DNA of 35,491 nucleotides from a virus. Both the position numbers and the translations under genes were made by a program. Below the pieces are notes generated by a model. That model was not told the DNA's origin and searched no databases. It worked only from the letters and a program-made list of their open reading frames with translations. This document shows, one piece after another, positions 1-35,491 of this stretch (the first letter of the stretch is position 1; the number at the start of each line of letters is the position of its first letter). The stretch spans positions 1 to 35,491 of IMG/VR virus record IMGVR_UViG_3300048839_000342; one strand, given 5' to 3'.

Positions 1-2
1 CG

Positions 3-158
3 ATTTCCTGCTGTGAGTCATGGTTGAAGGGCCAGACCTACACGATCGGGGCGAAGGCGACGGACCTGTACGAATACATGCGGCAAATGGGACTTCGGAA
101 CATGGACACGAGAGAAAAGCGTAAGCCCGGTTCCGTCAAGCGTGGGTCCAAGCGATGA
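3..158 (+). CDS. Partial unknown protein (C-terminal 51 residues)
   Basis: The frame is open from the window edge and ends at TGA 156-158. The visible tail begins ISCCESWLKGQ and ends in a basic stretch (REKRKPGSVKRGSKR). The stop overlaps the next start as ATGA, the usual coupling in this genome, which supports real translation. I do not recognise the protein. It lies in the 1-805 segment, which appears to be an alternative allele joined upstream of the 198-aa gene, so it may not belong to the same phage individual as the right end of the window. Confidence 0.5.
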   Translation: MSCCESWLKGQTYTIGAKATDLYEYMRQMGLRNMDTREKRKPGSVKRGSKR

Positions 159-304
159 TCTACGCCATCGCATTCGTGTGTGTGCTGCTCGGCGTCGGCA
201 CCTGCTGGATGATCGGCGACATACCCGCATCGGTCGGCGGGTTCGCTGTGGGGCTCGGGCTCATGCTCGGCGTGATTGAGCGGGATCGGAGGAAGGCGAA
301 ATGA
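155..304 (+). CDS. Small two-helix membrane protein (49 aa)
   Basis: This 49-residue frame starts at the ATG overlapping the preceding stop (ATGA). It has two hydrophobic stretches, about residues 2-20 (IYAIAFVCVLLGVGTCWMI) and 24-41, then a charged tail (ERDRRKAK). Two helices and a basic C-terminus would fit a small holin-like or superinfection-type membrane protein, but nothing in the residues fixes a function. It is followed directly by the first hairpin array. It is present only in the left-end allele; the corresponding place at the right end carries an unrelated 84-aa gene. Confidence 0.55.
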   Translation: MIYAIAFVCVLLGVGTCWMIGDIPASVGGFAVGLGLMLGVIERDRRKAK

Positions 305-380
305 TCGGGTGGGGCCTGCCTGTGCACGGATTCGCGGGGCTCGGCACGGCTGGGCGGGTCGCGGCGGGGCAATGGCAAGG

Positions 381-749
381 GCTCCACGCTCTAGCGGGCG
401 TGGGGCGGATTCGCGAGGCTCGTCTCGTCTCGGCGGGGCATGGCACGTCGCGGCGAGCCAAGGGCTCCACGCTCTAGCGGGCGTGGGGCGGATTCGCAGG
501 GCTTGTCCCGGCATGGCGTGTCGCGGCGGGGCAATGGCAAGGGCTCCACGCTCTAGCGGGCGTGGGGCGGATTCGCGAGGCTTGTCTCGTCTTGGCGGGG
601 CGTGGCACTTCGCGGCAAGGCAAGGGCTCCACGCTCTAGCGGGCGTGGGGCGGATTCGCAGGGCGCGTCTCGGCTCGGCGGGGCTAGTCGCGGCAAGGCA
701 GGGCTAGTCGCGGCAAGGCAAGGGCTCGCCGCCCGAGAGGGCGACGGGC
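381..749 (+). repeat. Array of five 26-nt covarying hairpins upstream of the 198-aa gene
   Basis: Hairpins lie at 381-406, 464-489, 543-568, 626-651 and 724-749 (start spacing 83, 79, 83, 98). Each has an 11-nt left arm, a 4-nt loop and an 11-nt right arm, then (A/G)GATT. The first four share left arm GCTCCACGCTC and loop TAGC. The fifth has left arm GCTCGCCGCCC and loop GAGA with a compensating right arm (one C-A mismatch). The spacers are G-rich low-complexity sequence built of GGC/GGCA steps. The stretch 305-771 holds no convincing gene, because the frames through it read the repeats themselves. The last hairpin ends 22 nt before the ATG at 772. Confidence 0.85.
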
Positions 750-771
750 AGATTAGAAAGGGGTTCATAAT

Positions 772-1368
772 ATGGCACTTGAAACCGCATCGCTGACTCT
801 GAAACTCGTGGGCGTTCGCCCGATCCTGCTCCACAACGCCCTGCCGTTCCTCACGCCGGACAACCCGATGCTTCGGGAGATGAAGAAAATCTCCGCGAAG
901 CAAGCGAAGTCCAAGACCGACGACGACCACGCCCGGATGTCGGAGTTGGAGTTTCACATGGGGCTCTACACCGATATGGACGGCGGCATCATCATCCCCT
1001 CCCAGAACATCGAGGCCGTGCTCCGTGCCGGGGCGACCGCCGAACGCAAGGGAAAACTCGTGCAAGCGGCGGTCACGATCGTTGACGATTCGCCGCTGCT
1101 CGACGCGAAGGGCAACCAGTATCGCGACCCGGCGAAACTCTGGGCCTCAGGTAAGCACGCCCATCGCTCGGTCTGCGCGGTGCAGAAGTCCCGTGTGCTC
1201 CGCACCCGCCCGATCTTCCACCAGTGGCAGGTGCATACGACGATGCTGTTCCTGCCGTCGCAGGTGAACAGGGCGGACATCGTGCAGGCGATGAACTACG
1301 CGGGCATCTTGAAGGGGCTTGGCGACTGGCGGCCCCGGTTCGGTTCGTTTTCCGTTGAGGTGTGTTGA
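772..1368 (+). CDS. Unknown phage protein (198 aa)
   Basis: The ATG at 772 follows AAAGGGG at a good distance and a hairpin 22 nt upstream. The product (MALETASLTLKLVG...) is a soluble mixed alpha/beta protein with conserved-looking blocks: GVRPILLHNALPF near the N-terminus, MDGGIIIPSQNIEAVL near 65-80 and GLGDWRPRFGSF at the C-terminus. I cannot assign a function. The first 34 nt differ from the second copy at 35331 and the next 127 nt are identical, so this is probably the same gene seen twice at an assembly junction. It is the first of three larger rightward genes, each with its own hairpin leader. Confidence 0.85.
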   Translation: MALETASLTLKLVGVRPILLHNALPFLTPDNPMLREMKKISAKQAKSKTDDDHARMSELEFHMGLYTDMDGGIIIPSQNIEAVLRAGATAERKGKLVQAAVTIVDDSPLLDAKGNQYRDPAKLWASGKHAHRSVCAVQKSRVLRTRPIFHQWQVHTTMLFLPSQVNRADIVQAMNYAGILKGLGDWRPRFGSFSVEVC

Positions 1369-1451
1369 TGGATTCGCGTGGCGTGTATGGGCCCGGCACC
1401 GCGAGCCCCGGAGGGGCGCGGCGAGATAGGGCAAGCCGGGTTGTGGCATGG

Positions 1452-1736
1452 GTCCGCCGCCAGAGATGGCGGCGGGCAGATTCGCATGTCAGGGCTGTGC
1501 GGGGCTCTGCCGGGCTGGGCAAGGCAAGGGCTCGCCGCCAGAGATGGCGGCGGGCAGATTCGCGCGGCGGGGCTTGGCCCGGCGGGGCCCGGCCCGGCTA
1601 GGCTCGGCAAGGGCCCGCTGTCCGAGAGGACGGCGGGCAGATTCGCATGTCAGGGCTGTGCATGGCCAGTCTCGGTGCGGTTCGTCGTGGCGATTCAGGG
1701 CATGACAAGGGCCCCCAGTCCGAGAGGGCTGGGGGC
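1452..1736 (+). repeat. Array of four covarying hairpins upstream of the 156-aa gene
   Basis: Hairpins lie at 1452-1477, 1530-1555, 1613-1638 and 1711-1736, with starts 78, 83 and 98 apart. Loops are all GAGA (GNRA type). Left arms are GTCCGCCGCCA, GCTCGCCGCCA, GCCCGCTGTCC and GCCCCCAGTCC, each matched by its right arm with only Watson-Crick or G-U pairs; stem composition varies while pairing is kept. All are followed by AGATT. The text after copies 1 and 3 (CGCATGTCAGGGCTGTGC) is duplicated, showing recent copying. The 390-nt gap 1369-1758 holds no other gene I can support. The last hairpin ends 22 nt before ATG 1759. Confidence 0.85.
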
Positions 1737-1758
1737 AGATTCAACGAAAGGAACCCAC

Positions 1759-2229
1759 ATGGCAACGCGACGATACCCCGTAGACCTCGAATCCCTCGAA
1801 CTTGGCAGCGTCATCCCGGCCGAACGCATCGCCGAGATCGCGGGCCACGCGCCCGGCACGAACAAGCACGGCGTCGCGGCCCTGTCCATCATCAGCGAGA
1901 TCGAACGCTATTTCGCGGACAACGCAATCGCCATGCTCCCGATCCAGCGGCGAGGGTCAATCGTCATCATCGGCGGCGATGAAATGGTCGAGGCACTCGC
2001 CGAGCGGCAGAAACGCGCCATCCGCTCGATCGGTCGCGGCGTCGATCAATCGCAGCGCGTGGACCTCGGGGAGATCAGCGAAGGCCACAAGCGATCCCTC
2101 CACGCGGTGCAGTATGTCGGCTCGCGTCTGCTGCTCTACGCGAAGCAGGTGCGGAAGGAACTGAAGGCCCCGCCGAACCAGAAACCGGGCCGGGGATTGC
2201 CCGGCTGGGCTGGGGATGCGGAGCAGTAG
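1759..2229 (+). CDS. Unknown protein (156 aa)
   Basis: The ATG at 1759 is preceded by GAAAGGA and by the fourth hairpin of the array. The frame remains open far upstream, but that part only reads the hairpin repeats and is rejected. The product starts MATRRYPVDLESLELGSVIP, is soluble, has a regular helix-rich middle (ALSIISEIERYFADNAIAML; GDEMVEALAERQKRAIRSI) and a Pro/Gly-rich tail. I do not recognise a family. Its place between two hairpin arrays, in line with the 198-aa and DnaA-like genes, suggests the same early rightward transcript. Confidence 0.8.
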   Translation: MATRRYPVDLESLELGSVIPAERIAEIAGHAPGTNKHGVAALSIISEIERYFADNAIAMLPIQRRGSIVIIGGDEMVEALAERQKRAIRSIGRGVDQSQRVDLGEISEGHKRSLHAVQYVGSRLLLYAKQVRKELKAPPNQKPGRGLPGWAGDAEQ

Positions 2230-2294
2230 ATTCGCGCGGCTCGGCGATGCCAGGTTTGTCCCGGAACGGCCAGGCAGGGCGCGGCATGTCAAGG

Positions 2295-2492
2295 GCTCGT
2301 CACCCGAGAGGGTGGCGGGCAGATTCGCGAGGCGGGGCGTTGGCGGGGCTCGTCGTGGCACGGCCGGTTGCGGCGCGGCAAGGGCCCCACGCTCGAAGGG
2401 GCGTGGGGCAGATTCACGCGGAGTGGCAGGGCCTCGCGGGGCTCCGCGAGGCTGGGCCAGGCTTGGGCTCCACGCTCTAGCGGGCGTGGGGC
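2295..2492 (+). repeat. Array of three covarying hairpins upstream of the DnaA-like gene
   Basis: Hairpins lie at 2295-2320 (loop GAGA), 2384-2409 (loop GAAG) and 2467-2492 (loop TAGC), with starts 89 and 83 apart. Left arms GCTCGTCACCC, GCCCCACGCTC and GCTCCACGCTC all pair fully with their right arms, allowing G-U. The first two are followed by AGATT and the last by GATTTC. The 2230-2498 gap holds only this array and G-rich spacer. The last hairpin ends only 6 nt before ATG 2499, unlike the 21-22 nt seen for the other rightward genes. Confidence 0.85.
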
Positions 2493-2498
2493 GATTTC

Positions 2499-2933
2499 AT
2501 GCCGCCGACTGACTACGCCGCCGCCGTCTGCCGATGCCTCGGCGTGCCGATGGCCGAGGTCGTCTCGGGCTCTGAACGCCGCCCAATCGCCCGTGCCCGC
2601 ATGATCGCCGCCGCCCTCCTCGTGCAAGACTACGGGCTCACGGGGATCGATGCCGGCCACGAACTCGGCGTGGACAATCTCAGGCCGGCGGAAATCGCAC
2701 GGTACTTTGCACGCCACCCCGAAGCCCGGGCCGCCGTGGACCGTGTCAGCCGCGATCTGCGGGTGGTGGCGGAACTGCCGCCCGTCCGCCGCGACGCCGC
2801 CCTCGTGGCCATCCTCGAGGCCCGGGACGCAGCCCGGGAATCTGCGATGCGTGCCACAGGCAGGCACCGCCTACCCGGCGGTACGGCTCCACGCCACGGG
2901 CCTGGGCGATCGCCAGCAGGCGGCGTGGACTGA
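2499..2933 (+). CDS. DnaA domain IV-like DNA-binding protein (144 aa)
   Basis: Residues about 6-90 follow the pattern of the DnaA C-terminal DNA-binding domain: a start like YAAAVCRCLGVPMAEVV (compare the V..YFGVS..DL part), then SERRPIARARMIAAALLVQDYGLT (compare the basic RKR.IV.ARQ.AMYL.RELT helix), then further helices. The DnaA signature DHTTV is not conserved (NLRPAEIARYF stands in its place), so binding to canonical DnaA boxes is doubtful. No AAA+ domain is present. It probably acts as a stand-alone replication or regulatory DNA-binding protein. No Shine-Dalgarno is visible; the hairpin ends 6 nt upstream. The last 188 nt overlap the convergent HTH gene. Confidence 0.65.
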   Translation: MPPTDYAAAVCRCLGVPMAEVVSGSERRPIARARMIAAALLVQDYGLTGIDAGHELGVDNLRPAEIARYFARHPEARAAVDRVSRDLRVVAELPPVRRDAALVAILEARDAARESAMRATGRHRLPGGTAPRHGPGRSPAGGVD

Positions 2934-2979
2934 CGCCGATCTCGATGGCGGCCTCGGTGGTGGTGAGCGTGTTTGGCAT
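2746..2979 (-). CDS. Excisionase/MerR-type small HTH protein (77 aa)
   Basis: The N-terminal half (MPNTLTTTEAAIEIGVSPRR, then LLAIAQARGVEPYRRVGG) has the shape of a winged HTH_17/excisionase domain: a T-x-x-E-A-A start, G-V-S turn, recognition helix and a short wing ending in W-H. The C-terminal 30 residues are Arg/Pro/Gly-rich and overlap the opposite DnaA-like gene, so they may be low-value sequence. ATG 2979 is chosen because a hairpin of the array family (2985-3010) ends 5 nt before it; the longer GTG start lies inside that hairpin. Without an integrase in the window, a transcription-regulator role is as likely as excision. Confidence 0.65.
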   Translation of the reverse strand: MPNTLTTTEAAIEIGVSPRRLLAIAQARGVEPYRRVGGACLWHASQIPGLRPGPRGWPRGRRRGGRAAVPPPPADRG

Positions 2980-2984
2980 AATCT

Positions 2985-3010
2985 GCCCCCGCACCTTTCG
3001 GGGCGGGGGG
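2985..3010 (-). repeat. Leftward member of the covarying hairpin family
   Basis: Read on the minus strand this is an 11+4+11 nt element with left arm CCCCCCGCCCC, loop GAAA and right arm GGTGCGGGGGC, followed by AGATT and then directly by ATG 2979. Nine of eleven positions pair. It shares length, GNRA loop, GGGC end and AGATT tail with the 14 rightward copies, but precedes a gene on the opposite strand, so the element follows gene starts and not a genome strand. Confidence 0.75.
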
Positions 3011-3015
3011 AGGTG

Positions 3016-3240
3016 TCATTGATGCGCGGCCTTGAGGCCGGCGGCGTTCCAGAGGCGGCCGCAGACGAGCGCCTCCACCACGCCACGCCGCTCCATCTCC
3101 CAGCCGATCGCCTGCAGACAGGAAATACGGCCGGGGGCCGACGCGATCATCTCGCCGGAATCGGCGAAGGCGTAGTAGGTGTTGCCCTCGCGGTGAATCT
3201 CGATTGCGTTGATCTTGCTGTTTTTCGCGGTGCTTTCCAT
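3016..3240 (-). CDS. Unknown small protein (74 aa)
   Basis: The start MESTAKNSKINAIEIHREG is preceded by AGAAAGGGACGAACG, a good ribosome binding site. The middle (NTYYAFADSGEMIASA) suggests a short beta-rich fold, followed by a helix (ISCLQAIGWEMERRGVVEAL). I do not recognise it. It is the first gene of a short leftward unit with its own promoter (3281-3308) and leader hairpin, upstream of the HTH gene. The same leader layout precedes the long early operon at 34570, so both units may be co-regulated. Confidence 0.75.
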   Translation of the reverse strand: MESTAKNSKINAIEIHREGNTYYAFADSGEMIASAPGRISCLQAIGWEMERRGVVEALVCGRLWNAAGLKAAHQ

Positions 3241-3255
3241 CGTTCGTCCCTTTCT

Positions 3256-3308
3256 GTCGGGCCCCTTGCCCGACATCAATACTATACCACCATCGGCACC
3301 GTGATCAA
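3256..3308 (-). promoter_or_regulatory. Promoter and leader hairpin for the 3240 gene
   Basis: On the minus strand TTGATC (3303-3308) and TATAGT (3281-3286) are separated by 16 nt, a good sigma-70-type match. The leader then folds: arms GTCGGGC and GCCCGAC (3256-3274) around a 5-nt loop, followed by AGAAAGGGACGAACG and the ATG at 3240. The leader of the 34570 gene has the same order: a GTGCCGAT block, a TAGTAT block, a short GC hairpin and AGAAAGGGACGAAG. Confidence 0.65.
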
Positions 3309-3414
3309 GCGGCATGGGTTGAAAATGTGGAAAATCTTTCTGGGTCCGAGAATCCCCCAGACAGGGGGGCTACCCCCCGCACCCCCGGCAGCCCCGGAGC
3401 GGGTCGCGGGCCAT

Positions 3415-3439
3415 GAAAAAGGGGCGGACAGGCCGCCCC
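3415..3439 (-). terminator. Rho-independent terminator of the head/tail operon
   Basis: On the minus strand a perfect 7-bp stem GGGGCGG / CCGCCCC with loop CCTGT is followed by TTTTT. It lies 26 nt after the stop of the last tail gene (3466) and before the promoter of the next leftward unit, so it closes the late operon. Confidence 0.85.
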
Positions 3440-3465
3440 AGAAACGAACGCCACCGGGACCGCGA

Positions 3466-4269
3466 TCAAACCGGAGCCAGGCTCCGCTCCACGCCGATCT
3501 GCGTGACATTGCTGAAGGTGACGCGGTTCGTCGCGCTGATCCGCATGTGCGGCCCGATCTGGATCGCCGTCCCGCCGATCGTCGCGGGCTCCTCGAGCGA
3601 GTCGATGTACTGACCTTCGTTGAGTTCGCCGTTGAACCCGCCATTTTTGTGTATCAGCGTGACGCCCGGGCTCTCGGTGTAGATCGTCGTCGTCGCCCCG
3701 TTGCGGATGTCGAGGATCACGGTCGTATTCCCGTGCAGCCGCCAGGTACCGCCGCGCCGGATCGTGATCGCCCCGCCGTAAACCTTGCCATCGGTCACGA
3801 CCGTTGCGTTTTCGCCCATCCAGACATTGCCGCCGTACTGCCGGTAGGTGTCCACGACCACGCTCGGATCGAGCGTCAACTGGGAGACGGACTCGACGAA
3901 CAAATCCTCCCACTCGCCATCGGTGAAGGTGATCGTGCTGCCCGGGGCGCGTACCTTCGTGATCTCCCACTTCTTGCTCGTCCCGCCCGCGAACTTCAGC
4001 GTCGCCCCCCGGCTGGTGATGATCGCCTCAGACGCAGATGTGCTGTCCACATCGATCGCCCAGCCCGCCCCGGCTGCGGATTCGATCCGGCCCGAGAACG
4101 CCACCTCAAGACGGGCGAGGTTGACGCCCGAGAGCCCCGTCAGCGTGCTGATGTGCTGGCTCCCGCGCGGAATGATCGCGGTATCGCCGTCAACGGGCAG
4201 TGTCGTTCCGCTCCATGATGCAGTCAGACTGAGATTCGTTGCCCCGTCAACCAGTGTTCGCGTCGCCAT
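3466..4269 (-). CDS. Predicted minor tail / appendage protein, beta-rich (267 aa)
   Basis: The start MATRTLVDGATNLSLTASWSG follows GAGGTGAAAA. The whole protein is made of short beta strands with Thr/Ser/Gly turns (for example ATLKFAGGTSKKWEITKV and TWRLHGNTTVILDI), as in tail-appendage or beta-helical structural proteins. It has no membrane segment or catalytic motif. It is the last gene of the tail region, after the tape measure and distal tail genes, and just before the operon terminator, the usual place for fibre or baseplate parts. Function is inferred from position. Confidence 0.65.
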   Translation of the reverse strand: MATRTLVDGATNLSLTASWSGTTLPVDGDTAIIPRGSQHISTLTGLSGVNLARLEVAFSGRIESAAGAGWAIDVDSTSASEAIITSRGATLKFAGGTSKKWEITKVRAPGSTITFTDGEWEDLFVESVSQLTLDPSVVVDTYRQYGGNVWMGENATVVTDGKVYGGAITIRRGGTWRLHGNTTVILDIRNGATTTIYTESPGVTLIHKNGGFNGELNEGQYIDSLEEPATIGGTAIQIGPHMRISATNRVTFSNVTQIGVERSLAPV

Positions 4270-4277
4270 TTTTCACC

Positions 4278-4607
4278 TCATGCCCATGTGGGCCAGTTCA
4301 ACGCCCGATAGGCGTAGTGGTGGATGTTCACATACTCGCCCGCCGCCGCCGTGTTGACACGGTACTCGACGAACGGGGCCTCGATGATGTCCAGCCCCGA
4401 AACCCTCGGAGAAGCCGCCGTCAGCGTCTGCGGCCCGCTCATGGATACCCCGTCCCCGGTCCTGCCGGTGTAGTTGAGCAGGATTTCGATGACGCCGGAC
4501 GAACCGCCGTTAGAAAAGTCCGCCTGCACCGAGAGCCCGTCCAGATCATGCGCCAGGACGATCAGCGATGAGGCGGTGTCCAAACTAAGCGTGATCTTCT
4601 GGTACAT
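4278..4607 (-). CDS. Small predicted tail protein (109 aa)
   Basis: The start MYQKITLSLDTASSLIVLAHD is chosen because GCGGGGG lies just upstream and the preceding stop is only 2 nt away; the longer frame begins inside the previous gene. The composition is beta-strand rich, with no recognised domain. It sits between the Cys-rich tail protein and the beta-rich appendage protein, so a virion role is likely, but this is inference from position. Confidence 0.6.
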   Translation of the reverse strand: MYQKITLSLDTASSLIVLAHDLDGLSVQADFSNGGSSGVIEILLNYTGRTGDGVSMSGPQTLTAASPRVSGLDIIEAPFVEYRVNTAAAGEYVNIHHYAYRALNWPTWA

Positions 4608-4609
4608 CG

Positions 4610-6346
4610 TCAACCCCCGCATGTTCGGCACTGGTGGACTGGATCGCGTGCCATAAACTCGGCGATCATGGCATCGTTCGGCGGGGCCTGCAACTGCGGA
4701 TCGCCGGGCGGCTCCTGCGGATCAATCGGCTCTGATGTATCGCACGCGGCGCACGATCCGAACCATCTCCCCATCTGGTATGCCGCTCGGATGCTCGCAA
4801 GAGACGCGAGCGGAAGAATGTACTCGCTCGGGAAGTCGGTTACATTCCGAGTGCTCGCACGATTCTTGATGCACCACTTCCGCCCGTTCGCCCCGTTGCC
4901 AACCCACACCACGCCCTCGGGCCCGAGCAGCCCGGCGGCTACCGCGTCGTCATACTCTGATTGTGACACCATGATCCAGCGGTTCGCAAACGAACACCAC
5001 GGGATCAGCACATAGAGCCCGGTGCATTCGGCGCAGTCAGAGAACGGCCCGCCGCCGAGCAAGGTATCCGGTACGCCGTTCACGATGCGGGAGATCCGCT
5101 GGCAACGATCCTGCACCGTCCAGACTTGCCACACGGAAGGCGGGGACGGAAACGAATCGAGATCTACACGCCGAACACCCGAAACGCCGTCGCATCGCTC
5201 GAATTCCGCGACCGGGATCAGGTTCTCGTCGCACGCGGGGCACGATGACCACGCCCCTTCTACCCTATCCGGCTGGTTCGATGGGATGTCGGGAAGATCC
5301 ATGCCTGATCCGGCCCGGCTATGGCACACGCCATCAATCTTGACGACATTCGGCCCGCCAAACTCCGCCGGGATTGCGACCTCATCGCCGGATCCGCATC
5401 GGTGGTAGTAGGCCACCGGGATCAAGTCCGACGCATCCAGCACACAGCCGCCTGTTTCGTCGAATGGCCAACCAAAGCCGCTGTCCGGAAGCCTGAAGCC
5501 GAACAGTGCGGCCCTTCGATTCTCAGTCACACGGATACGGATCGAGTCCTCCGAGTACGGTAGAGACGGATCACCGATCGGCGTGATTGTGACACGCTCC
5601 CACCGCTGCTCTACCGATCCGTCTTCGATCGTGTCGAAGTCATATTCGTTATGCTCGCTTGTCCATGCGCGATCGCAGCAGGGCACGAACGGCGGGTTGA
5701 TCACGCACGAAGGCCCGCAATAGGGATAGTGCGTCATTTCCACTTCAAAGCAGAGCCCGCCTGATTGATCCGTGTTGTAGGAAATAAACGGGGGCTCGAG
5801 AAACTCGAATGTCGTTGTCGTTCGGATCAGCGCCCCGGATGCGTCAAACTCGCGGACCGTGCGAGGGCCACGAGAACGCCCGATGAATCTGTAGATTCCG
5901 TTGCCGGTGTCGGTGTCCGTCACGAACTCCGCGAAACCGAATCGGGACCAGTCCGACGCATCCGCAACCGAGACACTCGGCTTTCCCCATGTCAGCGTGC
6001 CGGGCACTTCATGAGTCGTAATCCGTTTCCGCCAGTCCTGAGACGGCAAGTAGTCGGGATCTAGGATTTCTTCGACTACCTCAACGGCGTATGACCACTG
6101 CATCGCCTGCGATCGCAACTGCCGCCGCTCGAACTCCGCCGGGATGTTGACCTCTTCCTCGCCGTAGCACTCGCCGTCATCCGAACCGCCAGGCGGAGGC
6201 TGAAGCGATGAATCCTCGCCGCATCCCCAGACTCGGACGAACCCTCCGCCGACGCCTTCGGAAGGTTCATCCTCGCAGATGTCGATGTACGGGCCGTCCG
6301 GGCACGGCTCGAGCGAAGGCAGGCCATTGCATTTTTTCGCCTTCAT
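4610..6346 (-). CDS. Large Cys-rich tail protein (578 aa)
   Basis: ATG 6346 overlaps the preceding stop as ATGA. The product has about 25 cysteines, many as CxxC pairs (SCPAC, DCAEC, SCAAC, CRTC) spaced along the chain, and recurring segments of the form (A/L)IP(A/V)EF or LIPVAYYHRC near several of them. This looks like a series of small metal- or disulfide-stabilised modules. It has no signal peptide. It sits downstream of the tape measure where tail-tip or hub genes lie. I do not know a family match; tail-tip protein is inference. Cysteine content stands out against all other genes here. Confidence 0.65.
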   Translation of the reverse strand: MKAKKCNGLPSLEPCPDGPYIDICEDEPSEGVGGGFVRVWGCGEDSSLQPPPGGSDDGECYGEEEVNIPAEFERRQLRSQAMQWSYAVEVVEEILDPDYLPSQDWRKRITTHEVPGTLTWGKPSVSVADASDWSRFGFAEFVTDTDTGNGIYRFIGRSRGPRTVREFDASGALIRTTTTFEFLEPPFISYNTDQSGGLCFEVEMTHYPYCGPSCVINPPFVPCCDRAWTSEHNEYDFDTIEDGSVEQRWERVTITPIGDPSLPYSEDSIRIRVTENRRAALFGFRLPDSGFGWPFDETGGCVLDASDLIPVAYYHRCGSGDEVAIPAEFGGPNVVKIDGVCHSRAGSGMDLPDIPSNQPDRVEGAWSSCPACDENLIPVAEFERCDGVSGVRRVDLDSFPSPPSVWQVWTVQDRCQRISRIVNGVPDTLLGGGPFSDCAECTGLYVLIPWCSFANRWIMVSQSEYDDAVAAGLLGPEGVVWVGNGANGRKWCIKNRASTRNVTDFPSEYILPLASLASIRAAYQMGRWFGSCAACDTSEPIDPQEPPGDPQLQAPPNDAMIAEFMARDPVHQCRTCGG

Positions 6347-6612
6347 CCGCACCCCACCGCGTAGTCTTCACGATCGGTAATCATGATCTGCGGGAATCCC
6401 GGGGCGTCGGTGAGCACGCCGAGAACCGGAGCCCCAAGAAGGAACGCGACCCGGTGTACCTCCGTGCCGTGTAGTTCGCGCGTCGAGCAGCCCGGCAGCA
6501 ACATCTCCGACCCGTTCGGCATGCGCCAGCGGACGGTGTAGGTCCGCGATCGCGGCAGGCCAATCTCCGGCCCTTCGCGTGAGACGATCCGACCGAGGAT
6601 GACCTCGTTCAT
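6343..6612 (-). CDS. Small predicted tail protein (89 aa)
   Basis: ATG 6612 overlaps the upstream stop (ATGA) and the stop overlaps the next start, so the gene is translationally coupled on both sides. The product MNEVILGRIVSREGPEIGLP... is beta-rich (an OB-like start with RTYTVRWRMPNGSEMLLPG). No family is recognised. Position between two tail genes suggests a distal tail role. Confidence 0.65.
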   Translation of the reverse strand: MNEVILGRIVSREGPEIGLPRSRTYTVRWRMPNGSEMLLPGCSTRELHGTEVHRVAFLLGAPVLGVLTDAPGFPQIMITDREDYAVGCG

Positions 6613-7559
6613 GTCGCCACCCCGGGCAGGCCCTGGTACCCGTTGGCGTCGATCTCGTAAATCAGCCGGGCGATGAACTCTGGCTCGAGCAGGCTTGCAT
6701 CTTCAACTTGCAGCGGGCCGTGAAAGACATCGTGGAACGGCGGGATCAGATAGAAGACGCCAGGATTGAACACGCTCTGCAACGCCGGGAGCCGGATCGT
6801 GTCATCTCCAACCGCGTTGCTGTTGGGGAAGAACACCCAATCGTCGGGGAGCGATGAAGTCGGCAGCCGCACGCCGCTGTCGGCAATCCAAGAAAACTCC
6901 GCGTTCCATGCCATCGAACCGCTTTCGTCCCCCTGCGTGCTCGGGTTGATCAGGCGGATGCGGAACAGGTACGGAATGCCGTTGATGATGTGGATCTTTG
7001 CCGATCGCGGCCCGACGGTGGCGAAGGCCCCGAGAGCCTCTTGGAGCGTGTTCAGCCGCGTCATGCGGAAACTTGTCCGCACGGTGTGGACCGTGTGCAC
7101 GCGGAGCCCTACGCCGTCCTCCGGGGACCACGCGAGCCGAGAGCCTGTACCCGGCGGCTCGTCCGGGAGAAGGCTGACGGGCGCAACCATAGTTGGCCGC
7201 AAGATCGGGTAGGTCGTGGCAATCTCTTCATTCACGACATCCGGGGCCATCAACCCGATCAGGTTCGCCGTGTCGAACGGGACTTCCTCACTCGCGGTAT
7301 CGCCGCCGCCGCCGACGATGCTAATGCCGTAGTTGACAATGACGATGCACGCCTCGATCGCGGGCTCGCGCGTCGCCGCCATGCTCGTGCGCAGAAGGTA
7401 CGGGTTGTCCGGGTGCGAGTCCCCGTACTGCGGGAGGTTCTCGGCGGTGAGGGCGACCGTCGGGCTGGCGGTCCAGACGCGGGCGACACGGACCGCCGTA
7501 GACCCGATGCCATCGTCGATCGCCTCGCCCTCCCGCAGCCAGTCCACCTGGATCGTCAT
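6609..7559 (-). CDS. Predicted distal tail protein (316 aa)
   Basis: ATG 7559 overlaps the tape-measure stop. The 316-residue product is soluble and beta-rich, with strands such as AACIVIVNYGISIVGGGGDT-type segments near residue 75 and a C-terminal part rich in aromatic and Pro residues (GVFYLIPPFHDVFHGPLQV). In siphovirus gene order the gene after the tape measure is normally the distal tail protein; length and composition fit, but no diagnostic motif is visible. Confidence 0.65.
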   Translation of the reverse strand: MTIQVDWLREGEAIDDGIGSTAVRVARVWTASPTVALTAENLPQYGDSHPDNPYLLRTSMAATREPAIEACIVIVNYGISIVGGGGDTASEEVPFDTANLIGLMAPDVVNEEIATTYPILRPTMVAPVSLLPDEPPGTGSRLAWSPEDGVGLRVHTVHTVRTSFRMTRLNTLQEALGAFATVGPRSAKIHIINGIPYLFRIRLINPSTQGDESGSMAWNAEFSWIADSGVRLPTSSLPDDWVFFPNSNAVGDDTIRLPALQSVFNPGVFYLIPPFHDVFHGPLQVEDASLLEPEFIARLIYEIDANGYQGLPGVAT

Positions 7560-8890
7560 GTGACCCCCACGAGCGAGCGGGTATTCGGGCTTGTAACGCC
7601 GATCGCCAGCCTGTCCAGCACGCGGATGAGGCTCGCCTGATCGCCCGGCGTGGCGCGTCCGAGGGCATCGCGGAGGACATCCGTCTGCCGCTTGACTTCG
7701 GCGGTGAGGTCGTGGATTGCCTCGGTCGTGTCCTGCTGGGCGTTGGCGATCCGCGTCCCGTCCTGATCGAACAGGCCCGACGCGAACCCGCGGATGCGGT
7801 CGCCGAATCCGCTCTCGGACATGCCCGCGATGATGCCTCGCGCCTCGTTTCGTGCGATCTGTGCCCCCGTGGTCGCCATGCCTGAGACGCCCGGAGCAAG
7901 GGCGAGAACCGGGGACGCGATCTGGCCCGGCAGCATCGCCGCGAACTTCTGAAGTCCGCTCGTCACGGACGCGATGGCCTCAAGCGCCGTCGCCTTGAAG
8001 TTGAGGAATACTGCACCCGAAGTTTTGACGCCGAGCATGAACGAATCCCAGCCGTCGGCCAGAGCCGCGATCGCGGACAGGGCGACCATCACGGATGCCC
8101 GGACCGTGACGCCGACGCCCCCGCCGCTCTCGGCCAGTTTCACGAACCGTGACGCGACCGCCTCGATAGCCGGGGCTACCGCGACCGCCAGTTGACGCCC
8201 GACGCCTTGGAACACCGTGCGGGCCCGCGTCATCGCGTCGTTCGCGGCCTCGATCTTCGCCGCGTCGATCCGGCTGACCGACAATCCTAGCCGTTCCGCC
8301 TCGCGCGACGCCGAGCGGATGCCATCGCCGCCGCTCTGAAAGAGCGTCATCAACATGACGCCTTGCCGCCCGAAGATTTCCATAGCGGCGGCGGTCTTCT
8401 CCGCCTGCGTGCCGAGTCCGTTGATCCGGTCCGCGATCAGGGCCATAGCGTCTTCGGAACGCATCCGAGACAGCGAAGCGGCGCTCAGCCCGAGCCGATC
8501 GAACGCACGCGACGCCGCCGGGAGCCCGTTGATCGAGTCCCCGATCGTGCGGTTCATCTTCATCAAAGAACTTCGCAGGGTTTCGGACTCAACGCCGGCA
8601 AGCCCCGCCGCGTGCTCCAACCCAGCCAAAGCCTCGGTTGTGATCCCGATTCTGTCCGATGACTTCGCCAAAGCGTCCGTCGCGGACAACTGCTGTTTTG
8701 TGAGCATCGCCAGCCCACCGGCCGCCGCCGCGATCGCCGCCGCACCCATCGCCCCAATCGCCAATGCCCCGACGCCGACAGCCTTTGACAACCGCGCTAC
8801 CGTCTCACCAGCCTTCTTCATGGCGGACTGAAACCCTGCCGTCCGAGCGGTGAGCACTACCGAGAGTTTGCCGATCGTGTTCGTCGCCAC
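7556..8890 (-). CDS. Tail tape measure protein (444 aa)
   Basis: The GTG at 8890 lies 1 nt after the stop of the frameshifted chaperone. The N-terminus (KLSVVLTARTAGFQSAMKKAG, then a hydrophobic Ala/Gly segment around residues 36-62) is typical of tape measure proteins, followed by long Ala-rich helices and repeated SRAFDRLGLS/AERLGLS-type segments. Further hydrophobic stretches lie near residues 260-330. Position directly after the chaperone pair confirms the role. At 444 residues it is short for the family; at roughly 1.5 A per residue it predicts a tail of about 65-70 nm. Confidence 0.85.
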   Translation of the reverse strand: MATNTIGKLSVVLTARTAGFQSAMKKAGETVARLSKAVGVGALAIGAMGAAAIAAAAGGLAMLTKQQLSATDALAKSSDRIGITTEALAGLEHAAGLAGVESETLRSSLMKMNRTIGDSINGLPAASRAFDRLGLSAASLSRMRSEDAMALIADRINGLGTQAEKTAAAMEIFGRQGVMLMTLFQSGGDGIRSASREAERLGLSVSRIDAAKIEAANDAMTRARTVFQGVGRQLAVAVAPAIEAVASRFVKLAESGGGVGVTVRASVMVALSAIAALADGWDSFMLGVKTSGAVFLNFKATALEAIASVTSGLQKFAAMLPGQIASPVLALAPGVSGMATTGAQIARNEARGIIAGMSESGFGDRIRGFASGLFDQDGTRIANAQQDTTEAIHDLTAEVKRQTDVLRDALGRATPGDQASLIRVLDRLAIGVTSPNTRSLVGVT

Positions 8891-8891
8891 G

Positions 8892-9514
8892 CTAGATCCT
8901 CAGATCCTTTGCGGACCGGATCGGGGGCCCGAAAGTCTGCCCGTTCTGGAGGGCGATGTACGCCACCCACTCAAAGACCTCGGTCGTGCTCATCCGTTCG
9001 CCGACCTCCCCGATCGTCATGCCCAGCCGATCCGCGACCGCGAACATCAACATGCGGAAGGGCCGGGCCGTCAGTTTCCCTGCGCCTCCGCAATCGTCCC
9101 CGTGATCGAGCCGAAGCCGCTGATCCGCACGATCGCATCAGCGAGCCGGTTGATCGCCGAGTACGGGGACTCGCCGATCGTGTCGATGTCATCGTCGGAG
9201 AAGATCCTGCTGCCGTTCTCGTCGCACGCGCACCACGCCACGACCATCGCCGTCCGCCGACGCACAAGTTGATCCCGCAGGGCCGGGTTCTTTTCCTTCT
9301 CGATCCGCTGCGAGATGTCGCTGAACCGATCGCACTCGGCAGCGGAAAACTCACGCACCCACACACGCCCGCCGAACTCGGGAACATCCACGAGTTCCCT
9401 CTGGAAGTTGCGGGCCGCTTTCAGGAACGAATCACGCCCGAGCATCGGCATCGGCGATGCCTCGGTCGTCTCGGCCATGTAGTCGGGCTCCTGAGGAAGA
9501 ATCTCGCACGCCAT
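8892..9514 (-). CDS. Tail assembly chaperone, -1 frameshift fusion (G-T type)
   Basis: The upstream frame (9514-9071) ends in GGGAAAC (9080-9074) followed at once by TGA. Slipping one base back at this classic XXXYYYZ heptamer reads through to TAG at 8892 and adds a continuous 59-60 residue tail (...KLTARPFRM, then ADRLGMTIGEVGERMSTTEVF...). That segment resembles the T part of tail chaperones (helix, MSxxE, then W.AY). The fusion ends 1 nt before the tape-measure start. By analogy with lambda gpG-gpGT, the fusion helps load the tail tube protein on the tape measure. The frameshift is inferred from sequence only. Confidence 0.8.
9071..9514 (-). CDS. Tail assembly chaperone, short form (G type, 147 aa)
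   Basis: ATG 9514 follows AAAGGCG. The product is a helical acidic protein (RVWVREFSAAECDRFSDIS, QLVRRRTAMVVAWCACDENG, FSDDDIDTIGESPYSAINRL), the pattern of the tail-tube/tail chaperone family that senses tail length. It lies between the major tail protein and the tape measure. Its last codons contain the slippery heptamer GGGAAAC, so most ribosomes make this short form and a minority make the extended form to 8892. Confidence 0.8.
   Translation of the reverse strand: MACEILPQEPDYMAETTEASPMPMLGRDSFLKAARNFQRELVDVPEFGGRVWVREFSAAECDRFSDISQRIEKEKNPALRDQLVRRRTAMVVAWCACDENGSRIFSDDDIDTIGESPYSAINRLADAIVRISGFGSITGTIAEAQGN
9074..9080 (-). other. -1 ribosomal slippery site GGGAAAC
   Basis: On the minus strand the heptamer reads G GGA AAC in frame 0 and is directly followed by the TGA stop at 9073-9071. 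It matches the X XXY YYZ rule and lies exactly at the end of the chaperone gene, where siphoviruses usually shift frame. Confidence 0.8.
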
Positions 9515-9529
9515 CGGTTCGCCTTTCTG

Positions 9530-9910
9530 TTACGGTCCAAGCGTCGGAACGCCGCTGATCTTGAATGTCGCCGTCGCGCTCGAGGATTCGGCCTGCGCCG
9601 TGTTCCAACTCCACCCGGTCATAAAGACCGAAGCCGCCCATGTGGTGCTGTCGGGGAATGTGATCGTCACAGTCTCGGCGGCCCCGCCAAGCGGGGGGGC
9701 AACATTGGAACTGAAATACCCGACCAGCGTCAACTCGCCATGATCGGGAAGAGTGGCCCCGGTGAAAGTCTGTGCGTTCACCGTCCCGAGGTGCGATGTC
9801 GGGATCGACTCGCGCGAGGCGTTCCCCACCCCGATCCCGGTGAGGTTGAACGAGAACGAACTGGTCCCAAAGACCGCCGTGCTCCCCGTTGCGTCCTGAA
9901 TGACACCCAT
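9530..9910 (-). CDS. Major tail tube protein (126 aa)
   Basis: ATG 9910 follows AGGAGCC. The 126-residue product is almost wholly beta strands with Thr/Ser/Gly turns (AVFGTSSFSFNLTGIGV, TVTITFPDSTTWAASVF, SSATATFKISGVP). It contains the phrase for a conserved tube core where two strands flank a loop. Small size and position between the tail terminator gene and the chaperone pair identify it as the tail tube subunit. No direct residue-level family signature is claimed. Confidence 0.75.
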   Translation of the reverse strand: MGVIQDATGSTAVFGTSSFSFNLTGIGVGNASRESIPTSHLGTVNAQTFTGATLPDHGELTLVGYFSSNVAPPLGGAAETVTITFPDSTTWAASVFMTGWSWNTAQAESSSATATFKISGVPTLGP

Positions 9911-9918
9911 GATGGCTC

Positions 9919-10359
9919 CTATGCGGTTTCGTACCGCAGTTCAAGGTCGAATGTGTTCATGTACCGGGGCGACGATGACCCGTCGGTAGGCCCGATCTTC
10001 CGGTCATTCTGGTTGACCACCTGGGCCGAGAGAATCCGAACGCTGTCGGCGGACCGCGTGATCGTCTGCGGGTATGCTCCACGCCACGCCGTCAAAGCCG
10101 CCTGCCGCACGCTCTGCGCTGAGGCGTAGGACAGCCCCACGCACGAGACTTGCACCGACGCAAACGCAACGCTGGAATGACCGCCAAGATGGTTCGTGTC
10201 GTCGCCCGCGATCTGCTCGACGATGATGTACGGAACGCCAGCCGCCGCCGATGACTTGTGATCGCCGAAGATCGAGACGCGAGAGCCGACCAGAGCCGCC
10301 ACGGGCGACGCCGAAACGGTCTTATGGATCACGCCCGCGATGGGATCAAGCACCGCCAC
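9919..10359 (-). CDS. Tail terminator / tail completion protein (146 aa, DUF3168-like)
   Basis: The GTG at 10359 has AGGAGG 6 nt upstream and overlaps the upstream gene by 14 nt. The pattern fits the DUF3168/gpU-like tail terminator group: an N-terminal helix (IAGVIHKTVSASPVAALVGSR), a strand with PYIIVEQI, a central SVQVSCVG strand with a following helix, and a C-terminal strand TFDLELRYE. Position between the HK97 gp10-like protein and the tail tube gene supports this. It would cap the tail and join it to the head. Confidence 0.75.
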   Translation of the reverse strand: MAVLDPIAGVIHKTVSASPVAALVGSRVSIFGDHKSSAAAGVPYIIVEQIAGDDTNHLGGHSSVAFASVQVSCVGLSYASAQSVRQAALTAWRGAYPQTITRSADSVRILSAQVVNQNDRKIGPTDGSSSPRYMNTFDLELRYETA

Positions 10360-10846
10360 GGGTGGCCTCCTCGATCACGAGTTCGCGGGCACGGGCCAGC
10401 ATCATGCCGACCGCCGTCTGGCCGGTTTCCGAAGCCGTCCGACGGATGAACCCGTGCGCCCGGATATCCCCTCCGTCGCCATGCTCAACACGCTGGGCGT
10501 ACCACGCCGCCGGGCCCTCGATCTTGTCTTGCCGATAGTCCCACCGAGGCCCGACGGCCTCGATCGACACGCTGCCCTTCGTGTAGGTTTTTGTTTTTCG
10601 CCCGATGCCCTTGCGGATGTGGGCGGAAAGATCCTTCGAGTCTTGCGGCGTCGGATTGCTCCGATTCAGCAGGACGCCCGCTTCCTCCACCGTCAGTTTC
10701 GGGGAGTTCTTTTTCATCGCCTTGCTGACCATCGAAGCCGCAGGGCGAATCGCCTTCCGCGCGATCTTCCGCTGCACCGCGACCGGGAACGAGCCCAGTT
10801 TGCGGATCAACTGCTGGTCGCCCGTGATCCTGATTGCATCGCTCAT
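10346..10846 (-). CDS. HK97 gp10-like tail completion protein (166 aa)
   Basis: ATG 10846 overlaps the upstream stop as ATGA. Residues 1-60 (RITGDQQLIRKLGSFPVAVQRKIARKAIRPAASMVSKAMKKNSP) match the pattern of HK97 gp10 family proteins, as does the later W-Y/A-Q-R-V-E-H-G motif (AAWYAQRVEHG) before a C-terminal helix. These proteins sit at the head-tail joint of siphoviruses. The neighbours on both sides are the other members of the same connector set. Confidence 0.85.
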   Translation of the reverse strand: MSDAIRITGDQQLIRKLGSFPVAVQRKIARKAIRPAASMVSKAMKKNSPKLTVEEAGVLLNRSNPTPQDSKDLSAHIRKGIGRKTKTYTKGSVSIEAVGPRWDYRQDKIEGPAAWYAQRVEHGDGGDIRAHGFIRRTASETGQTAVGMMLARARELVIEEATRGGA

Positions 10847-11193
10847 GCGGCCACCTCCACCGCATGAATCTGCATCCCGCGATGCTGCCCGCCGATGTCG
10901 CGGATGTCCGTGATCTGCAACACCTTCGCGCCGTTGTCGATCCAGACGACCCGCATCTCCGGCGTGATGTCCGTCCGGTGGTGCGTGAGAATCTTGTGCG
11001 TGACACGGCCCTCGACGCGATCGGCCTCGGGAGTCTCGGACGCCGCGACGGGACGGACATCGGCCCAGACGGTCGCCACCGTGGTCCATGACTCGGGGAC
11101 CATTTCCCCGTAGGCGTTGCGGGTGCTCTGCGAGTTCTTTTCGACCCGCACCCGATGCCGCAACATCCCCGCCTTGATCGAGCCCTCGCTCAT
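10843..11193 (-). CDS. Head-tail joining protein (head closure, 116 aa)
   Basis: ATG 11193 overlaps the upstream stop as ATGA. The family pattern is clear: LRHRVRVEKNSQSTRNAYGEMVPESWTTVATVWADVRP is the standard start of the phage head-tail adaptor family (lambda FII/SPP1 gp16-like), followed by a strand with THKILTHHRTDITPEMRVVW and a C-terminal ILQITDIRDI. It seals the connector after DNA packaging. It is coupled to the gp6-like connector upstream and the gp10-like gene downstream. Confidence 0.9.
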   Translation of the reverse strand: MSEGSIKAGMLRHRVRVEKNSQSTRNAYGEMVPESWTTVATVWADVRPVAASETPEADRVEGRVTHKILTHHRTDITPEMRVVWIDNGAKVLQITDIRDIGGQHRGMQIHAVEVAA

Positions 11194-11777
11194 GCGATCC
11201 CCCTTGCGGTGAATGCCTGGATCAGCCGCATCAGGGTGTCGGGAACCGCGTTCACGCCGGAGCCGGGGCCGCTGACCACCGGCTCGGCGTGCATGAACCA
11301 GTGCGCCGATAGCAACTTGACCGCGTGCTTCACATCCGCCGGGACATTCGCCGCCGCGTCCCCGTAGCCAGCCTCGTATTCAATCACAACAGCCCCGGGC
11401 CCGGAGCGGACGGAAGGCAACGATGCCCCGTGCGCGGTGTGGATTCGCCCAACGAGCGTGTCGGCGAACACCGTGTAGAGAGAGGCGTCGAGTTCCTCCG
11501 TGTCACCTTCGGGCGTGATGTATTCGATCGTCTCTACCGTTTGAAGTGGGGCGTAGGGGAGTTCGATGCACTCGGTCCAGAAGCGGGGCAGCGAGAGCCG
11601 CCATGTCTGGGTGATCAGGGCCCGGTTCGCCGTCTCCTCGATGTTGCGGACCGCCGCCGCGATGATCGTTTCGAGGTACGAATCCTGAGCCGTCGAATCG
11701 AGCCGGAGGTGCGCACGCAAATCCGCCGCCGAAACAGGCAGGGCCGACGGTTCAGAGATTCGCACAAGATCGAGCAT
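11190..11777 (-). CDS. gp6-like head-tail connector (195 aa)
   Basis: The start MLDLVRISEPSALPVSAADLRAHLRLD is typical of gp6-type connectors, in which a short strand leads into helices VSxxDLRAHLRLD and SYLETIIAAAVRNIEETANRAL. Then comes TWRLSLPRFW and the family block PLQTVETIEYIT. No good Shine-Dalgarno precedes ATG 11777; instead a terminator-like hairpin and TTTT end directly at it, so translation may depend on readthrough coupling with upstream genes. A longer frame continues to 11858 but begins inside the preceding gene. Confidence 0.85.
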   Translation of the reverse strand: MLDLVRISEPSALPVSAADLRAHLRLDSTAQDSYLETIIAAAVRNIEETANRALITQTWRLSLPRFWTECIELPYAPLQTVETIEYITPEGDTEELDASLYTVFADTLVGRIHTAHGASLPSVRSGPGAVVIEYEAGYGDAAANVPADVKHAVKLLSAHWFMHAEPVVSGPGSGVNAVPDTLMRLIQAFTARGIA

Positions 11778-11808
11778 AAAAGCCCGGCGATCGGACAGAC
11801 CGCCGGGC
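11778..11808 (-). terminator. Terminator-like hairpin after the capsid genes
   Basis: On the minus strand an 8-bp perfect stem GCCCGGCG / CGCCGGGC with an 11-nt loop is followed by TTTT and then ATG 11777. It lies 7 nt after the stop of the decoration-type gene. A partial terminator here would raise capsid and decoration transcript over connector and tail transcript. Confidence 0.75.
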
Positions 11809-11814
11809 CGTGGG

Positions 11815-12258
11815 TCAGGCTGGATACTTCCGCAGCATGGACTTGACCGACGACGCACTCACCATCGTTCCGGTCGCGTGATTGCCGGTCCTGGCGATCT
11901 GGACACGGCTGTACGGGCGAGGCCCGATGTAGTGGACCGCGAAAACATCGGAGTCCTCGGCGGGCGCGTCGATCACAGCAAATGCGCCGTTCGTCGCGTT
12001 GAAGGTCGCGTTCGTGGAGGCGACCGCATGATTCGCGTCGTCCACCGCGTCGTAGTTCGTGCCGTCGTTGGAGTGCTGAAGAATGAGAGTCATGTACAGC
12101 GAACCAGACAGCGTATCCGCCGAGTTGCCGACATTGACGATGTGCAGCACGCCCTCGCAGTCGGCGCTTCCGACGCCGGCGCACTCCGTGGTCGTGCCGT
12201 TGCCGGTGAGGTTCTGCGAAATGAGCGTGAAGTCCGGGACAATCAGTGCTTCTTTCAT
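11815..12258 (-). CDS. Predicted capsid decoration / head protein (147 aa)
   Basis: ATG 12258 follows GGAGC. The product MKEALIVPDFTLISQNLTGNG... is beta-rich with Thr/Asn/Gly turns, including SGSLYMTLILQHSNDGTNYD and a C-terminal PRPYSRVQIARTG. The middle resembles head-associated proteins encoded directly after the major capsid gene in siphoviruses. It is followed by a terminator-like hairpin, so it shares the high-abundance part of the transcript with the capsid gene. The decoration role is inferred from position and fold type. Confidence 0.65.
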   Translation of the reverse strand: MKEALIVPDFTLISQNLTGNGTTTECAGVGSADCEGVLHIVNVGNSADTLSGSLYMTLILQHSNDGTNYDAVDDANHAVASTNATFNATNGAFAVIDAPAEDSDVFAVHYIGPRPYSRVQIARTGNHATGTMVSASSVKSMLRKYPA

Positions 12259-12290
12259 TTGTGTGCTCCTGCGGTTGCCCGCTCAGTGGA

Positions 12291-13580
12291 TCAGGACGCC
12301 AACTTCACGCGGGCGAACGCCTCGGCCAGGATTGGCATGCCGTCCGACTCGTGGTAGGTGAGGAACCGGACCTTGTTCGTTCCGGCACCGGTGTACGGGT
12401 CGCGGAACATCTCCAGATTCACCGCCGTAGCGATCTGGTACTGGTTCGGATCGAAGAACATGGCGACATAGTTGTTCTCCGTCCAAGTGCTCGGCGCGTA
12501 CTCGGACTCGTACACCGGACGCCCCATCAGCGAACTCGGCTCGCCGCCGAAGCCCTGCACCCAGAGATAGTTGTTGTCGCTGGTCTGCTTGAGTTTGCGG
12601 ACCCGCATGATGCCGTCGCGGTGCATGAGCCAGACCGCGTTGCGGCGGTACGGCTCCTTCAGGGCGTAGTAGACCGAGAGCACGCCGTCGGCGGTCCAGT
12701 TGGTCGTGCTGCCCGAGTTGACATCGCGGGCGGTCGAAACCCCGGCGTCCGAAGCCGTGAAGATGCCGAGCGGCTGGTTCGCCCCGCTGCCGGTGAGAAA
12801 CGCCTTCTCCTCGGCGGCTGCGGTCACATACGCGAGCCGGTCGGTGATGTACCCTTCGACGCTGGGCAGACGATTCAGCATCGTCCGCGTAGCGTTCAGG
12901 GCCTTGATGAGCAGGTGCGGGTGGAGTTCCCGACGACCGAACTTCATCGCCGAGTCGGGCGTGGCATCCGTGCCGGAAACCTCCGAGGTCCAGTCCGCAT
13001 CGCTCGGGTTCGTGTCGATCCCGAAGATGCCAAGCGCCCCAGAGCCCACGACCGGGATGTTCGGGCAGAGCCGACGCATGAAGTTCATGTCATCGACCTT
13101 CATGAAGAATCGGGACGCGACCTGAAGCGGCGCGATCGCATGCCCCTTCTCGCCGACGCTGATATTCAGCGTCCGGTCCTCGGGGATGATGAGACTTTTA
13201 CGCCAGGCGTCACGGTACTCGCGGGTCGCTCGGGCGTACTCCGCCTCGTCCGGCTCGATCACCCGCTTCTCGATCTTGTGCGTCTCGAAATCCCACGCAC
13301 GGACCTCGATCGCCTCCGCCCCGTTGCCGGGTTTGGCGTCGATCCTGTCGTGCCCCGTCTTGCGGTCGCCGGGCTTGGGCCCGGTCCACTCCGCATTGCC
13401 GACCCGCTCCTCGAGCGCGATCATCTTCTTGATCCGCTCGCAGTCGGCCATCGCGTTCTCGAAGGCGGTGTCCTCTTCCTTCGTCAGGACGCGATCTTCG
13501 GCCTTCGCCTTGTCCAGAATCTTCCCGGCGGCCTGCCGCGCAGCCTCGGCGGCATCCCGCATTTCTTGCAGCGTTTTCAT
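12291..13580 (-). CDS. HK97-type major capsid protein (429 aa)
   Basis: ATG 13580 follows CGGAGC. Residues 1-65 form a charged coiled-coil delta/scaffold domain (MKTLQEMRDAAEAARQAAG, ending KKMIALEERVG). The shell domain begins after about residue 100 (RATREYRDAWRKSLI) and shows the usual landmarks: FFMKVDDMNFMRRL (N-arm/E-loop region), ALNATRTMLNRLPSVEGYITDRLAYV (spine helix region), EEKAFLTGSGANQPLGIF, and a C-terminal NYVAMFFDPNQYQIA. The prohead protease upstream probably removes the delta domain. It has its own promoter-like region at 13782. Confidence 0.95.
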   Translation of the reverse strand: MKTLQEMRDAAEAARQAAGKILDKAKAEDRVLTKEEDTAFENAMADCERIKKMIALEERVGNAEWTGPKPGDRKTGHDRIDAKPGNGAEAIEVRAWDFETHKIEKRVIEPDEAEYARATREYRDAWRKSLIIPEDRTLNISVGEKGHAIAPLQVASRFFMKVDDMNFMRRLCPNIPVVGSGALGIFGIDTNPSDADWTSEVSGTDATPDSAMKFGRRELHPHLLIKALNATRTMLNRLPSVEGYITDRLAYVTAAAEEKAFLTGSGANQPLGIFTASDAGVSTARDVNSGSTTNWTADGVLSVYYALKEPYRRNAVWLMHRDGIMRVRKLKQTSDNNYLWVQGFGGEPSSLMGRPVYESEYAPSTWTENNYVAMFFDPNQYQIATAVNLEMFRDPYTGAGTNKVRFLTYHESDGMPILAEAFARVKLAS

Positions 13581-13702
13581 GGTGGTGTGCTCCGGGGCGG
13601 GCCTGCAAGCGATCGCAGACCAGCCCGTAAAGGGTGGTGGATCGCCGCAGCGTGCTCCGGCAGCAAACAAGATGAAGGCGCACCGGCATGCCGTTTCGCG
13701 CC

Positions 13703-13736
13703 CGAAAACCCCCGCTGGCGACTCCGCCGAGCGGGG
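13703..13736 (-). terminator. Terminator-like hairpin between protease and capsid genes
   Basis: On the minus strand CCCCGCT and AGCGGGG (7 bp) extended by GGCG/CGCC enclose a short loop (13710-13736) and are followed by G then TTTT (13708-13705). It lies inside the 203-nt leader of the capsid gene, so it may act as an attenuator or as a 5' barrier that stabilises capsid mRNA. Confidence 0.65.
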
Positions 13737-13743
13737 ACCGGAT

Positions 13744-13787
13744 GGGTAGTCCAATAAAGGCTACCCGGGGTGATCCGCAAATGTCAA
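13744..13787 (-). promoter_or_regulatory. Possible promoter region for the capsid gene
   Basis: TTGACA (13787-13782, minus strand) is a perfect -35 and overlaps the protease stop. The best -10 at 18 nt is TAGCCT, which is weak. Just downstream, GGGTAG and CTACCC (13766-13744) form a hairpin arm pair. The 203-nt gap 13581-13783 holds only this, the hairpin at 13703-13736 and the capsid ribosome binding site; no further gene is seen. Confidence 0.4.
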
Positions 13788-14359
13788 GCCCGAAGCCGAA
13801 GTTCCCGCTCACGCATCTTCATGCGTTCCACGCGGGCCCTCGCCTCCGCTTCCGCCTGGTGCTCACGCCACTGCTCGAGGCTGCGGACCGCCGCCGAAGT
13901 CTCTTTGTACGCGGGCGTCCCGGTGAGGGCGACGCCGGGCAGTTCCGCCTTCGATATCGTCCGATGCTCGATCTTGTCGATCGTCTCCCACCGATCGGAG
14001 ACGGTGAGAAATTCGATCGAGTGCCCGCCGACATCGCCACGCTGGATCATCACCCGCATATCCCGGCCCAACTGGGTATCCGGGATGAGCAGACGCCCCC
14101 ACAGCCCATCGTCACGGTCCGAGACTTCCAGCGTCCCGGACGACCGACGGCCCATGATCGCCTTGCGGTCGTGACCGTAGTTGTAGATCACATCCTTTCC
14201 GGCGGCGAGATATTCGGTGAAGGCCCCCTTCTCGAATCGCTCCCGGAACCCGTAGATGTCGGCCCACACGCCGTAGGGTACGAGCATGCCCTCGATATGG
14301 TCGCCGTCCACGCCCGAGACGCGGACCTCGAATGAACGGATCTCGATATTCTCATTCAT
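13784..14359 (-). CDS. HK97 family prohead protease (191 aa)
   Basis: ATG 14359 overlaps the portal stop as ATGA. The family pattern is clear: a start with EGMLVPYGVWADIYGFRERFEKGAF, then YNYGHD with the catalytic His, then GGHSIEF with the catalytic Ser, then ISKAELPGVALTGTPAY, the standard C-terminal core of U35 proteases. It cleaves the scaffold domain from the major capsid protein during head maturation. Length is normal for the family, with a charged helical tail. Confidence 0.93.
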   Translation of the reverse strand: MNENIEIRSFEVRVSGVDGDHIEGMLVPYGVWADIYGFRERFEKGAFTEYLAAGKDVIYNYGHDRKAIMGRRSSGTLEVSDRDDGLWGRLLIPDTQLGRDMRVMIQRGDVGGHSIEFLTVSDRWETIDKIEHRTISKAELPGVALTGTPAYKETSAAVRSLEQWREHQAEAEARARVERMKMRERELRLRA

Positions 14360-16047
14360 CGCATCACCTTGACGGCTTCCATCGCCGCCTCGACTGCCCT
14401 CTCGGCCCAGTCGTCCGAACGCTGTTCCAGCACGAGGTCATGGCACCATTCCCCCGCGATCGCCTTCGCCGCGTCAACGGCGAGCCCGTCCCGATCTTCG
14501 ATCCCGAGAGACATCATCGCCGAACGAATCACGGGCAACAACTGGTCCGCGACCCATTCGCGGTGCTTTGCCGCCCACGACGCCAGCCATTCGCCTTTGT
14601 CCTCGGCCTTGCTCGCCGCCTTCGCTCGCTCCTCACGCACCGCGACCCGCTCGGCCACATTCCCGAAGATCGGTGCGAGGTGGTCGATGCTCCGAGACGC
14701 GCCCTTGTTCTCGTCGTCCGGGGACGCCGGAACGGGCTCCGAAGGCTTCTCGGGCCCCTGCTCCGGCTTCGTGGCGGCAAGGATCGGCATCCCGTCCCGG
14801 CCAACCACCGCCATATTCACCGGATGCCAGTAGGTCTGACCGGCACCTCCGGGAAGTGGGCTCATGCCTTCCCGGCTGCGGATCTCGTCCGCGTTGATCG
14901 CCCCGGTGTTCCGCATTTTCTGATACGCCTCGGCCCGGGACGCGAGGTCCGGGACCGCGAGGCTGTCCAGGTCGAACCGGGCGTACATCCCAGCGTTCTC
15001 CGAGCCGGACAGGATCTTGTAGTCCACCTCCTGCTCGATCCGACGGCACCACGGATGGATCGTGTCTTCCCGGAACTCCGATCCTTGATGCTCGATGTTG
15101 CTGAATGTCGCGCGGTCCAGTGAATACAACTTGTGGGGAGGAACGCCGTACCACCGGGCCACCTCCAGCACCTGCACGCCTCGCGTCTGGATGAACTGAG
15201 CATCTTCGGGCGGCATGCCCACCGAGTCATACGACATGCCCTCTTCCAGAACCGCCGTACCGCTCGAGCCCGAGCCGCCGAACCCCAACTTCCAACTCTC
15301 CCGGAGCCGCATCGCCGCCTGCTCGCCGAGTTTGCCGGGATGCTTGAGCACCCCGCTCGGACGCGCCGAGTTGCCGAAAAACTTGGCCCCGTACTTGTCC
15401 GCCGCGATCGTCAGGCCCATCGAGAGCCGGGCGTACTCCAGCACGCTCAGGCCCCAGAGACCGTTGAATGTGAGGCCGGTGATATGCAGCACATCATCGG
15501 GCGGGATCGCCACGGCCTGCGGGAGCCGCTCAGAGCGGGCCATGTCCGCGTCCGTCGCCACCACATACCGGAGCCGACTATCGAACCGCCGCATCGTCAC
15601 GCGGGACCAGTGGATCGGCCAGAGGGCGACCGCCCGCCCCTGCCCGTCCCGCTGGATCTCGGCCAGCCCGTTCCCCCAGAGAAGGGCATTGGCGATGATC
15701 GCGGCCCAGAAATTACTCGGCGTCATCTCGGGATTCTGGCGGACCGAAAGCATCCGTGCCATCGGCCCGTCCACGATCAACTCCCGATGGATCAGGCCCG
15801 TCTCGTCCACCGTGCGCCGGTAGAGGTGGACGGGCAGTTTCCCGATCGTCGAGGAAATGAGGCTCACGGACCGCCAGACGGCGGAAACGCCCAGCGTGCT
15901 CTCCGCCGTCACGGACTCGCCCGCGACATCCTGAAAAACAGGAAAGATCCGGTCCATGCCGGATTCGCTCGGGCTGAAGGTGTCGATCCGGGACCGTTGC
16001 TCTTGAATCATGCGGTCCCGTAGAAGCACATCCATTGCGCTTGTCAC
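14356..16047 (-). CDS. HK97-type phage portal protein (563 aa)
   Basis: The GTG at 16047 follows GAGGGGG. The N-terminal part has the portal core: TLGVSAVWRSVSLISSTIGKLPVHLY, then LLWGNGLAEIQRDGQG, then VLHITGLTFNGLWGLSVLEYAR, then AKFFGNSARPSGVL and VARWYGVPPHKL. A helical stem region with INADEIRSREGMSPLPGG follows, then a charged linker. The last 120 residues form an extra alpha-helical extension (EERAKAASKAEDKGEWLASW onward), so the protein is longer than the 400-430 residue HK97 portal. It forms the packaging channel with the large terminase encoded just upstream. Confidence 0.93.
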   Translation of the reverse strand: MTSAMDVLLRDRMIQEQRSRIDTFSPSESGMDRIFPVFQDVAGESVTAESTLGVSAVWRSVSLISSTIGKLPVHLYRRTVDETGLIHRELIVDGPMARMLSVRQNPEMTPSNFWAAIIANALLWGNGLAEIQRDGQGRAVALWPIHWSRVTMRRFDSRLRYVVATDADMARSERLPQAVAIPPDDVLHITGLTFNGLWGLSVLEYARLSMGLTIAADKYGAKFFGNSARPSGVLKHPGKLGEQAAMRLRESWKLGFGGSGSSGTAVLEEGMSYDSVGMPPEDAQFIQTRGVQVLEVARWYGVPPHKLYSLDRATFSNIEHQGSEFREDTIHPWCRRIEQEVDYKILSGSENAGMYARFDLDSLAVPDLASRAEAYQKMRNTGAINADEIRSREGMSPLPGGAGQTYWHPVNMAVVGRDGMPILAATKPEQGPEKPSEPVPASPDDENKGASRSIDHLAPIFGNVAERVAVREERAKAASKAEDKGEWLASWAAKHREWVADQLLPVIRSAMMSLGIEDRDGLAVDAAKAIAGEWCHDLVLEQRSDDWAERAVEAAMEAVKVMR

Positions 16048-16072
16048 GGCACCCCCTCGCCGGGCATCCCGG

Positions 16073-17779
16073 CTAGATCACCAGCAATCCACGCTGAGTA
16101 TACACCGATTCTTCCTCAGGCTCGTCACCTTGGATCATCATGCCCAAAGCCATGACCAGAGCAATGACCCCGTCGATCTTCTCCGTGCTCCGCTTCTTGC
16201 TCGGCCTGATGTTGTCCATCCCGTCCCGCTCGATCGTGCAGTTACCCATCATCCATCCGAGAACCGGGTTCCCGCCGTGCGCGATCCGGGCGGTCGCGCA
16301 GAGCGTTTCAAGGTACTTCGTCGGCGTGCTCAGCCGGGATGTGGACTGGTTGAACAGGACCGGCTCCAACCCCTCATCTGTCAGATGCTGGGTCATGTGC
16401 TCCGCGTTCCACGGGTCGAAAGCGGGCCTTCGCACCCCGTGCTCACGGCATGTTTCGAGAACCTCCCGCTCGATCAGGTCGTAGTGAATCCTGGCCCCCT
16501 CGGTGAGTGTCAGATGCCCCGCGTCCGCCCACTGGCGGACCGGAATCCCCCGTAACTCCCGATCGCGTGCGGTGTCCTCGGGAATCCAGAACCGCATCCG
16601 CACACCCACCACCCCCGGTTGCCCGTGCGCGTCCGGCCAAACAAGCGCCATCGCCGCGAAGTCCTCCGTAGAGGCGATGTCCACCCCGACGAACGCGGGC
16701 CGCGACGGGTCGCCCGGATCGGTCCCCAGCCGCCCCCACGCCGCAAGGTCCATCCACTTCTCCGCCTGCTCCGTGCGGATGTTCAGGTGCAGCCGGAGAA
16801 ATGTGTTCATCGTGGCGGGCTGCCGCTTCGCCCGCTCGGACTCGTCCGCCAGATACCCGTCCGTGATCGAGACTCCGAAGTTCGGGTTCGCCTTCCGCCA
16901 GACTTCCGGGTTGTGCGGGTCGTCGGTCCGCTCCGCCTCCCAAATCCCCGGTAGAAAGGTCCAGTCCTCCACCCGGCCATCCCGGACGCCACGGGCGTGG
17001 TCGTGCACCTCGTTGCAGATGCTGGGTCGCTCGTAGTCCGCCGTCGTGATCGCACCCATCAGCGGCTGCTCGCGCGAGCCCCGGCCCGTGTCGAGAACCT
17101 CCCACAGATCCCGGTTCGGCTGCGTGTGCAACTCATCCAGAATCGCCGAATGAACATTGAACCCGTGCTTCGTGTGGGCGTCTGAACTCAGCACTTTGAA
17201 CACGCTGTTCGTCTGCCTGAACACGATCTCATGCTGATAGCAGGTGAGCAGCGCCGCCAACTGCGGCTCACGATCCACCATCGCCCGGGCAACATCGAAC
17301 AGCAGCCGGGCCTGCGCCCGATCCGCCGCGCCGCAGTAGACTTCCGCGCCAGACTCCCCGTCGTTGACCAGCACATGCAGTTGGATGCCAGCCGCCAGCA
17401 GCGTCTTGCCATTCTTCCGGGGAATGTAGAGCAACCATCGCCGGTACCGCCGCGTCCCGTCGTCCCGAACCCAGCCGAACAGGTTGCCGAGAAACGCCTG
17501 CTGCCACGGCTCAAGCCAAATCGGATTGCCCGCCCACTTCCCTTTGATGTGCCGGAGGTACTCGTGGAAGAACCCGATGCAACGGACCGCCAGCCGGGCA
17601 TCGAACCGAAGATCGTCCCGCCTGTGCCCGAACGGGTCGTACCCCGGAAGCATTATCAGCCGTTCGCGCCACCCGTCCGAATCCTCGGGCACCAGGCACC
17701 GCTCGGGCATTTCCATGCCGAGCCAACGAGTGTTGAGGCCCGCGATCCGCTTCGCCACCTCATCGGGGATCTCGAGCAT
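16073..17779 (-). CDS. Terminase large subunit (568 aa)
   Basis: ATG 17779 overlaps the small-subunit stop as TAATG. The ATPase part has RRWLLYIPRKNGKTLLAAG (Walker A, PRKNGKT) and NVHSAILDELHTQ (Walker B with catalytic Glu). The nuclease part has PAFVGVDIASTEDFAAM, then FDPWNAEHMTQ and STEKIDGVIALVMALG, giving the acidic residues of the RNase-H-like fold. This is the terminase group common in HK97-like cos phages, and the HNH gene nearby agrees with that. It cuts and pumps phage DNA into the prohead through the portal. Confidence 0.95.
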   Translation of the reverse strand: MLEIPDEVAKRIAGLNTRWLGMEMPERCLVPEDSDGWRERLIMLPGYDPFGHRRDDLRFDARLAVRCIGFFHEYLRHIKGKWAGNPIWLEPWQQAFLGNLFGWVRDDGTRRYRRWLLYIPRKNGKTLLAAGIQLHVLVNDGESGAEVYCGAADRAQARLLFDVARAMVDREPQLAALLTCYQHEIVFRQTNSVFKVLSSDAHTKHGFNVHSAILDELHTQPNRDLWEVLDTGRGSREQPLMGAITTADYERPSICNEVHDHARGVRDGRVEDWTFLPGIWEAERTDDPHNPEVWRKANPNFGVSITDGYLADESERAKRQPATMNTFLRLHLNIRTEQAEKWMDLAAWGRLGTDPGDPSRPAFVGVDIASTEDFAAMALVWPDAHGQPGVVGVRMRFWIPEDTARDRELRGIPVRQWADAGHLTLTEGARIHYDLIEREVLETCREHGVRRPAFDPWNAEHMTQHLTDEGLEPVLFNQSTSRLSTPTKYLETLCATARIAHGGNPVLGWMMGNCTIERDGMDNIRPSKKRSTEKIDGVIALVMALGMMIQGDEPEEESVYTQRGLLVI

Positions 17780-18240
17780 TACAGCCCCCCGATGGCGATC
17801 GCCTTGCCGCCGTTCGGCGGGGCCTGGATCTTCAGCCCGGCACGATCGGCTGGCGTCAGCCCGAAGCACGCCCATCCATGCTTCAGCCGCATCCACGCCC
17901 GATCCCGGGCCTTCAACGCTGGGTTTTCTTTGATCTCACCCTTCGCGTCCTCGATGATCTCCCCCTCCACCCGGATCAGCAAAGACAGCCGGCGGAACTC
18001 CACCATCGCCGCCGCCAACACACCCAAAGCCTCCCCGTCCATCGGCGTAAGCAGGTTCGGGATTCGCTCCACGAGCGGCAACAGATCCGCGTAGACCTCA
18101 CGCTCAGCCTCGCCGAGCCAATCAGGCATGACCGGACGGCCAGATTCGACGATGACATCATCCCCGCGATTGTTCACGAGCCACGAGCCGCGAAGCCGCA
18201 ACTCCGATGTCGGCGTCGGTTTCGGCCCACGCTTCGCCAC
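17779..18240 (-). CDS. Terminase small subunit, P27 family (153 aa)
   Basis: The family start is evident: MAKRGPKPTPTSELRLRGSW, then a helical body with MPDWLGEAEREVYADLLPLV, MDGEALGVLAAAMVEFRRL, a KENPALKARDRAWMRLKHGWACFGLTPADRAGL block and a short tail. The chosen GTG 18240 lies 7 nt after GGAGG and gives the canonical protein start; ATG 18246 (MKVAK...) lies only 1 nt after GGAGG and is the alternative. It recognises the packaging site and loads DNA on the large subunit. It is the first gene of the packaging/head operon. Confidence 0.9.
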   Translation of the reverse strand: MAKRGPKPTPTSELRLRGSWLVNNRGDDVIVESGRPVMPDWLGEAEREVYADLLPLVERIPNLLTPMDGEALGVLAAAMVEFRRLSLLIRVEGEIIEDAKGEIKENPALKARDRAWMRLKHGWACFGLTPADRAGLKIQAPPNGGKAIAIGGL

Positions 18241-18246
18241 CTTCAT

Positions 18247-18427
18247 GCCTCCGGGACCACCCAACACCCGGATTGAACCCACCCTAGACACCCCTAGAAT
18301 CGGGCATTGACTTTAACGGATTCGGGGAATAAAAATCAACGTTTCCGGGAAACTCCAAAACCCTTGAAAAAGTGCGTATGACCGAAAAGCGGCCCTCATT
18401 CTCGCGCCCCCCTAGGTTTTCGACCCC
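18247..18427 (-). promoter_or_regulatory. AT-richer leader of the packaging operon with candidate promoter
   Basis: This 181-nt gap between the HNH gene and the small terminase contains a stretch of lower GC. On the minus strand TTGATT and TAAAGT lie 18 nt apart (about 18340 to 18311), a possible promoter for the head operon. Just upstream GTTTCC/GGAAAC form a small perfect inverted repeat. In phages with an HNH gene next to terminase, the cohesive-end site often lies in such a gap, so this is also the best place to look for cos; no end sequence can be read directly. Confidence 0.4.
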
Positions 18428-18865
18428 CTACCCCCCCTGTTTGGGCCCCCCCTGTTTGGGTTGCATCTCGCGTGCGGTCTTCCGCATGTGGCATCGGGCG
18501 CACAGGGCTTGCAGGTTGTCGGCGTCGTTCGTCCCGCCTTGTCGCAGCGGGATGATGTGGTCCACCTGCGACGCGGGCTCGGTTCGGCCCTCAGCCATGC
18601 ACGAGCGGCAGAGTGGTTCGCGTGCGAGCGTGAGCGTGCGGAGTTTTCGCCAGTTCGCGCCGTAGCCCGTTTGCGTGTTGTTTGCGCGGCCTTCTCGTTC
18701 GCGGAGCAGTTTCCACCCGCTCGGCCTCTTGGCCATGTTGCGGGGGTGGTAGTAGTCAGGCTTCTTGGGCATTGTCATCCTCCGGCATCGGTCAAGATGC
18801 CTGTATGCGAACGCAGCGAAGGATTCCGTCGTCATCGGGTCGTCATTGTCAGGCTTCTTGGGCAT
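18428..18865 (-). CDS. HNH endonuclease (packaging-associated, 145 aa)
   Basis: The HNH core is clear: CRSCMAEGRTEPASQVDHIIPLRQGG with a zinc CxxC, then NDADNLQALCARCHMRKT, giving D-H, N and H positions and a second CxxC. HNH proteins next to terminase help generate ends in many cos siphoviruses. ATG 18865 (MPKKPDNDD) lies 6 nt after GGAGG. A near-copy of the ribosome site and first codons recurs 93 nt downstream in frame (MPKKPDYYH, ATG 18772), so a shorter product is possible. The 3' end has a tandem 15-bp duplication giving PKQGGPKQGG. Confidence 0.85.
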   Translation of the reverse strand: MPKKPDNDDPMTTESFAAFAYRHLDRCRRMTMPKKPDYYHPRNMAKRPSGWKLLREREGRANNTQTGYGANWRKLRTLTLAREPLCRSCMAEGRTEPASQVDHIIPLRQGGTNDADNLQALCARCHMRKTAREMQPKQGGPKQGG

Positions 18866-19082
18866 GCTCATCCTCCGGTACGATTCTCGGGAGCGGATCG
18901 TGCCTGCGGTACTTTTTCTTGCCGTTACGGTTGGCGTGGATTTCCCACATCATGGCGAGGAACTTGGGGTCGCCTTCAAGTGCCTTGCGGACTATGGCGT
19001 GGCACATGGCGTCCGCGACCTTACCGCCGTCTTTGTCGATGATTTGGAGCAGTCTGGCCTCAAGATCGACTTGCGGCGGCAT
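18849..19082 (-). CDS. Unknown small helical protein (77 aa)
   Basis: ATG 19082 follows AAGGGGGGTG, and the gene overlaps its neighbours by 22 nt on each side. The protein (VDLEARLLQIIDKDGGKVAD, ALEGDPKFLAMMWEIHANRN) has two helices and a basic tail, a shape seen in small packaging or DUF5681-like accessory proteins, but there is no firm family match. Position between the Mom-like gene and the packaging HNH gene leaves either a packaging or a DNA-modification accessory role open. Confidence 0.6.
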   Translation of the reverse strand: MPPQVDLEARLLQIIDKDGGKVADAMCHAIVRKALEGDPKFLAMMWEIHANRNGKKKYRRHDPLPRIVPEDEHAQEA

Positions 19083-19803
19083 GGTTCACCCCCCTTGTTT
19101 CGGCGGGTACGGTTGAAAGCGCCGGGGTCGGATTTGCACCGCCCCCTCCGGGCTGGTTGCCCGGTATGCCGCTATCTGCACTTCCGGCGCGTTTTGGGTA
19201 TGGCTTGGCGAGCGGGAGAACGATATCCTTGGCTCCGGGGTCGAGTGGCAGCACATACTTGTGCTTTCCGGGAGTCTTGAGGCAATATGCTTTGGGGTCA
19301 ACATTTGCGCGAAGCCAAGGGATTGACTGGCCGCCTGCTCCATATCGCGTATGCAAAGTTTTAGGGTGCTCCTTTTTGCCATTGATGACATAGCAATGCA
19401 TCGTTGGCGTTCCGATGTAGTGCCATCCCATCGCCTGATAGATTCCGCCGTGATGGCCTTGCACGGTGTCCGCAAATGAAACGAGAACCCGAAGGCCTGG
19501 GCATCTTTTCCTCAACATTTTCACGGCAATAGATACGATTCTGGATGTTGGATTTTCGTGCTTTGACAGGGCTACCCGCGTCAGTTCGGCAACATCGGTA
19601 GGCTTCATGCCGAAAGGTGAGCCAATGTTTCTGTTATTCCCGCATCCAAAAGTAACGCACCCAACAAATTTTCCATTCTCCCATGCGCCGATGTTTACGG
19701 CCTTGAACTGGGCTGATGGTCTTCCGCTGTAGTGCCAGTTCTCAACCGCATAGCGTGCGGCCTTCGCGCTGCACCAGTCGAGTTTGAGGCTCGCTTTGCT
19801 CAT
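19060..19803 (-). CDS. Mom-like DNA adenine modification protein (247 aa)
   Basis: Residues 1-175 show the phage Mu Mom pattern, a GNAT-like fold that converts adenine to N6-carbamoylmethyl-adenine: YAVENWHYSGRPSAQFKAVN, then ENGKFVGCVTFGCGNNRNIG, then TDVAELTRVALSKHENPTSR, LRVLVSFADTVQGHHGG and IYQAMGWHYIGT. A Pro/Gly-rich tail of about 55 residues is extra. ATG 19803 overlaps the ParB-like stop (ATGA). Sampled stretches (19261-19320, 19501-19560, 19621-19680) average about 45% GC against 60-65% around them, so recent acquisition is likely. The modification would protect DNA from host restriction. Confidence 0.85.
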   Translation of the reverse strand: MSKASLKLDWCSAKAARYAVENWHYSGRPSAQFKAVNIGAWENGKFVGCVTFGCGNNRNIGSPFGMKPTDVAELTRVALSKHENPTSRIVSIAVKMLRKRCPGLRVLVSFADTVQGHHGGIYQAMGWHYIGTPTMHCYVINGKKEHPKTLHTRYGAGGQSIPWLRANVDPKAYCLKTPGKHKYVLPLDPGAKDIVLPLAKPYPKRAGSADSGIPGNQPGGGGANPTPALSTVPAETRGVNHAAASRS

Positions 19804-20327
19804 GCGGGTATGAACTCTTGGCCACAATGCGGGCATGTGATCGGTGATTTCTGGTCCAACCGGCTCTGCTGATCCTCCCCGACGGGCTCGAAGTTCGGCG
19901 GCGTGAGCCCGTCGATCAGGGCCTGCAACTCGTCATCCGAAAACCCCGTGTCGAGGATGTCCTCATCCCCCAGCGATTGCAGCAGGGCCGCGAGGGATTC
20001 ATCATCCCAGCCCGCGAGTTCGGATGTCCGGTTGTCCGCGATCGCGTAGGCGGTCGCCTCGACGCTCGAATCGTCCACCACGATCGCGGCAATGTGGGTC
20101 CAGCCGAGAGACTTAGCGGCTTGCAGGCGTCCGTTGCCGGCCCGGACGATCATGCCGTCCCGCTGCACGACGATCGGCTGCCGCTGGCCCCAGCGGGAGA
20201 GGCTTCGGGCGATCGCGTCGATGTTCCGCTCGGAGTGGGTGCGGGCGTTCGCTGCGTCCGGGCTGAGAGTTTCGACGGGGACCGCGAGCGGGCGGAGGGG
20301 TTCGGCGATGTACGAATGCTTGGGCAT
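19800..20327 (-). CDS. ParB-like (ParB/Srx nuclease fold) protein (175 aa)
   Basis: The N-terminal 100 residues have the ParB pattern: PLAVPVETLSPDAANARTHS, ERNIDAIARSLSRWGQRQPI, VVQRDGMIVRAGNGRLQAAK (the GNGR/GHRR-type motif), SLGWTHIAAIVVDD and AIADNRTSELAGWD. The C-terminus has CPHCGQEF, half a zinc site. There is no partition partner, so a segregation role is unlikely. ParB-fold proteins are frequent next to phage DNA methylases and Mom genes, and here the gene is coupled to the Mom-like gene, so a role in DNA modification or its control is inferred. ATG 20327 lies 1 nt after the upstream stop. Confidence 0.85.
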   Translation of the reverse strand: MPKHSYIAEPLRPLAVPVETLSPDAANARTHSERNIDAIARSLSRWGQRQPIVVQRDGMIVRAGNGRLQAAKSLGWTHIAAIVVDDSSVEATAYAIADNRTSELAGWDDESLAALLQSLGDEDILDTGFSDDELQALIDGLTPPNFEPVGEDQQSRLDQKSPITCPHCGQEFIPA

Positions 20328-20328
20328 G

Positions 20329-20871
20329 TCAGATGCCCCGCACGATCGGCTTGACGCTGGCGGCGGTCCCGCTGTTCGTGGTGACTTCCACCTCGATGTA
20401 GTCACTGCCGTAGTGGTCGATCTCGGCCACGGCGAGCCCGTCGGTCGGGGTGGTCAGGTTGACCTCTCGCACGGTGTTGTCGACGACCACGGCGATCGTG
20501 TCGGCGATGTAGTCGGTCGCGGCGATCTGGTGTCCAGAGACGCCCGTGCGGGCCCCTGCGGTCACGGTGAGCGTGCAAAGCAGACGCGGGATGAAGTTGC
20601 CCCCGGTCGTCTGTTGCCAGCCCCAGACGGCGGCTGAGGCGGTTTCGTTGTTGGCGTCCGTGATCAGGAAGCCGACGCCGACCAGGATTGAGTCCGTGAT
20701 CTCCGGGTCGGAGAAAACGAAGATCCCGTTCGCGGTGTCGGTCGCCGGGGCGGTGAGCCTCGGGGCCTTGTTGGCGCTCGTGGTGAGTGCCGTGCTGTTC
20801 GTCGAGGCGGTGGTGGGAATGTGCCAATCTGTACGCTTGCCCGCGCCTGCGGGCGATCCGCTGCGAATCAT
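20329..20871 (-). CDS. Predicted virion structural protein (180 aa)
   Basis: ATG 20871 overlaps the stop of the LamG-like gene as ATGA. The product is beta-rich with Thr/Ala/Asn turns (TAPATDTANGIFVFSDPEIT, DSILVGVGFLITDANNETAS, YIADTIAVVVDNTVREV). It has no signal peptide or membrane span. The composition resembles head-fibre or tail-appendage proteins, and it is coupled to the LamG-like gene, so the two may form one structure. Confidence 0.6.
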   Translation of the reverse strand: MIRSGSPAGAGKRTDWHIPTTASTNSTALTTSANKAPRLTAPATDTANGIFVFSDPEITDSILVGVGFLITDANNETASAAVWGWQQTTGGNFIPRLLCTLTVTAGARTGVSGHQIAATDYIADTIAVVVDNTVREVNLTTPTDGLAVAEIDHYGSDYIEVEVTTNSGTAASVKPIVRGI

Positions 20872-22760
20872 CGTGCACCTCTGGCCATTTGGCCTCTGAC
20901 ATCTCCGAATCGGTCGCGTGAACGGTTGCCGCTGGGCGCGTTCACGATCAGGCCGTCCTCGAGCGTCTCGGCGTATACGCCGTTCGTGACCGTGATGTCA
21001 CGCGTGCCGATCTCCGCGTCGGCGTCGGCGATCATGGTCACGATCAGGGTGTGGCGATCGACATATTCGACGCTATCGACGGCCACGCCCGTACCGCTCA
21101 GCGTGACCTCGCTGGTCGCGCTGAACCCGAGCCCTGTGATCGTGACCTCCTTGGTCTGGCCCTGCCGGATCGATCCGCCGGCGTCGATCCACGGCTGGAA
21201 GTCGAGGCCGAGACGATCGGCGAAGTACGCCTCGGCCTCGGCGATCTCGCGCGTGCTCGGCAGGTATCGATACGCGACGAGCCCGTAGAGGTCGCCGCCC
21301 CAGTGGGTCGTCCCGCCGGCGGTGGTGCGGAGGATCGTGACCAGCGCCGAGTTCGTGTTTGGCGTGACACCGGCGGTAAGGAATGTGTCCCGGAAAACCT
21401 CCTCGCCGTTCTTTCGGAACGCGAGTTCGGCGTCCTCCCACGCGAAGATCGTGGTGTAGATCCCGGTCTCGTCGGGGTCGATCGTCTCCCCGGAATTGAG
21501 CACGGTGTTCGTGTCGGTGTGCTCGCGACGACCGCCACCGCCCCATTCGTCGGGCGTCTGGCGACGGCCCGCGAACGCCAGCGTCGCCGTCGCCGAGCCG
21601 GTCGAGAAACTGAAGACGCTCCGGTTCGCCGCCGTTGTTGCGGCCGCAGCCCTGGTTACGGCGGCGATCACGACCAGGTATCCGATGCCCGCCGCGATGA
21701 TCGACTGGAAATGCACCGAGTAGGTCGAGATGTCCTGCGACTCGAGGGCATCGTTGCTGCCGTCGCCGCGGATCGCCGGTGCCCCGTTCAGCGCCGACGC
21801 GATGTACAGCGGGCGGCTGGCCTCGGTCGGCTGCCGCCACGCCATGCCCATCGGGGAGATGTCGGGCATCGACGCGATCGGGTCGTTGTTCGAGAGTTCC
21901 AGTTCGTCCGGGTCGATGACGATGCACGGCCAGTCCGCCTGGCCCCACTTCGACGGCGGCTCGTTGGTGCCCGCCGAGATCGCGTACTTCGACCGGAGGT
22001 AGGCGGTCACGCCCGCGATCTCCGAGAGCGTGAGCGGGCGGTTGTAGACGATCACTTCGGCGATCGTGCCGTCGAGCAGCTCGGTCGCGCCGTTGGCGTC
22101 GAACGCGCCGAGCGTTCGGAACCCGGAGTTGGTCGAGGCGAAGTTGCCGCCGGTCCCGTGCCCGTAGTTGATGCTCTTGAGGCCTCCGTCCTGGTAGATG
22201 CGGACCTCTCGATCGGCGCAACTGTGCCACGCGCAGACGATCGAATCGGTGTTATTGGCAAGGCCGCCGACCATGCGAGGGTGATTGTCCGCGAAGTCAT
22301 CGCCGATCCGTGAGCCGTACCGCCAGCGGTTCTCGACGCCGCCACGCGCGTTGAAAAAGAATCGCCCGGGCCCGGACGCCACGGCCCCGTTCACGCCGAC
22401 CGCCAGCACGCACTGCGGCCCGGTCAGCGCCGGGTTGATCGTCGCCACGGCAAAGATCGTGCTCCCCGTCGCCGCGTTCCACGACGCGGCCATCCCCGAC
22501 GCGATGTTGAGACAGTCATCGGTCCCATCGAACTCGACCGTTGGCAGCCCGTTCGGCCCGGCGGTCTCGCGCCAGATGGGGCGCTGATCCCCGCTCTGCG
22601 TCGCGTTCCACCCGTTGCCGCTGGAATCTGGCCATGTGGATATGGGGTCGCCGTCGCTCAGCCCGGTGATCGCGTCGGCCTTGAACCACGACACCAGCCC
22701 GCTGATCAGCGCTGGGTCCGCCTCGGGCGATGCGGGATTGATGATTGGATATCCCATCAT
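20868..22760 (-). CDS. LamG/ConA-like tail fibre or receptor-binding protein (630 aa)
   Basis: Two lectin-like domains can be seen. Residues 20-250 begin LVSWFKADAITGLSDGDPIS and TWPDSSGNGWNATQSG and end DGTIAEVIVYNRPLTLSEIA, the standard frame of concanavalin A-like LamG domains. A second copy spans about 260-500, from PCIVIDPDELELSNNDPIAS to LYGLVAYRYLPSTREIAEAE. The last 100 residues (KEVTITGLGFSATSEVTLSG onward) look like an IPT/TIG immunoglobulin-like domain. This points to carbohydrate binding at the cell surface. It lies outside the tail operon. ATG 22760 overlaps a 21-aa frame; ATG 22757 is the alternative. Confidence 0.8.
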   Translation of the reverse strand: MMGYPIINPASPEADPALISGLVSWFKADAITGLSDGDPISTWPDSSGNGWNATQSGDQRPIWRETAGPNGLPTVEFDGTDDCLNIASGMAASWNAATGSTIFAVATINPALTGPQCVLAVGVNGAVASGPGRFFFNARGGVENRWRYGSRIGDDFADNHPRMVGGLANNTDSIVCAWHSCADREVRIYQDGGLKSINYGHGTGGNFASTNSGFRTLGAFDANGATELLDGTIAEVIVYNRPLTLSEIAGVTAYLRSKYAISAGTNEPPSKWGQADWPCIVIDPDELELSNNDPIASMPDISPMGMAWRQPTEASRPLYIASALNGAPAIRGDGSNDALESQDISTYSVHFQSIIAAGIGYLVVIAAVTRAAAATTAANRSVFSFSTGSATATLAFAGRRQTPDEWGGGGRREHTDTNTVLNSGETIDPDETGIYTTIFAWEDAELAFRKNGEEVFRDTFLTAGVTPNTNSALVTILRTTAGGTTHWGGDLYGLVAYRYLPSTREIAEAEAYFADRLGLDFQPWIDAGGSIRQGQTKEVTITGLGFSATSEVTLSGTGVAVDSVEYVDRHTLIVTMIADADAEIGTRDITVTNGVYAETLEDGLIVNAPSGNRSRDRFGDVRGQMARGAR

Positions 22761-22822
22761 CCCACCGCCTTGCCCAGAGAGGTGAGGACCGTGTGGATGT
22801 CGATGCTAATCGTCGCCGCCAT
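22757..22822 (-). CDS. Possible 21-residue peptide before the LamG-like gene
   Basis: ATG 22822 begins MAATISIDIHTVLTSLGKAVG and the stop overlaps the LamG-like start as ATGA. GAGG lies 7 nt before the start. It fills the 72-nt gap between two genes exactly in the coupled style of this genome, so it may be a leader peptide. It is too short to judge coding bias. Confidence 0.4.
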   Translation of the reverse strand: MAATISIDIHTVLTSLGKAVG

Positions 22823-22831
22823 GTCAGGGCC

Positions 22832-23071
22832 TCAAGTCGTGATCACGCCCATGCGGGCGCGTTCGAGGTCGATGCGTGCCAAGTGCCGCGTATGCTCGTC
22901 AAGTTTCGACTTCATTTGTTCGATCGAGGGCAGCACCTCCCGCTCAATCATCATCGCGTGCTTTTCCACCTTGGTTCCGAGCCGCCACACCGCGAAGGTA
23001 AGCGGAATCACGACAGCCCCGTGGAACGCGATCAGGACGCCGACTGCCGCGATCACTTCGCTCATCGTCAT
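22832..23071 (-). CDS. Membrane-anchored coiled-coil protein, i-spanin-like (79 aa)
   Basis: ATG 23071 overlaps the upstream stop (ATGA). Residues 5-29 form one N-terminal membrane segment (VIAAVGVLIAFHGAVVIPLT), followed by an amphipathic charged helix (KVEKHAMMIEREVLPSIEQM, KSKLDEHTRHLARIDLERAR). An N-terminal anchor plus coiled coil is the layout of i-spanins (Rz). The lipoprotein at 23936 would be the o-spanin partner. This is inferred from topology; small tail-associated membrane proteins have the same shape. Confidence 0.55.
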   Translation of the reverse strand: MTMSEVIAAVGVLIAFHGAVVIPLTFAVWRLGTKVEKHAMMIEREVLPSIEQMKSKLDEHTRHLARIDLERARMGVITT

Positions 23072-23706
23072 GTGGTGGCCCTCGCCTTGATGGTGCGGAT
23101 CAGTGCCTTGTCCGTCGCGTCCATCTTGCGCGACAGATTCGCCTTCACGATATCGGCAGATTGCGGGCTCTGCTTGGAGGCTTCTTCCACCCCCTGCACC
23201 ACGCGGGCGAGGGTGTGGTCCACCTTGCGTGCCCGCCACTCGGCGAGCAGCGTCGGGAACAGGGCGACCGCAGCCGCACCGAGCAGCACGAACACCGCGA
23301 GAGCGGGGTACATGGCGACCGCGATCAGAGCCGCGCCGAGCACCCCGGCATGAATGGCGAGTTTGCGGAACCCGGCCCACCACAGCCCGGCCCCGCCGGC
23401 GAGGGCCGCGATGCCCGCCCAGAGCAGGATCGAGCCGAGAGCGTCGCCGCCGCCGAACGCGGTGCCCGAGGATTGACGATCCAGCGAGCCGCCCGAGCCG
23501 GACGCGGAACCGATGTCCACCGTTGCGGGCGTGCCCGTCACCGAGTCCTTCAGGTCCGCCCCAATGGCGGTGGCGCCGGCGCCGGTAGCCGAGCCCGAGG
23601 CGTCGCGGGTGGTGAGGCCGCCGTCCTCCTCGTCCCATTCGACCTGCACATGCGTGCCGGGCGGAAGGCCACGCAGCCACTCGGCGATGTCGGGTGGGAT
23701 CGTCAT
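23068..23706 (-). CDS. Multi-span membrane protein of unknown function (212 aa)
   Basis: ATG 23706 overlaps the lipoprotein stop as ATGA and GAGGAGG lies upstream. Residues 1-35 are a soluble start (MTIPPDIAEWLRGLPPGTHV), residues 36-95 a Gly/Ser/Ala linker, and residues 96-155 contain three hydrophobic segments (ILLWAGIAALAGGAGLWWAG; LAIHAGVLGAALIAVAMY; LAVFVLLGAAAVALF). A basic helical C-terminus follows. Multiple spans beside a lipoprotein and an i-spanin-like gene fit a holin-like lysis role, but no family is recognised. Confidence 0.6.
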   Translation of the reverse strand: MTIPPDIAEWLRGLPPGTHVQVEWDEEDGGLTTRDASGSATGAGATAIGADLKDSVTGTPATVDIGSASGSGGSLDRQSSGTAFGGGDALGSILLWAGIAALAGGAGLWWAGFRKLAIHAGVLGAALIAVAMYPALAVFVLLGAAAVALFPTLLAEWRARKVDHTLARVVQGVEEASKQSPQSADIVKANLSRKMDATDKALIRTIKARATT

Positions 23707-23936
23707 TTGGTGGCCTCCTCCGGCGAGACGAGGATGACCAGCGTGCCGCCCCGATCGGTGTCGTTCGGCAGGATGACGCGGAGCCGCAAGGCCCGTTTCG
23801 TGGGGCCCTGCCGGTGCGTAGATTCGCTCACCGTGGTAGTCCCCGGCGTGATGGTCGTCTTGGCTGGCCGCTGGGGCGAGGTGCAGCCCGCGAGTGCGAT
23901 CAGGGCGAGCCCGGCGGCGATCCGTGCCATTCGCAT
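23703..23936 (-). CDS. Small lipoprotein, possible o-spanin (77 aa)
   Basis: ATG 23936 has AGGAGG 5 nt upstream. Residues 1-20 (MRMARIAAGLALIALAGC) are a lipoprotein signal peptide with lipobox L-A-G-C at the cleavage site. The mature part is short, Thr/Pro-containing, then basic (THRQGPTKRALRLRVILP). Lipoproteins of this size beside a membrane-anchored coiled-coil protein are often o-spanins. It opens the leftward block after the early terminator and has a candidate promoter just upstream. Confidence 0.65.
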   Translation of the reverse strand: MRMARIAAGLALIALAGCTSPQRPAKTTITPGTTTVSESTHRQGPTKRALRLRVILPNDTDRGGTLVILVSPEEATK

Positions 23937-23948
23937 GTCGGCCTCCTG

Positions 23949-23977
23949 CCGGTAGCATATCACCACGAACGAGTCAA
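23949..23977 (-). promoter_or_regulatory. Candidate promoter TTGACT-N17-TACCGG for the lipoprotein block
   Basis: On the minus strand TTGACT (23977-23972) and TACCGG (23954-23949) lie 17 nt apart, just downstream of the early-operon terminator and upstream of the lipoprotein start. The -10 is weak by the TATAAT rule, but the same TTGACT-N17-TACCG combination occurs before the rightward HTH gene at 34660-34688. The rest of the 23937-24198 gap holds only the terminator and GC-rich sequence. Confidence 0.45.
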
Positions 23978-24008
23978 TGGGGGGTAGCCCCGAACCGGGG
24001 CCGAGAAT

Positions 24009-24047
24009 GAAAAACCCGCCCGGGGCCCGTAGGCACGCCCGAGCGGG
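24009..24047 (-). terminator. Rho-independent terminator of the early leftward operon
   Basis: On the minus strand a 10-bp stem CCCGCTCGGG / CCCGGGCGGG (24047-24038 with 24024-24015, one G-U pair) encloses a 13-nt loop and is followed by TTTTT. It lies downstream of the last small early gene (24199) and upstream of the lipoprotein promoter, so it separates early from later transcription. Confidence 0.85.
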
Positions 24048-24198
24048 GAAAGGGTTGAAACCCCCCGCCCGTGTGTGCGAGCGGGGAGCAGCAAGAGAGA
24101 GACAAGAATCCCGGCAGTCCCGACTACAAGGCCGCCGAGATCACCCGGAACGCCCGGGCGGGAATCAGCCCGCCGCCAGCCCGACGGCGAGCCGAGCG

Positions 24199-24288
24199 TC
24201 AACCGATCGCACCTGCCCAGTCCCAGCGGGCTCGCAGCAGGCTCAAGGTTGACCACGCGAGGCCGGAGAGCACGATGAGGGAGATCAT
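24199..24288 (-). CDS. Micro membrane protein (29 aa)
   Basis: ATG 24288 has an excellent AAAGGAGG site 5 nt upstream. The product MISLIVLSGLAWSTLSLL is one hydrophobic helix, followed by ARWDWAGAIG. Strong initiation and a single membrane helix make this a likely real micro-protein. It is the last gene before the early-operon terminator. Confidence 0.6.
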   Translation of the reverse strand: MISLIVLSGLAWSTLSLLRARWDWAGAIG

Positions 24289-24309
24289 CGGGCCTCCTTT
24301 CCCCCCGCG

Positions 24310-24537
24310 TTACGGGGCGGGAGCCTCCCCGGAATCGTCGGAGGTGTAGTCACCCCACGCGGCATCGTACTCGATTCGGGCCGCCTGGATCAACCCGTCC
24401 AGCCGTTGCAGGTGGAGCGGGACAGCCTCGACGGAACAGTACGAGAGCGATTCGATCGCCTTCCGCAAATCGCCCTGCACCCGCTGGCGGATGTGTGCCA
24501 TCCGCTTGCCCGGCGTCATCACTTGCTGCTCGCTCAT
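24310..24537 (-). CDS. Unknown small helical protein (75 aa)
   Basis: ATG 24537 overlaps the upstream stop as ATGA, with AAGGGGAAACC upstream. The product MSEQQVMTPGKRMAHIRQRV is helical with an acidic tail (DDSGEAPAP). No family is recognised. It belongs to a run of very small coupled early genes. Confidence 0.65.
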   Translation of the reverse strand: MSEQQVMTPGKRMAHIRQRVQGDLRKAIESLSYCSVEAVPLHLQRLDGLIQAARIEYDAAWGDYTSDDSGEAPAP

Positions 24538-24731
24538 GGTTTCCCCTTGAATAGCGGCATATCCGCCTTGTGCGCCTTCTCCAGTTCGCGTGCCAACTGC
24601 TCCACCAGAGGGGCAATCTGGCAAGCCCATATCGTGCAGCCGCTCGTCTGGACTACACGGGCAACCTGACGGGCGCGAAAGATCAAGGCCTCCACGGAAT
24701 CGAGCCCATCGGGTATGCCGTTGTAGGTCAT
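24534..24731 (-). CDS. Unknown small helical protein (65 aa)
   Basis: ATG 24731 overlaps the upstream stop as ATGA and the stop overlaps the next start in the same way. The product MTYNGIPDGLDSVEALIFRA is helical with two cysteines in the middle (CTIWACQIAPL). No family is recognised. Coupling on both sides supports translation. Confidence 0.65.
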   Translation of the reverse strand: MTYNGIPDGLDSVEALIFRARQVARVVQTSGCTIWACQIAPLVEQLARELEKAHKADMPLFKGKP

Positions 24732-24970
24732 TCGGCAATCTCTCCGCTGTCCCGCTCCGATCCCCGCAACACACGCACCGCCTCGTCAAACTCCGCACGG
24801 GTGGGGTAGGGGCCAAGAGCCCAGCCGTGCAGGAACCCGCGACCGTAGTGGCCATCCTCGAGCACGGGCGTCCCTTGCGAGACGGTTCCATCCGTCTTGC
24901 GCACGCGGCCCTTCGGGTTCATCGTCCGTTGCACCCGGCCCATGATCTCGCCGCGTCTGCCCATGTTCAC
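24728..24970 (-). CDS. Unknown small protein (80 aa)
   Basis: The GTG at 24970 overlaps the upstream stop as GTGA and has GGAGGG 6 nt upstream; ATG 24964 is the alternative. The product is basic at the start (VNMGRRGEIMGRVQRTMNPK), has a GHYGRGFLHGWALGPYPTRA segment and a helical end. No family is recognised. It lies next to the Holliday-junction-type nuclease. Confidence 0.6.
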   Translation of the reverse strand: MNMGRRGEIMGRVQRTMNPKGRVRKTDGTVSQGTPVLEDGHYGRGFLHGWALGPYPTRAEFDEAVRVLRGSERDSGEIAE

Positions 24971-25278
24971 GGAACCCTCCTCGCCAGTTCCGGCAAGTCC
25001 GACAAGCGGAGCATCACCACCCACTCGGTATCGCCGTCCTCGCGCATCAGCACGATCGGCACCTCGCCCTTCGCGTCGGACTCCGCTTGACGCAGGTGAT
25101 TCAACGCCGCGATGCTCGCCCGCCGCTTGCACTCGACATGCACGCCTTCCCAGCCGATCAAGTCGGCGGATAGTTTGCCGTCGACCTGGGCGGTGCGGCG
25201 GAGTTCGAGGCCGAGATGCTGGAGCACGGCCCGTGCCGCGTCCAGTTCGCCGGCTTTGCCCTTGCGTTTGCTGTTCAC
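24967..25278 (-). CDS. Holliday junction resolvase-type PD-(D/E)XK nuclease (103 aa)
   Basis: The GTG at 25278 follows GAAGGGGGC. The fold pattern is that of Hjc/phage resolvases: KRKGKAGELDAARAVLQHLG with the first Glu, LELRRTAQVDGKLSADLIGW with the catalytic Asp, then VHVECKRRASIAALNHLRQA with the E-x-K motif, and a helical-strand end EVPIVLMREDGDTEWVVML. It would cut branched DNA before packaging and works with the ERF and nuclease genes of the same operon. Confidence 0.8.
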   Translation of the reverse strand: MNSKRKGKAGELDAARAVLQHLGLELRRTAQVDGKLSADLIGWEGVHVECKRRASIAALNHLRQAESDAKGEVPIVLMREDGDTEWVVMLRLSDLPELARRVP

Positions 25279-25290
25279 CGCTTGCCCCCT

Positions 25291-25716
25291 TCAGTGAAAG
25301 TGGAGCGGCTCGCCCGCAGCCGAAGCAAGGTCACAGCCCGCAGCGAAACGCATCGTCTTTTCGATCATGTCCTCATTCTCGGCCCATGCAGCATTTTTCG
25401 CAATCACCCGAAGCCTGTCCGCCAAAGGGCCAAGATCCGGCACCGCGATCTCGCCGTCGCAGTCCGAATGGTCGAGCAGGACGAACAGCGGATCCGGCTT
25501 CAGGATTTCCCACGGGATCGGCGGGTATGTCTCCCTCCGCTCGTGTCGTTTCCCGCCGGGCAGCCGGACGCCGCCGACGAACTCCCACCCATCATCACCG
25601 TAAAAGCCCTCCATCGCGTCCAGCGGGATACCAACTTGCTTCGCAAGCCAGTTGCGCCACTCTCGGAACGAGGAATACGGCCCACTCCATGCGTCGTGCG
25701 AAACATCAAGCCCCAT
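25291..25716 (-). CDS. Conserved-looking phage protein of unknown function (141 aa)
   Basis: ATG 25716 follows AAGGGAGC. The product opens MGLDVSHDAWSGPYSSFREW and contains LFVLLDHSDCDGEIAVPDLG, phrases I have seen in hypothetical proteins of several tailed phages. The His/Asp/Cys cluster HSDCDGE might bind metal. The function is unknown. The start overlaps a short membrane gene by 11 nt. Confidence 0.75.
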   Translation of the reverse strand: MGLDVSHDAWSGPYSSFREWRNWLAKQVGIPLDAMEGFYGDDGWEFVGGVRLPGGKRHERRETYPPIPWEILKPDPLFVLLDHSDCDGEIAVPDLGPLADRLRVIAKNAAWAENEDMIEKTMRFAAGCDLASAAGEPLHFH

Positions 25717-25885
25717 TGCGTGCTCCCTTCGATTTTGTCAGCGTCGCCATATACGCCGCGTGCAGGCCCACCGCGACGATCAGCGTGCCGATCGCGGCCT
25801 GCTCGCCGCCGCTGCCGACGATGACGAGAAGGCCGAGCGTCCAGATCAGGCCCGGCCAGAGGAAGTATTCAAACTGCCGCATCAT
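25706..25885 (-). CDS. Small two-helix membrane protein (59 aa)
   Basis: ATG 25885 follows AAAGGGG; the next ATG at 25882 has better spacing. The product has two hydrophobic helices (YFLWPGLIWTLGLLVIVGSG and AAIGTLIVAVGLHAAYMATL) and a basic tail (TKSKGARNGA). The topology would suit a small holin-type or membrane accessory protein, yet it sits among early genes. It overlaps both neighbours (17 and 11 nt). Confidence 0.65.
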   Translation of the reverse strand: MMRQFEYFLWPGLIWTLGLLVIVGSGGEQAAIGTLIVAVGLHAAYMATLTKSKGARNGA

Positions 25886-26459
25886 TCGCCCCTTTCATCG
25901 CTTCCGCCCACGCCCGCACGCCTGCGATCACAGCAAGATATGGGGCGAGGTACGGCGTGTCCGCGTGTTTCGTGCGCACGGCTGCCTCAAACTCGTCGAG
26001 CGTGCCGATGAAGCAGCCTCGTGTGACCTCGATATGATCGCCTCTCGGGTACGCCATCAGCGTGCCAGACGCAGAGCCGACGCCGATGAGGCACAGATAT
26101 CTACCGCGTTCGATGCTGGCGGACTCGCCGATGCGGGCGGACACGCCGATGCTGGCGTACTCGCCGATGTTGGCGGACACGCCGATGCTGGCGGACTCGC
26201 CGATGCTGGCGGACTCGCCGATGCTGGCGGACCTGCCGATGCTGGCGGACTCGCTGATGCTGGCGTACCTGCCAATGATGGCGGACTCGCCGATGCTGGC
26301 GGACCTGCCGATGCTGGCGGACCTGCCGATGCTGGCGGACCTGCCGATGCTGGTGGACTCGCCGATGATGGCGGACTTGTGCGCCCAGCCGCCACCGACA
26401 GCAATGTAGTCCTCCGTACTCCCGCCATGCCTGTCAATCACCCATTGCGGTGCGTTCAT
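25869..26459 (-). CDS. Hexapeptide-repeat (left-handed beta-helix) protein (196 aa)
   Basis: ATG 26459 follows AAAGGGG. Residues about 28-118 are roughly 15 tandem hexapeptides of the type S-A-S-I-G-E/R, fitting the [I/V]-G-x4 rule of left-handed beta-helices. They are encoded by tandem 18-bp units on the DNA (26110-26380). A non-repeat C-terminal domain follows (LIGVGSASGTLMAYPRGDHI, VTRGCFIGTLDEFEAAVRTK). Beta-helices of this type occur in acyltransferases and carbonic anhydrases, but no catalytic residue is seen. Function is unknown; DNA repeats allow in-frame length change. Confidence 0.75.
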   Translation of the reverse strand: MNAPQWVIDRHGGSTEDYIAVGGGWAHKSAIIGESTSIGRSASIGRSASIGRSASIGESAIIGRYASISESASIGRSASIGESASIGESASIGVSANIGEYASIGVSARIGESASIERGRYLCLIGVGSASGTLMAYPRGDHIEVTRGCFIGTLDEFEAAVRTKHADTPYLAPYLAVIAGVRAWAEAMKGANDAAV

Positions 26460-26502
26460 CGTGTACCCCTTTCACCCAACGCTATGCCGGTGCCGGTGAC
26501 GA

Positions 26503-26524
26503 TCAAGGCACGGGATCGGATTTT
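26503..26524. repeat. 22-bp direct repeat, left copy
   Basis: The sequence TCAAGGCACGGGATCGGA plus TTTT recurs exactly at 27170-27191 in the same orientation. On the minus strand it encodes the last residues KSDPVP and the stop of the DpdA-like gene. The two copies bound a 667-bp segment. Confidence 0.85.
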
Positions 26525-27159
26525 TTTATGAACAGGTGCCCCTCGCACAAAGCCTGCAATACGCCTGAGAGTTGTGCCCTGTCGCCCCTCCAGATGCCCG
26601 TGCCGTCCGCCGAGTCCGCCCCAATGTCTATGCAGTGCCTGATCCTCCCGCGAGTATTCACGCGTGCGACATGCGACCACATCCCCCTCGCCCTTGCCTC
26701 GCTGCACCACATTTCCGCAGTCCGCCATTTCCATTCTGTGGATCCGCCGACAAATACCGCCTGATATCCGTCGAGATCGTCCGGGCCCATGCCGTCCTGC
26801 ACCGCGATGGCGATTCGGCCTTGCCAGCCATATTCCCGCAGGTGCCGGCGATGCTTTCGGCTCAGTTCCCGGGTTCGATCACCGTGATACGGCACATCGG
26901 GTGCGACGATAAACAAGGGATCCAGCGACTCCCGTATACACCGCTTAACCATCTCATAGAATGGCGGAAACAGTTTCATGCCCTTCGGTGGCTGGTCCGG
27001 CGCGTGATACTGGCCGTTATCCAGAGCAAACGGGATGGATTTACCGTTTCGGTTCGGATTCCTCCAGCCGCCAGAAACGGAAATCATCCAGCCGAGTTCT
27101 TCATAACCGCGTTCCCTCATTCCCCATACGCGAGAGTTGTTAGCCGCAAGGTAGAGCAT
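26503..27159 (-). CDS. DpdA/TGT-like deazaguanine-type protein (218 aa)
   Basis: The pattern fits the small phage relatives of DpdA, a tRNA-guanine-transglycosylase-like TIM-barrel family that inserts 7-deazaguanine bases in DNA: IPFALDNGQYHAPDQPPKG, DPLFIVAPDVPYHGDRTREL, GRIAIAVQDGMGPDDLDGYQ, AVFVGGSTEWKWRTAEMWCS, SHVARVNTRGRIRHCIDIGA and DSADGTGIW. The Asp residues in APDV and VQDG stand where TGT enzymes keep catalytic Asp; equivalence is inferred. ATG 27159 has only a weak ribosome site. The segment is somewhat lower in GC and is flanked by a 22-bp repeat, so it looks inserted. Activity on DNA would require host deazaguanine precursors. Confidence 0.7.
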   Translation of the reverse strand: MLYLAANNSRVWGMRERGYEELGWMISVSGGWRNPNRNGKSIPFALDNGQYHAPDQPPKGMKLFPPFYEMVKRCIRESLDPLFIVAPDVPYHGDRTRELSRKHRRHLREYGWQGRIAIAVQDGMGPDDLDGYQAVFVGGSTEWKWRTAEMWCSEARARGMWSHVARVNTRGRIRHCIDIGADSADGTGIWRGDRAQLSGVLQALCEGHLFIKKSDPVP

Positions 27160-27169
27160 TGTTTCATCT

Positions 27170-27191
27170 TCAAGGCACGGGATCGGATTTT
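27170..27191. repeat. 22-bp direct repeat, right copy
   Basis: Exact copy of 26503-26524. On the minus strand it encodes KSDPVP and the stop of the 159-aa gene, giving this protein and the DpdA-like protein the same last residues. Confidence 0.85.
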
Positions 27192-27649
27192 CTTTGACGC
27201 ACCATTTCCTGAAAGAACGGCACCTTCTCCCATGACTCGTACCGCACGCCACGCGGGCTTGTCCACGGCTTCAGGATCCACGGGTAGGCCTCGATCGCCG
27301 CTTCGCGGTCGCGTGCGTACATCGCGTACGGGCCTTCGTGCGACTTGAAGATGTCCACCTCCGGGGCCTGCTCGATCGGCCTCGGGGCGGATCGCGGGAC
27401 GAGATGCCAGAGCGTGTCCAGGATCTCGCCGCGTTGCAGCCGCTCGCCGCCCTTGCGGTTGCGGGCCGCCACGAGGCACGCCTGAATCTGTTCCCAGCCG
27501 ATGCCCTTGCCGACGATGCGGATCACGCCATCGCGGAAGTATTCCAAGTCCTCTTTCGTCGCCCGGCCCCGGCTCGCGTCTTGGACGGACTGGAACTGGA
27601 ACGGCCACGCGGATTCGAGGTACGCTTTGATGTCCTGCCTGATTTCCAT
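27170..27649 (-). CDS. Unknown protein after the replication initiator (159 aa)
   Basis: ATG 27649 lies 1 nt after the initiator stop with AGGGTGGTGAA upstream. The product is helical and basic (MEIRQDIKAYLESAWPFQFQ, EDLEYFRDGVIRIVGKGIG, LDTLWHLVPRSAPRPIEQAP). Position right after the initiator is where helicase loaders often lie, but no ATPase motif is present. The C-terminal residues KSDPVP are shared with the next gene through the 22-bp direct repeat, so the original 3' end may have been replaced or duplicated. Confidence 0.7.
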   Translation of the reverse strand: MEIRQDIKAYLESAWPFQFQSVQDASRGRATKEDLEYFRDGVIRIVGKGIGWEQIQACLVAARNRKGGERLQRGEILDTLWHLVPRSAPRPIEQAPEVDIFKSHEGPYAMYARDREAAIEAYPWILKPWTSPRGVRYESWEKVPFFQEMVRQRKSDPVP

Positions 27650-27650
27650 T

Positions 27651-28619
27651 TCACCACCCTTCGATCTTCTCGAACTTCGGCCCCTTGTGATTCTCATCGA
27701 ATACCGCCGGGTACTCGCCGGCGGGGATCGCGTCGTGCATCGCCGCGATGGCCACCCGGCGGACGGTGTGGAGGGCCTGCATCCCCCGGCAGCCGTTCAT
27801 GCGGGCCAGCCCGACATCCAGCCCGGCGCGAAGCATCCGGGCCCGATCGAGCGGCTCGGCTCCGCCCCATTCCGCCCGCTCGCGTCCGTTGACGGCGAAG
27901 CCCCCGGAGGCCCGGACGATCTCGCCGATGCGGACGGCGGGGATGTTGTTTATCCCGAGCCCTACGGCGGGGCCGATGATCTCTCGGGCAATCTGGGAGA
28001 GCCGGGCGTCCTCGTCGTCGGGCTCCGATCTGTTAGGGGGTTCATGATTCCCGCTGCATGAACGCTCGCCCGGATGATTCATAGCATTCGCGCTAGCGAA
28101 TGCGCATGAATCTCTTATGGAGTAATGAGTGGGTAGCGCCGGCGCTACCTTTTCGACTCTGTGCGCTACCTTTTCGAGCCCATCCGCGCTACCTTTTTCG
28201 TTCTCGGCGCTACCTTTTCGTCTCTGTGCGCTACCTTTTTCTTGGGCCGATACAGTAGCGCATGCGCTACCTTTTTCGTCGATCGGCGTTAGGGCGTTCA
28301 CCCGGGCCCAGTCGATCACGAACAGGGACGCGACGCCCCGGCCAGCCCCCGGCTCCACGATCTTCAGCAGGCCCGCCTGGATCGTCTCTGCACGCATCCG
28401 CTTGACGGAACCGATGTGGGCCCCGGTCTCCCGTGCGATCGCGCCAGAGGCGATTCTGGATGGCTTGGACGGGTTGAAATCCCCGAGGGCGATCACAGCC
28501 CGGAGGTAGTCCCGGATCGTCCTGGGGATCACCGCCCGGCGAAGTGCCGCCGATGCTGCCGATTGTGTCTGTGGCGGTGTGAAGTCGCCCACCCGCGCGT
28601 CCGTGCTAGAATCGTTCAT
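27651..28619 (-). CDS. Replication initiator-like winged-helix protein (322 aa)
   Basis: ATG 28619 has AGGAGG upstream. Residues 35-110 form a winged HTH (DYLRAVIALGDFNPSKPSRI, SGAIARETGAHIGSVKRMRA, GLLKIVEPGAGRGVASLFVI) of the type found at the start of phage replication proteins. Residues about 115-160 contain KGSA/KVA repeats encoded by a DNA iteron array. The C-terminal 120 residues are helical (DARLSQIAREIIGPAVGLGI). As with lambda O, the gene seems to carry its own origin. No helicase is encoded, so it would recruit host replication proteins. Confidence 0.75.
   Translation of the reverse strand: MNDSSTDARVGDFTPPQTQSAASAALRRAVIPRTIRDYLRAVIALGDFNPSKPSRIASGAIARETGAHIGSVKRMRAETIQAGLLKIVEPGAGRGVASLFVIDWARVNALTPIDEKGSACATVSAQEKGSAQRRKGSAENEKGSADGLEKVAHRVEKVAPALPTHYSIRDSCAFASANAMNHPGERSCSGNHEPPNRSEPDDEDARLSQIAREIIGPAVGLGINNIPAVRIGEIVRASGGFAVNGRERAEWGGAEPLDRARMLRAGLDVGLARMNGCRGMQALHTVRRVAIAAMHDAIPAGEYPAVFDENHKGPKFEKIEGW
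28084..28278. other. Candidate replication origin: iteron array inside the initiator gene
   Basis: Six direct copies of GCGCTACCTTTT(T)CG start at 28142, 28163, 28186, 28207, 28228 and 28264 (spacing 21, 23, 21, 21, 36), that is two helical turns. The outer copies each face an inverted copy and form perfect palindromes: GGTAGCGCCGGCGCTACC at 28132-28149 and GTAGCGCATGCGCTAC at 28256-28271. Beside the array are an AT-richer stretch (28104-28129) and an 8-bp inverted repeat GCATTCGC/GCGAATGC (28084-28103). The layout resembles lambda ori within gene O. Copies are read in two frames (EKGSA and EKVA), so DNA rather than protein is conserved. Confidence 0.75.
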
Positions 28620-28693
28620 ACGGCCTCCTGCCTTGAGGTCCGCCCGCCCGAACGGCGCTCACAACGCCGCCGGGCATTTCGGATTCCGCGATT

Positions 28694-29266
28694 CTAGCCG
28701 ATCGCACCCCACTGGTCCGCCATCGCCTCGGCGATGCCCGTGTAGGTCATGCTTCGGCGTTTCCACCGATCCGGGCCCGGAGGTTCTCGATGCACCTTGC
28801 CGATTCGCCCGCTCACCACTCTGGTAGGCTGTAGCGGGTGCAGGCCTTTGAGCCAAAGCCCGGTCGCCTTAGTCTCGCCGTGCCCGAACTGCCAGGGTTG
28901 CACGATCTGATCCTGTCGCCGTCCGATGATCTCCACTGCGTAGCCGTGCATGATCGGGTTTTCCACCGCGATCTTTGGGCACGGAAGATTGAGGCACGCC
29001 CGAAAAAACTGGGCACCCGCCAGCATCAAGTCCCACCGCCCCGGCTTCGTGTGCAGCCATCGAACGCCGCTGTTGCAAAGGTAAGTACATGGCGGGTGAC
29101 AGATCAGCAGGTCGTACCCAGTCCAGTCCTGATCGAGACAATCACCCATGATGTGCGGGCCATCGGATTCCGTCGGCAGAAAATCGCACGACACCGCATC
29201 ATGCCCGCGTCGCAGGAACGCATTGCGTACAACGCCGCTGAACTCACACAAGACGCCGACTTTCAC
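28694..29266 (-). CDS. DNA cytosine methyltransferase-like protein (190 aa)
   Basis: The GTG at 29266 overlaps the upstream stop as GTGA. The SAM-binding start is VGVLCEFSGVVRNAFLRRGH, followed by SCDFLPTESDGPHIMGDCLD, then YDLLICHPPCTYLCNSGVRW with a PPC motif like motif IV of C5 methyltransferases, then PKIAVENPIMHGYAVEIIG with ENP like motif VI, and DQIVQPWQFGHGETKATGLW. Short phage proteins of this shape are usually called cytosine methyltransferases; the target recognition region is minimal and activity is unproven. The following 28620-28693 gap contains a GC hairpin and the initiator ribosome site. Confidence 0.7.
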   Translation of the reverse strand: MKVGVLCEFSGVVRNAFLRRGHDAVSCDFLPTESDGPHIMGDCLDQDWTGYDLLICHPPCTYLCNSGVRWLHTKPGRWDLMLAGAQFFRACLNLPCPKIAVENPIMHGYAVEIIGRRQDQIVQPWQFGHGETKATGLWLKGLHPLQPTRVVSGRIGKVHREPPGPDRWKRRSMTYTGIAEAMADQWGAIG

Positions 29267-29472
29267 TCCCCGGCCGCCTGCACAAGCCGCTTGGCCCGGG
29301 GCCGAATCTCCGAGCAAAGCAAGTCGATCGCGTCCGTCGGCGTTTCCGCGTCCGCGTCCACCACCCCCGCCCGCTCGTTCCTCGGGTTCGTCGCCGACGC
29401 GACATACACGCCCGTATTTGAGCGGTACAGCCGAACCACCCAGCCCGCGTCCAGAACTTCGTCCAGTGTCAT
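29263..29472 (-). CDS. Unknown small protein (69 aa)
   Basis: ATG 29472 overlaps the upstream stop as ATGA, and the stop overlaps the methyltransferase-like start. The product MTLDEVLDAGWVVRLYRSNT has a short beta part (GVYVASATNP) and a C-terminal helix (TDAIDLLCSEIRPRAKRLVQ). No family is recognised. Confidence 0.65.
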   Translation of the reverse strand: MTLDEVLDAGWVVRLYRSNTGVYVASATNPRNERAGVVDADAETPTDAIDLLCSEIRPRAKRLVQAAGE

Positions 29473-29756
29473 CCTTCACCCCTTTCGTCCAGTTCCTGCT
29501 GGATTCGATCCGCCTTGTATTTGTTGAGAGCCTGCACGCCGAGGTAGATCACCAGGGCGTGATCCCCACGCTCCGGGCTGAACTTGCCCATGTCCGCGTG
29601 TGCTCGCGCAATCTCGCACGCACGCCGCGTCGCACGATCCATCCGCTCGCGGTCGTTGATGATCGCCTCCGCCTGATCGCGGAGGAAGGCGTCAAATCTG
29701 TCCATTTCGGCCAGAGCCGACGCCAGAGCGGATCGGCATTCGCGTTCAGTCGCCAT
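29469..29756 (-). CDS. Unknown helical protein (95 aa)
   Basis: ATG 29756 has CGGAGG upstream and lies 12 nt after the HNH gene. The product is almost all charged helices (RECRSALASALAEMDRFDAF, RDQAEAIINDRERMDRATRR) with a central HADMGKFSPERGDHALVIYL segment. No family is recognised. Confidence 0.65.
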   Translation of the reverse strand: MATERECRSALASALAEMDRFDAFLRDQAEAIINDRERMDRATRRACEIARAHADMGKFSPERGDHALVIYLGVQALNKYKADRIQQELDERGEG

Positions 29757-29768
29757 TGTTGGCCTCCG

Positions 29769-30218
29769 TTACTCGGTGCCGTACTTGTAATGCCCATGCA
29801 ACAACCCGTGGTGATACCTACAAAGCCACCGTACTTCGAGCGGCCTAGAGTAATCGTCATGGTGGGCTTCTGACTTGTTCTCGCCACACACCTCGCAAGG
29901 CATCTTCTGTAGTACTCCGCGTTTTATCGCGCTATACAGCCTATTCCTTGCGGCTACCTTGTCTGGATACTTTTCCTTGTATCTAGAAATATACTCCCGA
30001 ACTTTCGCCTTTCTCTTATAGGTACTAAATCTTTCCCTGTCATACTTGCGAATGCGTTCAATATTGGCCTCGCGATACATATTGACATAGGCCTTGTAGC
30101 ACTCAATACACTTTCCGTACCTTCCGTCTCGGTTGCCTTTGCAGACATAGAAACCGGTTTCGCCGGGCTTGACAACACCGCAGACGCGGCACTTCTTTGT
30201 CCATTCCTTCTTCTTCAT
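29769..30218 (-). CDS. HNH-type zinc-finger endonuclease-like protein (149 aa)
   Basis: The N-terminus has CRVCGVVKPGETGFYVCKGN with CxxC and a later CIEC pair. The C-terminus has MPCEVCGENKSEAHHDDYSR and PLEVRWLCRYHHGLLHGH, the HHDDY...WLCRYHH pattern of free-standing phage HNH endonucleases. A basic Lys/Arg/Tyr-rich helix lies between. GC over 29881-30120 is about 45% (107 of 240), far below neighbours, and no Shine-Dalgarno is seen at ATG 30218, so it looks like a recently inserted homing-type gene between SSB and the next early gene. Confidence 0.8.
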   Translation of the reverse strand: MKKKEWTKKCRVCGVVKPGETGFYVCKGNRDGRYGKCIECYKAYVNMYREANIERIRKYDRERFSTYKRKAKVREYISRYKEKYPDKVAARNRLYSAIKRGVLQKMPCEVCGENKSEAHHDDYSRPLEVRWLCRYHHGLLHGHYKYGTE

Positions 30219-30239
30219 GCTGACACGGTAGGAGCCGCG

Positions 30240-30644
30240 TCAGCGAAAATCAAAAGGGATGTCATCTTCGCCCATCGGCTCGTCCATCGGCACGCCCTTC
30301 GCCTTTGTCGCGTGCTCACCCTTGCCCCCGACGAACTGGAACGACTCCACCACCACGCGGATCGCCGAACGCTTGCCGCCGTCTTTGTCCTCCCACTGGT
30401 CCAACTTGAGCCGCCCCTCGAGGAGCACGGGCGATCCCTTGCCGAGGTACTGTTGCATCACCTCCGCCGTGCGGCCCCACGCCTCGCAGTCGATGAATGT
30501 GACTTCCTCCCGCTGCTCGCCCGCCTGCGTCTTGAACTTGCGGTTGAGGGCGAGCCCGAACTTGCCCACCGTCGAGCCGCCGGCCTGCCGAGTCTCGATG
30601 TCGCGGGTGAGATTGCCCGCGAGGAACACGCGATTCAGGTTCAT
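30240..30644 (-). CDS. ssb: Single-stranded DNA-binding protein (134 aa)
   Basis: ATG 30644 overlaps the upstream stop as ATGA with GGTGGAG upstream. The OB-fold pattern is standard: MNLNRVFLAGNLTRDIETRQ, GGSTVGKFGLALNRKFKTQA, REEVTFIDCEAWGRTAEVMQ, QYLGKGSPVLLEGRLKLDQW. The C-terminus GEDDIPFDFR keeps the acidic DDIPF tip that binds partner proteins, with three extra residues after it. It coats single strands during replication and annealing, and its ERF and nuclease partners lie just upstream. Confidence 0.95.
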   Translation of the reverse strand: MNLNRVFLAGNLTRDIETRQAGGSTVGKFGLALNRKFKTQAGEQREEVTFIDCEAWGRTAEVMQQYLGKGSPVLLEGRLKLDQWEDKDGGKRSAIRVVVESFQFVGGKGEHATKAKGVPMDEPMGEDDIPFDFR

Positions 30645-30823
30645 TGCTCCACCTTCCGGGCGTTCTCCGCCCACTTGCGCCACGCCACCGATCCCGACAC
30701 CTCCCGGCACTTGTCATCGGGCCGGTATCCGATCGTCACGAACCGCTTGCCGATTTTGTCCACCCAGAGCACTTCCCGGGTGGTCTTGCCGTCCGTCCAT
30801 TTCTCGCCTTGCTTGGGAATCAT
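30641..30823 (-). CDS. Unknown small protein (60 aa)
   Basis: ATG 30823 overlaps the ERF stop as ATGA with GGAGGCG upstream. The product MIPKQGEKWTDGKTTREVLW is a short beta-type fold with an SH3-like or Tudor-like look (VLWVDKIGKRFVTIGYRPDD) and a basic end. It sits between ERF and SSB, so an accessory role in recombination is possible but unproven. Confidence 0.7.
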   Translation of the reverse strand: MIPKQGEKWTDGKTTREVLWVDKIGKRFVTIGYRPDDKCREVSGSVAWRKWAENARKVEQ

Positions 30824-31461
30824 TTCGCCTCCTTCGCCGACACCCACTGGATCAGGTCATCGGCCTTGTTCACCGCCTCGATTGCCCGCTTCCAGTCCTC
30901 CACCTTCGCCCCGGCCTTGTCGATGCCGAGTTTCTTGAGGATCGCGTTCGCAAGCGCCTTGATGTCCGCGTCCACTGTAATGCCCGATCGCTCCTGCACC
31001 GCCGCCAGGTACGCCCGGCTGCCGATCGTCGCGGGCTGCTTTACCTCCCGACGGGCGGGCTTGTTCTCCCCGCTGCCGAGCGAAGCGTTCCCGTCATCGT
31101 CGGCGGCATCGACAATGCCGAGTGCGATGGCCAGCCCGTACCGGCGTGCGTAGGTCAACGCCGAGCCCCGCCCGTGCGCGTCCGGCTTGCAGCCCGGGAT
31201 ATACACCGTGCCGAACTGGATCGCCTCGCCGGTCTTGTGCACGATCTCGGTTGTGATGCCGGGGCATCCGCTCTCGTTCTCGGCCACGGCCTGACGCACG
31301 AACAGCCCGTGTTTCGCCATCGTGCCCCGGATCGTCCGCACGATGTTGCCGAGCGTCGCGTACCGGCTCTTGAAGTGAGGGTTCACGCCGTCCAGTTCCA
31401 CATCGGGCATTTCACCGAACGCCGCCGCCATCGCCTCGTAAATCGTCTTGTGCTCACTCAC
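30820..31461 (-). CDS. ERF-family single-strand annealing recombinase (213 aa)
   Basis: The ERF pattern is clear: KTIYEAMAAAFGEMPDVELD, then NPHFKSRYATLGNIVRTIRG, TMAKHGLFVRQAVAENESGC, and RGSALTYARRYGLAIALGIV followed by DAADDDGN. A C-terminal helical domain follows a linker. The GTG at 31461 has GGAG 8 nt upstream and overlaps the nuclease stop by 8 nt; the more distant ATG 31488 lacks a ribosome site. It anneals complementary single strands made by the Cas4/AddB-like nuclease. Confidence 0.9.
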   Translation of the reverse strand: MSEHKTIYEAMAAAFGEMPDVELDGVNPHFKSRYATLGNIVRTIRGTMAKHGLFVRQAVAENESGCPGITTEIVHKTGEAIQFGTVYIPGCKPDAHGRGSALTYARRYGLAIALGIVDAADDDGNASLGSGENKPARREVKQPATIGSRAYLAAVQERSGITVDADIKALANAILKKLGIDKAGAKVEDWKRAIEAVNKADDLIQWVSAKEAK

Positions 31462-32317
31462 CGTAGTTGCTCCATGCTCTGCACGCATGACTTGACAGAC
31501 AGATCCGACACCGTGTCGGATCTGGGGACGCGGGCCAAAAGCCCGCACGCATCATCCGAACATGATCGGCGAACTCCGCCATCAGGTTGGTCTCGTGGTT
31601 CATCGTCGCGCGGAACGCCACCCGTTCCATCGGGCGATCGTCCCCCCTGTTGTAATGCCCCTTCCGCGTCACCTTGTACGGGGCGAGGTTCGGGAGGTGA
31701 ATCCAGTACAGTTCGATCGGCATAACCGGCATCTCGATCGGCCACCCGTCGTGATCCATCACGCCGCCGGACTTCACCGCGTGCCAGTACATGCCCATTT
31801 GCAAGTTCCTGGCAAGGTACGCCGACGACGGCTCGTCCTGCCTCCACTTCCAATCGAACACACACAGGGATCGCTCGCCCGTCAGAGGGCTCGCCCCGAC
31901 ATAGATCAAGTCGATGTGCGAGGCGAATCGGACGGGCTCGCCGTCCACCTCGATCAGCATGGACACCGGCAGTTCTACGCCGATTACGGACTCCATCATC
32001 GGCAGCAGGCGACGCGAGTACGCCGAGAGCATGTCGGCGATTTCCATGCAGATCTCGTCCCGGTTGGCGATCGGGGCCGCCGTCATTGTCCGGCCCTCCT
32101 CGTTCAACTTCTCCGCCGTCGCGTCGTAGCCCGCGTTCGCGGTCGTCCAGGGATCGTGAGAAGCGTCCGCGTCGTTGCACATGATCTCGAGAGCCGCATG
32201 GGCCGCGAGCCCGCGAACCAGTGCAGTCTCGGCCCAACGCTGATCCTGCCCGTGGATGCGGAGGTACGCCGCCCGCTTGCACGGCGAGACGAGTTCCGAT
32301 GTGTGTACTTCCATCAT
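31454..32317 (-). CDS. Fe-S PD-(D/E)XK nuclease, Cas4/AddB-like (287 aa)
   Basis: ATG 32317 follows GGGAGG and overlaps the HTH stop as ATGA. The start VHTSELVSPCKRAAYLRIHG has the first Cys of an Fe-S cluster; the other three are at the end in TRCRICLSSHACRAW (C-x2-C-x5-C), as in AddB and Cas4. The catalytic part has VRFASHIDLIYVGASPLTGE with the Asp and RSLCVFDWKWRQDEPSSAYL with the D-x-K motif. Next to ERF it would act as the resecting exonuclease of the phage recombination pair. The upstream extension of the frame only reads the Ala-rich repeats and is rejected. Confidence 0.85.
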   Translation of the reverse strand: MMEVHTSELVSPCKRAAYLRIHGQDQRWAETALVRGLAAHAALEIMCNDADASHDPWTTANAGYDATAEKLNEEGRTMTAAPIANRDEICMEIADMLSAYSRRLLPMMESVIGVELPVSMLIEVDGEPVRFASHIDLIYVGASPLTGERSLCVFDWKWRQDEPSSAYLARNLQMGMYWHAVKSGGVMDHDGWPIEMPVMPIELYWIHLPNLAPYKVTRKGHYNRGDDRPMERVAFRATMNHETNLMAEFADHVRMMRAGFWPASPDPTRCRICLSSHACRAWSNYGE

Positions 32318-32523
32318 CGTCTGGCCTCCCGCCATACACGCTCGATCGCCTCCGCGACGGACGCGTGTACGGTGTACGAACGAGATTCGGTGATGTTCCG
32401 CACCGTCCACCGGGATATGCCCGCCTTCGCGGCGATGTCGATGATTTTCCACCCGCCGGCACGCAGTGCGTTGATCTTCAAACGCACCTCGTGCGCGGGG
32501 ACATTCGTGGGTCTGTATGACAT
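32314..32523 (-). CDS. Small HTH DNA-binding protein (69 aa)
   Basis: ATG 32523 overlaps the upstream stop as TGATG. The core KINALRAGGWKIIDIAAKAG and ISRWTVRNITESRSYTVHAS is a clear helix-turn-helix (A-A-x-x-G-I-S-x-x-T-V-x-x-I). No other domain is present. It is probably a regulator of the early operon. The frame runs on upstream through the Ala-repeat region only as a shadow. Confidence 0.75.
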   Translation of the reverse strand: MSYRPTNVPAHEVRLKINALRAGGWKIIDIAAKAGISRWTVRNITESRSYTVHASVAEAIERVWREARR

Positions 32524-33188
32524 CACTCGCCCCCCAACACTTCGAGCACCCGATCCAGTTGCCAGCGGTATTCCGCAGCCCCCGCCGCAACCAACGCCGC
32601 AGTCTCCGCCGCATCCACCGCCGCAGCCCACGCCGCAGCCCACGCCGCAGCCCCCGCCGCAGCACGCGCCGCAGCACGCGCCGCAGCCCGCGCCGCATCC
32701 CACGCCGCAGCACGCGCCGCAGCCCCCGCCGCAACCAACGCCGCAGTCTCCGCCGCAGCCCCCGCCGCAGCCCACGCCGCATCCACCCCCGCATTCCACG
32801 CCGCAGCCCGCGCCGCAGCCACCCCCGCAGCCCACGCCGCAGCCCGCGCCGCAGCCAACTCGTTGTTCGTCGCCTCGCCTCTGATCCACCGTCGCTTCGC
32901 CTCGATCGCCGCCCACGAGCGAGGGTCCGGATCACAGCCCGCGTCCCGCTCACGAGTCAAGGCACGCTCCGCGAAGTCGCACGCCAGCGAATGCAGCGTC
33001 ATCTCCGGGATCAGTTCGGGCCTCAGGACCAGCCACAAGATATCTTTCGATGGGATCTGATCCCCGAACTCCCGGATGATCTCCACCGCCGTCCACCGGC
33101 GATCGCCGAGAAGCGAATGGACTCGATCGCGGTCGTAATCCTCGCACGGGTACAAAGCCATGACGCCATCGACATCAATCGTGAGCAT
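32523..33188 (-). CDS. Ala-rich repeat protein (221 aa)
   Basis: ATG 33188 (or 33191) follows GGGGGAGG. Residues 1-105 form a normal domain (MLTIDVDGVMALYPCEDYDR, DILWLVLRPELIPEMTLHSL, DPRSWAAIEAKRRWIRGEAT) seen in other phage and bacterial proteins whose function is unknown. Residues about 108-205 are tandem Ala-rich units of the type AAARAAAWDAA with Trp, Asp or Arg at regular steps, encoded by repeats of GCCGCAGCC-type DNA (32575-32860). It ends with a normal helix (RWQLDRVLEVLGGE). The repeat is probably a long amphipathic helix; its length could vary by slippage in steps of three bases. Confidence 0.75.
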   Translation of the reverse strand: MLTIDVDGVMALYPCEDYDRDRVHSLLGDRRWTAVEIIREFGDQIPSKDILWLVLRPELIPEMTLHSLACDFAERALTRERDAGCDPDPRSWAAIEAKRRWIRGEATNNELAAARAAAWAAGVAAARAAAWNAGVDAAWAAAGAAAETAALVAAGAAARAAAWDAARAAARAAARAAAGAAAWAAAWAAAVDAAETAALVAAGAAEYRWQLDRVLEVLGGE

Positions 33189-33927
33189 CATCCACCTCCC
33201 CCACGAACCCATTCACATACGGCCTGGCGTGCGAATACGGCAGCCGATCCGGCCCGCCGTCGATCCAAAGCACCCAGTTGTCCACCGCCTCGATCTTCTC
33301 CGCCTGCCGCATAAATCCGTCGAACTCGTACGGCGTCTGCCGCCCGTGGTGCGTCCAGGGCCCGACGAACGCGGTCGTCTGCGTTCCGGTGCGATCGGCG
33401 AGAATCCGGGCCCGTTCGATCCGTGGCGTGTTGTGCCGCAGCCAATCGCCGTCCATCGGCCCGCCGTAGAGGTCGATGACGATCTCGCGGGGACGCCCGA
33501 TCATGTCCAAGACGCTGTAATCGTCGCGTGTCTCGGCCCCCATGTGCATCTGGTAGATGCCGAGGGGCTCGGTGCCGAGCGTTCCACACTCGGCCATAGT
33601 TCGGCCGATGTGGGCGAGGACGGTGTTCCGTCGATACCAGTCGGTATCGTACTGCGAGCCGCTGCCCGAGAACGCCGAACGCCCCACTTCCATTTCCAGA
33701 TACGCCGGGCCCTCGGGGATCCGCTCGGCGAGCGTGGCAAGGTGGATGGGGTACGCACCCTTGCCCGTCGGCTCCACCCAACCCGCCACATAGTCCACCT
33801 CGCCCCACATCTCGCGGGGCTGCAAGTGCCCGGGGCAGAGCGTGTTGTGGTCGATCATCGACGCCAGCTCGACGCCCTCGATCGACTGGGGAACATCGTG
33901 GAACCGCTTGATGATTGCACGCTTCAT
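33175..33927 (-). CDS. Unknown protein (250 aa)
   Basis: ATG 33927 follows AAGGGGG and overlaps the upstream stop as ATGA. The product is soluble and alpha/beta, with segments such as GEVDYVAGWVEPTGKGAYPI, PREIVIDLYGGPMDGDWLRH, RARILADRTGTQTTAFVGPW and VDNWVLWIDGGPDRLPYSHA. Alternating strands and helices in the second half recall a TIM-barrel hydrolase, but no catalytic pattern can be named. It is the third gene of the early leftward operon. Confidence 0.7.
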   Translation of the reverse strand: MKRAIIKRFHDVPQSIEGVELASMIDHNTLCPGHLQPREMWGEVDYVAGWVEPTGKGAYPIHLATLAERIPEGPAYLEMEVGRSAFSGSGSQYDTDWYRRNTVLAHIGRTMAECGTLGTEPLGIYQMHMGAETRDDYSVLDMIGRPREIVIDLYGGPMDGDWLRHNTPRIERARILADRTGTQTTAFVGPWTHHGRQTPYEFDGFMRQAEKIEAVDNWVLWIDGGPDRLPYSHARPYVNGFVGEVDDAHD

Positions 33928-34130
33928 TCCTCGTACCCCCTTTCGTATGTCGCCTCGTCGATCGCCCACCGCTCGATCCGCATGCGGTGCTCGTCGTCGT
34001 CGATCTCCGGCTGGATGTCAACCACCAGCCACTCCATCCGGTCGCCGTAGGAACCGCCGAACCCCGACGCGGAGTCGAGGTCGCGGACGAGTTCGACGGC
34101 GTAGCCCTCGATTGTGATTGTTCGCGTCAT
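33924..34130 (-). CDS. Unknown small protein (68 aa)
   Basis: ATG 34130 overlaps the upstream stop as TGATG. The product MTRTITIEGYAVELVRDLDS has a beta start, a Gly/Ser turn (ASGFGGSYGDRMEWLVVDIQ) and an acidic helix at the end. No family is recognised. Coupling on both sides supports it. Confidence 0.65.
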   Translation of the reverse strand: MTRTITIEGYAVELVRDLDSASGFGGSYGDRMEWLVVDIQPEIDDDEHRMRIERWAIDEATYERGYEE

Positions 34131-34570
34131 CACAGCCCCCACCTCGCGTAGTAGTCGGGCGGAACCTGACGCAGAAACGCATCCACCGCATGCGGATTCG
34201 CGTACCACTCGGCTTGAATCATCTTGCCCGTCATCGCGGCGGCGTCGGCGACCATGCGGCACCAGCCGAGGTAGTTCGCGGCCCGTACGCTCGCAATCTT
34301 CGCCGTCAAGTCGGGATAGTGCGCCGCCGCTGCCCACATCGCCGCCCTCGCCTCGCCCTCGTCGAGCGGCACCGGCCAGCGGTTTTCCGCCTTGCCCGCC
34401 TCGATCTCGGTGGCGTCGGCGTTGATCGCCGCGGCCTCTCGGTTGATCTCCTTGATGAACGCGTCAAACGCGGTCATCGCGTCGCCCGGCCCGACGGACA
34501 CCTTCGCCACCGACGCGGCCCGCTGCACCGCCCGGAGAACATCCACCATGTCCTTCTGCCTCTGATTCAT
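34130..34570 (-). CDS. Unknown helical protein, first gene of the early leftward operon (146 aa)
   Basis: ATG 34570 follows AGAAAGGGACGAAG and a small leader hairpin. The product is helical (MNQRQKDMVDVLRAVQRAAS, DAMTAFDAFIKEINREAAAI, GEARAAMWAAAAHYPDLTAK) with a basic/aromatic end (FLRQVPPDYYARWGL). No family is recognised. It opens the long leftward early operon from the divergent control region. Confidence 0.75.
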   Translation of the reverse strand: MNQRQKDMVDVLRAVQRAASVAKVSVGPGDAMTAFDAFIKEINREAAAINADATEIEAGKAENRWPVPLDEGEARAAMWAAAAHYPDLTAKIASVRAANYLGWCRMVADAAAMTGKMIQAEWYANPHAVDAFLRQVPPDYYARWGL

Positions 34571-34693
34571 CTTCGTCCCTTTCTGCCGGGTTGTCCGGCC
34601 ATGGTGATACTATCGGCACGGGGATCTGGCGTCTATAGCGGCGTGTAAAATATTTTCGCTTGACTGGGGGTGACGGTGCCGCTACCGTCCGGC
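34571..34693. promoter_or_regulatory. Divergent control region between early leftward and rightward operons
   Basis: Leftward side: TAGACG-N17-TAGTAT (ending near 34608) is a fair promoter, followed by a hairpin with arms GCCGG/CCGGC and AGAAAGGGACGAAG. Rightward side: TTGACT (34660-34665), 17 nt, TACCGT (34683-34688), 5 nt before ATG 34694, which would make a nearly leaderless mRNA. Between them TAAAATATTTT contains the perfect palindrome AAAATATTTT, striking in this GC-rich genome and a possible operator for one of the HTH proteins. Confidence 0.5.
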
Positions 34694-34882
34694 ATGAGCC
34701 AGAAACTACTGACAACCGCGGAACTTCTCCCCCTCGTCAACGCCAAGTTGAACACCCCGATTGGCGTCCACGCACTCCGGCGAAGGATTCGGGATCGGAG
34801 CGTCCTGCCGGTGAAGCGGATCGGGCAGGCTGGGCTGTACCCTGTGTCGGTGGTGCGGGTGCTGACGAGGGATAAGGCGTGA
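34694..34882 (+). CDS. Small HTH regulator (62 aa)
   Basis: The product begins MSQKLLTTAELLPLVNAKLN and continues TPIGVHALRRRIRDRSVLPV and KRIGQAGLYPVSVVRVL, the pattern of MerR/HTH_17-type DNA-binding domains: T-x-x-E-x-x start, helix, RRRIRDR recognition region, then a short wing. ATG 34694 is preferred to GTG 34670, which would lie inside the promoter. It faces the early leftward operon, so it probably acts as a switch regulator, Cro- or excisionase-like. Confidence 0.65.
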   Translation: MSQKLLTTAELLPLVNAKLNTPIGVHALRRRIRDRSVLPVKRIGQAGLYPVSVVRVLTRDKA

Positions 34883-35133
34883 ATACGGGGGCTGGCGTCG
34901 GGCATGAGGATATCCGTAGGTTCATTGCCGATGCCCTCTCTGGCCGCGTTCCGTGTGCGGCGTGGGTGAGGCCGACGACAATGCCGGTGGCGAAGATCGC
35001 GGAAAGTTTCGGGTACGCCGCCATCGCGGAGGATCGGAATCGCTGCATCATCGGCGGTGTCGTCATCATCCGGCATCGGAGGCAGTTGCAGCACGCGCAG
35101 AAATGGACAGCAGAGCCATCGCTGACGAAATGA
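34879..35133 (+). CDS. Unknown protein (84 aa)
   Basis: The GTG at 34879 overlaps the HTH stop as GTGA, with GAGGGATAAGG upstream. The product MNTGAGVGHEDIRRFIADAL is mixed alpha/beta with a SFGYAAIAEDRNRCIIGGVV segment and a basic end. No family is recognised. It occupies the place that in the left-end allele is held by the 49-aa membrane protein gene, so this position seems to be variable between relatives. Confidence 0.65.
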   Translation: MNTGAGVGHEDIRRFIADALSGRVPCAAWVRPTTMPVAKIAESFGYAAIAEDRNRCIIGGVVIIRHRRQLQHAQKWTAEPSLTK

Positions 35134-35190
35134 CGCGCGGCCGGTCGTGGAACGGACAGGCCCGGCACGGACAGGCCCGGCACGGCTAGG

Positions 35191-35309
35191 GCCCATCGCT
35201 CTAACGGGCGTTGGGCAGATTCGCAAGTCGCGGCACGGCGCGGCAAGGCAAGGCCGGTCCGGTCCGGGCGAGGCAAGTCAAGGGCTCCGCACTCTAACGG
35301 GTGCGGGGC
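35191..35309 (+). repeat. Array of two covarying hairpins at the right end
   Basis: Hairpins lie at 35191-35216 (left arm GCCCATCGCTC, loop TAAC, one T-T mismatch) and 35284-35309 (left arm GCTCCGCACTC, loop TAAC, fully paired), 93 nt apart, both followed by AGATT. Upstream a 15-bp unit, ACGGACAGGCCCGGC, is repeated in tandem. The second hairpin ends 21 nt before ATG 35331, as for the 772 gene. The 35134-35330 gap holds nothing else. Confidence 0.85.
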
Positions 35310-35330
35310 AGATTGAAAGGTGGTGCATAT

Positions 35331-35491
35331 ATGGCACTCGAAACCGCGTCGTTGACTCTCCGCGTCGTGGGCGTTCGCCCGATCCTGCTCCACAACGCCC
35401 TGCCGTTCCTCACGCCGGACAACCCGATGCTTCGGGAGATGAAGAAAATCTCCGCGAAGCAAGCGAAGTCCAAGACCGACGACGACCACGC
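35331..35491 (+). CDS. 5' part of the 198-aa protein gene, second allele
   Basis: ATG 35331 follows GAAAGGTGG. The first 34 nt differ from the copy at 772 (product starts MALETASLTLRVVGVRP instead of ...LKLVGVRP) and the following 127 nt to the window end are identical to 806-932. The frame runs off the edge. It is most simply the same gene reached again at an assembly closure point, with the true reading 35331-35364 joined to 806-1368. Confidence 0.8.
   Translation, partial: MALETASLTLRVVGVRPILLHNALPFLTPDNPMLREMKKISAKQAKSKTDDDH

Follow-up and report, generated by a model that had tools for sequence, protein, structure and literature searches.

The stretch from 28076 to 28277 of the uncultured-virus record IMGVR_UViG_3300048839_000342 is, on the basis of our computational analysis, very probably a lambda-type replication origin that lies within an initiator gene and is bound by the product of that same gene. 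The window, i.e. the whole stretch of DNA that was analysed, is the complete 35,491-bp record, which is GC-rich, has no estimate of completeness and is possibly a fragment. The gene in question encodes a protein of 322 amino acids, and its codons 115-181 hold an iteron array, an unstable tract and a hairpin. The features concerned, and the two neighbouring genes, are the following.

28264 to 28277, minus strand: iteron 1, GA5GGTAGCGC, read EKGSA; with its inverted half it makes up the 16-bp palindrome
28255 to 28270, no strand: 16-bp perfect palindrome GTAGCGCATGCGCTAC, iteron 1 core plus inverted copy, within the 36-bp gap
28228 to 28241, minus strand: iteron 2, GA5GGTAGCGC, read EKGSA
28207 to 28219, minus strand: iteron 3, GA4GGTAGCGC, read RKGSA
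28186 to 28199, minus strand: iteron 4, GA5GGTAGCGC, read EKGSA
28163 to 28175, minus strand: iteron 5, GA4GGTAGCGC, shifted frame, EKVA
28142 to 28154, minus strand: iteron 6, GA4GGTAGCGC, shifted frame, EKVA
28132 to 28149, no strand: 18-bp perfect palindrome GGTAGCGCCGGCGCTACC, iteron 6 core plus inverted copy
28106 to 28125, no strand: candidate unwinding tract from a nearest-neighbour scan, overlapping the edge of the hairpin
28076 to 28112, no strand: 37-nt hairpin, stem of 7 + 8 bp (15 bp) with a small internal loop and a 4-nt loop
27651 to 28619, minus strand: gene of the putative replication initiator (322 aa), from an open reading frame and a profile match to the lambda-O-type N-terminal domain
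27170 to 27649, minus strand: gene of a 159-aa protein, starting one base past the stop codon of the 322-aa gene
28694 to 29266, minus strand: neighbouring DNA methyltransferase gene (phrog_757), used as bait for comparison phages

The iteron array and its flanks

A first-pass annotation of this DNA had described six units at steps of 21-23 bp with one step of 36, and we could locate all six, as GA4/5GGTAGCGC on the coding (minus) strand of the 322-aa gene in codons 115-159. The sequence GCGCTACC starts at 28142, 28163, 28186, 28207, 28228 and 28264 (T-runs of 4, 4, 5, 4, 5 and 5), and the GGTAGCGC cores on the minus strand begin at 28271, 28235, 28214, 28193, 28170 and 28149, in steps of 36, 21, 21, 23 and 21 bp. 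All six exact occurrences of the 12-mer AAAAGGTAGCGC (minus strand) in the window fall within the array; when up to two mismatches are allowed there are eight matches in the window against 1.2 expected, a count that none of 100 shuffles reached. With respect to the reading frame, both of the annotated peptides are indeed read (KGSA in four copies, EKVA in two), but the frame changes only once, at the 23-bp step, and the length of the T-run sets whether E or R stands ahead of KGSA (e.g. RKGSA at 28207, with four Ts).

The annotation had further held that it is the DNA that is conserved, and this was borne out by codon resampling, by the invariance of the core between diverged flanks and by the frame change. 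When codons were resampled with the protein fixed and according to the phage's own usage, at most one copy of the core appeared in all 5000 trials, against the six observed. The codons of the cores are rare, every glycine being encoded by GGT (8% of Gly) and every valine by GTA (6% of Val), and their joint probability is 5e-13. The 12-bp core is 100% identical in six of six copies, whereas the 10 bases that follow it are 28% identical and the 8 bases that precede it 31%. Part of the array has recently been duplicated, so that the six copies do not amount to six independent observations: a 35-bp block of two units recurs 65 bp away with 97% identity and in a different reading frame. Over codons 121-200 of the gene GC3 is 0.40-0.55, compared with 0.79 in other genes.

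The 18-bp and 16-bp perfect palindromes that had been annotated are present, and they are the only two perfect palindromes of at least 16 bp in the 35,491 bp. Perfect dyads are confined to the two end units; the inner iterons lack such symmetry, with 0-1 of 7 dyad matches. Each inverted half-copy lies on the low-coordinate side of its direct partner and the inverted half of iteron 1 falls within the 36-bp gap, so that the array can be called capped on both sides only in a loose sense: its end units form dyads, whereas an outer cap at both sides is absent. The stretch from the array to the hairpin is about 63% AT, and the 20-mer 28106-28125, which runs from there into the edge of the hairpin, is the third least stable of the window (0.06% of positions are equally unstable). 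An AT-richer stretch had been annotated here; the weak tract, at about 20 bp, is short. Likewise, an 8-bp inverted repeat exists as had been noted, but it is merely the inner part, or tip, of the 37-nt hairpin, which lies at about codons 170-181 and is matched in stability by only 3 of 200 shuffles (z -3.0). A check of GC skew, which had been proposed, showed no turn at 28 kb; skew is uninformative here because nearly all genes are on one strand.

Several other repeats were observed in the window. A perfect 10-bp inverted repeat (GCTAGAATCG and CGATTCTAGC, at 28605-28614 and 28689-28698) surrounds the ribosome-binding site and the start codon of the initiator gene and is a possible operator. 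Coding tandem repeats are found at 26057-26434 (18-bp period, encoding a hexapeptide beta-helix) and at 32513-32930 (12-bp period, alanine-rich). At the contig ends, a 177-bp repeat (756-932 and 35315-35491, 92% identity) lies over the start of an open reading frame beginning MALETASLTLKLVGVRPILLHNALPF, and represents either paralogues in a repeat-rich region or the termini of a molecule that is larger or circular. Fourteen copies of an element of about 45 nt, often some 80 bp apart and with AAGGGC..GGGCAGATTCG and an 8-bp stem in common, are located at 327-2518 and 35160-35323. In this element 98% of the stem cells are paired and five pairs show two-sided changes, with a covariation score of 0.53 that was reached in 0 of 500 shuffles and compares with at most 0.14 for slid controls. 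The element had no match in Rfam, nor did 320-780 by BLASTN in the phage collection; it resembles a structured RNA or hairpin element in dispersed copies.

The putative initiator and its neighbourhood

Profile comparisons are suggestive of an O-type initiator. The N-terminal profiles of lambda-O-type proteins (mixed lambdoid) gave the 322-aa protein scores of 22-26, against a maximum of about 17 in 60-100 shuffles, and with the O-type profile of the helix-turn-helix (HTH) it was the best of 42 window proteins (26 versus 17 for the next). The matched HTH spans approximately residues 55-87, with an HHalign probability of 4-23%, and since the match covers a helix-turn-helix, it may be due to a common type of fold and not to close descent. 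The best PHROG matches were weak (phrog_678 with E 0.36 for the whole protein, E 0.42 for the N-terminal part), and both of these families are replication initiation families. A two-sequence profile of HTH_36-like O proteins scored the protein no better than shuffles, the phrog_678 and HTH_36 profiles had no match when run on the contig alone, and no family was matched in Pfam or NCBIfam. ColabFold models built without relatives, of the whole protein and of its N-terminal part, had pLDDT values of 38 and 45 and were unusable.

The gene is preceded by a good Shine-Dalgarno match (AGGAGG, 28624-28629), and upstream of it are genes encoding a PDDEXK exonuclease, ERF and SSB, neighbours that are usual in a phage replication module. 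The downstream 159-aa gene occupies the place that P has in lambda relative to the initiator gene. The idea that its product is a P-type helicase loader gained no support, the score with the P profile (13.5) being lower than that of several unrelated window proteins. The final 25 bp of this gene and of the adjacent one (27170-27194 and 26503-26527) are 96% alike and both proteins end in KSDPVP, which suggests a duplicated gene end. Elsewhere in the window a gene of the Mom family of DNA modification proteins (PF25680, 2e-45) was found at 19060-19836, beside a gene with a ParB_N domain.

Relatives of the 322-aa protein were found in none of IMG/VR, the GTDB genomes, INPHARED and PLSDB, and searches of IMG/VR with the 159-aa, ERF and terminase proteins returned no loci. 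BLASTN with the array gave only chance matches, and a tblastn match in one contig (L033) was discarded since it falls in a terminase-like open reading frame. A pattern of two iteron units was absent from IMG/VR and the GTDB genomes; a looser pattern of three units led to three contigs, one with an iteron array by a Rep-like gene (L004) and two with coding repeats (L005 and L006). We then used a comparison set of 0.85 Mb, consisting of 80 environmental contigs fetched via the neighbouring methyltransferase, three earlier contigs and the window, and searched its initiator-sized genes for internal arrays of at least four units whose steps are not multiples of three. Two genes only were found in this way, the 322-aa gene and an HTH-type gene in the contig IMGVR_UViG_3300010233_002153 (L025).

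A possible mechanism and competing explanations

How such an origin might operate can be outlined from the arrangement of its parts; the binding of the array by the 322-aa protein, and the bending, unwinding and loading that would follow, are inferred. The N-terminal HTH of the protein would contact the six GA4/5GGTAGCGC iterons. As most of these are spaced by two helical turns, with phased A-tracts, the bound proteins would be expected to stack on one face and to bend the DNA. The strain might then open the weak tract at 28106-28125 beside the hairpin at 28076-28112, upon which the C-terminal half of the protein could recruit a helicase or loader of the host or the phage, either directly or via an unrecognised partner. 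A more elaborate scheme, which we think unlikely, is that the origin has two modes, in which monomers on the four asymmetric inner iterons open the DNA and dimers on the end dyads limit or license firing. If true, it would place plasmid-style monomer/dimer copy control in a lambda-style intragenic phage origin, using one shared half-site.

The array could also have a regulatory or partition role, as an operator cluster or centromere to which the 322-aa protein or a different DNA-binding protein of the phage binds, with the dyads as strong dimer sites; we regard this as distinctly improbable. The perfect dyads of the end units do resemble dimer operators, and a ParB_N-domain gene is present at 19800-20405, but this gene is next to that of the Mom protein, and a ParA was not seen. 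Moreover, the array lies 350 bp into the gene and away from its promoter, no promoter-like site was found near it, and its placement and spacing and the adjoining unstable tract and hairpin are those that fit an origin. Even less credit can be given to an origin at which the array is bound by some other protein, the 322-aa protein being a transcription factor or bridging protein. Such an arrangement would be in keeping with the weak HTH assignment, with the lack of recognisable relatives and with a contig that may be a fragment and could therefore miss other replication genes. Against it stand the window's best O-type match, which is the 322-aa protein itself, and the fact that lambdoid phages as a rule, and SPP1 too, have the iterons of the initiator within the initiator gene (PMC7466680, PMC6316719).

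Hardly any weight, finally, falls to the notion that the repeats are a linker at the coding level, grown by tandem duplication and devoid of a function in the DNA. Duplication has occurred, as the near-identical two-unit blocks indicate, and the phage has the coding tandem repeats mentioned above in other genes. The periods of the latter (18 and 12) are multiples of three, however, whereas the iteron array changes frame, and its flanks have diverged to about 30% identity around an unchanged core in which rare codons are fixed in every copy. An origin bound by the product of its own gene is the most likely reading of the region. It would extend the self-contained origin of the lambda type to a GC-rich uncultured phage whose initiator is missed by sequence searches. 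In addition, frame-shifting intragenic DNA repeats can flag initiators that are invisible to protein searches (two genes in 0.85 Mb), and the combination of asymmetric inner sites with dyad end sites offers a simple test for distinct roles of monomers and dimers at a phage origin.

Comparison with known origins

The plan of iterons within the initiator gene has been described for lambdoid phages (PMC7466680, PMC5043065). For comparison, known initiator genes were retrieved and put through the same measurements as the 322-aa gene. Lambda O has four annotated iterons in codons 117-143 (steps 20, 24 and 23) with an A-rich tract next to them and, beyond that tract, an inverted repeat/hairpin at codons 159-169; gene 15 of phi80 has four iterons in codons 122-147 (steps 21, 21 and 21), gene 18 of P22 three in codons 120-139 (steps 20 and 24) and Gifsy-2 O seven in codons 146-199 (steps 22, 22, 22, 39, 22 and 22). 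The O-type genes of PSA04, PAJU2 and mEp043 had no array by the repeat test used. As in lambda, phi80, P22 and Gifsy-2, the iterons of the 322-aa gene lie just after the N-terminal DNA-binding domain (putative in the 322-aa protein), at about codons 115-160 and mostly in steps of 20-24 bp, and its one wider step (36 bp) has a parallel in the 39-bp gap of Gifsy-2. A short candidate unwinding tract follows the array, at the place of the unstable tract of the lambdoid phages, with an inverted repeat beyond it as in lambda (and, by eye, phi80). The analogy with lambda O that had been drawn in the first-pass annotation holds for number, spacing and codon position, for the downstream hairpin and, less clearly, for the unstable tract.

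There are also clear differences. Each iteron of lambda is an imperfect inverted repeat to which an O dimer is bound (PMC7466680, PMC5043065), whereas the inner units of the 322-aa gene are asymmetric and dyads occur at the end units only. The weak tract of about 20 bp compares with 40 bp in lambda, the proteins show no clear homology beyond the HTH, and a P-like partner was not recognised. In SPP1, oriL consists of direct repeats and an AT-rich unwinding element within gene 38, which encodes the origin-binding protein gp38 (PMC6316719), and the 322-aa gene likewise combines direct repeats with a candidate unwinding element; SPP1 brings loader and helicase genes of its own, in contrast to this contig, where no helicase, loader or primase was recognisable among the window proteins scanned.

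Asymmetric direct repeats in helical phase are shared with iteron plasmids (of the P1, F, RK2 and R6K type), the iterons of which are asymmetric and bind monomers (PMC5043065), but those iterons are usually located outside the rep gene. As for an initiator of the Rep_3, TrfA or RepA type, the 322-aa protein had no such match in Pfam or NCBIfam and did not match the Rep of L004. The latter, a phage-like contig from IMG/VR, has direct repeats of AAAAAGGTAGC in steps of 21-22 bp, like those of the 322-aa gene; since this contig was retrieved by searching for the core, the shared AAAAAGGTAGC is circular and not independent evidence. These repeats (approximately 5548-5655) lie just upstream of a gene that looks Rep_3-type and form a candidate plasmid-type origin.

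L025, too, has intragenic repeats in an HTH-type gene, which lies upstream of a methyltransferase of the same kind. Four GTAAACGGGGTTTAC repeats are located at 2321-2406 (steps 22, 23 and 22 bp) in codons 100-129 of an unannotated open reading frame, which makes this array a candidate lambda-type origin. Unlike the inner units of the 322-aa gene these repeats are dyads, and a direct comparison gave no match between the N-terminal region of the encoded protein and the 322-aa protein. The arrangement in the 322-aa gene is a variation on the textbook design, and it is set apart by plasmid-like units that lack symmetry except at the two ends, where they are dyads.

Follow-up and report, generated by a model that had tools for sequence, protein, structure and literature searches.

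Probable circular closure of a phage contig within a VIPR locus separates two apparent guide arrays upstream of one vipr gene

Why should a viral contig end on a sequence that it already contains near its start, and what lies on either side of the resulting seam? The DNA stretch analyzed here (the window) comprises 35,491 nucleotides, positions 1 to 35,491 of IMG/VR virus record IMGVR_UViG_3300048839_000342, and its final 127 nt recur inside a gene for a 198-aa protein. Such an assembly effect is in itself ordinary and is of interest for the sequences that the seam divides. The explanation that we favor as a whole, to which we assign a probability of roughly 85%, is closure of the genome with a second upstream allele at a VIPR locus, such that alternative guide arrays would serve one Vipr.

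VIPR (Viral Interference Programmable Repeat) was described in a 2026 preprint as a system that represses competing phages and satellites (PMC13142463). It includes a small RAMP-like protein, Vipr, and vrRNAs that carry 9-16 GGY/NN repeats and a 3′ tail (PMC13142463). These vrRNAs recognize double-stranded DNA via their NN positions with a 1-nt skip (PMC13142463).

The features of the window that surround the seam are as follows.

1-805, plus strand: alternative upstream allele, with an ORF end (stop at 156-158), a short membrane-like ORF from 157, vrRNAs A1 to A5 and the first 34 nt of vipr
772-1368, plus strand: vipr, 198 aa, matching PHROG 4652 (6e-47), with its start read from the 1-805 allele
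806-932, plus strand: first 127-nt copy, inside vipr, exactly identical to 35365-35491
1759-2229, plus strand: vap, 156 aa, the vipr partner, assigned by profile homology
35331-35491, plus strand: vipr start of the main (circle) allele, continuing at 933 after closure; the joined ORF is intact at 198 aa
35365-35491, plus strand: second 127-nt copy, ending with the contig and read as a shared assembler k-mer

Self-comparison of the window revealed that the two copies are identical over 127 nt, which cannot be chance, and that the second copy stops at the last base of the contig (35491). The bases directly before the two copies differ (C/G at 805/35364). This pair is the longest repeat in the window, and the next longest (63 nt) lies within the array at 358-705. 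When the ends of 32 viral records (window included) were checked, end sequences that recur within the record were found in two of them: the window and G006, an unrelated record of 71,837 nt from the same collection whose first and last 127 nt are the same, as in a plain circular contig. Because both matches are exactly 127 nt, the length of the repeat appears to have been set by the assembler, whose largest k we take to be 127 from JGI practice. The window thus carries the expected signature of circular closure, in which a contig end overlaps exactly over the length of the assembler k-mer. A previous sequence-only reading of this DNA had proposed both the exact overlap preceded by a mismatch and its origin in an assembler k-mer of 127, and both proposals are borne out.

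We interpret the contig as a “lollipop” path through the assembly graph. The phage genome, circular or circularly permuted and spanning 806-35364 (34,559 bp), would close on itself, and the 805-bp lead-in would be contributed by a second, related phage. The two paths would merge at their first shared 127-mer, 34 nt inside vipr. When 35364 is joined to 806, the 198-aa ORF is intact, and K11R and L12V, both conservative, are its only differences from the ORF at 772-1368. Across the seam, a single continuous plus-strand block is formed that includes the genes at 34694-34882 and 34879-35133, vrRNAs B1-B2, vipr, D1-D4, vap and E1-E3. Furthermore, the 34 nt that precede each copy (772-805 versus 35331-35364) are the same gene start, with eight mismatches (76% identity) that change six codons, four of them synonymously, and the stretch from the last hairpin to the vipr start codon is also similar in both alleles. 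Given these homologous starts, mostly synonymous changes and similar hairpin-to-start stretches, positions 1-805 are best regarded as a diverged allele rather than a random join.

Thus, the earlier proposal of circular closure (806-35364) with a second allele at 1-805 is supported by the 127-nt signature, the intact joined ORF, the operon across the seam and the synonymous divergence. We consider the well-supported best reading to be a closure, circular or permuted, in which two alleles precede the 198-aa gene, while some residual probability stays with alternative shapes of the assembly graph. From these features we infer that the genome is either circular or a permuted linear molecule, and that two phages coexisted in the sample.

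As printed, the contig presents two vipr starts, each with its own vrRNA array, and could therefore be one linear molecule with two vipr genes: an upstream gene (772) and a second (35331) that is cut by the contig end. However, across 156 phage records with a match, the vipr match always falls in a single place. Likewise, none of the 31 viral records with a match, many of which are fragments, has two vipr genes, since the one record with two matches carries a split gene. Duplication of vipr in one molecule is unlikely on these counts, and an identity of exactly 127 nt at the contig end is what is expected of a shared k-mer. We therefore judge two genes in one molecule to be improbable, albeit the least improbable of the alternatives to closure with a second allele.

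The locus itself can be recognized from its protein. PHROG 4652 is a family of unknown function, but the 198-aa protein also has one match of known structure, PDB 36pp chain D (“SUSP1 Vipr protein”), with a phmmer E value of 3e-28 for the single sequence and an E value of 2e-70 for a profile of 25 family members. By this homology, the 198-aa gene is vipr. In a phylogenetic tree, the window Vipr occupies a long branch and joins no supported clade, that of SUSP1 included. Searches of Pfam and NCBIfam with Vipr returned no match, Cas5 and Cas6 gave marginal matches only for single members of the Vipr family, and exact peptide and DNA searches for vipr found nothing in IMG/VR, from which close records may have been withheld. 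At another locus (L072; G020:7253-7814), vipr is split into two frames, and this broken or frameshifted copy lies next to arrays that are intact.

Downstream of vipr, the gene at 1759-2229 was compared with a profile built from the vipr-following genes of seven other viruses, which yielded a hmmsearch E value of 2.4e-9 (nominal database of 1000) and a hhalign probability of 95.7. This relationship was undetectable by BLAST and was revealed by the profile alone. Because the gene is profile-related to those that follow vipr in other viruses, we assign it as vap by remote homology. In Gordonia phage Trine, the annotated 267-aa gene 40 starts within the vrRNA array, and its first 99 residues (L024:4585-4881) come from reading across GGY/NN repeats. 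In Trine, vap probably starts in truth at the ATG at 4882.

Fourteen repeat tracts, each followed by a hairpin tail, were then delimited in the window.

329-406, plus strand: vrRNA A1 (1-805 allele), 8 pentamers and hairpin tail
408-489, plus strand: vrRNA A2 (1-805 allele), 10 pentamers and tail
491-568, plus strand: vrRNA A3 (1-805 allele), 8 pentamers and tail
570-651, plus strand: vrRNA A4 (1-805 allele), 10 pentamers and tail
653-749, plus strand: vrRNA A5 (1-805 allele), 13 pentamers and tail, just before vipr
1371-1477, plus strand: vrRNA D1 (after vipr), 14 pentamers, degenerate, and tail
1479-1555, plus strand: vrRNA D2, 8 pentamers and tail
1557-1638, plus strand: vrRNA D3, 9 pentamers, all GGC, and tail
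1640-1736, plus strand: vrRNA D4, 12 pentamers and tail, before vap
2229-2320, plus strand: vrRNA E1 (after vap), 11 pentamers and tail
2322-2409, plus strand: vrRNA E2, 9 pentamers and tail
2411-2492, plus strand: vrRNA E3, 8 pentamers and tail identical to 1-805 allele tails
35142-35216, plus strand: vrRNA B1 (circle allele), 10 pentamers and tail
35218-35309, plus strand: vrRNA B2 (circle allele), 11 pentamers and tail, just before vipr

Pentamers were delimited by reading back from each hairpin, which gave a total of 141 with 8-14 per tract. Among the 141, G occupies position 1 in 129 and C occupies position 3 in 129, position 2 holds G in 108 and T in 28, and the two remaining positions (4 and 5) are near even. 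GGC accounts for 90 of the 141 and GTC for 23, and some pentamers carry TGC or CGC instead of GGY. Three tracts contain a 1-nt shift or insertion. The tracts therefore agree with the published description of about 9-16 tandem GGY/NN repeats, with a consensus that is looser than strict GGY. Each tract ends at its 3′ side with AAGG (or a close variant), followed by an 11-bp hairpin with a GAGA, UAGC, UAAC or GAAG tetraloop. Pairing holds in 98.3% of cells for the 11 distinct tails, and six of the 11 base pairs are changed on both sides. Neither this paired percentage nor the covariation score was reached in any of 500 shuffles, such that the structured 3′ tail of the published system is represented here by a hairpin with covariation. 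RNA folding of four units (A2, A5, D3 and B2) returned the tail hairpin each time, with one mismatch in the A5 stem.

Other searches with these arrays returned little. Rfam produced no match, the hairpin pattern had no match in IMG/VR, and scans for sigma-70 promoters and terminators gave no signal above shuffles. The hairpin pattern matched 19 bacterial sequences, which we attribute to chance given that their stems pair at only 5-8 of 11 positions. Three other interpretations of the arrays were considered and were dropped once the PDB match named Vipr: a TRAP-like RNA-binding ring with a 5-nt repeat, two-layer G-quadruplexes, and start-associated hairpins as in cluster K mycobacteriophages.

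Taken together, Vipr, vap, the repeats and the tails identify the window as a VIPR locus. This identity, comprising Vipr, the vrRNA tails and the guide array as the part that varies, is not recognized in the sequence-only reading.

Arrays at other loci show some variety. The SUSP1 locus is reported to have one vrRNA before vipr and three after it (PMC13142463), and in our comparison (L059; phiSUSP1, KT454805.2) one GGY run was detected before vipr and two after it. In Trine and LittleE, the vrRNA tails (L024:4783-4851 and L023:2720-2910) carry a T-arm-like sequence, GGTTCGANTCC, and ARAGORN called one Trine tail a tRNA without a readable anticodon. These vrRNAs might be cut by host tRNA processing enzymes. 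Three loci (L058, L060 and L061) have no GGY runs upstream or downstream of vipr. The flank of L060 contains GGA-type pentamers (apparent ORF MDGRGMERTGEERTGREGKG), which are perhaps the “related consensus” of another VIPR type.

Tandem repeats also occur within ORFs elsewhere in the window. Repeats of 18 bp at 26111-26377 lie in the minus-strand ORF 25869-26459 and encode an S-A-S-I-G-R/E hexapeptide repeat, and 21-nt repeats (GCGCTACCTTTTCGACTCTCT) at 28142-28239 lie in the minus-strand ORF 27651-28619. At 32573-32856, 12-bp repeats in the minus-strand ORF 32523-33212 encode an alanine-rich AAARAAAW-type repeat, and the opposite strand is likewise open. A minus-strand gene for a Mom-family DNA modification protein (19060-19836; Pfam E value of 2e-45) overlaps a ParB-like gene (19800-20405), with the terminase region on one side of this pair and the tail genes on the other.

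Positions 1-303 contain small ORFs unlike those at 34694-35133, as would be the case if the 805-bp lead-in had been joined chimerically from an unrelated phage instead of being an allele of this locus. However, such a join is at odds with the homologous vipr start and its mostly synonymous changes. It also conflicts with the tails of A1-A4, which match the E3 tail of the circle without a difference; an unchanged copy of the 26-nt hairpin from the 1-805 allele is present at 2467, which bears out the earlier view that this allele has different small genes but the same hairpins. Moreover, 12 of the 14 tracts, in both alleles, have GATTCGC directly 5′ of them, each time on the plus strand (the motif is also present elsewhere in the window). 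We thus regard an unrelated origin of the lead-in as slightly less probable still than two genes in one molecule.

If positions 1-805 are a diverged allele, the seam separates five upstream vrRNAs (A1-A5) from two (B1-B2) that precede the same vipr body, and the NN series of the two sets have no guide in common. The two alleles therefore appear to be alternative upstream guide arrays feeding one Vipr in closely related phages. In 46 related loci, all 129 GGY/NN runs are on the vipr strand and within 1.5 kb of vipr; none occurs further off or on the opposite strand in these loci, and none was found in first-order Markov resampled sequence.

We then compared sister loci from a Felixounavirus-like group and two further groups, excluding full duplicates. 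Overall, vipr is 93.9-99.8% identical between sisters, whereas the upstream 450 nt are 65-90% identical and the guides are mostly unshared. For example, L069 and L071 share one of five guides (99.8% identity in vipr versus 86.9% in the upstream 450 nt), and L042 and L045 share one of three (99.3% versus 89.8%). Among seven Felixounavirus-type loci, vipr is 93.9-97.8% and the upstream region 65-85% identical, with at most one guide shared per pair. In the alignments, whole repeat tracts are replaced while tails and neighbors are identical. The expectation from the earlier reading that sequence upstream of the 198-aa gene varies among relatives therefore holds in independent sister groups, and guide turnover beside a conserved vipr is general among the sequences compared. 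In the window, identity switches from about 76% to 100% at 34 nt inside vipr, which, as read from this one junction, fits homologous recombination at the 5′ end of the gene.

A programmed switch in one phage that alternates two arrays before vipr would yield the same picture of two arrays and one shared gene body, but we give it very little credence because the window has no exact inverted repeats of at least 20 nt, the proteins scanned (part of the set) include no invertase, and sister phages differ by replaced tracts rather than by rearranged identical ones.

Only the anatomy is shown in the window; its most likely mechanism is taken from the published VIPR system, and expression and targeting are proposed by analogy. 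The window vrRNAs, which flank vipr and also follow vap, consist of G(G/T)C-NN pentamers and a hairpin tail. Transcription of the plus strand across the array would release vrRNAs of approximately 80-100 nt, each of which would be coated by Vipr. Their NN dinucleotides would pair with DNA under the 1-nt skip rule, and the targets so bound, whether in a competing phage or in a satellite, would be repressed with help from vap. Exchange of the array would alter the targets and leave the protein unchanged. Searches of IMG/VR with three exact 18-base target patterns found nothing, and the best 1-nt-skip match within the sequences compared (14/16) is no better than the best with other skips.

We also offer, as a tentative and rather doubtful suggestion, that the window may represent a VIPR lineage separate from the types described so far, in which hairpin tails diversify by compensation, the code is G(G/T)C-NN, and coexisting phages exchange whole upstream arrays by recombination at the vipr 5′ end.

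The VIPR preprint (PMC13142463) covers how guides are read and leaves out how they change hands. Here, one metagenomic population seemingly contains two guide arrays before the same vipr, and the source, rate and mechanism of guide turnover become directly testable. VIPR arrays will also break short-read assemblies, and some contig ends near vipr will reflect guide variation.

Compared with known systems, the window most resembles VIPR: its locus is phage-borne, with a homologous Vipr, vap downstream, and GGY/NN-pentamer vrRNAs that end in a structured 3′ tail and lie in long intergenic regions on either side of vipr. It differs in that the tail stem varies between units with compensation, whereas the tail is described as “invariable” in the preprint (PMC13142463). 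In addition, GTC makes up 23 of its 141 repeats, 12 of its 14 tracts have a GATTCGC leader, each locus holds up to twelve vrRNAs (A1-A5 or B1-B2, plus D1-D4 and E1-E3), and its Vipr forms a long branch that falls in no supported clade. Class 1 CRISPR systems with RAMP proteins (Cas5, Cas6 and Cas7) are similar insofar as Vipr is a RAMP homologue that oligomerizes on a guide RNA (PMC13142463), but VIPR has no CRISPR array or cas genes and its guide is discontinuous. Finally, the exact 127-nt overlap is common to G006 and the window, as in end-overlap circular IMG/VR contigs from k-mer assemblies. Unlike plain circular contigs of this kind, however, the end of the window joins an internal site 805 nt from its start, and a second allele leads in.
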